Notes under the pieces: generated by a model
The model's database searches: none
Seen by the model: only the letters and a program-made list of their open reading frames with translations
Told to the model about the DNA's origin: nothing
Origin: Treponema sp.
GTDB lineage: Bacteria > Spirochaetota > Spirochaetia > Treponematales > Breznakiellaceae
Assembly (NCBI GenBank): GCA_009781915.1
Contig: WQUW01000010.1
Span: forward strand, 1-38,990
Length of the DNA: 38,990 nucleotides
Direction: 5' to 3'
Shown: positions 1 through 38,990 of the stretch, in pieces
Layout: the number at the start of each line of letters is the position of its first letter
Position numbering within the stretch: the stretch's first letter is position 1
Made by a program: the position numbers and the translations under genes

Positions 1-168
1 AATTACCGGGAAGGTCATAAACTTGTGCTTACCGTGATATATCTGCATATCACTGCCGCACACTCCGATACAGTCGATTTTCAACAGCGCCTCGTTGACG
101 CCTGCCTGTGGAACGCTGGCCTCCTCAACCTGAAAGGTAAAGGGGGCCGTTATCCGCATTTGCTTCAT
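1..168 (-). CDS. Zinc-type alcohol/polyol dehydrogenase, N-terminal part (runs off left edge)
   Basis: The reading frame is open from the ATG at 168 to the window edge and gives the first 56 residues of a medium-chain dehydrogenase. The GroES-like start is visible, with CIGVCGSD carrying the expected catalytic-zinc cysteine (Cys37). An AAGGAG ribosome binding site lies 7 bases upstream. The gene follows the terminator of the upstream operon in the same direction, so it may be a separate unit or be reached by readthrough. It resembles the dehydrogenase at 274-1263 in the same motif but is otherwise different. The substrate cannot be judged from this fragment. Confidence 0.75.
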   Translation of the reverse strand, partial: MKQMRITAPFTFQVEEASVPQAGVNEALLKIDCIGVCGSDMQIYHGKHKFMTFPVI

Positions 169-234
169 GGGTTTCTCCTTGGGAGCCGGGCTGGCTTTTT
201 ACAGTTACAAAAACAGTTTACCACATTTCCGGGT

Positions 235-260
235 AAAAAAAAGGCGGCATCGCTGCCGCC
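235..260 (-). terminator. Rho-independent terminator of the tct operon
   Basis: On the minus strand a 7-bp perfect stem (GGCGGCA/TGCCGCC) with a 4-base loop is followed directly by eight T residues. It lies 13 bases after the stop codon of the dehydrogenase at 274-1263, so it most likely ends the leftward operon that starts near 5715. Confidence 0.85.
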
Positions 261-273
261 GTGAAAAGGCTGT

Positions 274-1263
274 TTACGGACGGAAAATTATTTTAACGGC
301 AGCGTCGTCCTTGTCCGCCATTTCAAACCCTGCCTTTATATCGCTCAGCGGGAATTCATGCGTAACAAGCGGTTTTATGTCTACCGACCCTTGAGCAACA
401 GGGCGCAGCGTTTGGGGAGTCCATACATACCGCTCCCGCCATGTGTGGTGAACCAGACAGGTGTTTATAAATTCCAGCCCGTCATCGTGCCAGCGGCTGA
501 TGTTAAGGGTAACAGGCGTGGTAACCCAGCTATAAAAAACGAACTTGCCGTTGTGCCTGATTATTTCGCTGGCGGTATTAAAAGATTCCGCGCTGCCAGC
601 GGCTTCCACAACAACATCTGCGCCTATTCCGCAGGTCAGTTCGTTTATGATGCTTACCGGGTCGTCTTTCTTCAGATTGATGGTTACATCCGCTCCCAGC
701 TTTTTGGCAAGCTCTAGTTTCCCGTCAAGTATGTCCGCGACAATGACACGATGCGCGCCCTTTTTCTTGGCGCATTGGGCAATGATAAGCCCGGCAAAGC
801 CGCCGCCCATTACCACCACGGTATCCCCAAGCTGAACACCTGAGTTCATGCCGGAATACATGGCGCAAGAGATAGGTTCCCCCAAGGAAGCTGTGTCCAT
901 ATCCAGATCATGGGGAACCGGCTGAAGTTCCTGCGCTTTTGTTTTGAAATAATCGGCGTAATTGTTATTCCAGCCAAAGGCGATAACCTTGTCGCCAACC
1001 TTGTAATCGCAAACTTTGCTGCCCACAGCAACTACTTCACCGCCGCTCTCGTGGCCCAGCAGAAACGGAAATTTCGGCTCCTGCCGGAATTCGGCGGTTT
1101 TCGGCGGCATCTGGCCCCGGTAAAAATTCTTGTCGGAACCGCAAATGCCTATAAGGTGATTTTTTACGATGACATCATCGTCTTCGCAAACAAGTTCACG
1201 TTCAATAAGTTCAATGTCCCTGATGCCATTAAGGCGGGCTGCGCGGGTCGTAAATTTTTTCAC
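274..1263 (-). CDS. Zinc-dependent medium-chain dehydrogenase lacking the structural-zinc lobe
   Basis: The protein (329 aa) has an N-terminal GroES-like domain with catalytic-zinc ligand candidates Cys41 (GICGSD) and His71-Glu72 (GHES), and Glu129/Cys133 in GEPISCAMYSG. A Rossmann fold follows, with GGGFAG at about 153-158. The stretch after Gly87 that usually holds four structural-zinc cysteines is replaced by a short FGWNNNYADYF segment. The start is placed at GTG 1263 because GGAAGGAG lies 6 bases upstream; the frame stays open further upstream into tctA. The gene is last in the COG4091-tctCBA operon, 13 bases after tctA. It probably oxidises the imported hydroxyacid or a product of it with NAD(P); the substrate is not known. 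Confidence 0.85.
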   Translation of the reverse strand: MKKFTTRAARLNGIRDIELIERELVCEDDDVIVKNHLIGICGSDKNFYRGQMPPKTAEFRQEPKFPFLLGHESGGEVVAVGSKVCDYKVGDKVIAFGWNNNYADYFKTKAQELQPVPHDLDMDTASLGEPISCAMYSGMNSGVQLGDTVVVMGGGFAGLIIAQCAKKKGAHRVIVADILDGKLELAKKLGADVTINLKKDDPVSIINELTCGIGADVVVEAAGSAESFNTASEIIRHNGKFVFYSWVTTPVTLNISRWHDDGLEFINTCLVHHTWRERYVWTPQTLRPVAQGSVDIKPLVTHEFPLSDIKAGFEMADKDDAAVKIIFRP

Positions 1264-1276
1264 AATAATCTCCTTC

Positions 1277-2779
1277 CTATTTCCCGGATGAACGGGCAGC
1301 TTTGAATTTTTTTGCCACAAGCGGCGAAAAACAGAACACAACAATCAAGACAATAAGCACCCATGAAATCGCGCTTTGAATAAACACGGATGGGTCTCCC
1401 CTTGTCATATCAAAAGACTGCCGCGCAAATGTTTCCAGCATTGGCGTCAGTACAAAGGCAAGCAGAATCGGCGCTGCCGCGATTTTGGCGGCTTTAAGGA
1501 AATACGTGAAAAACCCGACCACCAACATGAAAAACACATCGAACATCGAGTTGCTGGTTGCGTATGCCGCTACCACGCAAACGGCGAAAATAACCGCCCC
1601 CAATATAACCTTTGGCACAGCGCAGGCGCGTATGATCAACGGAATACTCAGGACGCAAATTAAAAGCGCCACGAGGTTTCCCAGATAAAACGAAGATATA
1701 AGCGGCCACACGAAATCCGGCCTTTGAGTGAAAAGAAGCGGCCCCGGTTGAAGCCCCCACATCAAAAGCCCGCCCAAAAGAAGCGCGGTAGCCCCGCTGC
1801 CGGGAATGCCCAAGGTAAGCATTGGCGCAAACGACATGGCGGCGCAGGCGTTATTCGATGATTCAGGAGCGGCGCAGCCTTCCAGCCTTCCGGTTCCAAA
1901 CTGCGAACCGTTTTTGTTAAGCCGCCGCTCAAAAATATACGAAATGAACGCAGATGTGGTCGCTCCCGCGCCGGGCAAAACACCGATAAAACTTCCCAAA
2001 ATGCCATGCCGAATCTGTACGGGCAATACCTGCTTTATTTCCTTCAGGGAAAGCAGCATATCTTTGACCGTTACTCTTTGGACAATCGAGGTGTTCCCCC
2101 CTTTGGAACAAAGCAATTCTATCACTTGGGAGAATCCGAAAACGCCGATTACCAAAGGAACAAAGGTAACCCCTGCCATAAGGTTCGGCGTTCCAAAATA
2201 AAAGCGCATAAGTCCGACTGCCTGATCCGTACCCACAGTGGCGAAAAGCACACCAAGCCCCGTTGCCAGAAGCCCGGTGATTATATTATCGCCCAGGAGC
2301 CATCCGATAGATGTCATAGCCAGAAAAATCAGCAGGGCCAGTTCCGGGGGCCCGAACCTTAAGCCCAGCCGGGCCAGCATGGGGCCGCTTAAAACAAGGA
2401 TGATCATCCCGATGCTTCCACCAATAAATGACGACATAAAGCACGCGCTAAGGGCTTTTCCCGGCTGGCCCTTTTTTGTCAGTTCGTAGCCTTCCATTGC
2501 GGTACAGATATTCGGCGTATCGCCGGGTATGTTGATAAGCACCGCGGTAATGGAGCCGCCGTACATTGTGCCGTAATAAATGGCAGCCAGCATGATAATG
2601 GCTGTGGTGGGATTGAACGCGAATGTCAAAGGAAGCAGTACGGATATGGCGGTAAGTACCCCGATACCCGGTATGGCCCCGATGTATACCCCGGCTATCG
2701 TACCGATAAGGCAGGCCATAAGGTTTTGCAGTGTGAAGACTTGGGCCATGCCCATAAGCCACAGGTTGATGTTTTCCAT
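1277..2779 (-). CDS. tctA: Tripartite tricarboxylate transporter, large membrane subunit TctA
   Basis: This 500-aa, very hydrophobic protein has the conserved TctA features: the N-terminal GTIAGVYIGAIPGIGVLTAI segment, PGAGATTSAFISY near the middle, and LTLGIPGSGATALLLGGL. About twelve membrane segments are visible by hydrophobicity. Members of this family are the large permease subunit of secondary transporters that take up carboxylates with the help of a TctC binding protein. A GGAGG site lies 10 bases before the ATG. It sits between tctB and the dehydrogenase gene in one leftward operon. Its C-terminus ends in basic residues. Confidence 0.93.
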   Translation of the reverse strand: MENINLWLMGMAQVFTLQNLMACLIGTIAGVYIGAIPGIGVLTAISVLLPLTFAFNPTTAIIMLAAIYYGTMYGGSITAVLINIPGDTPNICTAMEGYELTKKGQPGKALSACFMSSFIGGSIGMIILVLSGPMLARLGLRFGPPELALLIFLAMTSIGWLLGDNIITGLLATGLGVLFATVGTDQAVGLMRFYFGTPNLMAGVTFVPLVIGVFGFSQVIELLCSKGGNTSIVQRVTVKDMLLSLKEIKQVLPVQIRHGILGSFIGVLPGAGATTSAFISYIFERRLNKNGSQFGTGRLEGCAAPESSNNACAAMSFAPMLTLGIPGSGATALLLGGLLMWGLQPGPLLFTQRPDFVWPLISSFYLGNLVALLICVLSIPLIIRACAVPKVILGAVIFAVCVVAAYATSNSMFDVFFMLVVGFFTYFLKAAKIAAAPILLAFVLTPMLETFARQSFDMTRGDPSVFIQSAISWVLIVLIVVFCFSPLVAKKFKAARSSGK

Positions 2780-2810
2780 ATCGTGAAAGCCTCCTTATTC
2801 CGGCCCGCTG

Positions 2811-3242
2811 TTACAGCAGTGTAAAAACTAATCCGCGAGGGACAGGTACTCTAAGAAAAATCTGAAAAATCACAAAAAGAACTACCGCAGTGCCTGTGCC
2901 AAGCAGAAGGGACGGCACCTTTTGTCTCTTTTCCATGAACACCAGCCATCCGAAGATGAACATTCCCAGAGGAATAAATATGCCCAGCAGATAAACCAGC
3001 AATGCTGTGAATACCGCAACGCCAAAAAGGATAAAAGGCTTGGCCTCGAAGGAAACACGCGCTTTACTTTTTATGTTCCGGAACAGCGTTATACCGCCGC
3101 AAACAACCAGAAGGGTTCCCGCAATCGCGGGGAAAAGTCCTCCTCCGGGCCCGTGGAATACCCATAAATTGTATTGAAAGATACCCATGTAAAGCCAGTA
3201 CAAACCCACAGGAATACATACTAGAGGAGCGACTTTGTTCAT
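2811..3242 (-). CDS. tctB: Tripartite tricarboxylate transporter, small membrane subunit TctB
   Basis: A 143-aa protein with four predicted membrane helices, the size and layout of TctB. Sequence conservation in this family is poor, so the call rests on hydrophobicity and on its position between tctC and tctA. The start ATG at 3242 has a GGGGGAAG site directly upstream and lies 11 bases after the tctC stop codon, which suggests translational coupling. Confidence 0.85.
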   Translation of the reverse strand: MNKVAPLVCIPVGLYWLYMGIFQYNLWVFHGPGGGLFPAIAGTLLVVCGGITLFRNIKSKARVSFEAKPFILFGVAVFTALLVYLLGIFIPLGMFIFGWLVFMEKRQKVPSLLLGTGTAVVLFVIFQIFLRVPVPRGLVFTLL

Positions 3243-3253
3243 TCTTCCCCCTG

Positions 3254-4249
3254 CTATTGTCCCAAGGCTTCAAAAAGCGCCCTGACTCTTCCTATTTCTG
3301 TCGCGGAAAAGGCGGCAGCTTCTTCCGGCCCCATGAACGTGGGGATTAGGTAATTCCTTTCCAGAAAAGCATGAAATTGGGGAGTTTCCATGACCATTCT
3401 CATTAATTGTTCATAGTAGCTCCTCGCCGGTTCCGAAAGGCCCAGAGGAACAGCAAGCCCGCGCCATTCCCGCATGACAATTTGCGGATACCCCAATTCT
3501 ATGAAGGTGGGGACATTGGCGAACATATCTCCGGGCACCCGTTCTTCCGCAAAGGTGGCAATGGCAACAAAATCCCCGGACTGAAGCTGCCCGATAAATT
3601 CTGACGGATTAAAAATTCCCACATCAACATGACCGCCCAACAGCGCGGTGGCGACAAGGCCGGAACTGTCAAATTGCACGTAATTCATGTCAGCGTCGGC
3701 ATATTCCCTGAGCAGCTCAAACATAAAGTGCGAAGTATTAAGGCGCTGATCCGAGCCGAAACGGATTGTGCCCGGATTGGCCCTTGCCGCGTTAAGCAGG
3801 GAGTGAATGTCTGTGAAAGGGCCGTCAGCGCGGGTTCCAAGAAATACATCATCAAACGCCATGATTGCCACAATATCTATCATTTCTTCGTAAGTCCGGG
3901 GCCAGCCTCCGATATGGGAAGTAACCAGAACTCCGTTATGCAGAGCAAGAACATAATGGGGATTCCCGCTCCTGCTTAACATAAAATTGTATCCCACCGC
4001 ACCAGCGCCGCCGCCCCTGTTAACAGGCATAAAAGTGGAATTGGAAAGATTGTTCTGGTTTATGATATTGGAAATCTCCCGCATCCATATATCGCTGCCG
4101 CCGCCAACCCCAGCCGGAGCGACAAACTCGATGGAACGGACGGGCCTCCATGTACCATCCTCCAAATAGCCGCCCCGATCTTCCCCGCACGCAAGAAACA
4201 GCGCCCCAAACAAGAACACTGTTAACCCGACTACCATTGCTTTCTTCAT
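3254..4249 (-). CDS. tctC: Tripartite tricarboxylate transporter binding lipoprotein TctC
   Basis: The product (331 aa) is an extracytoplasmic solute receptor of the TctC/Bug type. It begins with a lipoprotein signal ending in FLAC-GED. The typical VEFVAPAGVGGGSDIWMR segment and a C-terminal YYEQLMRMVMETPQF region follow. The start is placed at ATG 4249, with GGAGG 6 bases upstream; the frame could be extended by 12 codons, but without a signal for it. The neighbours tctB and tctA make it part of a complete transporter. Bug proteins bind small carboxylates, and the family alone does not tell which. The lipid anchor replaces the soluble periplasmic form common in proteobacteria. Confidence 0.93.
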   Translation of the reverse strand: MKKAMVVGLTVFLFGALFLACGEDRGGYLEDGTWRPVRSIEFVAPAGVGGGSDIWMREISNIINQNNLSNSTFMPVNRGGGAGAVGYNFMLSRSGNPHYVLALHNGVLVTSHIGGWPRTYEEMIDIVAIMAFDDVFLGTRADGPFTDIHSLLNAARANPGTIRFGSDQRLNTSHFMFELLREYADADMNYVQFDSSGLVATALLGGHVDVGIFNPSEFIGQLQSGDFVAIATFAEERVPGDMFANVPTFIELGYPQIVMREWRGLAVPLGLSEPARSYYEQLMRMVMETPQFHAFLERNYLIPTFMGPEEAAAFSATEIGRVRALFEALGQ

Positions 4250-4291
4250 ATAAACCTCCATAACTGCGTTATAATTCCGGCACACAACCGG

Positions 4292-5710
4292 CTATGTTTC
4301 AAAAAGCTTTTCCTGTTCCGCGCGCAAATCCCACAGCGCGGAATTCTCCGGCTTCTGGATGGACGCATAGGTAATAATTTCGCCTTTGCGTATGGGAGCG
4401 GCTGTTTTGTTTCCCGTTATCATGTGTCCGGGAACCGCGCTGCCATTCTCCTTCCGTGCAGCCGGAACTATCCGCGCTTTCAGCCGCAGGTCGTGATCGC
4501 CGCCCAGAGTTGTTCCCGTTTCAATGTCGCAAGCCGCATACTTTACAAGGTCATACGTGGGAATGTAATCCCTCCCGCCAGTGTCCATTTTCAAGAGGCC
4601 AGCGCTAAGGATGGATGTACTTGTTTCCACGCCGCACAGATGATACGGACGGTAAATTACCGCTGTGGAAAGATCGTAGTTGGGTATCTGTCCCTTGGTG
4701 GTAAGAATGTAATTGGAGTATGCGTTGTCGCAGCGCACAACAATGTACACACCGCCGCCCATGCCGCTTTCATCACGGCGGCGAAGGGTTGTCATCAGGT
4801 CTATCACTCCCTCGTCTTTATAAATGCCGTTGTTTTTCCGCGAGCAGTATGCCACAGGAAGCTCTGTTATTCTAACTACCCCAAGGGATGTTTCGGGCAC
4901 AGAGGGATGCAGCCCCGCCGCATTCGCCATCATCGTTAATTCGCAAAGATCAAAGGCTCCGGCAAGGGGCATATCAGAGAGAACCTCAAGACGCTTGCCG
5001 ATATACTGCGCACAAGCGCCGGGGCTGTCCGGAATCATGTTGAAGTACTTCATATGCGTTTCGGGAATTGACACGGTTCGATCTTCATGGACAGTGATGC
5101 CGTCCGCTTTAACGGAAACGGTGCGCTGTTCCTCGTCCAGAACAAACTCCGCATCCCGCGCCTTGCCGCCGGATATGACCGTTAGGCCAATGAGCCGCGC
5201 CCATTCCACCAGAGCCATAAACAAAGCGGGCTGATCCCCATCAACCGGAGAATAGACCAAGCCCTTTTCCAGCGCGAGCCGGCGCAGCAGGGGCCCAACG
5301 CAGGAATCCAGTTCCTTGCTCACCGCGATAATATGCTTGCCGCATTCAATAGCCCTTAGGCAGAACCTGGCCCCGGACTCCGGATGCCCGGTTGCTTCTA
5401 CCACAACATCAATGGCGGGAATATCTGTTGCCAGAGCCGCGTTATCGGTATACACGAACTTGCCTTCGGCTATTGCCCTTTGGCCTTCCGAAACCTCCGT
5501 TGCGTAGACAATTTTTTCCGCCGGTATGCCCGCTTTTTCCAGACTACCCTTCGCGGCATTTTTGTCCTGATCCGCTACCAAAGGAACCGTAAGCTGTTTT
5601 ACAAAGAGCTGCTGGGTTACAACGGCGGTTCCGTAATGCCCAGCGCCGATAACCGCAGTGCAGACCTGCTTCTTTCCGCCGTATCGATCAAAAAAATGAT
5701 GGTAGATCAT
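4292..5710 (-). CDS. COG4091-like oxidoreductase (homoserine-dehydrogenase-like with C-terminal SAF domain)
   Basis: The 472-aa protein starts with a Rossmann motif (AVIGAGHYG, residues 19-27) of the NAD-binding homoserine dehydrogenase type. EATGHPESGARF and HIIAVSKELD follow, and the C-terminal segment PIRKGEIITYASIQ looks like a SAF domain. Proteins of this architecture are found in catabolic clusters, but their reaction is not settled. It is the first gene of the sigma-54-driven leftward operon, 42 bases before tctC. ATG 5710 is the only plausible start; it has no ribosome binding site and lies only about 5 bases after the predicted transcription start (near 5715), so the mRNA may be nearly leaderless. 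It is an unlikely homoserine biosynthesis enzyme given its neighbours. Confidence 0.8.
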   Translation of the reverse strand: MIYHHFFDRYGGKKQVCTAVIGAGHYGTAVVTQQLFVKQLTVPLVADQDKNAAKGSLEKAGIPAEKIVYATEVSEGQRAIAEGKFVYTDNAALATDIPAIDVVVEATGHPESGARFCLRAIECGKHIIAVSKELDSCVGPLLRRLALEKGLVYSPVDGDQPALFMALVEWARLIGLTVISGGKARDAEFVLDEEQRTVSVKADGITVHEDRTVSIPETHMKYFNMIPDSPGACAQYIGKRLEVLSDMPLAGAFDLCELTMMANAAGLHPSVPETSLGVVRITELPVAYCSRKNNGIYKDEGVIDLMTTLRRRDESGMGGGVYIVVRCDNAYSNYILTTKGQIPNYDLSTAVIYRPYHLCGVETSTSILSAGLLKMDTGGRDYIPTYDLVKYAACDIETGTTLGGDHDLRLKARIVPAARKENGSAVPGHMITGNKTAAPIRKGEIITYASIQKPENSALWDLRAEQEKLFET

Positions 5711-5725
5711 ACTAAGATATTATAT

Positions 5726-5742
5726 AGCAAAAAGCGTGCCAA
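5726..5742 (-). promoter_or_regulatory. Sigma-54 (-24/-12) promoter of the COG4091-tctCBA operon
   Basis: On the minus strand the site reads TTGGCACG-N4-TTGCT, a perfect match to the sigma-54 consensus, with 10 bases between the GG and GC pairs. Transcription should start near 5715. The divergent PrpR-type activator gene and its own second target promoter (7853-7869) support the call. Confidence 0.92.
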
Positions 5743-5899
5743 CTATGGGAAACTCTTTCCAAAATCCGGAATTTCCGGCAATTTCGACTTTGGGCATAGT
5801 AAATGCCGGAAAAAAAGCACGAAATGGCAGACGAATCATGTTTTTTGCGTACTTTTTTATAGACAATAAGCGGCTATCGTTGTATTATGGCAGTACCAT

Positions 5900-5927
5900 T
5901 GTTGCATTTTTGCTACTGTAAGCAACA
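5900..5927. promoter_or_regulatory. Candidate upstream activator site (inverted repeat)
   Basis: TGTTGC (5900-5905) and GCAACA (5922-5927) form a perfect inverted repeat. CAGTA (5891-5895) and TACTG (5914-5918) form a second, interleaved one. They lie about 175 bases upstream of the leftward sigma-54 promoter, in the usual range for an enhancer, and just before the activator gene, where self-regulation is also possible. A second short palindrome, CCGGA-ATT-TCCGG, is at 5766-5778. No binding consensus is known to me for this regulator. Confidence 0.4.
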
Positions 5928-5948
5928 GTCAGAAACTTGGAGTGTTGT

Positions 5949-7841
5949 ATGATTAACGTCCTGCTCATTGTTCCCTACCCGGAAATGCAGAGCGAGGTAG
6001 AACATATTCTCGCAAACCATGAGCTTGTAACCCGCCGGAAGATACAGGTGGCAATTAATATCGTATCGCAGGAAGATATCAGGACGCTGTTGCCCAAGCC
6101 CGAATGTGATGTCCTTATAGCTAGAGGATTTTCCGCCGCGCATTTACGGAAAGAATACGAGAACATCCCTCAGGTAGAATTGCCCATAAGCGTCAGTGAT
6201 GTTATTCGAGGCATAAAAGAATGTATGGAAAACCGTGATGCCCGGAACATAGCCCTTATCGGTACAAAAATACCCAAAAACGATATTGAGTTGATGAATT
6301 CAATTTTTCCCATATCCATTACCCACTATCCTGTTGATGACCTGCAGGACATCGTTGTTACGATTAGAAAGGCGCTTGCCGCTGACTGCGACATACTGCT
6401 TGGCGGGGCAACAATTCGCAACTTGGCCCGCTTTATGCGGGTTCCCGCCGTAATGATAAAGACCGGCATCGAAGCCATCGAAAAAGCGCTGGACGATGCG
6501 TTCCAACTGGTAACGGTAATGCACATGGAGCGTGAGCGGGCCGAGATAGTTACTACAATTTCCAACTGTTCCAGCGATGGAATCATGTATGTTGGCGAAG
6601 ACGGCACAGTGCGTATGGCAAACCCGGCGGCGCTTAAATTTCTAGGCAGCGCTTGCCAGAAGATGGACACAATAAAAATAGATCGGGTTTCCCCTACGCT
6701 GGCGCACATGGCAAAGGAAGCCCGCTTAAGCCGTCAGGGTGTTCAGAATTACCTGTACAGGCACGGGAAATATATGCTGTCCGTGAGCTTTCATCCGGTT
6801 ATTCTGGGAAACAACACTCCGGGCGTTATCTTTACCATGCAGGACGTAACACGCATTCAGCAGTTGGAAACAACAATACGAAAAAGCCTGAACAAAAACG
6901 GTCTTGAAGCGAAGTACCAGTTTAAAGATATTATCTACCGGAGCAAAAAATTTGAACAGCTCATAACTCTGGCACGGCGGTACTCGGCAACTTCCTCCAA
7001 TGTACTAATAACGGGGGAAACGGGGGTAGGCAAGGAATTGCTGGCCCAAAGCATCCACAACGAAAGCCCCCGGAGCAAAGGCCCGTTTGTGGCGGTAAAT
7101 TGCGCGGCTATTCCTGAACATCTGCTTGAATCGGAACTTTTCGGCTACGAGGAAGGCTCCTTTACCGGCTCCAGCAAAGGCGGGAAGCCGGGGCTTTTTG
7201 AACTGGCCCACACCGGAACTTTTTTTCTTGACGAGATTTCTGAACTGCCCCTTAATTTCCAAAGCAAGGTACTCAGGGTTTTACAAGAGAGGGAAGTCAG
7301 GCGGGTGGGAGCGGGCAAAGTTACGGCTGTTGATGTGCGCATCATTTCCGCGTCCAACGTTAATCTAAAGAAACAGGTGGAGGAAAAGCGGTTCCGCCGC
7401 GACTTGCTGTACCGGCTGGATGTATTGCATCTGCACGTCCCGAATCTTTGGGAGCGCCCGGAAGATATAGAGCCGATTTTTTTGCACTATATCGGGGCTT
7501 TCAATGTTGAAGGCGGCGCGATGGATATGCTTCGTGCCCACACGTTTGAAGGAAATATCCGGGAACTGCAAAACATCGCCGAGCGTTTAAGCATTATGTG
7601 CCTTGAGTCTCAGGTAATTACCCCGGCGGATATGCGCCTTGCGCTTGAAAGTTACGATGAGGAAAAAGGCTCGGAAGAAACCCGTTCCCAAACTCAAACG
7701 CTGAAAGGGGCCCTGCACGTCAACGAGCGGGAACAGATTTTTGCCGTTCTGGAACGGTGCGGCTTTAACCAGACACGAGCCGCCCGCGAGCTGGGCATAG
7801 ACCGGACAACGTTGTGGCGAAAAATACGGAAACATTCCTAG
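5949..7841 (+). CDS. Sigma-54-dependent activator, PrpR type
   Basis: The 630-aa protein has the PrpR sensory domain (about 1-180), a PAS domain (about 195-300), a sigma-54 AAA+ domain with Walker A GETGVGKE (about 355) and Walker B GTFFLDE (about 425), and a Fis-type helix-turn-helix at the C-terminus ([20 protein letters not shown]). The sigma-54 contact loop reads GSFTGS instead of GAFTGA; the key Thr is kept. PrpR domains sense small acids or their derivatives. ATG 5949 is chosen, with GGAG 6 bases upstream; a TTG at 5937 would overlap that site. Sigma-54 promoters on both sides of the gene mark the tct operon and pdxA2 as its likely targets. Confidence 0.93.
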
Positions 7842-7852
7842 TTTCAGAAAAC

Positions 7853-7869
7853 TTGGCACGGTTTTTGCT
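7853..7869 (+). promoter_or_regulatory. Sigma-54 (-24/-12) promoter of the pdxA2-like gene
   Basis: TTGGCACG-N4-TTGCT is a perfect sigma-54 site with the canonical 10-base GG-GC spacing. It lies 12 bases after the activator stop codon. The predicted start near 7880 gives a 40-base leader before the ATG at 7920. It is nearly identical to the opposing site at 5726-5742. Confidence 0.92.
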
Positions 7870-7919
7870 GGTAAATATAAAAGAACTCCGGGCATAGCCG
7901 GACGTAAGGAGACGCAAAA

Positions 7920-8915
7920 ATGAGCGATTTACCCGTTATTGGAATTCCGCTTGGGGATTCCGCCGGCATTGGCCCGGAATTGGCAGCAAAGACAGCGGCA
8001 AGCGGTTTTTTGAATTCTGTGTGCAGGCCTTTGATAATAGGGGACAGCCGGGTGTTCGCCAACGCCCTGACTCTTATCGGGAAGACGGCGGAACATTACC
8101 CCGTAGCCAGCGCGGACGAAGCGGACTGGACGCGGGGAATTCCCGTGCTGGACCGGAAAAACCAAGACCCGCGGAACATCACTCCCGGACAGCTCGATGC
8201 CGGATGCGGGCAGGCTGTTATGGATATGCTTACCGTTTGTTGCGAGCTATGCCAACAGGGAGCCATCGCGGGGGTCTGTTTTGCCCCGCTTAACAAGGCC
8301 GCCATGAAAAAAGCGGGAAGCATGTACGAGAGCGAGCACGCTTTTTTTACCGACAAATTGGGCGTTACCGGGCCCGCAGGGGAAATCAATGTGCTGAACG
8401 AAGTTTCCACCACCCGTATCACCAGCCATATTCCCTTTAAGGACGTTGTTTCCCATTTAACCGAAAAACTAATAGTAGACGCTATTTCGCTTGCCTACAA
8501 AACCGTCAGCAGTTTTGGCATACAACATCCACGGGTTGCGGTGGCGGCGCTTAACCCCCACGGCGGAGAAAACGGAAACTGCGGAACCGAGGAAATCACG
8601 CTTATTGGGCCGGCGATAGAGAAGGCTAACGCGCAGGGCATGAACGCCCTAGGGCCTTTTCCGGCGGACACTTTGTTTATCAGGGTGTTTAACGGCGAGT
8701 TCGACAGCGTGGTAACCATGTATCACGATCAGGGGCAAATCGCCATGAAGCTAAAAGGCTTTGAATGGGGCGTTACCGTGGTCGGCGGTATGCCTTACCC
8801 CATAGCAACCCCGGCGCATGGCACGGCTTTTGACATAGCGGGCAAAGGGCTGGCTAAGACATCCGCCTTTGAAAGCGCGCTGAAGCTTGTGGTACGAATG
8901 GCAACTAACAATTAG
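7920..8915 (+). CDS. pdxA2: PdxA-family dehydrogenase, catabolic PdxA2 type
   Basis: The 331-aa protein has the PdxA fold signature GIPLGDSAGIGPE at the start. The three metal-binding histidines appear as His170 (TSHIPF), His214 (NPHGGENG) and His269 (MYHDQG), with the spacing known from E. coli PdxA. A PAHGTAFDIAGKG segment is near the end. The PdxA2 branch oxidises and decarboxylates D-threonate or D-erythronate 4-phosphate to dihydroxyacetone phosphate. The sigma-54 promoter, the PrpR-type regulator and the transporter operon argue for this catabolic role rather than vitamin B6 synthesis. No DUF1537 sugar-acid kinase is seen in the window. AAGGAG lies 8 bases before the ATG. Confidence 0.88.
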   Translation: MSDLPVIGIPLGDSAGIGPELAAKTAASGFLNSVCRPLIIGDSRVFANALTLIGKTAEHYPVASADEADWTRGIPVLDRKNQDPRNITPGQLDAGCGQAVMDMLTVCCELCQQGAIAGVCFAPLNKAAMKKAGSMYESEHAFFTDKLGVTGPAGEINVLNEVSTTRITSHIPFKDVVSHLTEKLIVDAISLAYKTVSSFGIQHPRVAVAALNPHGGENGNCGTEEITLIGPAIEKANAQGMNALGPFPADTLFIRVFNGEFDSVVTMYHDQGQIAMKLKGFEWGVTVVGGMPYPIATPAHGTAFDIAGKGLAKTSAFESALKLVVRMATNN

Positions 8916-8945
8916 CGCCCTGCGGCGATAAGCCTATTATAATCC

Positions 8946-8974
8946 TTGCTTTCCCCGGTTTTTTCTGGTAAAAT
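8946..8974 (+). promoter_or_regulatory. Sigma-70 promoter of gpsA, start at the ATG
   Basis: TTGCTT (8946-8951), a 17-base spacer and TAAAAT (8969-8974) match the housekeeping consensus. The expected transcription start, 6-8 bases downstream, falls on the gpsA ATG at 8980, so the mRNA would be leaderless. Confidence 0.55.
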
Positions 8975-8979
8975 ACCGT

Positions 8980-10065
8980 ATGCCAACTCAAATAGCAGTT
9001 ATCGGGGCGGGTGCGTGGGGAACGGCTGTCGCCAAGGTTATCGCCGAAAAAGGAAAAGACGTTATCATTTGGAGCCGCGAAGAGGATAACAGGGACGACA
9101 TAAACGCGCGGCACAGGAATTCCCGCTATCTGCCGGGGATAGTTCTTCCGGAAAACCTCACCGCCACATCGTGTATCGAGGAAGCGGCGAGCGGGCGGGA
9201 ATACCTGATTTTGGCGGTTCCTTCGCTTTATTTGCTGGGAACGGTCAAGCAGCTTCTGCATATCCCTTCCGTCCGGGAGGGCGAGACGGTCATTGCCGTT
9301 ATAACAAAGGGTTTTCTGGAGACAGCCAAGGGCCCCCGGCTGATACTGGAAACGCTGGAGGACTACCTTCCCGGTTTTTACCGGCAGTCTTTGGTGTACA
9401 TCGCCGGGCCCAGCCATGCCGAAGAAGTTTCGCAGGGCAAGATAACCGGCCTTATTGCCGCCAGCGAGAACGCGAAAAACTCCATCCGCTTCCGGGATTT
9501 GTTAAAGAGTAAGGGCCTGTTTGTCTTTTCCTCGTTTGATGTGCGGGGCGTACAGGTGGCGGCGGCGGCGAAAAACGTTATCGCCATCGCGTTTGGAATG
9601 TTAAGCGCCTTTATCGCCATGAGCGAAAAAAACGCCTCTGGCGGCGGCATGGACGCCCTGTTCGGCGACGGCACGGAGTCCCTTTTGCTCGCGGCGGGTC
9701 TGAACGAAATACAAACCCTGGGCGTTGCGATGGGCGCTACGCACCCGGAAACATTTACTTCCATTTCCGGCATCGGCGATCTGGACGTTACTTGCCGCTC
9801 CGTTTTTGGAAGAAACCGGCGCTTTGGCAAGGAGATTGTCGAAAAGAAAATCCTTGAGCCATTCAAGGATATTGACGAGCTTATCGGGCGGATAGGCGAA
9901 ATCGGCTACTTGCCCGAAGGTCTTGTCGCCGCGAAGTACGTTAAAACTCTTGCGGACAAGCACAAGCTAAAAATGCCCATCTCGGCGGGGATTTACCAAA
10001 TCCTGAACCGTGAAATCGACCCGGTTACGTTCCTTGGCAGCTACCTGAACGAATTGGGGCTTTAA
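8980..10065 (+). CDS. gpsA: Glycerol-3-phosphate dehydrogenase [NAD(P)+]
   Basis: GpsA reduces dihydroxyacetone phosphate to sn-glycerol 3-phosphate for phospholipid synthesis. The 361-aa cytoplasmic protein has the N-terminal nucleotide fold GAGAWGTAVAK, the VITKGFLE and IAGPSHAEEV segments, KNVIAIAFGM carrying the catalytic lysine, and the C-terminal SGIGDLDVTC and FGRNRRFG motifs. It is somewhat longer than the usual 330-340 residues. No ribosome binding site precedes the ATG, and the promoter at 8946-8974 predicts a leaderless mRNA. It follows pdxA2, whose product in the known pathway is dihydroxyacetone phosphate. Because it has its own promoter, that neighbourhood may be chance. Confidence 0.95.
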   Translation: MPTQIAVIGAGAWGTAVAKVIAEKGKDVIIWSREEDNRDDINARHRNSRYLPGIVLPENLTATSCIEEAASGREYLILAVPSLYLLGTVKQLLHIPSVREGETVIAVITKGFLETAKGPRLILETLEDYLPGFYRQSLVYIAGPSHAEEVSQGKITGLIAASENAKNSIRFRDLLKSKGLFVFSSFDVRGVQVAAAAKNVIAIAFGMLSAFIAMSEKNASGGGMDALFGDGTESLLLAAGLNEIQTLGVAMGATHPETFTSISGIGDLDVTCRSVFGRNRRFGKEIVEKKILEPFKDIDELIGRIGEIGYLPEGLVAAKYVKTLADKHKLKMPISAGIYQILNREIDPVTFLGSYLNELGL

Positions 10066-10087
10066 CGCCGGGCGGGAAATAAGAAAA

Positions 10088-10116
10088 CGGCGTGGAAAGC
10101 GCTGCCTTCCACGCCG
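10088..10116 (-). terminator. Terminator of the GntP-cupin-aldehyde dehydrogenase operon
   Basis: A 10-bp perfect stem (CGGCGTGGAA/TTCCACGCCG, 9-base loop) is followed on the minus strand by TTTTCTTATTT. It lies 38 bases after the aldehyde dehydrogenase stop. It also lies 22 bases after the gpsA stop and may slow rightward transcription, although no T run follows on that strand. Confidence 0.75.
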
Positions 10117-10153
10117 CCTTGAGCCTACTTGAAGCTCTTTTCAGCCGGAACCG

Positions 10154-11575
10154 TTACAGCGAAGCGTTCCTGAGTTCCTCGGAGAACAGGTCTTCGTCCT
10201 TGGGCTGAACCGGCTCGTCGTAGGGCCTTGATACAACTGTGTAGTTCACAATGTCCCGCCACGTAAGGTTACTGCCGGTGCTGTTATGCCCCCATGTTGA
10301 ACAGCCAAGGGACATAGTGTTCGGCATCCCGTTGATCCATCCGCCGGAGTTGCCCAGCGTATGAGGCTGGTTCACCAAAAGGCGGCTTACCTTCATCCGC
10401 AGCGCCAGCTTGTTGACCAAGTCGTCTTTACCGTTGTGATGTATACCACAGCTATGGCCCTTGCCCTGATACTCAAGAATCGCCTCCATCTTGCTTAAAG
10501 CGTCGTCAAAGTCATTGGCCCTGATCATGGTAACAACAACGGACAGCTTTTCGCCGGTAAAGGGGTACTGCTTTCCGATACCGCCGTTCTCTTCCACAAT
10601 AATAAAGGTTCTGTCGGCGGGAATGTCAATTCCGGCAAGTTCGGCGATTTTACTGACATTGGCGGCGGGTATATCCCGGTTAAGGACATTCTTCTGTGGC
10701 CATTCCGGCCAAATGGTTTTTTGCAGTTTAGCTTTTTCACCACTGCCGTCCCGGATAATAAACGCTCCCGCTTTTTCAAAGGCAGCAAGCATCGGGTCAT
10801 ACACGTCTTTGTGGACAACCGCGCTGTTTTCCGAGGAGCAGCTTGAGCCATTGTCAAACATCTTTGAACGCTTAACCCTGTCCGCCACATCGTCCGCATT
10901 GGCGCTGTTATCGACATATGTAACAACATTGCCAGTGCCTACGCCAATTGTCGGCGTGCCGGAAGAATACGCCTGCCGCACCATCGGGGTTCCGCCAGTG
11001 GCAACCACAAAGTCAACCTGCTTCATAAGCTCCTGGGACGACTCCACCGAAACCTGATCGGGATCCATAGCGATTACAAGGTCTTCGGGGGCCTTGTACT
11101 TTTTAAGGACGGAACGGATGTAGTCCGCTATGTACTTGCAGGTTTCCTTTCCCTTGGGATGCGGGGCCAGAATGACAGCGTTGCGGGTTTTAAGCGCCCA
11201 CAGCGCTTTTACTACCGGGGTGGCCTCGCCGTTGGTAACCGGAAGAATCGCGCCGATAACGCCCATTGGTTTAACGTATTTCATAATTCTGCGTTTAGGA
11301 TCGTCTTCCACAACGCCCACGGAAATATCGTCTTTCATTTGGCTGTATACGCCCTTCGCCTTGTTGTACAACTTCAAGACCTTACTCGCAACCACACCCA
11401 TCTTTGATTCTTCAACCAGCATCTCTCCCGCTTTCTGGCGGAAGTCTTCTTTCATGGCAAACCACGCTACCGCCGCGGTAAGTTCGTTAACCCGCTTTTG
11501 GTCATGGCCTTCGGCAATTTTCTGAGCGGCCTGCGCCCTTTTTACAAGGCTTTGAATATAATCTTTTACTTCCAT
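10154..11575 (-). CDS. CoA-acylating aldehyde dehydrogenase (EutE/SauS-like)
   Basis: The protein (473 aa) converts an aldehyde, NAD+ and CoA to an acyl-CoA. The catalytic Cys246 is in FDNGSSCSSEN. PMGVIGAILPVTNG, the CoA-side motif APHPKGKETC, YQGKGHS and VNQPHTLGNSGG are also present. The overall pattern, including the C-terminal MSLGCSTWG segment, reminds me of the sulfoacetaldehyde-acylating SauS group as much as of EutE; that is from memory. It has no encapsulation peptide I can see, and no microcompartment genes are nearby. It is last in an operon with a GntP-type permease and a cupin. A weak GGGAGAT site lies about 9 bases before the ATG. Confidence 0.85.
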   Translation of the reverse strand: MEVKDYIQSLVKRAQAAQKIAEGHDQKRVNELTAAVAWFAMKEDFRQKAGEMLVEESKMGVVASKVLKLYNKAKGVYSQMKDDISVGVVEDDPKRRIMKYVKPMGVIGAILPVTNGEATPVVKALWALKTRNAVILAPHPKGKETCKYIADYIRSVLKKYKAPEDLVIAMDPDQVSVESSQELMKQVDFVVATGGTPMVRQAYSSGTPTIGVGTGNVVTYVDNSANADDVADRVKRSKMFDNGSSCSSENSAVVHKDVYDPMLAAFEKAGAFIIRDGSGEKAKLQKTIWPEWPQKNVLNRDIPAANVSKIAELAGIDIPADRTFIIVEENGGIGKQYPFTGEKLSVVVTMIRANDFDDALSKMEAILEYQGKGHSCGIHHNGKDDLVNKLALRMKVSRLLVNQPHTLGNSGGWINGMPNTMSLGCSTWGHNSTGSNLTWRDIVNYTVVSRPYDEPVQPKDEDLFSEELRNASL

Positions 11576-11590
11576 AATTGTGTTATCTCC

Positions 11591-11953
11591 CTATCTTTCC
11601 GGCGGCTGAAAGGTCATTATAATGGACACAAACTCAAGCGGCTCTTGTCCATCGTTTGCGATAGAGTGGCTCTCGCCGCTGGCGCAGAACACAACTTCGC
11701 CCGGGTAGACGGTCCGGGTCTGGCCATTATCATTAACGGTGGCGATACCTGTAAGAATGTAGTAGGTATCTTCCTCATCGTTGTGCTGATGGTAGCCGAT
11801 GGACGCGCCGGGCTCCAGAATAATTCTGGTGAACATACGGCAGTTGGCTCGCATTTCCGTCTTTTCCAAAATGTGGTCAAATATGGCAACGCCAACGCCC
11901 CCCCGGGCCTTTTCCATTGCCTCGCGCCTGATACCGGATTGTCTTTTAATCAT
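11591..11953 (-). CDS. Small single-domain cupin protein
   Basis: A 120-aa cupin_2 protein. Motif 1, PGASIGYHQHNDEEDTYYIL, gives metal ligands His55, His57 and Glu61; motif 2, PGEVVFCASGESHS, gives His96. AAGGAG lies 8 bases before the ATG. Small cupins of this type bind a metal and act as isomerases, mutarotases or sensors of small acids and sugars. The position between the permease and the aldehyde dehydrogenase, 15 bases from the latter, suggests it acts on the same compound. The exact reaction is unknown. Confidence 0.85.
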   Translation of the reverse strand: MIKRQSGIRREAMEKARGGVGVAIFDHILEKTEMRANCRMFTRIILEPGASIGYHQHNDEEDTYYILTGIATVNDNGQTRTVYPGEVVFCASGESHSIANDGQEPLEFVSIIMTFQPPER

Positions 11954-11995
11954 AAAATTTTCTCCTTAAAATTGAAACTATATTTTACGAGTGTT

Positions 11996-13309
11996 TTACA
12001 CCACTCCCATTATCGCTAAAAAGATGCCAAGGACAAGAACAGCCAACGGCACGGCAATTGTTACCATGAATATGTCAAAGTAGCTTTCCCTGTGCGTCAT
12101 ACCCGTAACGGCAAGCAGGGTCAAAATCGCCCCGTTATGAGGAACGGTATCCATAACACCGGCTGAAAGGGCGGCAACCCGGTGCATGACTTCCAGCGGA
12201 ATGTTGTACTGCGCCGCTATTCCGATATAGGTCTCGGCAAGCGCGTTTAGGGCAATGGTCAACCCGCCGGAGGCGGAGCCTGTCGCTCCGCACAGCACGT
12301 TTACCGCTATCGCCAGCGAGATTAGCGGGTTGCCGGGAATGCCGACAAGCGCGTCAACGAGAACGGGAAATGCGGGAGACGCCTGAACAACCGCGCCAAA
12401 GCCAACTATGGCGCTGACATTGATGATGGGTATCATCGCCCCTTTCGCGCCTTCGTTCAGCGTGTTAAGGAATATTTTGTACTTCTTGATGTTCAAAACA
12501 AGAATCAAAACATTGGCGAGGATAAGGGAGAAAATAAGAGCGGGCATTAGCCCCCAGTCAAAGCCCCGGTTCAGCACGTTAAGGGTAACAACTACCACAA
12601 GCAGAGGAAGCAGCGATACCCAGACGTTGGGAATAGCTTCATTGGGGTCTTCGGGGGTCATGTTCGTCGGCTCTGTAAAATGTTCCCCGGCAAGTTTGAC
12701 TTTTTTCTCTTTCCAAAGCAGATATACAAAGCCGCCGCCGGCCATGATAATCCCGGTGATTATGCCAAGTATGGGGGCCGCTGTCGCCGGCGTTCCGAAG
12801 AAATTGCCCGGTATAATGTTTTGAATCTGCGGCGATCCGGGCAGGGCAATCATTGTATACGCGAAAACCCCAACGGTAATGGCGGCGGGAATAAGCCGTC
12901 TGGGAATGTTCGCCTGACGGTACAGCACGATGCATATCGGGTACAGGGCGAACACCGCCACGAACATACTTACGCCGCCGTAGGTCAAAACGGAACCGGC
13001 TATAATTACCGCCAGTATAGCGTGTTTGGCTCCAATAAGGTTTGAAATGGCCAGGGCAACCGATTTCGCCATCAGCGTCGCGTCCATTAATTTACCAAAA
13101 ATGGCGCCAAGCATGAAGGCGGGAAAAAAGTTCATGGCAAACCCCGCGAACCCCGTCATGTAGGACACCAAATACATGTCCATCAGATGTAAGCCGCCCG
13201 TAATCCCTACGATGGCGGCGGCAAGCGGGGCAACCCAAATGGTCGACCAGCCCTTGAAGGCCAGAAACATTATCAGGCCAATTGCGAAAAATATCCCGAA
13301 CATTGCCAT
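11996..13309 (-). CDS. GntP-family permease
   Basis: This 437-aa membrane protein has the layout of the GntP gluconate/hydroxyacid:H+ symporter family: about 12 helices, and a C-terminal half with VLCGATGSASGGLTIALNAL, then GVMDTVPHNGAILTLL. Known members carry gluconate, 3-hydroxybutyrate and related acids, so a small carboxylate is likely here. ATG 13309 is chosen because GGAGG lies 10 bases upstream. The frame runs 25 codons further upstream with no start signal. It is first in a leftward operon with the cupin and aldehyde dehydrogenase genes and lies about 100 bases downstream of a long palindrome. Confidence 0.87.
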   Translation of the reverse strand: MAMFGIFFAIGLIMFLAFKGWSTIWVAPLAAAIVGITGGLHLMDMYLVSYMTGFAGFAMNFFPAFMLGAIFGKLMDATLMAKSVALAISNLIGAKHAILAVIIAGSVLTYGGVSMFVAVFALYPICIVLYRQANIPRRLIPAAITVGVFAYTMIALPGSPQIQNIIPGNFFGTPATAAPILGIITGIIMAGGGFVYLLWKEKKVKLAGEHFTEPTNMTPEDPNEAIPNVWVSLLPLLVVVVTLNVLNRGFDWGLMPALIFSLILANVLILVLNIKKYKIFLNTLNEGAKGAMIPIINVSAIVGFGAVVQASPAFPVLVDALVGIPGNPLISLAIAVNVLCGATGSASGGLTIALNALAETYIGIAAQYNIPLEVMHRVAALSAGVMDTVPHNGAILTLLAVTGMTHRESYFDIFMVTIAVPLAVLVLGIFLAIMGVV

Positions 13310-13411
13310 ATAGACAAATCCTCCTAGAAAGTAACGTTTTTTACCGCCTGCCGGAAATAACGGCGGGCGGAAACCGGTACACACCTATACAGGCACATCC
13401 AGTATTTTTAA

Positions 13412-13438
13412 CATGACAAAAATCGTAATTTTGTCATG
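13412..13438. promoter_or_regulatory. Perfect palindrome, candidate operator
   Basis: CATGACAAAA (13412-13421) and TTTTGTCATG (13429-13438) are perfect 10-base inverted arms around a 7-base centre. The site lies between the GntP-type operon start and the end of the neighbouring gene and is best read as a repressor or activator site for the leftward operon. I cannot assign a strong -35/-10 pair beside it, and no regulator gene is adjacent. Confidence 0.5.
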
Positions 13439-13482
13439 ATTATGCTATACTGAACCAACGGAGCTTGTCAAGATAGGATATT

Positions 13483-13501
13483 CTCGCTCACATTCAGCGA
13501 G
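13483..13501 (-). repeat. Hairpin overlapping the stop codon of the binding-protein gene
   Basis: CTCGCT (13483-13488) and AGCGAG (13496-13501) form a 6-bp stem with a 7-base loop that includes the stop codon at 13494-13496. No T run follows on either strand, so at best it is a weak terminator or an mRNA 3' end stabiliser. Confidence 0.35.
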
Positions 13502-15230
13502 TTGTCAAGTAAAAAACGGTATTTTTGTTGTACTTTGTACCGGGCGGCCCCAGCGCCACCCCCGGCAGGGGACTGCGAGCCCTAAACCCCAAATACTTAA
13601 ACGGATGGATGTCCAGCACATTCGGATACCAGCCTTCAATCTCGTTAAGGTTTATGATGTTAAGGGCAAGGCTAAAGGAGATAGGCAGGACATTTCCTCT
13701 GGAAAGCAGCAAGGTTTCCGCTTCGGCCAGGGTTTCCCAGCGCCGCGCGCCTTCCTCGGACATTGACCGGTCTATAAGCGCTTCGAATTCGTCATCGCTG
13801 TGGCGGGCGTGGTTCAGGTTGGAATCCCCGCTCCATTTTTTCAGGAATGTCCAAGGGTCGGCGAAATCGCCAATCCACGTAACCGTGCCCACATCGTAAT
13901 CATCCAGATGAAGGGAATCAAGGAAGCGCTCAAAGGGGACGACATCGATCCGCGCCTGTACGCCCAAGGCTTGCCGCCACGAGCGGGCCATGATTCCGGC
14001 TATGCGCTGGGCATCCTGAGAGGGGGGTATGCGGATTACCAGTTCCGGCAGCCCTTCTCCGCCGGGGTAGCCCGCTTCGGCAAGGAGGAGGCGGGCCTGT
14101 TGCGCGTCCGTGGCGTAAAGGCCCTGCACTCTTGGATAGCCGGGAATGGGGAAAATCAGGGTCGTGGCGGGCAAAAGATGTCCGTGGCGGATTTCCTGCC
14201 ACGGCAGAGCCAAAGAAAGCGCCCGCCTTAGGCGGAAATCGCCCCAAGGGGGCCGCGAGGAGCGGACAAAATAGTACTGCGTGGCGAACATGGCGTTTAC
14301 CTGAATGTTACTGCGATCCATCAGGGTTTCCAGACACACCGCCCCGTGTATCCACCGGACTTCGCCTGAGTTCCACAGCGCCGAGGCGTGGGCCCCGTCG
14401 TCCACAAACCGTATGGTGATCCTGCTCATGGATACCCGCGGGGCGTCCCAGTAATAGGGGTTTCTGGCAAAGAGTATCCCGCTTGAATCCATTTCGGCTA
14501 TGTAAAACGGGCCGTTTGAAACCGGCAGCCGGGCCGACCAGTCCTCCTCACGCAGCATGGACGGGTGAATGGGGCTAAAGGCATGGTGGCACAGCATACT
14601 GGGAAAGAACTCGACCGGCGAATTAAGGCGCACCACCAGCGTCCGCTCCGCCGGGGCGAAAATGCCCACATCGCTGGCGGCGGCCGTGCCAAGCCTGAAT
14701 TCTCTGGCTCCTTCGATAATGTCAAAAAGGGAGGAATACGGGGCGTTTCTTTCAGGTTCCAGCGTGGAAAGCCACGAGGCCCTAAAATCCTCGGCCCGGA
14801 CGGGGTCGCCGTTCTGGAATCTGGCGTTTTCCCGGATCGTAAATGTCCATTCCCTCCTGTCCTGCGAAACCTCCCAGCTCTGCGCCGCCGCCGGGACAGG
14901 CTCCATCGTTTGCGGGTGATAGGAAAAAAGCCCTTCGTAAATGGCGGTAAAAAGCTGAGCTTCGCTGGCAAGGTACGAGCGGCGGAAGTCGAATTGCGGC
15001 TGGCTTCTGGAAAAGGCCACAACAAGCTCGTCCCACGCCTGCGGCAAGGGCCGGATTCCGGCGAAATTCGAGCCCGCCTGCGTCTGCGCCACGGGGCCAC
15101 GCGCCCTGCCCGGCATGGTCTGGCAAGCGCCAAGCAGGAGCACGCAGAATAGCAGCAGGGCAGGCCCCAAAATCAGGGAAACCCTGAACCGTTCGCGTAT
15201 CGAAAAACCTTTTATTCCGGACAGTTTCAC
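13494..15230 (-). CDS. Family 5 (oligopeptide-type) ABC transporter binding lipoprotein
   Basis: The 578-aa protein begins with a basic stretch, a hydrophobic helix and the lipobox LLGAC-QTM, so it should be lipid-anchored outside the inner membrane. The body has SBP_bac_5 features: a TMEPVPAAAQSWEVSQDRREWTF-type stretch, NGDPVRAEDF, and a C-terminal DDYDVGTVTWIGDFADPWTF segment. Such proteins bind peptides, nickel or sugars. No permease or ATPase genes are adjacent, so it depends on a transporter elsewhere or acts as a sensor. The start is a GTG with GGAGG 7 bases upstream. It follows the 463-residue gene after 57 bases and may be in the same transcript. Confidence 0.88.
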   Translation of the reverse strand: MKLSGIKGFSIRERFRVSLILGPALLLFCVLLLGACQTMPGRARGPVAQTQAGSNFAGIRPLPQAWDELVVAFSRSQPQFDFRRSYLASEAQLFTAIYEGLFSYHPQTMEPVPAAAQSWEVSQDRREWTFTIRENARFQNGDPVRAEDFRASWLSTLEPERNAPYSSLFDIIEGAREFRLGTAAASDVGIFAPAERTLVVRLNSPVEFFPSMLCHHAFSPIHPSMLREEDWSARLPVSNGPFYIAEMDSSGILFARNPYYWDAPRVSMSRITIRFVDDGAHASALWNSGEVRWIHGAVCLETLMDRSNIQVNAMFATQYYFVRSSRPPWGDFRLRRALSLALPWQEIRHGHLLPATTLIFPIPGYPRVQGLYATDAQQARLLLAEAGYPGGEGLPELVIRIPPSQDAQRIAGIMARSWRQALGVQARIDVVPFERFLDSLHLDDYDVGTVTWIGDFADPWTFLKKWSGDSNLNHARHSDDEFEALIDRSMSEEGARRWETLAEAETLLLSRGNVLPISFSLALNIINLNEIEGWYPNVLDIHPFKYLGFRARSPLPGVALGPPGTKYNKNTVFYLTTR

Positions 15231-15287
15231 TGTGTTGCCTCCAGCAAGGCTAAAACGAGCCTTAAAGTGATAAAGGGGTGAGCGCTT

Positions 15288-16679
15288 CTACGTTTCGCTG
15301 CCCACTCCCAGCCGCCTTAACTGCTCTTCCTCTTCCTTTTGGGCGCTGTATTCGTACCGCTTCGAGTTGGCCCTGACAATGGCGTTCTTAATAGTTCCCA
15401 GCTCCGGCTTTATGCCCCTGATTTTCTCCCTGTCCGCCCTGTCAACGGCTGCCTTGAAAAACTCATCCAGAGCGCCAAGGGTCTTGTGCAGAGATTGAAC
15501 TTCCCGTATGTTCCGCTCCAGAAAGCCCGTGAGCTGCTCTTCCTGTATGGATTCAAGCTTGGAAGCCGCCGGGCCCCGGACTGTCAGGGGGCCAAGCGTG
15601 CGGATTTTGCGCTCCAGCTCGCCCCGGAAGGAATAGAAATCCACCTTTTCCCGCACGGGAATGCCTTTAACCGGATCGACGTATTCTACCTCGTAAATTA
15701 CCTGCTCCCGTTCCTTGTTGAACATCTGCCGGAAAATCCGTTTGAGTTTTTCAAAAAAACTCTGTTTTCTGTTCTGCAAAATAATCTGGTTTTCGTCCAG
15801 TTTGGCGAGTATTTCCGAAAAGGTCGCGGCGGTTCCCCCCAGCCCCTGAATGCCGTCAAGCAGAATACCTTTGAAGGAGACCGGGGCTTTGACCTCTTTT
15901 GGCTTGGCCTCGTCCACCTGAAGTTTTTTCAGTACGGCTTCCCGCAGCGCCGGCCCTTCGTCAGAATAGTCCTCTTTTAGCGCCTCGCCAACAAGGTCAG
16001 GGTAAAAGGGAAGGCCGGGCTTGTCCTGCGAGAGCTTTCTTTTTAGCTGGGGCAGGCTTGCGGCTTCTTCCGGGGACATTCCGGCGGTTACGTCCCGCAG
16101 TTCCAGCTTGTACAGTTCCCGCTGGTAGTCCGCGAGGGCTTTAAGGTTAGCCAGAATGGGGTTAAATGACCTGTTAAGGTTACTCAGCGACTCGGTAATA
16201 ACGCTCATGGTCAGGGAATCGGTTCCCGTCTTTATCTGCCCGGTCATCTCCGCCACCGCCTTGGAAACCGGGTCTTCGGAATCCGGGCTAAGGCGCACCC
16301 AGTCAATGTACTTTACCAGCGCCAGAATGCGTTTGAGCCGGTCGATGGTAAGGAACTCCACGCTAAACTGGTAAAAATTGACCAGAAAATCCAGTTGATT
16401 ATCGTAATTGGCAAGGCGGCGGGTCAACTGATCCATTTTATCCGCCTCGGAAAAGGGGGCCGAACTGGGCACTTCAAGCTCGGCGATTTTGGCTTCCTGC
16501 TTGTAGGGGTCTTCGTGAATAAGCCCCTTTTTGACGTAAAGGTTGTACAGAGAGGCAAACCCGACATGGTACGCCCGGAACAGCTCCTTTAACTTTACAA
16601 GCTCATTTTTTTCGAGTATGTCCGCCCTTGCCTTCAGGGCGTCAGCGAGCGTCTTAGGATAGTCGTTATTGTCAGGCAT
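15288..16679 (-). CDS. Conserved-looking cytoplasmic protein of unknown function
   Basis: I do not recognise a named domain in this 463-aa protein. It has no signal peptide or membrane helix, is rich in charged residues and has several heptad-like stretches (for example AALADYQRELYKLE-type segments and a C-terminal KEEEEQLRRL). It is therefore probably mostly helical, partly coiled coil. The start at ATG 16679 is favoured over the longer frame (to 16769), which would run into the tRNA gene. A good promoter (16689-16717) puts the transcription start 2-4 bases before this ATG. Its layout resembles large hypothetical proteins seen in treponemes, but that is an impression. Confidence 0.75.
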   Translation of the reverse strand: MPDNNDYPKTLADALKARADILEKNELVKLKELFRAYHVGFASLYNLYVKKGLIHEDPYKQEAKIAELEVPSSAPFSEADKMDQLTRRLANYDNQLDFLVNFYQFSVEFLTIDRLKRILALVKYIDWVRLSPDSEDPVSKAVAEMTGQIKTGTDSLTMSVITESLSNLNRSFNPILANLKALADYQRELYKLELRDVTAGMSPEEAASLPQLKRKLSQDKPGLPFYPDLVGEALKEDYSDEGPALREAVLKKLQVDEAKPKEVKAPVSFKGILLDGIQGLGGTAATFSEILAKLDENQIILQNRKQSFFEKLKRIFRQMFNKEREQVIYEVEYVDPVKGIPVREKVDFYSFRGELERKIRTLGPLTVRGPAASKLESIQEEQLTGFLERNIREVQSLHKTLGALDEFFKAAVDRADREKIRGIKPELGTIKNAIVRANSKRYEYSAQKEEEEQLRRLGVGSET

Positions 16680-16688
16680 TATACTTTC

Positions 16689-16717
16689 ATTATGCACCAA
16701 ATCTTTGAATTTGGCAA
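16689..16717 (-). promoter_or_regulatory. Sigma-70 promoter with a palindrome in the spacer
   Basis: On the minus strand TTGCCA (16717-16712), a 17-base spacer and CATAAT (16694-16689) form a strong promoter whose start falls only 2-4 bases before ATG 16679. The spacer holds the inverted repeat CCAAAT-N6-ATTTGG (16697-16714), a possible repressor site. Confidence 0.55.
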
Positions 16718-16744
16718 GGAAGCGTGTTAAGGTATATATATCCG

Positions 16745-16827
16745 TGCCGGCGGTGAGACTTGAACTCACACACCCTTGCGAGCGGTAGATTTTGAGTCTA
16801 CTGCGTCTGCCATTCCGCCACGCCGGC
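16745..16827 (-). tRNA. tRNA-Leu (anticodon CAA)
   Basis: The 83-base minus-strand sequence folds as a class II tRNA. It has acceptor stem GCCGGCG/CGCCGGC plus discriminator A, anticodon stem GTAGA/TCTAC with loop CTCAAAA (anticodon CAA, reading UUG), a long variable arm, and T-arm GTGAG-TTCAAGT-CTCAC. The CCA end is not encoded. It lies directly upstream of the 463-residue protein gene. Confidence 0.95.
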
Positions 16828-16843
16828 CAGGTACGATGGCTTT

Positions 16844-16872
16844 ACTATACTCCGCCCGCGGCAAAAGATCAA
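16844..16872 (-). promoter_or_regulatory. Promoter of tRNA-Leu
   Basis: On the minus strand TTGATC, a 17-base spacer and TATAGT are followed after about 7 bases by the expected start near 16837, 10 bases before the mature tRNA end. Confidence 0.7.
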
Positions 16873-16978
16873 TATTCCCCCGCGCTCTTAACGCCTTGTA
16901 CCCCTGGCCCTTGGCGTGAACTCTTTTCGGAAAAAATCACGCTTTTTCCCTGTTTTTTTTTCCCTTTTGGGATAGAAT

Positions 16979-16984
16979 TATAAT
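16979..16984 (+). promoter_or_regulatory. -10 element of the Lol/MacB-like operon
   Basis: A perfect TATAAT lies 34 bases before the ATPase ATG at 17018. The -35 region is only a T run (16951-16961). The predicted start near 16991 lies downstream of a GTG at 16985 in the same frame, which argues that translation begins at 17018. Confidence 0.5.
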
Positions 16985-17017
16985 GTGAACCAGTGCGTTG
17001 ACATTGCGGGCGAAAAC

Positions 17018-17737
17018 ATGGTACAAAACAGCGAGGGGCGTGGAGAAAAATTGCTGGTTCAGATTAGGGATCTTTGGAAAGTGTATCCAATGGGCAATCT
17101 TGAGGTACAGGCCCTTAAGGGCGTAGACCTTGACATTGCCGAAGGCGCGTTTGTTTCTGTCGCGGGGCCTTCCGGCTCCGGCAAAACTACTTTGATGAAC
17201 ATCATCGGCCTGATCGACAGTTTTAGCCGCGGCAGCCTTGTGATACACGGACAGGCCATTAAAGGCCAGAGCCGGCGGGAACTTGCCCGGCTCAGGCGGG
17301 AGTTTATAGGGTTTGTGTTTCAATCTTTTAACCTTTTGCCCGTTCTGAATGTTTTTGAAAATGTGGAACTCCCCCTGGTAATGGAAAAAAGGGGCGGAAC
17401 CAAGGCTGAGCGCCGGGACAGGGTGAATTATTTGCTGGAAGAGGTAGGGCTTGCCGACCGCAGAAGCCATACCCCCGCCGAGCTTTCGGGCGGGCAGCAG
17501 CAGCGGGTTGCCATCGCGCGGGCGCTGGTTACCCGCCCCAGAATTGTGATTGCGGACGAGCCCACCGCCAACCTTGATTCGGACACCGGAGAGAAGGTGT
17601 TGGGTTTAATGAGGCAGATTAACCGGGACGAAAAGACGACGTTTATCTTTTCTACCCACGATCCGGAAATATGGCAGATGGCGGATCACGTAATTTTCCT
17701 CCAAAACGGTACTATTAAATCGGAGCAGAGACGCTGA
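17018..17737 (+). CDS. Lol/MacB-type ABC transporter ATPase
   Basis: The 239-aa protein is a complete ATPase subunit. It has Walker A GPSGSGKTT (about 50-58), the Q-loop in FVFQSFNLLPVLNVFENVELPL, signature LSGGQQQR (about 155), Walker B VIADEPTANLDS (about 177) and the H-loop STHD. The LNVFENVELP stretch and the length are typical of LolD, MacB and FtsE-like ATPases that power mechanotransmission rather than import. It overlaps the next permease gene by one base (TGATG). ATG 17018 is chosen over GTG 16985 because of the promoter position. Its job follows from its partners, which point to envelope lipoprotein or lipid trafficking. Confidence 0.92.
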   Translation: MVQNSEGRGEKLLVQIRDLWKVYPMGNLEVQALKGVDLDIAEGAFVSVAGPSGSGKTTLMNIIGLIDSFSRGSLVIHGQAIKGQSRRELARLRREFIGFVFQSFNLLPVLNVFENVELPLVMEKRGGTKAERRDRVNYLLEEVGLADRRSHTPAELSGGQQQRVAIARALVTRPRIVIADEPTANLDSDTGEKVLGLMRQINRDEKTTFIFSTHDPEIWQMADHVIFLQNGTIKSEQRR

Positions 17738-19179
17738 TGTTTTTCTTTCTGGCCCTTCGCAACATAACAAGGAACAAAAAAAACAGCGCTGTCATAGCTC
17801 TGCTTATCGCCGTGATAACGTTTCTATTCTTTGTTGGAAACAGCGTTACCGGAAAGGTCGACCGGAGCATCCGGCAGGCGTACATCGAAAGCCTTACCGG
17901 GGATGTCGTAGTGGGAATAGCCGGGGATGTTACGCTGAACCTTTTTGGGGCGAATACCCCCGTTATTGACGAGTTTTTTACCATCCCGGCCTTGCCCGCC
18001 TATGACGTGGTTATGGAAATCCTGTCCTCCAGGGCGGGGGTTGCCGGAATAACCAGCCAGGTATCCGGCAGGGCCGTCTTGGACATGATGGGAACCCGCG
18101 AGCGGGTTCTGTTAAGCGGGGTTGATTCGGCAACGTATTTTTCGCTTTTCCCCGGAGTGTTGCTAGAGGAGGGCCGTTTTCTACTGCCCGGCGAGCAGGG
18201 CGCGATGATAACGCTTGACCGGGCGCAACGGCTCCAAGCCCGCGCGGGGGAGCCGGTGGCCTTGGGCGCGCCGCTCCTTTTGACATCGGGCCGGGACATG
18301 GTCGTGCGGATCAGGGAAGTCCCGCTGGTGGGGATTTTTAGCTATCAAAACCCCGGCCCGTTCATGAACGAGATTGTCATTCTTGACCCTCAGACCGTGC
18401 GGGCGCTTAACGACGTTCAGGTCGCGGGCCATGTGGAAGTCGGCGAAGAGGCGACGGCCCTGCTGTCCCTTGATTTTGACGATATTTTTGGCGGCGCTTT
18501 TGCCGCTGCGGGCGAAGGCGGCGGGGAAGCGTTTTCCGCGGAGGCGCTGTTGGCGTTTCTGGACGAAGCCGCCGCTACTGCCCCCGGCGAGGAAACAGGC
18601 GGCGACTGGAACTTTATCATCATGCGCCTTGAACGGGGAAGGTCGGCCACGGCCTTTATCGCCTCGCTGAACCGGCTCCTCGCGCCCTACGGGGTAGCGG
18701 CGGTAAACTGGAGAATCGCCGCCGGGGTTTCGGCGATTGTCATGCTGTTGATTCAGGCTCTGTACAATGCGGGGATTGTCCTTGTAAGCGTCGCCGGCAT
18801 CATTACCGTAATCAACATCCTTCTAATCGCCGTGTTCCGCCGCGCCAAGGAAATCGGTACGCTCAGGGCAATCGGCGCTTCCGACCGCTATATCCGCTCC
18901 CTTATCCTTTCCGAGAACCTTATCATCGCCCTGTTTGCCGGGCTTACCGGGGTTTCAGGCGGCTTTTTGTTTTTGCGGTGGGTTAACAGCATGAATGTTA
19001 GCATCCACAACGAGCTAATCGTTTCCATGCTAGGCGGGCCAGTGCTGCATATCGATTTTTTCCCGCCGCTTGCCGTTCTTTCGTTCTTTATGGCGGTCGC
19101 GCTGGCTCTTGCCGCGTCCTTGTACCCGGTTCAGGCCGCCGTGCGGATCGAGCCTATGGCGGCGGTGCGGAGGGGATAG
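17737..19179 (+). CDS. FtsX/MacB-type ABC permease (LolC/E-like), first
   Basis: The 480-aa protein has an N-terminal membrane helix, a large extracytoplasmic domain (about residues 45-330) and three C-terminal helices. The FtsX motif RRAKEIGTLRAIGASDRYI lies between the first two of these, as in LolC/LolE. Inside the periplasmic domain is a Gly/Ala/Glu-rich insert (about 245-290) that looks like a flexible linker. It starts on the ATG that overlaps the ATPase stop codon by one base and is followed after 6 bases by a second permease, so the complex is likely a heterodimer. Confidence 0.88.
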   Translation: MFFFLALRNITRNKKNSAVIALLIAVITFLFFVGNSVTGKVDRSIRQAYIESLTGDVVVGIAGDVTLNLFGANTPVIDEFFTIPALPAYDVVMEILSSRAGVAGITSQVSGRAVLDMMGTRERVLLSGVDSATYFSLFPGVLLEEGRFLLPGEQGAMITLDRAQRLQARAGEPVALGAPLLLTSGRDMVVRIREVPLVGIFSYQNPGPFMNEIVILDPQTVRALNDVQVAGHVEVGEEATALLSLDFDDIFGGAFAAAGEGGGEAFSAEALLAFLDEAAATAPGEETGGDWNFIIMRLERGRSATAFIASLNRLLAPYGVAAVNWRIAAGVSAIVMLLIQALYNAGIVLVSVAGIITVINILLIAVFRRAKEIGTLRAIGASDRYIRSLILSENLIIALFAGLTGVSGGFLFLRWVNSMNVSIHNELIVSMLGGPVLHIDFFPPLAVLSFFMAVALALAASLYPVQAAVRIEPMAAVRRG

Positions 19180-19185
19180 CGGCGT

Positions 19186-20496
19186 ATGGAAAAGTTTTTC
19201 GTCCTGTTAAAGCTAGGGCTCAAATACCTGTATCGCTACCGGCGGCGCTACGGGTTTCTCATCGCCGCCCTGATTTTCTGTTTCGCCGTGGTTACGTTTA
19301 TCACGTCATTGCGGGACGGGATGTATGACAGCCTGTACCACAACGCCCAGTCGCATTACGCCGGCGACATCATAGCGATGGGCTACAACAGCGGCTTTGT
19401 CCAGTCTCACCATTTGGGGCAAGGGGAAATAACGGCTATACTGACGGCGGCGCAGGCGGCGGGGATTAACCCCCGGTACACGGTGATGCGGACGCTTCAT
19501 TTCGAAAATGGCGTAGTCCACTTTAACGGCATCGCCGTTCCCCTTAGGCACATCATAGGCAGCGACTGGGATGCCGAGGCGCATCTATTCAGCAGAAAGA
19601 CATTCGAACAGCCTCCCGCTCCCTTTGCCGGGGATGATGGCATTATCCTCTCCGCCCCGACAGCGCAGATTTTGGGAGCCCGGATGGGGGACAGCGTTAT
19701 TCTGGAAACGGAGACCAAGTGGGGGCAAAGAAACACCGGCGTGTTCGTTGTAACGGCAATCGCGCGGGACGCTTCGTTCTTTGGTTTTTACAAGGCGTAC
19801 ATTTCGCGTGTAAGCCTTAACCGCCTGATGCTTTTTGACGATAACGAGGCTTCGACCATAGGCTTTTTCCTGCACGATCCGGGGCGGGCCGGGCAAAAAC
19901 GCCAGCGCTTGCATCAGGAACTCGCCGGGCAGGTACAGCTTTTGCCGCTGGTTTACGACAGGGAAGAGTTCGCCCGCGCGCGGCGCGATCTCGCGGACGG
20001 GGCTAATGTCGCTCTGTATACGCTGGCGGTATATCTGTCGGAGGTCGCGGATATGCTTAACGCGGTGAACGTTATCGCCTATTTCCTGTACGGGATGATG
20101 CTCCTCATTATTCTGGTCAGCGCCGCCGTAACCTACCGCCTGATACTCCACGAAAGGACACGGGAACTGGGAACCATGCGGGCGATTGGGTTTTACGGGG
20201 CGGACTTGCGTTTGGTGCTGTGGGTAGAAGTAATTGGCGTTGGTATTTTTTCCCTGCTTGCCGGGTTCGCGCTTGCCGGGGTTTTGGGCTGGGGCGTTTC
20301 GCTGTTGTCTTTCGCGTGGTTTCCCAGCTTTGAGATTTTTATGAGAGACGGAAGGCTTATGGCCTTGTATCTGCCGGGAACCACGCTTGCCAATGTGGTT
20401 TCGGTTTTTCTGCTGCTCGTTGTGGTAACCCTGTTTCCATCGCTACGCGCTTCCAGAAAAAGCCTGCCCGGACTATTATCAGGAGAACCATTATGA
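19186..20496 (+). CDS. FtsX/MacB-type ABC permease (LolC/E-like), second
   Basis: A 436-aa protein with the same plan as its neighbour: one N-terminal helix, a periplasmic domain of about 240 residues and three C-terminal helices. The coupling segment HERTRELGTMRAIGFYGADL is present. It differs enough from the first permease to suggest a fixed heterodimer with the ATPase at 17018. The stop codon overlaps the start of the LolA-like gene (ATGA), indicating coupled translation. Confidence 0.88.
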   Translation: MEKFFVLLKLGLKYLYRYRRRYGFLIAALIFCFAVVTFITSLRDGMYDSLYHNAQSHYAGDIIAMGYNSGFVQSHHLGQGEITAILTAAQAAGINPRYTVMRTLHFENGVVHFNGIAVPLRHIIGSDWDAEAHLFSRKTFEQPPAPFAGDDGIILSAPTAQILGARMGDSVILETETKWGQRNTGVFVVTAIARDASFFGFYKAYISRVSLNRLMLFDDNEASTIGFFLHDPGRAGQKRQRLHQELAGQVQLLPLVYDREEFARARRDLADGANVALYTLAVYLSEVADMLNAVNVIAYFLYGMMLLIILVSAAVTYRLILHERTRELGTMRAIGFYGADLRLVLWVEVIGVGIFSLLAGFALAGVLGWGVSLLSFAWFPSFEIFMRDGRLMALYLPGTTLANVVSVFLLLVVVTLFPSLRASRKSLPGLLSGEPL

Positions 20497-21272
20497 TGTT
20501 CAAAACAATTCGTCCGCTGTTTTTGGCGGCGCTTGTCCTTACGGGGATGAGCCTTCACGCCCAGTCCTTTTCCGACCAGCAGTTACTGGTCAGGGTAGAC
20601 GCGCTGGCCAGCTTCTTTGACACCGACTTTTCCGCCGAGTACACGATTGTGCAGGACAGGCCCGGACAGGCGCTTTCTACCACCGTTGCCGGGATTTTCC
20701 GCCGGGACGCCAACGAGACTTACGTGATCGTCGTTATGCAGCCCTTGGCGAACCGGGGGCAAGGCTATCTTAGGCAGGGCAATACCCTGTGGGTGTACGA
20801 TCCCCAAAGCCGCCGCTTTAATACCACCAGCAACACCGCCCGTTTTCAGAATACCAACGCCAGAAACTCCGATTTTACCCGATCCACACTGGCGCAGGAC
20901 TACAGAATAATCTCCGGCGAGGACGCGGCGCTGGGGCGCTTTAGGACACGGGTTCTGACGCTGGAAGCCGTTACCCCGGACGTAACCTTCCCCAGAATGA
21001 GGGTCTGGATATGCGAAGAAGGCCTGTTGCGCAAAACCGAGGACATGAGCCTTTCGGGGCAGTTGCTGCGGACAACCGCCATTCCCGACTACCACCGTAT
21101 TGACGGGCGCTTTGTCCCAACGCAAATCCTCTTTGTGGATGCCCTGCGGGGGGCCTATATTGACGGCAGGTTCGTAAACGAAAGAACCCAAATTACCATC
21201 AACAGGCCCTCTTTTAACCGGATCGCCGACTCTGTCTTTTCGAAAACCTTTCTGGAGTCCGTCAGCCGGTGA
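20493..21272 (+). CDS. LolA-like outer-membrane lipoprotein-sorting protein
   Basis: The 259-aa exported protein has a signal peptide ending near SLHAQS and then a LolA/LppX-like domain. Typical pieces are the Val-rich beta strands of YVIVVMQPLANRGQGYLRQG, NTLWVYDPQSRRF, and TLEAVTPDVTFPRMRVWI. Proteins of this group carry lipids or lipoproteins across the periplasm. It is coupled to the upstream permease by an ATGA overlap and to the next gene by a GTGA overlap, so ATPase, permeases, carrier and predicted outer-membrane protein are made together. No second LolA-type copy is present in the window. Confidence 0.87.
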   Translation: MMFKTIRPLFLAALVLTGMSLHAQSFSDQQLLVRVDALASFFDTDFSAEYTIVQDRPGQALSTTVAGIFRRDANETYVIVVMQPLANRGQGYLRQGNTLWVYDPQSRRFNTTSNTARFQNTNARNSDFTRSTLAQDYRIISGEDAALGRFRTRVLTLEAVTPDVTFPRMRVWICEEGLLRKTEDMSLSGQLLRTTAIPDYHRIDGRFVPTQILFVDALRGAYIDGRFVNERTQITINRPSFNRIADSVFSKTFLESVSR

Positions 21273-22558
21273 GATTACTGTCTATCCTTCTGGGCCTGGC
21301 GCTCGTTGTACCCCTTGCGGCCCAAGAAGAAGGGGGTCTTGATTGGGACATCGCCGGTATTTTTTACACGCCCCCCCCCGAAGCGCCGGTTGAACCGCCC
21401 CCCGCCGCGGGGGGATTTTCGCCCCTAGATATGTTATTCCACCCGGGCGTTACCTTCGAGGGAGCGTTCGAGTTTGCCGGGGGCATCGTTCCCGGCTGGT
21501 GGGATGTCCCCTGGTTTCCGCCTTCGCAAGACCGGAATAGGCCGGAAGACGACAATACCTTTTCGTGGGGAGCCGTTGTCAGGACACAGCTCAGGTTTGG
21601 CATAGACGCGCAAGTCTCGCAGTTTTTCCGGGTTAGAACCTTTGTATCGTTCACCCTCCCCGGCAACGACAGTATTGAGCTTGGGGAGTTCTTTTTTGAC
21701 TACAATATGTTCGACAGGTTCTTTTTCCGGGGGGGGCGGTTTAACCATAATTGGGGCATTTCCCGCAATTTCGCCTTTACAAACCTTCTTGTCCGTGTTC
21801 CGGACGGGACGTTTAACAGAAAACCCTTCATACTAAGGGCCGATATACCTGTCGGCATCGGCGGCTTTCAATTCCTGGCCTTAACCAGAACTGATTTGTT
21901 TGGGGGAGCCCATATATACCGCCACGATCTTGGCTATGGCGGCAAGTTTAACCTGGCCCTTCCCCGCGCGGATATAGACATCGGCGCTTTTTATCAGGAA
22001 CAGATGCCGTTTCGAAGCTTTCTTTCACTCAGCACCACCATTGGCCGGACTGAGTGGTACACCGAGTGGCTGGCGGCGATTGATGCGACCCGGCAAGATG
22101 GCCTTATTGGAGTGGGCGGAGCCGCCAATCTGGGCTTTGTCCGGGATTTTTTCCGTAACAGGCTTACGGTAAACGGGGAAGTGTTCTTTAACACGGAACA
22201 GGGCACATACTGGTTTCGCCCGGAGACCAGTATCAACGAGCCACAGACCTTCCTTTTTAACGACGGCCTTAATCTGGCCCTGAACCTGATTTACCGGTTC
22301 AGGGGAAGAAGCGCCCCCCGGCTGTTTGTTCAGGCGTTTTACGCGCCGGAACAGTGGTCGGGACAGGTGGTTCCGGGCTTTCGGCTGACTCCCTGGGAAC
22401 ACCTTGAGTTTTACTTTGCGGTTCCTATGGCCATTGGGGACGCTGACGGGCATTACTTCGCGAATACGGCAGACCCTCACCCCAGATTTAACCGCCCTTT
22501 TACCTTTGTCATGCTGGTTACGCTAAGGGGCAATATAAGAACGGGGCAGAATCTTTAG
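21269..22558 (+). CDS. Predicted outer-membrane protein linked to the Lol-like operon
   Basis: The 429-aa protein starts at a GTG overlapping the stop of the LolA-like gene. It has a signal peptide (LGLALVVPLAAQ) and a proline-rich linker (about residues 32-48). A long series of amphipathic beta strands rich in Phe, Trp, Tyr and Gly follows (for example FRVRTFVSFTLPG and FFFRGGRFNHNWGIS), as in an outer-membrane barrel. I do not recognise a named family. Its place suggests it receives what the LolA-like carrier delivers, or is a cargo. The final strand ends in RTGQNL without the usual terminal aromatic. Confidence 0.7.
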   Translation: MRLLSILLGLALVVPLAAQEEGGLDWDIAGIFYTPPPEAPVEPPPAAGGFSPLDMLFHPGVTFEGAFEFAGGIVPGWWDVPWFPPSQDRNRPEDDNTFSWGAVVRTQLRFGIDAQVSQFFRVRTFVSFTLPGNDSIELGEFFFDYNMFDRFFFRGGRFNHNWGISRNFAFTNLLVRVPDGTFNRKPFILRADIPVGIGGFQFLALTRTDLFGGAHIYRHDLGYGGKFNLALPRADIDIGAFYQEQMPFRSFLSLSTTIGRTEWYTEWLAAIDATRQDGLIGVGGAANLGFVRDFFRNRLTVNGEVFFNTEQGTYWFRPETSINEPQTFLFNDGLNLALNLIYRFRGRSAPRLFVQAFYAPEQWSGQVVPGFRLTPWEHLEFYFAVPMAIGDADGHYFANTADPHPRFNRPFTFVMLVTLRGNIRTGQNL

Positions 22559-22626
22559 GCGACAGTTTTCCGCCGCCGGCAATGTTTCCACTAGCGTATT
22601 TTTCAAAATGCCCTCATAATGGTGGT

Positions 22627-23928
22627 ATGGGGAATGTACGCAAACTTGGGACACGGGAGTATCTGCCGTTTACGTTCATGCTGGCGATCAACGCGGCGTT
22701 TTTTGCCCTCGCGTTTGTTGTGGATAGGCCGGGCGCGGTAATTGGCGGCTTTTTGCAGTTGATACAGTCGCGGGCCATTCTGGTTACCGATTATGTGGCG
22801 ATAGGCGGCCTTGGCGCGACGCTTTTGAATGTCTCTATTGTCGGCCTTTCAACGGTGGTTATGCTGGCGCGCCTGCGGCTTAAGCCCTGCGGGGCTCATA
22901 TCATGGCGGTGTGGCTGTCGATGGGCTTCGCGTTTTTCGGCAAGAACGTTTTCAACATGATACCGCTGACATTCGGCGTGTGGCTGTACGCCAAATACCG
23001 CAAGGAGCCGTTTTCCAAGTATTATCTTGCGGCCCTTCTTGTGGCTACGCTAAGCCCCAGTATCAGCGAAATCGCTTTTTTGGGGGTGTTCAGCCCCCTC
23101 GCGGAAATAGCGGCGGGGGTTTTGATAGGCTTTTTTGTTGGGTTTATCTTTCCCATTGTCTCCGCCGAGACGGTCAGGGTACACCGGGGTTTTCAGTTGT
23201 ACAACATGGGGTTTTCCGGCGGGCTTACGGCGACAATACTTGCCACGTTGTTCATGAATTTGGGCATTGACATTATCCCCGCCAGTTACTGGAGCTACGG
23301 CAACAACGTCTTTTTCGCCCTGCTGTTGTATTCCATTTGCGCCGCGATGCTGGCGATGGGGCTTTTCTCCGGGGCCGGCGCTGAAAGCCTGAAAGAAAGC
23401 ATAACGGCGGCCCTGAAAAATTACCGCAAGATGCATCAACATTCCGGGCGGCTGGTTACGGACTATTACGACTTGTACGGGAAAAGCGTGTATATTAACC
23501 TTGCCGTGCTGTGCGCGTTTGGGACAACGGTAACCCTCGCGCTGGGGGCCCAGTTAAACGGGCCAACTCTTGCCGGAATACTTACCATGATGGGCTTTGG
23601 CAGTTTCGGCAAGCATATCAGGAATGTGGCTCCCATAACAACAGGAGCCGTGCTGTCGGCGTATGTGAACAACTGGGATCCGTCAGCGCCCGCCAACATT
23701 CTGGCGATACTGTTTTCAAGCGGGCTTGCCCCAATTGCCGGCGCGTTTGGCCCGGTATGGGGCATTATCGCCGGGTTTCTTCATGTCAATGTCGCCAACT
23801 ACATCGGGGATTTAAATCAGGGCCTTAACCTGTACAACAACGGATTCGCCGGGGGGCTTGTGGCGTTGTTTTTATTGCCGGTAATCGCCGTCTTTAAGCG
23901 GATCGAGAACTTTGACAGCATCAAGTAG
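22627..23928 (+). CDS. DUF1576 membrane protein
   Basis: The protein (433 aa) is a polytopic inner-membrane protein with about ten to twelve helices and matches my recollection of the DUF1576 family. An internal duplication is visible: GFAFFGKNVFNMIPLTFG is echoed by GFGSFGKHIRNVAPITTG, and FQLYNMGFSGGL by LNLYNNGFAGGL. The two halves may form an inverted or tandem-repeat transporter fold. ATG 22627 is preferred, with GGTGG just before it; a longer frame from 22582 adds 15 residues. Its substrate is unknown and it may be unrelated to the upstream ABC operon. Confidence 0.8.
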   Translation: MGNVRKLGTREYLPFTFMLAINAAFFALAFVVDRPGAVIGGFLQLIQSRAILVTDYVAIGGLGATLLNVSIVGLSTVVMLARLRLKPCGAHIMAVWLSMGFAFFGKNVFNMIPLTFGVWLYAKYRKEPFSKYYLAALLVATLSPSISEIAFLGVFSPLAEIAAGVLIGFFVGFIFPIVSAETVRVHRGFQLYNMGFSGGLTATILATLFMNLGIDIIPASYWSYGNNVFFALLLYSICAAMLAMGLFSGAGAESLKESITAALKNYRKMHQHSGRLVTDYYDLYGKSVYINLAVLCAFGTTVTLALGAQLNGPTLAGILTMMGFGSFGKHIRNVAPITTGAVLSAYVNNWDPSAPANILAILFSSGLAPIAGAFGPVWGIIAGFLHVNVANYIGDLNQGLNLYNNGFAGGLVALFLLPVIAVFKRIENFDSIK

Positions 23929-23940
23929 GGTCCAGGCCTC

Positions 23941-23970
23941 TTGACGAACAGCGCCCCAACGCCGCATAAT
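23941..23970 (+). promoter_or_regulatory. Sigma-70-like promoter of the flagellar operon
   Basis: TTGACG (23941-23946), an 18-base spacer and CATAAT (23965-23970) lie about 70 bases before the flbB start. Spirochetal flagellar operons are often read by the housekeeping sigma factor, which fits. Confidence 0.5.
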
Positions 23971-24042
23971 TGTAACATCATAGGAACTATGTGCCGATTA
24001 TCAAGGTAACGTTATTTTTTCAAAGTGGGAGGGATAATAACA

Positions 24043-24699
24043 GTGGCCGACGGGCGTATTATAGGCAGAATAATAGTCATGCTTTTTCTCATACTCATTC
24101 TGACGGGCGGGGGCATCCTCTGGTTCGATTTTCTTAACGTGATTGACGCAAGAAACGTAACGGGCCCCGTGGCGAACGCGCTCCGGGGCGCGCCGCTTGT
24201 AGGCCGCCTTATACCCCCCGGCGAGCCCCGTACCCAGCCGTTTTTGGCGGACGACGAATTCATTAACCTTGACGCCGAGCGTTTGGCGGTGCGTTTGGAA
24301 GCTCTGGAACTGCGGAACATGGAAATTCAACGGCAGGAGCAGGACATGGTAAGCCGTTTGAACCTGATCGAGCAGATAGCTCAGGAACTGGAAGAACGCC
24401 AAAGCGCCCTTGATGAACGTGAAATTTCCTTCAATGCTTTGCTCGCGGATGCCGAAATTAGAGACAGGGCCGTTGAACGTAACGCCGTCAACATGATCAA
24501 TATGCCGCCGCAGCAAGCGGTAAACATATTGGAATCCATGTACGACCAGGATGTTATCGACGTGCTTCTGAAAACCGACGAGCTTGCCGAGGCGGGCGGA
24601 ACCATGTCCATCGTTCCCTTTTGGTTGTCCCTTATGGATCCCCAAAGGGCGGCGGATATTAGCCGAAAAATGGTTTCAAGGCCGTTCGCTTTGAATTAG
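24043..24699 (+). CDS. flbB: Periplasmic flagellar collar protein FlbB (MotE-like)
   Basis: The 218-aa protein has an N-terminal membrane helix, a long charged coiled coil (about residues 65-145) and a C-terminal MgtE-N-like helical domain (MPPQQAVNILESMYDQDVIDVLL). FlbB is the base of the collar around the spirochetal periplasmic motor and holds other collar proteins and stators. GTG 24043 is chosen because GGGAGGG precedes it; the frame begins 18 bases earlier. It is the first gene of the operon, as in other treponemes. Confidence 0.85.
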   Translation: MADGRIIGRIIVMLFLILILTGGGILWFDFLNVIDARNVTGPVANALRGAPLVGRLIPPGEPRTQPFLADDEFINLDAERLAVRLEALELRNMEIQRQEQDMVSRLNLIEQIAQELEERQSALDEREISFNALLADAEIRDRAVERNAVNMINMPPQQAVNILESMYDQDVIDVLLKTDELAEAGGTMSIVPFWLSLMDPQRAADISRKMVSRPFALN

Positions 24700-24744
24700 C
24701 GCACACTCCCGGTTTTCCGAACCTTGTAACGAAGGAGGCCGGGA

Positions 24745-26145
24745 TTGACGCAGGTATCAAATCCCCCGCAGGTTCTTTCACCGGAATTTCACTCGCAGGG
24801 CGCTGGCTCCGCCGCAAGCGCCGCCGGGGACAATTGTCTTTCGGATAGGGCGCAGGGCAAGCCCGGATTTTTCACCCGGCTGCTTGAAGCCCTAACCGGG
24901 AAGGGTAGGGGAGACCCCGTATCCGCCCCAATGCCGGGGGGGCTTGAGGCTTCTGGCACGGAGGAAGCCGGGGAAACGAATTCTCCGTGGGCGGTTTTCG
25001 CCGGATTTACTCAGGCCGCCGGGTATGACGGCCCGGCGCAGGCGGGCGACCCTTCCAGCGAATTCCCCATTCAGGCGGAAGGCCCTGACAGCGCAGGTGG
25101 TTTCTCCGGGCGCTCCGGCTTCGCTCAGGATATGCCGGGGAAACAAGGCCCTGCCAGCATTGTTCAAGGCGGCGCGGGGGACAGCCTTGCCGCCACCGCA
25201 GGCTACGTGGGGCAGATAGGCCCGCAATCACGCCCGCGCGAGGAAGCCGCCGGGGAACAGTTGTCCAGAAACGCTTACGGCGGCCCCCTTTCGTACCGCC
25301 ACGGACAGGCGGACGCCGCAGAGGGCAGGGCGCATAGCCCGCTGGCCCGGTACGCCGGGACTGAGTATCCTCCGGCCATGCTCCGTCAGGATTACCCGGC
25401 GGACGGCGAGGGGGAAGACGCCCGTTTTTCACGCCTGCGGGGCAGAAGCGGGCGGCCCGTATTTGAATTCCGGGATTTCAGAACCGCCGAGGCCCAGAAC
25501 GCCGCGAGTCCCGGCGGCGAGGCTTCCAGAGCGCCGGGCCTTGACGCCTTCCGCCCGCTTGGCGCGGAGGTCGAGCTTCCGGTGGGCCTTAAGCTTTCAC
25601 TGCAAAACGGCTCGGCGCAGGCCGCCGGAACCGCCAGCGCGGAATTCTCCCAAAGCCAGTTATTCGAGGACGCTTTGGCAAGGGAACTGCGGGGGAACCT
25701 TTCGGCGGACATTGTAAAGAACGCCACGCTTATCGTCCGTAACGGCGGCGAGGGAACTATCCGCCTTGCATTGCATCCGGCTTCACTTGGGCATGTAAAG
25801 ATACACCTGGAAATGACCGAAAACAAGATAACGGGGCGCATCATCGTGGAAAGCGGCGAGGCGCTTAGGGCGTTTCAGAAGGAATTGCCGGTACTGGAAA
25901 AGGCTTTCAAGGATTCGGGCTTTATGGACGCCTCCCTTGAAATGACCCTTACCCAAGACGGAAGCGATTTCGGGTCGGGGCAGCGGCGGCAGGACGGAGA
26001 CCTTCCCGCTCTGGAGGCGGCGCACGCGGCTTCCCGCTACGATACCGGAACGGAGCAGGCGTGGATGTTTGAAGACGCCCCTAGTCTGGACACGGCCCTC
26101 GCGGCTGGCGGACAGGGAAGAAAGACAGTTAATATATTTGTATAG
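24745..26145 (+). CDS. fliK: Flagellar hook-length control protein FliK
   Basis: A 466-aa secreted ruler and substrate-switch protein. The N-terminal 280 residues are low complexity, rich in Gly, Ala, Ser, Pro and Glu, as in other FliK proteins. The C-terminal part carries the Flg_hook domain ([20 protein letters not shown] and [18 protein letters not shown]). The start is TTG 24745 with GGAGG 6 bases upstream; no ATG fits. It is followed after 8 bases by flgD, whose product caps the hook that FliK measures. The N-terminal half is extremely GC rich and produces many open frames on the other strand that are not genes. Confidence 0.87.
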
Positions 26146-26153
26146 GAGACGAT

Positions 26154-26627
26154 ATGGCGTTACAGGCGGTTATGACCCCTCAAGAGAGAGTTGATGTTGC
26201 GCGATGGGCGGAAGCGGAGAACAGGCGGCTTGCCCAAGAATTCAGCGATAGAAATGCCCAGCCAAGCCAGACGCTTGGGAAAGACGATTTTTTGAGGATA
26301 CTTCTTACCCAGTTGTCCCATCAAGACCCGACAGCTCCCATGCAGGACACGGAGTTTATAGCGCAGATGGCCCAGTTTTCCGCGCTGGAGCAAATGACCA
26401 ACATGGCATCGGACTTTGCCAGAATGGCCCGGATGCTCCAGTCTTCCGAGGCGGCAAGCGCTCTGGGGCAGTCTGTCGAGATAACCCTTGAAAACGGGAC
26501 TACCCATCAGGGTATAGTTGAAGCTGTTACCAGAAGCGAAGCGCCGCAGGTACTTGTGGACGGCAGGCTTTTCAATTGGGATCAGGTTGTCAAGATTATT
26601 AACACAAGGGAGAGCGACGAAGTATGA
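26154..26627 (+). CDS. flgD: Flagellar hook cap protein FlgD
   Basis: The 157-aa protein shows the FlgD core [20 protein letters not shown] and [13 protein letters not shown]. It is short: the Ig-like and tudor domains of longer FlgD proteins are reduced to a small C-terminal piece ([19 protein letters not shown]), as I recall for treponemes. FlgD caps the growing hook and is needed for FlgE polymerisation. GGAG lies 5 bases before the ATG, and the stop overlaps the flgE start (ATGA). Confidence 0.93.
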
Positions 26628-28018
26628 TGCGATCACTATTTTCCGGGGTTTCCGGCCTCCAGAATCACCAGACCAGAATGGACGTAATTGGTAACAACAT
26701 CTCTAACGTCAATACCCACGGCTTTAAGCGGAACCGGGTAACGTTTCAGGATATGTTCTACCAGAACCTTCAGGGCGCTTCCCGTCCCACAGACACTGTC
26801 GGCGGCGTAAACCCTCAGCAGGTCGGTCTTGGCATGAATATCGCCGCTATCGACACGCTTCATATTCAAGGGTCGTTTCAGACTACCGGGGTAGGCACGG
26901 ATTTGGCGATAAGCGGAACGGGCTTCTTTGTTCTTAACGATCGGGGAACGGAACTTTTTACCAGAGCCGGTACGTTCTCGCTGGACAGGAACGGCACGAT
27001 GGTTAATCCGGGCGGAATGAAGGTGCAGGGCTGGATGGCGCAGGAAATTGACGGGGTTCAGTTCCTTGACACTTCCCGCAACATAGAAAACATTGTTATT
27101 CCCGTGGGCGCGAAAGACCCCGCGCGGGCGACCACAATCGTAAACTTTGACAGTAACCTGGACAAGCGGATGCCGGAAATTGCCGAAGGCGCTACGTACC
27201 TTGAAATGCGGCAGGCGACATGGTCAACGCAGCAGCGGATTTACGACGCTTTTGGCGAAACGCACGATTTACAGGTGGAATTTACCCGTGTGCCCGGAGT
27301 GCCCAATAGCTGGACGGTGCGCGTTGACGTAAGCCCCCAAAACGATATACCCACAAACACATCTGTCGGGCTTGGGGAACTGCCCCCGGCGGCGGGCGGG
27401 CCTGAAATGTTTACGCTGAACTTTGACAACTATGGCAGGCTTTTAAACTCCATTGACGCCGTCGGCAACGAATCCGGGGCGATGGGGTATGTGTTCATGA
27501 ACGTGGCCTTTGACGTGCAAAGCGCCTATCCCGAAGACGACGGCGCGATGGTGCGCCAAAATTTACGGCTTAACTTGGGAACGGTCGGCGGCCTTGTCAA
27601 TTCCATAACGCAGTTCGCTGAACGAAGCAGCGCCAGGATATTCGAGCAGGACGGGCACAGAATGGGCTACATGGAAAACTTTAACATTGACAACAACGGC
27701 ATTATTACCGGGATTTTTTCCAACGATACGACCCGTGTGCTGGGACAGGTGGCTATGGCCAGTTTCCCGAATCAGGGCGGCCTGGAAAAAACCGGAAACA
27801 ACAACTTTAGGGCAACAAGCAATTCCGGCCTTGCCAATATCGGCGCGTCCGGTGTTGCCGGAAGGGGCACTATGATCGCAGGTACGCTTGAAATGTCAAA
27901 CGTGGACATGGCGGAGCAGTTTACCGACATGATCATTACCCAGCGGGGCTTTCAGGCGAATTCCAGAACCATCCAGACATCGGATCAGATGCTGCAGGAA
28001 ATATTGAATTTGCGGTAA
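26624..28018 (+). CDS. flgE: Flagellar hook protein FlgE
   Basis: The 464-aa protein has the N-terminal hook signature [20 protein letters not shown] and the C-terminal [30 protein letters not shown]-type region (abbreviated here by its first and last motifs). It builds the hook of the periplasmic flagellum. Spirochetal FlgE subunits are joined by a lysinoalanine bond (Lys165-Cys178 in T. denticola). Here Lys164 is kept, but the residue 13 positions on is Ser177 (codon 27152-27154, AGT), and the whole protein contains no cysteine. The start overlaps the flgD stop. Confidence 0.96.
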
Positions 28019-28101
28019 CCTTTTGCTTGAATTGTATACTTTAATACAGTAAGCTGATGTTAGGGTGAACAAGGGCGGAAGGGACGTGAACGAGAGGAGC
28101 C

Positions 28102-28299
28102 ATGATAAAGGTAACCCGGCTGAACGGGGCTGAGTATTACATCAATCCTCATCAAATTGAGTCCATAGAGCTGCGCCCGGACACCACCCTGCTTATGCTT
28201 TCGGGCAAGCATACGGTGGTGCTGGAAAGGGTAGACAGCATCATTGACCGGATTGTGGAGTACCGCCGGAGAATAGGGGGCTTTAAGAATGAGGACTAA
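28102..28299 (+). CDS. flbD: Flagellar protein FlbD (SwrD-like)
   Basis: A 65-aa protein with the family pattern MIKVTRLNGAEYYINPHQIE and DTTLLMLSGKHTVVLE. Members occur next to motA in spirochetes and Gram-positives; the B. subtilis protein raises motor torque. A GAGAGGAG site lies before the ATG. An 83-base gap separates it from flgE and contains a weak promoter-like pair, TTGCTT-N16-TACAGT (28023-28050). Confidence 0.9.
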   Translation: MIKVTRLNGAEYYINPHQIESIELRPDTTLLMLSGKHTVVLERVDSIIDRIVEYRRRIGGFKNED

Positions 28300-28336
28300 G
28301 CTCATGTTTCCGGCGCGGGAAGAAGGGTAGAACGGC

Positions 28337-29119
28337 ATGAATATAGCGACAATTGTCGGCCTTTTCGGCAGTCTTGGCATGGTAGTATTCGCCATCTTTA
28401 TGACCGGCAGTACGATCCTGACGTTCATAGACATACCTTCAATAATACTGGTTGTAATATGCCCCTTTTTAATGCTGTTCACCTTTTCCAGTATGCGCGA
28501 TGTCCTGGGCATTTTCGGCATTATAAACCTTACGTTCAAAACCCCCAATTTTAACGAGCAGGGCATTATTCTTAAGCTTATGGCTATGTCGGAAAAGGCC
28601 CGCCGGGAGGGGCTTTTGGCGCTGGAAGAAGAACTGGAAGACTTGGACGACGAGTTTATGAAAAAGGGTATGCGGCTGGTTGTTGACGGCACGGACGCGG
28701 AAATTATCAAGACTCTTATGGAAAACGAGCTGAACCAGATGCAGGAACGGCACATAAACAAGATCGGCATTATCAATATGTGGGGCGCTCTGGCTCCGGC
28801 TGTCGGGATGATGGGTACGGTTATCGGTCTTATTGGTATGTTAAGAAACCTTGAGGACAGAGCCGCCCTTGGCCCGAACATGGCGATCGCCCTTATCACC
28901 ACGTTTTACGGCGCTCTGATAGCGAACTACTTTATGATCCCGTGGTCGGGCAAACTTAAAACCTACGACGCGATGGAAACGAAAGTCCGGGAAATGCAGA
29001 TTGAAGGGGTTCTTTCCATACAGGCCGGGGATAATCCCCGTATTCTGGCTACGAAACTTCTGGCCTACCTTGACCCGCAAAGCCGCAAGGCTGTGGAAGC
29101 GGAAGTTCTAAAGGACTAG
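28337..29119 (+). CDS. motA: Flagellar motor stator protein MotA
   Basis: The 260-aa protein has four membrane helices, two N-terminal and two near residues 150-205 (MWGALAPAVGMMGTVIGLIG). The large cytoplasmic loop between them contains charged residues for contact with the rotor (EEELEDLDDEFMKKGMR). With MotB it forms the ion channel that drives rotation. It lies 15 bases before motB. Which ion it uses cannot be told with confidence from the sequence. Confidence 0.95.
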   Translation: MNIATIVGLFGSLGMVVFAIFMTGSTILTFIDIPSIILVVICPFLMLFTFSSMRDVLGIFGIINLTFKTPNFNEQGIILKLMAMSEKARREGLLALEEELEDLDDEFMKKGMRLVVDGTDAEIIKTLMENELNQMQERHINKIGIINMWGALAPAVGMMGTVIGLIGMLRNLEDRAALGPNMAIALITTFYGALIANYFMIPWSGKLKTYDAMETKVREMQIEGVLSIQAGDNPRILATKLLAYLDPQSRKAVEAEVLKD

Positions 29120-29134
29120 GGGAAGGAGACGATC

Positions 29135-29869
29135 TTGGCGGGCAAGCGGGCGAAAAAAGACGCCGGAGAGGTAAAACAGGGCTGGATTGTAACCTACGCC
29201 GACATGATTTCCCTTTTGCTGTGCTTTTTTGTCGCCCTTTTTAACCCGGACGATATTGACCCGGCCCAGCTGGAGGCTATTGTGTCCGCCTTCCAAAACC
29301 GGGGGCTGGGGGCCAGCTTTGGGGGGAACACCCTTTCGCCGGGAAGAAGCGCCGACCTTGGCAACACGATCAACTCGCTTCCCTCTATGGAACACGGAAG
29401 GGCGTTGGGGACTGCGCTTAGGCGGGCGGTAAGCCTGTTTACCCCGGAGATCAGGAGCAATCTGGTCAGGATAACTCAGGACGAGCGGGGCGTTGTTATA
29501 AGCCTTGCCTCCGACGCCTTTTTCCACCCCGCGAGCGCCAGAATTAACATTGAAGACACGCGGGAAATTCTGATTCGCGCGGCGTCGCTCCTTAATTCCA
29601 ACGAGGTTGGCGGAAGGAGAATACGGCTGGAAGGCCACACGGACGCGGTTCCGGTGGACATCAACGGGCCTTGGCAGGATAACTGGCATCTTTCGGCGGA
29701 ACGGTCAAGGATGGTGCTGCGGTATCTGGCGGATTTCGGCGTGGACGAGCGCCGTTTCCAGATAGCGGGCTTTGCCGACACTGTGCCGATTGGCAACAAC
29801 GCCACGGAGCAGGGCAGGGCGCTTAACCGCCGGGTGGATATTGTTATTATTGACGCGGCGCACCTGTAA
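29135..29869 (+). CDS. motB: Flagellar motor stator protein MotB
   Basis: The 244-aa protein has a short basic N-terminus and one membrane helix beginning at VTYADMISLLLCFFVALF, with the ion-carrying Asp23. A plug/linker region follows, then a C-terminal OmpA-like peptidoglycan-binding domain (LEGHTDAVPV and LSAERSRMVLRYL). The start is a TTG with GGAAGGAG 6 bases upstream. Between motB and fliL are short imperfect ATGGTAGTA-like repeats (29875-29905). Confidence 0.95.
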   Translation: MAGKRAKKDAGEVKQGWIVTYADMISLLLCFFVALFNPDDIDPAQLEAIVSAFQNRGLGASFGGNTLSPGRSADLGNTINSLPSMEHGRALGTALRRAVSLFTPEIRSNLVRITQDERGVVISLASDAFFHPASARINIEDTREILIRAASLLNSNEVGGRRIRLEGHTDAVPVDINGPWQDNWHLSAERSRMVLRYLADFGVDERRFQIAGFADTVPIGNNATEQGRALNRRVDIVIIDAAHL

Positions 29870-29921
29870 CCTATAATGATAGTAACGATGGTAGTAATGG
29901 TAGTGACGGAGGTAATTAGGA

Positions 29922-30476
29922 ATGTCTGACAGAGACGAACTTGAACTTGACGATGCTGAATCCTCGAACATGGGCCCCCAGAAGCGGGCTTCCGGCTTGG
30001 TCGCGCTGTTGCCGAATATGCTCAAATTCGTGGCGATAGGGCTAGGCGCGGTGCTTTTTATTGTTACCGTTTCCGTTATTACCCACAATATCCTTAACAG
30101 GGGCGGGCGGGCTCAGACGGTTATCCCCACGACATCCCCCTTTATCGGGGCCCGGCCCAGCTTTTCGGCGTTTACCGCCATTGGGGAAATTAGAACGACG
30201 ACCAACGATCCGGTTCCATTCGCCGTGGTGGTGAACATGGTCATACTGTTTGACCAGAACGATAACGCCGCCGCCATGGAATTGTCCGAAAGGGTACACG
30301 AACTGCGTGATTTTGTGCGGGTGTTTTTCCGTGCCCGCCGCGCGGACGAACTGAGGCCGGAAAACGAGCCCCGGCTGCGGCAGGAAATGATAGAGCACCT
30401 GAACACAAGGATTCTTAATTCCGCGCGGGTGCGGATGATTACGTTTAACCAGCTTGACGTGATACAGATGCCGTAG
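29922..30476 (+). CDS. fliL: Flagellar basal-body protein FliL
   Basis: A 184-aa protein with an acidic cytoplasmic start, one membrane helix (about 36-60) and a periplasmic FliL domain ending in RVRMITFNQLDVIQMP. FliL rings surround and support the stator. GGAGG precedes the ATG. In other treponemes fliM and fliN follow at once; here the stop codon is followed directly by a palindromic repeat element and no fliM is seen to the window end. Confidence 0.9.
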   Translation: MSDRDELELDDAESSNMGPQKRASGLVALLPNMLKFVAIGLGAVLFIVTVSVITHNILNRGGRAQTVIPTTSPFIGARPSFSAFTAIGEIRTTTNDPVPFAVVVNMVILFDQNDNAAAMELSERVHELRDFVRVFFRARRADELRPENEPRLRQEMIEHLNTRILNSARVRMITFNQLDVIQMP

Positions 30477-30666
30477 CCCCCCTGCCGCGCGTGAGCATTC
30501 CCGCATAAAGCTCCGGCAGGGGAGGATATACGGTTTAAGAATCCCGCATGGGGAACCCGCTACGGAGCCACTGTCTCCTTCGCGGAGATGCCACGCAAAT
30601 GGCTTCTTAAACCGTATATCCTCCCCTGCCGGGCATTGTACTGATGGCTCACGCGCGGCGGGGGCA
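30477..30666. repeat. Long palindromic element, copy 1
   Basis: This roughly 190-bp element begins at the base after the fliL stop. Its ends form an imperfect inverted repeat of C/G runs plus the perfect arms CCGCGCGTGAGC (30485-30496) and GCTCACGCGCGG (30647-30658). Inside are perfect 29-base arms (30513-30541 and 30604-30632) around a 62-base centre, which contains CTACGGAGCCAC and a small hairpin TCTCC-TTCGC-GGAGA. A diverged copy in the opposite orientation is at 31993-32190. It encodes no protein. It could be a miniature mobile element, a structured RNA or both. Confidence 0.85.
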
Positions 30667-30855
30667 TTGCGGGGGGGAAGACGCATTTCTGAAAAAACCT
30701 CACGCCAACCCTCCGTAGGAGGGTTGACACGACCTGCATTACTGTGCTAGCGTTGCCACATGATGCGTGGTGTAACTGCGAACAGCCAAGACTATTTCCC
30801 GAATTTGAGCGGCTTTTGCCCGAATTCGCCTAATTTGGCACATTTTCTTCCATTA

Positions 30856-30876
30856 ACACACACACACACACACACA
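30856..30876. repeat. (AC)10 microsatellite
   Basis: A run of 21 alternating A and C bases lies about 240 bases before the lipoprotein ATG. Runs of this length can change by slippage; any effect on the downstream gene is inference. Confidence 0.9.
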
Positions 30877-30984
30877 TAAGACTCACTCGATCCTTTCGTT
30901 AAAAAATTTACCCAAAATTTACCATTTTTCCCACCCACATCCCGGTCAGGCATCGCAGAAGGAAAGATTTCTCTTCGTAATAAC

Positions 30985-31014
30985 AGCCCAAAGCAGAGAT
31001 TGCGGCGGGCTTTT
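30985..31014 (+). terminator. Terminator-like hairpin in the lipoprotein leader (possible attenuator)
   Basis: AGCCC (30985-30989) pairs with GGGCT (31007-31011), and GCA with TGC inside, separated by a small internal loop; TTT follows. It is a modest intrinsic terminator about 100 bases before the lipoprotein start. Confidence 0.4.
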
Positions 31015-31048
31015 ATTGTGCCCCGTTGGGGTATGTCTGCCTGTAAGG

Positions 31049-31092
31049 GCGGGTGATCAATCTCGTGATTACCCGCTTAAAAACAAAGCGGG
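31049..31092 (+). promoter_or_regulatory. Two mutually exclusive hairpins before the lipoprotein gene
   Basis: Stem A pairs 31049-31059 with 31066-31076 (11 bp, one G-U). Stem B pairs CCCGCTT (31072-31078) with AAGCGGG (31086-31092). Both need bases 31072-31076, so only one can form. Stem B ends 11 bases before the AGGGAG ribosome binding site. No known riboswitch consensus is recognised. Confidence 0.45.
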
Positions 31093-31117
31093 GTCACAAA
31101 TCAAGGGAGTGTTTTCT

Positions 31118-31879
31118 ATGAAGAACACATTTAGGTTTTTAGGAATTATTGCGTTGGTTGCGGCAATCGGGTTTTCAATGGTGGCCTGCGACACCGGCAG
31201 TACCAATGCCGGAGATGGGTTGCCGCCTGCGGGAGACGGCAGTATCACGTTTGTCCCTGGCGCTCCGCCGGAGAGGTTTCCAGGGGTTGTTGATCAGGCC
31301 GGGGCTCCAGTTAACATTACTCCAGCGATTGAGTTTACCCATGATCGGGAATTTGACGGGACTGGCTCGTGGCCCATAGCTATATCCGTCATTGCTGATA
31401 ATCCGGGCGACTGGGAAATACACTTGGACGGCAATGCCTTGTATGTCATGCTTGGAACGCCAATGGAGGCCGCGTTAACGCCCGCTTCTGATTGGCTTGA
31501 TGGCATGCGCGCTGGACTTAATCCCCACACAGGCAGTATCAGCGCTTCGGCAGGATTAAGGGTACTTGTTATTGACGGCTTTACCGGGGCGGGCCGGAGC
31601 GTTTATTGGCGAGCGCCTCCGGGCAATGTTCCAGCCGAATTTTATTACGAAGAAAATGAAGCTTTTTTTGTGTACGCCAGCATTGCGGGAACAATCCGTG
31701 GCGTTCTTAGGTTTTATGACGGGGGGCGTCTTGCCGGAACCACCGCTATGAATATGGACTTACGGCAAGGCTGGAACATAGCATTTTGGACATTTGTAGT
31801 TGATATGGTTTCGCAAACTTTTTCTTACACTGGTATTTCCGGAATACCCGGCAATAACTTCAGATGGGTTCTTGACTAA
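31118..31879 (+). CDS. Exported lipoprotein of unknown function between palindromic elements
   Basis: The 253-aa protein has a lipoprotein signal of the type MKNTFRFLGIIALVAAIGFS ending in MVAC-DTGS, very common in large treponemal lipoprotein families. The mature part is rich in Gly, aromatic residues and short beta-strand-like stretches (ITPAIEFTHD, WEIHLDGNALYVML, GVLRFYDGGRLAG) and probably forms a beta sandwich. I do not recognise a family. ATG 31118 is chosen because AGGGAG lies 8 bases upstream; the frame opens at 31016. Two oppositely oriented palindromic elements flank the gene. Confidence 0.8.
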   Translation: MKNTFRFLGIIALVAAIGFSMVACDTGSTNAGDGLPPAGDGSITFVPGAPPERFPGVVDQAGAPVNITPAIEFTHDREFDGTGSWPIAISVIADNPGDWEIHLDGNALYVMLGTPMEAALTPASDWLDGMRAGLNPHTGSISASAGLRVLVIDGFTGAGRSVYWRAPPGNVPAEFYYEENEAFFVYASIAGTIRGVLRFYDGGRLAGTTAMNMDLRQGWNIAFWTFVVDMVSQTFSYTGISGIPGNNFRWVLD

Positions 31880-31992
31880 GCAAAATATTGACCACAAGCC
31901 ACGCCTGAGTACGCGCAACCCGCATACTCAGGCGGCATTCCCGGTTCCTCCGGGGATGCCGGGCGCAGATGTTCTGCGGAGTCCCCCATCAA
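31880..31992. repeat. Tandem hairpins after the lipoprotein gene
   Basis: CGCCTGAGT/ACTCAGGCG (31902-31934, 9-bp perfect stem) is followed by GGCATTCCCGG/CCGGGGATGCC (31934-31960, 11 bp with one G-U). No T run follows. They may act as 3' end structures for the lipoprotein mRNA. No coding region is seen. Confidence 0.5.
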
Positions 31993-32190
31993 TGCCCCCG
32001 TTGCGCGTGAGCCAGCGTGACAATGCCCGGCAGGGGAGGATATACGGTTTAAGAAGCCATTTTGCCCAGATTCTAGGCGTAGGAGACCGTGGCTCCGTAG
32101 CCGTGTTCCCTGGGCGGGCTTCTTAAACCGTATATCCTCCCCTGCCGGAGCTTTTGGCGGGAATGTTGGCTCACGCACGGCGGGGGGGCA
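31993..32190. repeat. Long palindromic element, copy 2 (inverted relative to copy 1)
   Basis: The element has end repeats TGCCCCC...GGGGGGGCA, sub-terminal perfect arms GCGTGAGCCA/TGGCTCACGC (32005-32014, 32167-32176), and perfect 32-base inner arms (32027-32058, 32117-32148) around a 58-base centre. Read on the minus strand it aligns with copy 1 over its whole length: the 29-base inner arm is identical, the centre shares CTACGGAGCCAC and GTCTCCT, and the unequal spacers outside the arms (ATTCCCGC..AAAGCTC and GGGCATTGT) match in order. That fixes the opposite orientation. Confidence 0.85.
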
Positions 32191-32234
32191 AGCGCTATCT
32201 TCCCCCAATCGAAGAAAAAGTGTATAGTGAGCCT
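32191..32234 (+). promoter_or_regulatory. Short upstream region with a -10 (TATAGT) near the start codon
   Basis: TATAGT (32223-32228) lies 6 bases before ATG 32235; the -35 region (TTCCCC) is weak. Together with the lack of a ribosome binding site this predicts a leaderless mRNA. Confidence 0.4.
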
Positions 32235-32810
32235 ATGAAAGTAGTCTACGCTTTTCTGGGGTTTGTATTGTTTTTCCCGGCGCTATTCCCCGCGAGCGCT
32301 TTCCCGCAGGAGGGGGAGCCGGGCGTTGAAGCGCCGGTTATCCGGACTACCGTGCCGGAAGCCCTGCGAAGGCCGCAAAGGGACGAGGCCGTCCGCTTGC
32401 CCCAGGATATTGTGATTGGGGAACTGGGGCAGGGGCAAGCGCCGCAAGGGGCCTACCGTTTCGCGCGGGACATTGTTTCGGCGCTGGCGGCGGGGAACAG
32501 CGAAGCCGCCGTTCTCGCGGCCCTTCCGCAAGCCCTTATCGCCGGACACATTCAGGAAATTGGCGGCATTGACCCCGCTTCGTACCGTGTCGGGGGCGGC
32601 AGAACCGAAGCGGACGGAACCATCTCGTTCCTGATACGCTTTCTGGGCCGGGAAGAAAGCATTACCGGGGAATTGTTTGTACAACAGGACGGAGACGGGG
32701 AACAGGGCCCGTGGCTATTGGACGATATTATTCTTGAGGAAAAAATGACGCTCGCCGAAATAAGGGACAGGCATCGTTTCGTTTTCTCCCCGTACGAGAG
32801 GTTTTTTTAA
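32235..32810 (+). CDS. Exported hypothetical protein
   Basis: A 191-aa protein with a clear signal peptide (YAFLGFVLFFPALFPASAFPQ). The mature domain (about residues 60-190) contains VSALAAGNSEAAVLAALP, a glycine-rich YRVGGGRTEADGTISFLIRF strand pair and a charged C-terminus, and looks like a small alpha/beta periplasmic domain. I do not recognise a family. It is 8 bases upstream of the PilZ gene and probably co-transcribed with it. The shorter start at ATG 32235 is chosen because the longer frame runs into the repeat element. Confidence 0.7.
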   Translation: MKVVYAFLGFVLFFPALFPASAFPQEGEPGVEAPVIRTTVPEALRRPQRDEAVRLPQDIVIGELGQGQAPQGAYRFARDIVSALAAGNSEAAVLAALPQALIAGHIQEIGGIDPASYRVGGGRTEADGTISFLIRFLGREESITGELFVQQDGDGEQGPWLLDDIILEEKMTLAEIRDRHRFVFSPYERFF

Positions 32811-32818
32811 GAAGCACT

Positions 32819-34051
32819 ATGGCGACACCCATCAAGCGTATTGAAAAAGAGTTCCTTCTCAAAGTCCTCCACGATGAGCAAATCCCCATTATTTACCTTA
32901 AAGGCCAGACTCAGCACACCTTTGTCCTTGAAAAGCCCGCCAAGGGGCAGATGGTTTTCAAGGCCGACCGCCCTGTAGAAGGTCTTAAACTTCGCAAAAA
33001 ACTGGGCCTTATGTTCGATTACCGGGGGCAGGTAACCACGTTTTCTGTGGAGGTCAGTGATTTCAAGGACGATCATATCGTTACAAGCGAACCTGAATCC
33101 CTGTACAAAAACCTGGAGCGCTCCTTTTCCCGTGTTTCCAGCTCTCCGAACCTGGAGGTGCAGTTTACGTTTTCCTCGGATCGCTACTCCCTTTCCTACC
33201 CCAAGATAGACGAATACGAAAAAATGGATGAAGAAACATTCATGGACTCCGTAGACCCCAAAAACCTAAGCGGCCTTATCGAGCAGATGGCGGCGTGGAT
33301 AAAGGGCCACGCCTCAGGCTACAAGCTGATTATTTTTAAAGACGTAAAACCCGCCAGCATGGAAGAACAGATACTCGCGGAAACAGGCAGGGCCTTTTAC
33401 CTCCCGTCTGTCGCCGAGGGCTTTCCCGACGACGATCCCTACCCCCAAAAGCGGCTTGTTACGGCGGATGTCTTTAAGCGGTTTCTGGAGGGCACGGGGG
33501 TAGACCTTAAGCTTTTGGATAATGTCTGCGCCCGCTTCCTTGAACAGAAGCACGAAAACGGCGTTATTTCGGATCTTTGGATGCCCATTCTGTTTCAGGA
33601 ATATGTGATCGGGTATGTTCATATTTGGATTAACACCGGCGATAAGCCGCCCTTCGGTTACGAGGTTATTGACACTCTTTACCAGTTCTCGAAAATCCTG
33701 GCGAACTCCCTAAAGGTAAACGGCTACTTCGAGGCGGGAAAAATTAAAAACGAGCCGTTCGAGGGCAAGATCATCGACATTAGCGCGTCGGGCATCCTTT
33801 TTTCCTATCCCAATTCGCCGTTCGCCTCGGCGCTGATGCCCAACAGCGAGCTTTTAATGAAGCTTATCTCTCCCCGCCGGACGGTGAGCGCTAATGCCCT
33901 CATTGTCCGCCGCTACAAAGACGCTGTTAACGGCTACTTTGGCTGCCGCTTTGTAGGCATGGCCCCCGAAGACCTCCGCTTTCTTTTTGAGTATATCTAC
34001 GGCAAGCCCTTTACGGACTCGGACGCTACGTTCCTTTCGGGGCAGGTTTAG
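32819..34051 (+). CDS. Spirochetal PilZ-domain protein
   Basis: The 410-aa cytoplasmic protein ends in a PilZ-like domain (about 290-400) with the second c-di-GMP motif DISASG (about 320-325) and a GCRFVGMAPEDLRFLFEYIYG end. The first motif, RxxxR, expected about 20-30 residues earlier, is missing (NGYFEAGKIKNEPFEG contains no Arg). The first 280 residues form a separate domain, including LILKGQTQHTFVLE-like beta strands that resemble a YcgR-N fold, and a middle GAF-like part. Such proteins link second-messenger state to motility or envelope functions in spirochetes. Ligand binding is uncertain here. A weak AAGAAG precedes the ATG. Confidence 0.8.
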   Translation: MATPIKRIEKEFLLKVLHDEQIPIIYLKGQTQHTFVLEKPAKGQMVFKADRPVEGLKLRKKLGLMFDYRGQVTTFSVEVSDFKDDHIVTSEPESLYKNLERSFSRVSSSPNLEVQFTFSSDRYSLSYPKIDEYEKMDEETFMDSVDPKNLSGLIEQMAAWIKGHASGYKLIIFKDVKPASMEEQILAETGRAFYLPSVAEGFPDDDPYPQKRLVTADVFKRFLEGTGVDLKLLDNVCARFLEQKHENGVISDLWMPILFQEYVIGYVHIWINTGDKPPFGYEVIDTLYQFSKILANSLKVNGYFEAGKIKNEPFEGKIIDISASGILFSYPNSPFASALMPNSELLMKLISPRRTVSANALIVRRYKDAVNGYFGCRFVGMAPEDLRFLFEYIYGKPFTDSDATFLSGQV

Positions 34052-34077
34052 CGGCGGTTCCGTGCGCGCGCCGCTAA
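34048..34077 (+). terminator. Hairpin at the end of the PilZ gene
   Basis: TTAGCGGCG and CGCCGCTAA form a 9-bp perfect stem that includes the PilZ stop codon. It lacks a T run, so termination is uncertain. Confidence 0.35.
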
Positions 34078-34123
34078 CGCTCCAGCTTGCGGTACACGCC
34101 GCCGAAGCGCACCCGTAGTATCA

Positions 34124-34153
34124 TTGCGCTGGGCCTGCCTTTCCTGCTATACT
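34124..34153 (+). promoter_or_regulatory. Promoter of the AAA ATPase gene
   Basis: TTGCGC (34124-34129), an 18-base spacer and TATACT (34148-34153) give a start near 34160, just at the GGAGGGG ribosome binding site of the gene. Confidence 0.5.
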
Positions 34154-34171
34154 TAAAGCGGAGGGGCTAGT

Positions 34172-35932
34172 GTGTCCAAATATATAGCAAAAAATTCTGA
34201 CCTTATCAGAAATTGGCCGGACTGGGTTCGTGAGTTTGCGGTTAAGTACGGTTCCAAAACGGCAAACCTGTATGTTGTGCATGGGAACATCCGGGACCTT
34301 CTTCCCAAGGAAACCGAAGAAGGGGAATTTACTTTCGCCGAAATAAACCAATACATCGCCGAAAAGATTTTCGGCAATGAGGATATTATCGCCTACTACG
34401 ACCGTTCCAACGGCGTTTCGTTTTGCACCGACGCTATGGAAGGGGAATACGAGGCCGTTCTGTCAAAGCGCTTTCCCGGCACCGCCAAGGACGATTTTAT
34501 TTCCAACGACCCGGAAAAAAGCTTTTACTACCTCGAAAAATACTTTCTTATGCGCATCCCCAAAGATCGCAGAACCTCCTCTCCGCGCACGGTGCTGATT
34601 ATAGACTACGCCGAATATATCATTCCGGGGGGGGATTTACTGCGCTTTTCCGATGTAGACCGCTACTGCCTTGTTACGCTGAACCGCTGGGCCAACAACC
34701 CGGAATTTACCGAAGGCGATGTTTCCGTCATCCTTCTTACCGAAAACCTTGCCGATGTCTCCCCCCGCCTTGTCGGTTCTTCCTCTACCGTAACGATAGG
34801 CGTTCCGTTCCCCAACGAGTCCGTGCGGGCCAGCTTTCTCCATTCCAGAGAGCGGGAGGGCCTGTTGATGCTGGACCGGGGGCTTACGCCGGAGCGGGTC
34901 GCGTCGGTAACCAGCGGCCTTAACCTTATGAACCTTGACCGGCTGATTCTGGAGCGCCACGAGGAGAACAAGGCCCTTACAATGGAGTATTTGAGCCGGA
35001 AGAAAAAGGAACTTATCGAGCAGGAGGCCGTGGGGCTTTTGGAGTTCATGGAAACCCAGTACACGCTGGACGCCGTATCGGGCCATGATTTTGTCAAGCG
35101 GCAGCTACGAAACCACGCCAAGGCCATTAAGCGGGGACAGCCGGAAGTAGTGCCGATGGGCTACCTTATCGCCGGGCCTGTGGGAACGGGAAAGAGTTTT
35201 ATGGTTAGCGCCTTTGCCGGGGAAATCGGCATTCCTATGGTTACGTTCCGCAACTTCCGTTCCAAATGGCAGGGCGAGTCGGAATCGAATCTGGAAAAGG
35301 TGCTTAACATTCTTAGGTCTATGGCTCCGGTGGCGGTCATGATCGACGAGGCCGACGCTTTTTTGGGCGACCGGGATCAGGACGGCGATTCGGGAACGTC
35401 GAACCGGGTATTCGCCCAGATAGCGAGTTTTATGGGCGACACCTCGTACCGGGGGAAGATCATCTGGTTTCTTATTACCTGCCGTCCCGACCTTTTGCCC
35501 ATCGACTTAAAGCGTCAGGGCCGGGCGGAGGAACACTTTGCCCTGTTCTACCCGGAAACCATCGCCGAAAAAACGGCCCTTTTTACGACCTTGGTGAAAA
35601 AGCTCAAATTCGGGGTTCACACCTTCCCGGTTCCCGACCTTTTTAAGAGGTACGAGCACGAAGTCTCCGGGGCAGAGATTGAGTCCATGCTTATCCGGGC
35701 GATGCAGAGGGCGGTTATGGAAGGCCGCACGATGATCTCGAAAAAGGATATGGAAGAGGTGATGGAGGATTTTATCCCTCCCGTGTATCCCCACGCCATA
35801 CGCCTGCAGAACCTCGTCGCCGCCGTGGAATGTACCTCGAAAAAAATGGTTCCCCGGCGTTTTCAGCTTGACAACACCAGAATGGTGCAGGAAATACAGG
35901 AACTTAAGACGCTTCTGGGCGAGCGTAAGTAG
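34172..35932 (+). CDS. Two-part AAA ATPase
   Basis: The protein (586 aa) has a C-terminal AAA domain with Walker A GPVGTGKS (about 333-340), WQGESESNLEKVL, Walker B AVMIDEADAF (about 390) and candidate arginine fingers in LKRQGRAEEHF, close to FtsH/p97-type classical AAA proteins. The first 270 residues look like a second, degenerate ATPase domain (LYVVHGNIRDLLP and RTVLIIDYAEYIIPGG, without a P-loop), an architecture reminiscent of Ycf46-like proteins. It has no membrane helix or protease domain. The start is a GTG with GGAGGGG 5 bases upstream. Its 3' end overlaps the convergent HD gene by 29 bases. Function unknown; likely a remodelling ATPase. Confidence 0.85.
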   Translation: MSKYIAKNSDLIRNWPDWVREFAVKYGSKTANLYVVHGNIRDLLPKETEEGEFTFAEINQYIAEKIFGNEDIIAYYDRSNGVSFCTDAMEGEYEAVLSKRFPGTAKDDFISNDPEKSFYYLEKYFLMRIPKDRRTSSPRTVLIIDYAEYIIPGGDLLRFSDVDRYCLVTLNRWANNPEFTEGDVSVILLTENLADVSPRLVGSSSTVTIGVPFPNESVRASFLHSREREGLLMLDRGLTPERVASVTSGLNLMNLDRLILERHEENKALTMEYLSRKKKELIEQEAVGLLEFMETQYTLDAVSGHDFVKRQLRNHAKAIKRGQPEVVPMGYLIAGPVGTGKSFMVSAFAGEIGIPMVTFRNFRSKWQGESESNLEKVLNILRSMAPVAVMIDEADAFLGDRDQDGDSGTSNRVFAQIASFMGDTSYRGKIIWFLITCRPDLLPIDLKRQGRAEEHFALFYPETIAEKTALFTTLVKKLKFGVHTFPVPDLFKRYEHEVSGAEIESMLIRAMQRAVMEGRTMISKKDMEEVMEDFIPPVYPHAIRLQNLVAAVECTSKKMVPRRFQLDNTRMVQEIQELKTLLGERK

Positions 35933-36515
35933 CCATAAACGAGGCAATCTCCGCCTCGCAAGAGCGCATGGCAAGAATTGTCTGTTCAATAAGCTTGTCC
36001 AGTTCCCATCCCAGTTCCGCCGCTCCTTTTTCTATAACCTCACGGTTACAGCCCGCGGCGAAGCTTGGGGTTTTAAACTTTTTCTTTACGGATTTAAGTT
36101 CCATGTCCATAACGCTTTTCGAAGGCCGTATAATTGCCGCCGCCCAGATAAGCCCTGTTAGTTCATCCGCCGCGAACAACACTTTTTCCATAAGGTGTTC
36201 CGGCTTTTCGCCGGCGGCGGTAAGGCCCCAGCCGTGGCAGCACACGGCGTAAACCAGCTCGCTGCCCGCTCCGGCTTCTTCCAGTAACTGCCGGGCCTTG
36301 ACGCAGTGCTCCGCCGGATACCGCTCGAAATCAATGTCGTGAAGAAGACCCACGATGCCCCAGAAGCCGGCATCTTCCCCAAAGCCCAGCTCATGGGCGT
36401 ACCACTTCATTACGCCCTCTACGGTTAGCGCGTGCTGGATGTGGAAAGGGTCTTTGTTGTACTGCCTGAAAAGGTTCCACGCTTCTTCTCTGGTCATAGA
36501 TGCTTGTAACGCCAT
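35904..36515 (-). CDS. HD-domain hydrolase
   Basis: A 203-aa HD-superfamily protein. The metal ligands are visible as HIQHALTVEGVM (first His), GLLHDIDFERYP (His-Asp), CHGWG (third His) and FAADELTGL (final Asp). Small stand-alone HD proteins are phosphohydrolases, usually on nucleotides. The region around PAEHCVKARQLLEEAG is typical of HDIG-type members predicted to act on small phosphates. The start at ATG 36515 coincides with the predicted transcription start of the promoter at 36521-36549, and AAGG is too close to serve as a ribosome binding site. The gene is convergent with and overlaps the AAA ATPase gene. Confidence 0.85.
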   Translation of the reverse strand: MALQASMTREEAWNLFRQYNKDPFHIQHALTVEGVMKWYAHELGFGEDAGFWGIVGLLHDIDFERYPAEHCVKARQLLEEAGAGSELVYAVCCHGWGLTAAGEKPEHLMEKVLFAADELTGLIWAAAIIRPSKSVMDMELKSVKKKFKTPSFAAGCNREVIEKGAAELGWELDKLIEQTILAMRSCEAEIASFMATYARPEAS

Positions 36516-36520
36516 GCCTT

Positions 36521-36571
36521 ATGGTAGCGGGAAAAAGCGGCATTGACAAGCGGCGGCGGCGGCGTTAGGAT
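36521..36571. promoter_or_regulatory. Divergent promoters with a shared -35 region
   Basis: On the plus strand TTGACA (36543-36548), a 17-base spacer and TAGGAT (36566-36571) drive the flavin reductase gene. On the minus strand TTGTCA (36549-36544), a 17-base spacer and TACCAT (36526-36521) drive the HD gene. The two -35 boxes overlap by 5 bases, so the polymerases compete. The plus spacer consists almost wholly of CGG repeats. Confidence 0.65.
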
Positions 36572-36619
36572 AAACCCATGGCAGTATGCCAACCAGCCAA
36601 AGGAAAGGAGATACATAAC

Positions 36620-38563
36620 ATGAAAAGAATGTGGAAGTTTTTGGCAGCGGCGCTTACCCTTGTAGCGGCGCTTGGGTTTACCGCTAGTTGCGCGACAATG
36701 GGCCGGGGGGTCAGTTTTACCCCGGGAACGTACCGGGCCACCGCTCTGGGCTACATCGATCCCATCACTGTTGAAGTCGAAGTGTCGGCGAACCGGATCG
36801 AGCGTGTGGAAGTTGTCCAGCACAACGAGACCGCCGGGCTTGCCTACCCGGCGCTTTTCGGCGTTCCGGCTCAAATTGTCCAGCACCAGACCCTGAATGT
36901 CGATGTGGTTGTGGGCGCTACCGTAACAAGATTCGCCATCTTGGCGGCTGTCAGGGACGCTGTTGCTCAGGCCGGAGCCAATCCGGACGATCTTATGGCC
37001 CCAGTTCGCCGCCCGCGCGCGAGAGCCGTTACCAGAAACGTTGACGTTGTGGTAGTCGGCGGCGGCGGGGCGGGCATCGCGGCGGCGATAACGGCGCTTC
37101 AGGAAGGGGCCACAAGCGTAATTCTTGTGGAAAGAACCACGGCCCTTGGCGGCAACACCCTTGCCGCCGGCGCCGGCTTCGCCGCGTGGAACGCCGTTGT
37201 GCCCGAGTGGCTCGCCAGACAGCAATCCGTGCCCGGTCAGGAAGCGACGTTAAGGAGCTTTCTTGCCATGAATCCCGCTACGTTCTCGCCCGGCTTCCGC
37301 GAGGCCCTGATTACCCTTCAAGGGCAGATACAGACCTACCTTGCCGGGAACACCGCCATGCAGTTCGATTCCGTTGAGTTCCACATGGTGCAAACCTACG
37401 TGGGCAGCATACGGACAGACCTTGAAGGCAACAGGGTGTACAGCGTGTATGACTTCGTGCGTATCATGGCGGAAGGCTCTGCTCCCGCCGTGCATTGGGT
37501 GCAGAGCGTGGGCGGGCGCTTCGGGCAAACCGTGAGAGGCCAGCCTCAGCACGCGCTGGCCGAGCCTGTCGGTTCCATGTGGCGGCGGGGCATGGGCCCG
37601 GAGGAACACAACTACACTTCGTGGTTTGACCCGTTGGGAGCGACATTCAGAAGACTTGGCGGCGAGATTATGTTCAGCACCCATGCCAACAGCCTGATTA
37701 TCCAGGGCGGCGAAGTCAGGGGCATCAACGCCACCAATCTGGTTACCCGGGCCTCCGTAACAATCCGGGCGCGCAGCGTTGTTCTTGCCACAGGAGGGTT
37801 TGCGGCGAACCGCCAGATGATCGCCGAGTTCAACAATTTCTGGGAGAACTTTGACCCCGGTGTCGGCACAACCAACGTGAACTCGGCGCAGGGCGATGGC
37901 ATCCGCATGGCCCAGGCGGCGGGAGCCGGAGTTACCCAAATGGGCATTGCCCAGCTTATGCCTATCGGGTTTATTGGAACCGGGGCGCTGGCTACCGGCC
38001 ACGGCAACAATGTTATGTATGTTGGCCCGGACGGGCGGCGCTTTGTGAACGAGACGTCCGAACGGGACACGCTTGTCAACGCGGCGTTCAGCGTTGGGGG
38101 AGTTTTCTTTGAGATCAGGCGGCAGCAGGATCAGGTACATAACCAGTTGCGGTTTGTCGGCGATGGAAGCGGCAGAGTGTTTGCCGCCAACACCCTGCAG
38201 GATCTTGCCGCCCAGATTGGCGTTCCCCCCGCCGCCCTTGCGGATGAAGTGGCGCGGTTTAACGTAATGGCGACGAACCTGCACGACCCTGATTTTGGCA
38301 GAACCGTGTTTCACAACACCATCACCGGCCCTTACATGGTTCGCGTCCTTACGCCCTCGACCCACTACACAAACGGCGGGCTTACGACGAACCTGAACGC
38401 CCAAGTGCTTGACGCTGGCGGCAACGTCATTCCCAACCTCTGGGCCGCTGGCGAGATTATGGGCGGCATCCACGGCGGTAACCGGCTTGGCGGCAACGCG
38501 GTCGCCGAAGCGTTTGTTTTCGGCAGGATTGCCGGAAGCGGAGCCGCGGCGAATGTAAGATAA
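36620..38563 (+). CDS. Extracytoplasmic FMN/FAD reductase lipoprotein (fumarate reductase-like)
   Basis: The 647-aa protein has a lipobox (FTASC-ATM). An FMN-bind domain (about 30-115) with a flavinylation-like site at DVVVGAT (Thr101) follows, then a flavocytochrome c/FAD_binding_2 domain starting at VDVVVVGGGGAGIAAAI (about 143). The C-terminal active-site region shows STHYTNGGL and GEIMGGIHGGNRLGGNA. Enzymes of this plan (fumarate, urocanate and related reductases) use covalent FMN to pass electrons to FAD and reduce a double bond outside the cytoplasm, often as anaerobic respiration. No cytochrome domain is present. The acceptor is not clear. ATG 36620 is chosen; AAGGAG lies upstream. Confidence 0.88.
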   Translation: MKRMWKFLAAALTLVAALGFTASCATMGRGVSFTPGTYRATALGYIDPITVEVEVSANRIERVEVVQHNETAGLAYPALFGVPAQIVQHQTLNVDVVVGATVTRFAILAAVRDAVAQAGANPDDLMAPVRRPRARAVTRNVDVVVVGGGGAGIAAAITALQEGATSVILVERTTALGGNTLAAGAGFAAWNAVVPEWLARQQSVPGQEATLRSFLAMNPATFSPGFREALITLQGQIQTYLAGNTAMQFDSVEFHMVQTYVGSIRTDLEGNRVYSVYDFVRIMAEGSAPAVHWVQSVGGRFGQTVRGQPQHALAEPVGSMWRRGMGPEEHNYTSWFDPLGATFRRLGGEIMFSTHANSLIIQGGEVRGINATNLVTRASVTIRARSVVLATGGFAANRQMIAEFNNFWENFDPGVGTTNVNSAQGDGIRMAQAAGAGVTQMGIAQLMPIGFIGTGALATGHGNNVMYVGPDGRRFVNETSERDTLVNAAFSVGGVFFEIRRQQDQVHNQLRFVGDGSGRVFAANTLQDLAAQIGVPPAALADEVARFNVMATNLHDPDFGRTVFHNTITGPYMVRVLTPSTHYTNGGLTTNLNAQVLDAGGNVIPNLWAAGEIMGGIHGGNRLGGNAVAEAFVFGRIAGSGAAANVR

Positions 38564-38581
38564 GTGCTTTAAGAGAAGGCC

Positions 38582-38635
38582 GCTCATTGATTGGGCGGCC
38601 GTCCCCCCCGCCGCGCCCCCGGATGGGGGGACGGC
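38582..38635. terminator. Strong GC hairpins between convergent genes
   Basis: GCCGTCCCCCC (38598-38608) and GGGGGGACGGC (38625-38635) form an 11-bp perfect stem; a smaller CGCTCATTGATTGGGCG-type hairpin precedes it. They lie between the convergent flavin reductase gene and the edge gene and probably separate the two transcripts, though no T run follows. Confidence 0.5.
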
Positions 38636-38665
38636 GGCAAGGCGGCGCAGCGTGTCCTTATGTGA

Positions 38666-38989
38666 TTACCACCAGAAAGGAGGGCCACCGGTGAGGGAGC
38701 CAACGCCGTTGGTAAAAGTAACGGTTCCTCCAATACCGACAGCTTCGAGCCAATCGGGAGCGGGGCCATAGCCTTCTACATAATCAGCAACAGCATCCAT
38801 CTCACCTTCGCCAAGAGAGGTTCGACCCGAAAAAACAATTGTCATACCAATAAGAAATTCGCCGGATGTATTAAAGTCGCGCAAATTAAAAGTATAGTCA
38901 TCCACATCTTCGACACTCCAGACATTGAGCGTAACGCTTCCATCTGCGACTATCCCACCGGTAAAAATACCCTGACCGCTGACACTTTG
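38666..38989 (-). CDS. Hypothetical protein, C-terminal part (runs off right edge)
   Basis: The frame is open from the window edge to a stop at 38666 and gives 107 C-terminal residues, including GSVTLNVWSVEDVDDYTFNL and ending in GPPFWW. The Gly, Thr and aromatic-rich beta-strand pattern recalls the lipoprotein at 31118-31879, but I see no clear homology. The N-terminus is outside the window, so signal and length are unknown. Confidence 0.6.
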   Translation of the reverse strand, partial: QSVSGQGIFTGGIVADGSVTLNVWSVEDVDDYTFNLRDFNTSGEFLIGMTIVFSGRTSLGEGEMDAVADYVEGYGPAPDWLEAVGIGGTVTFTNGVGSLTGGPPFWW

Positions 38990-38990
38990 G

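Follow-up and report, generated by a model that had tools for sequence, protein, structure and literature searches.

Long intergenic palindromes with a conserved core and freely changing arms in one family of spirochetes

Introduction

To our knowledge, it is mostly their conserved ends that define the palindromic repeats of bacteria; RAYT-type enzymes, RAYTs being IS200-like Y1 transposases, move them in the cases that are understood. BIME- and BOX-type repeats are modular intergenic mosaics with several hairpin modules, and MITEs are short, non-autonomous elements present in many copies with inverted ends. The REPINs of Pseudomonas are paired REP sequences, in which the ends are conserved and the centre varies (PMC3116915). 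The GTAG- and CGTC-tagged REPs are dispersed palindromes whose dimers are able to form one large hairpin, the CGTC class being without a dedicated transposase (PMC3733652). Inverted repeats are also subject to template switching between their arms (quasipalindrome correction), a process that makes the arms identical (PMC8604942, PMC7202029).

Here we analyse a stretch of 38,990 nt from a Treponema genome, hereafter the window, in which two long palindromes lie. The family to which they belong is large and undescribed. Its core is asymmetric and conserved, pairing constrains its arms, and its copies, spread over at least 17 genera, lie between genes at positions that change. Like REPINs (PMC3116915), its members are high-copy, non-autonomous intergenic hairpins that show compensatory changes; unlike REPINs, they conserve the centre and vary the arms, come without a RAYT in this genome, and lack small-hairpin monomers across the family. 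Unlike the GTAG- and CGTC-tagged REPs (PMC3733652), the element is without either tag, measures ~190 nt and possesses a strand-specific core. The element resembles REPINs and BIMEs, yet the RAYT, tag and small-hairpin features, for each of which it was tested, were not found. As in BIME- and BOX-type repeats, the organisation is that of a modular intergenic mosaic, but one core is common to at least 17 genera while the arms change freely. The short length, many copies and terminal inverted repeats recall MITEs, from which the element differs in that its ends vary between copies and between genomes and no transposase with matching ends was found. Integron attC sites were considered and rejected: the element bears no core-site motifs at its base, and its conserved part lies near the tip. 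The logic of the element is reversed with respect to known palindromic repeats and no known mover was found, yet it is present in no fewer than 48 genomes, all of a single bacterial family.

Results

The two copies in the window are oppositely oriented (Table 1), and the perfect inner arms, unequal spacers and related centre that an earlier note had described from this DNA were confirmed in both. In copy 1 the inner arms extend to 32 bp when one mismatch is admitted. The outer arms span 18-20 bp and agree at 94% in copy 1 and at 85% in copy 2. Unequal spacers and a CTACGGAGCCAC centre are found in both copies, which share blocks of 80-83 nt at 90% and 81% identity. For neither copy was an equally good fold obtained among shuffled sequences (0/200).

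Table 1. Positions of the two palindromic elements and adjoining features in the window
Feature	Position	Strand	Remarks
Element copy 1, complete	30477..30666	+	fold z -11.7; R1 model match 30510-30635
Copy 1 outer left arm, CCCCTGCCGCGCGTGAGC, pairing with 30647-30664	30479..30496	+	inverted repeat, 94%
Copy 1 outer right arm, GCTCACGCGCGGCGGGGG	30647..30664	+	partner of 30479..30496
Copy 1 inner left arm, 29 bp, matching 30604-30632 perfectly	30513..30541	+	
Copy 1 conserved central core, inner stem and GCTACGGAGCC..TGTCTCCTTCGC hairpin	30542..30603	+	conserved across genera
Copy 1 inner right arm	30604..30632	+	
Mosaic 3' tail of copy 1, a module of CATTGCGGGGGGGAAGACGCATTTCTG type that recurs after other copies	30667..30693	+	3' limit approximate
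Element copy 2, complete, core strand minus	31993..32188	-	fold z -10.3; R1 model match 32024-32151
Copy 2 inner left arm as read on the core strand, perfect over 32 bp	32117..32148	-	inverted repeat
Copy 2 inner right arm as read on the core strand, perfect over 32 bp	32027..32058	-	inverted repeat
Copy 2 conserved central core	32059..32116	-	
Copy 2 mosaic 3' tail (CATTGATGGGGGACTCCGCAGAACATCTGCGCCCGGC...)	31936..31992	-	outer limit approximate
fliL-like gene, stop codon directly abutting copy 1	29922..30476	+	context

Searching the whole genome (2.82 Mb in 180 contigs, 97% complete) at the DNA level returned 286 candidates, out of which 40 scored full-length copies showed 90-96% identity. 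The 27-nt inner arm, with three mismatches allowed, occurred 173 times forward and 168 times in reverse, compared with 0 occurrences for the same arm read backwards. These ~340 arm occurrences therefore correspond to ~170 elements, so that the two copies first noticed are both present while their number was a far too low estimate. The ends of many contigs fall within an element.

From about half of the genome (1.37 Mb), taken as stretches, we collected 82 long copies together with fragments. In an alignment of 63 full copies the ends bear C runs with a GCCGCGCGTGAGC arm, the spacer varies, the inner arm hardly changes and the centre is conserved; terminal inverted repeats were present in these aligned copies as well as in the window. 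The spacer types, read from left to right, were X..Y in 42 copies, X..X in 6 and Y..Y in 5. Minor subfamilies (L048, L052, L057, L086, L094 and L099) possess wholly different yet matching arms around the same centre. The outer ends are also found alone, as hairpins of 42-50 nt, in this genome's set only. Truncated left halves pass into the full copy that follows, in four cases at the hairpin tip (GGTCTC) and in three after GTGAGC, and the right-side tails are mosaics of other recurring modules.

BLAST against 58 related genomes found no relative of the element, which suggested a species-specific repeat; this interpretation was overturned by covariance models. Model R1, built from the copies of this genome, matched in other genera with E-values down to 5e-15. 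A MAFFT alignment across genera lost the arms, and a structure-fitted alignment and model R3 were used instead; R3, built from foreign copies only, recovered this genome with an E-value of 6.8e-22. Among 394 genomes of the order, R3 was positive in 47 genomes beyond this one, distributed over at least 17 genera and all within one family, and a phylum sample of 393 genomes added no match outside the family. Many positive genomes carry at least eight scored copies, and the element was found in none of three same-genus genomes, indicating a patchy distribution. The combined BLAST and covariance-model search of the genome and of related spirochetes, proposed beforehand as the check on the family, produced many further copies, including copies in other genera. 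Rfam models gave no match at gathering or permissive thresholds, with just long-hairpin look-alikes, for example microRNA models, below the cut-off; the family is undescribed, and the suggestion that it was real and new holds with respect to Rfam. Among viruses, the exact arm had 0 matches and the core pattern gave four chance-like matches without arms.

The foreign copies possess an asymmetric centre, GGAA..GC.NCGGAGCC..loop..GGTCTCCTNCG..AGAA, and share cores of the type GGAA..GC.NCGGAGCC..loop..GGTCTCCTNCGGC..AGAA..CAAATG, which include conserved unpaired bases. Functional RNAs likewise have conserved unpaired bases. The foreign arms differ between genomes and often also between copies within one genome. 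The divergence that the earlier note had assigned to the centre is not borne out: from genus to genus it is the arms that diverge, whereas the centre is conserved. The C/G ends and the GCGTGAGC arm that it listed are features of this genome's copies and not of the family, and the identical inner arms mark one amplified subfamily in this genome. In a genome of another genus (G022), we observed more elaborate nested palindromes with GAATTCGCCCAGGCATACC.. arms (L131:291-425, L131:1501-1652 and L136:1947-2120); their GTAGAATTCGCC / GGCGAGGAATTCCA core part is common with the family and their upper stem is different.

Pairing was quantified in two sets of copies. In 27 diverse copies of this genome, changes on both sides were found in 24 of 40 pairs, and 96.5% of cells were paired, compared with 87.3% in shuffled and 32-50% in slid alignments. 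In 33 foreign copies, double changes occurred in 24 of 24 arm pairs and 95.1% of cells were paired (58.8% shuffled, 35-45% slid); because this alignment (A5) was fitted to the structure, its pairing counts lean towards the structure, and the arms are also readable directly in the sequences. The arms are almost purely Watson-Crick: the inner-arm pairs of 74 copies of this genome comprised 2144 Watson-Crick, 11 G-U, 21 A-C and 14 other pairs. On the core strand, distinct-context events pooled over the copies of this and other genomes amounted to 25 G-U versus 44 A-C.

In some copies of type X..X or Y..Y, rare variants on one side are mirrored exactly on the other, with perfect arms of 53-64 nt (L038, L050, L066 and L071), and a further copy (L069) bears a partial conversion tract of 38 nt. 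Mirrored variants of this kind are what copying one arm from the other, in a template-switch process, would leave. In these five copies the arms were made identical, as in quasipalindrome correction, which is however a mutational process and no element, and which leaves the conserved core and the dispersal unexplained. Template copying alone could account for much of the covariation without any hairpin function. The strong covariation and the mirrored rare variants together support what had been proposed from the two window copies, selection on pairing or conversion between arms.

The elements are intergenic, with only 2 of the 82 long copies overlapping a predicted gene. Where the left end faces the 3' end of a gene, it lay within -30 to +16 nt of the stop codon in 33 of 39 cases, compared with 16% expected from random placement in comparable gaps, an approximate figure given that genes were called by a simple script and that the copies are not independent. 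The first base of copy 1 is the base right after the fliL-like stop codon, and in the same-genus genome G001 an ordinary terminator-like hairpin follows fliL at this place. In a few copies, as in XRE-type genes, the stop codon of the gene is the TGA within the element's own GCGTGAGC. In many cases an element thus seems to have taken the place of a gene's 3' region or native terminator. Other copies lie upstream of genes or between divergent genes, and no preference in direction was detected relative to co-directional flanking genes (same 10, opposite 14, p=0.54). A multi-copy family of XRE-type regulator genes ends directly at the element (L050, L054, L044, L099 and L111), with some members using the element's TGA.

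In other genomes the flanking genes are diverse. The element lies upstream of an aldolase gene in one genome and downstream of it in another; among the few flanking genes shared between genomes, none clearly has the element in the same place. The same-genus genomes, only ~74% identical, were too diverged to yield a clean empty site or a target duplication.

The genome-wide search for mobile genes covered three families. Y1_Tnp (PF01797, RAYT) had no match in this genome, whereas control genomes did match. DDE_Tnp_1 had two matches, each single-copy, and a DDE transposase was rejected as the mover on these grounds; no multi-copy transposase was found in the 1.37 Mb examined. These searches, which linked no transposase to the element, bear out the earlier remark that none is visible. 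The sole RVT_1 gene of the genome (L160, G000:C132:2074-2655) encodes 333 aa and lies between FGE-like proteins ending in GFRVARP; judged by eye from these neighbours, the locus looks like a diversity-generating retroelement with a target and template copy. With no element nearby, reverse transcriptase was likewise rejected as the mover.

SbcD belongs to a complex that attacks long palindromes. SbcD (TIGR00619) had no match in this 97% complete genome, which is rich in long palindromes, and scored above the cut-off in 24 of 40 genomes searched. As these include palindrome-bearing relatives, the absence of SbcD is at most permissive.

Discussion

With somewhat more confidence than an even chance, we interpret the window features as copies of a DNA palindrome that is found family-wide, looks mobile and is non-autonomous. 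In this reading the core would be recognised, and the arms, copied from one another as templates, would only need to pair. The unit would be one long hairpin, roughly 130-230 nt in length, with an asymmetric bulged core near the tip of a long, sequence-free stem. We infer mobility as DNA through a single-stranded intermediate, whereby a mobilising or processing enzyme would recognise the core, most likely as a single-stranded hairpin exposed in replication. The arms would need pairing only, with their perfection kept largely by arm-to-arm template copying, and new copies would land between genes, often at gene 3' ends, the left end apparently taking over from the native terminator or 3' region.

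An unlikely alternative is that the element works as a structured non-coding RNA, or in cis at the 3' end of an mRNA as a terminator, a stabiliser or a signal for processing, its long stem being variable and its recognition core conserved. The asymmetric core with its conserved unpaired bases and the very stable folds of both window copies would suit such an RNA, and many copies begin immediately behind a stop codon, the site of action expected of a 3' hairpin. However, if the core strand acted as RNA, G-U should outnumber A-C on it, and the opposite was observed; the stems are almost purely Watson-Crick, orientation relative to genes is balanced, some copies are found upstream of genes or in divergent intergenic gaps, and Rfam gave no match. 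A weak RNA effect from the opposite strand would fit the slight excess of A-C. The Watson-Crick arms without G-U excess, the lack of orientation preference and the arm-to-arm copying lead us to favour a palindrome acting as DNA, and the giant RNA hairpin envisaged in the earlier note is accordingly disfavoured.

Two further explanations both appear quite improbable to us. In one, a RAYT since lost once moved the element, which would be a dimer of small palindromes of the REP/BIME/REPIN type and would now be drifting. In this genome the outer 42-50 nt do occur alone as small hairpins, the long element resembles two of them around a core, and it forms mosaics with other small hairpin modules; REPINs too show compensatory changes (PMC3116915), and a single large hairpin may form from a REP dimer (PMC3733652). 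This origin is opposed by the lack of a Y1 transposase in the genome and by the left ends, within 6 nt of which GTAG occurred in 4 of 79 copies and CGTC in 1 of 79, as well as by the conservation across genera of the centre and not of the ends. Moreover, isolated arms folded no better than shuffles in any group (mean z -0.02, 0.19 and 0.02), which ruled out REP monomers in the arms. The other explanation, marginally the less probable, is a passive repeat that spreads by duplication and ectopic recombination of intergenic mosaics, without dedicated mobility and with arms perfected by template switching. The mosaic tails, the arm conversion tracts, the apparent co-duplication with the XRE-type gene family and the failure to find a transposase all agree with it, but such a process accounts poorly for a core conserved across at least 17 genera while the arms turn over, for ~170 dispersed copies with mostly unrelated flanking genes, and for a precise left end near stop codons.

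Returning to the recognised DNA palindrome, we tentatively raise the possibility, to which we give rather low credence, that the family constitutes a distinct class of bacterial mobile DNA hairpin. Its strand-specific core near the tip would be the site of a chromosomal enzyme, and its arms, devoid of sequence information, perfectly paired and specific to each lineage and often to each copy, would be built or renewed by fold-back copying during movement. The core offers a defined bait of ~70 nt for finding the enzyme, and the genome provides a natural test of long-palindrome tolerance and repair where no SbcD was detected. Being so often at gene 3' ends, the elements probably shape transcript ends too, and they fragment assemblies, as the many contigs ending inside one illustrate.

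Additional observations

An Rfam 6A RNA match of 49.6 bits, above the gathering score, was found at L199:527-577. Between the two inverted elements of the window lies a lipoprotein-like gene without a Pfam match (31118-31876), and G001 has an unrelated gene in this place downstream of fliL. Upstream of the lipoprotein-like gene, a promoter-like stretch, TTGACA..TGCTAGC, is located at 30706-30800 and recurs near other elements (L052, L082 and L104). The window also contains a (CA)n run at 30857-30877, (CA)n being among the most frequent 16-mers of the genome.
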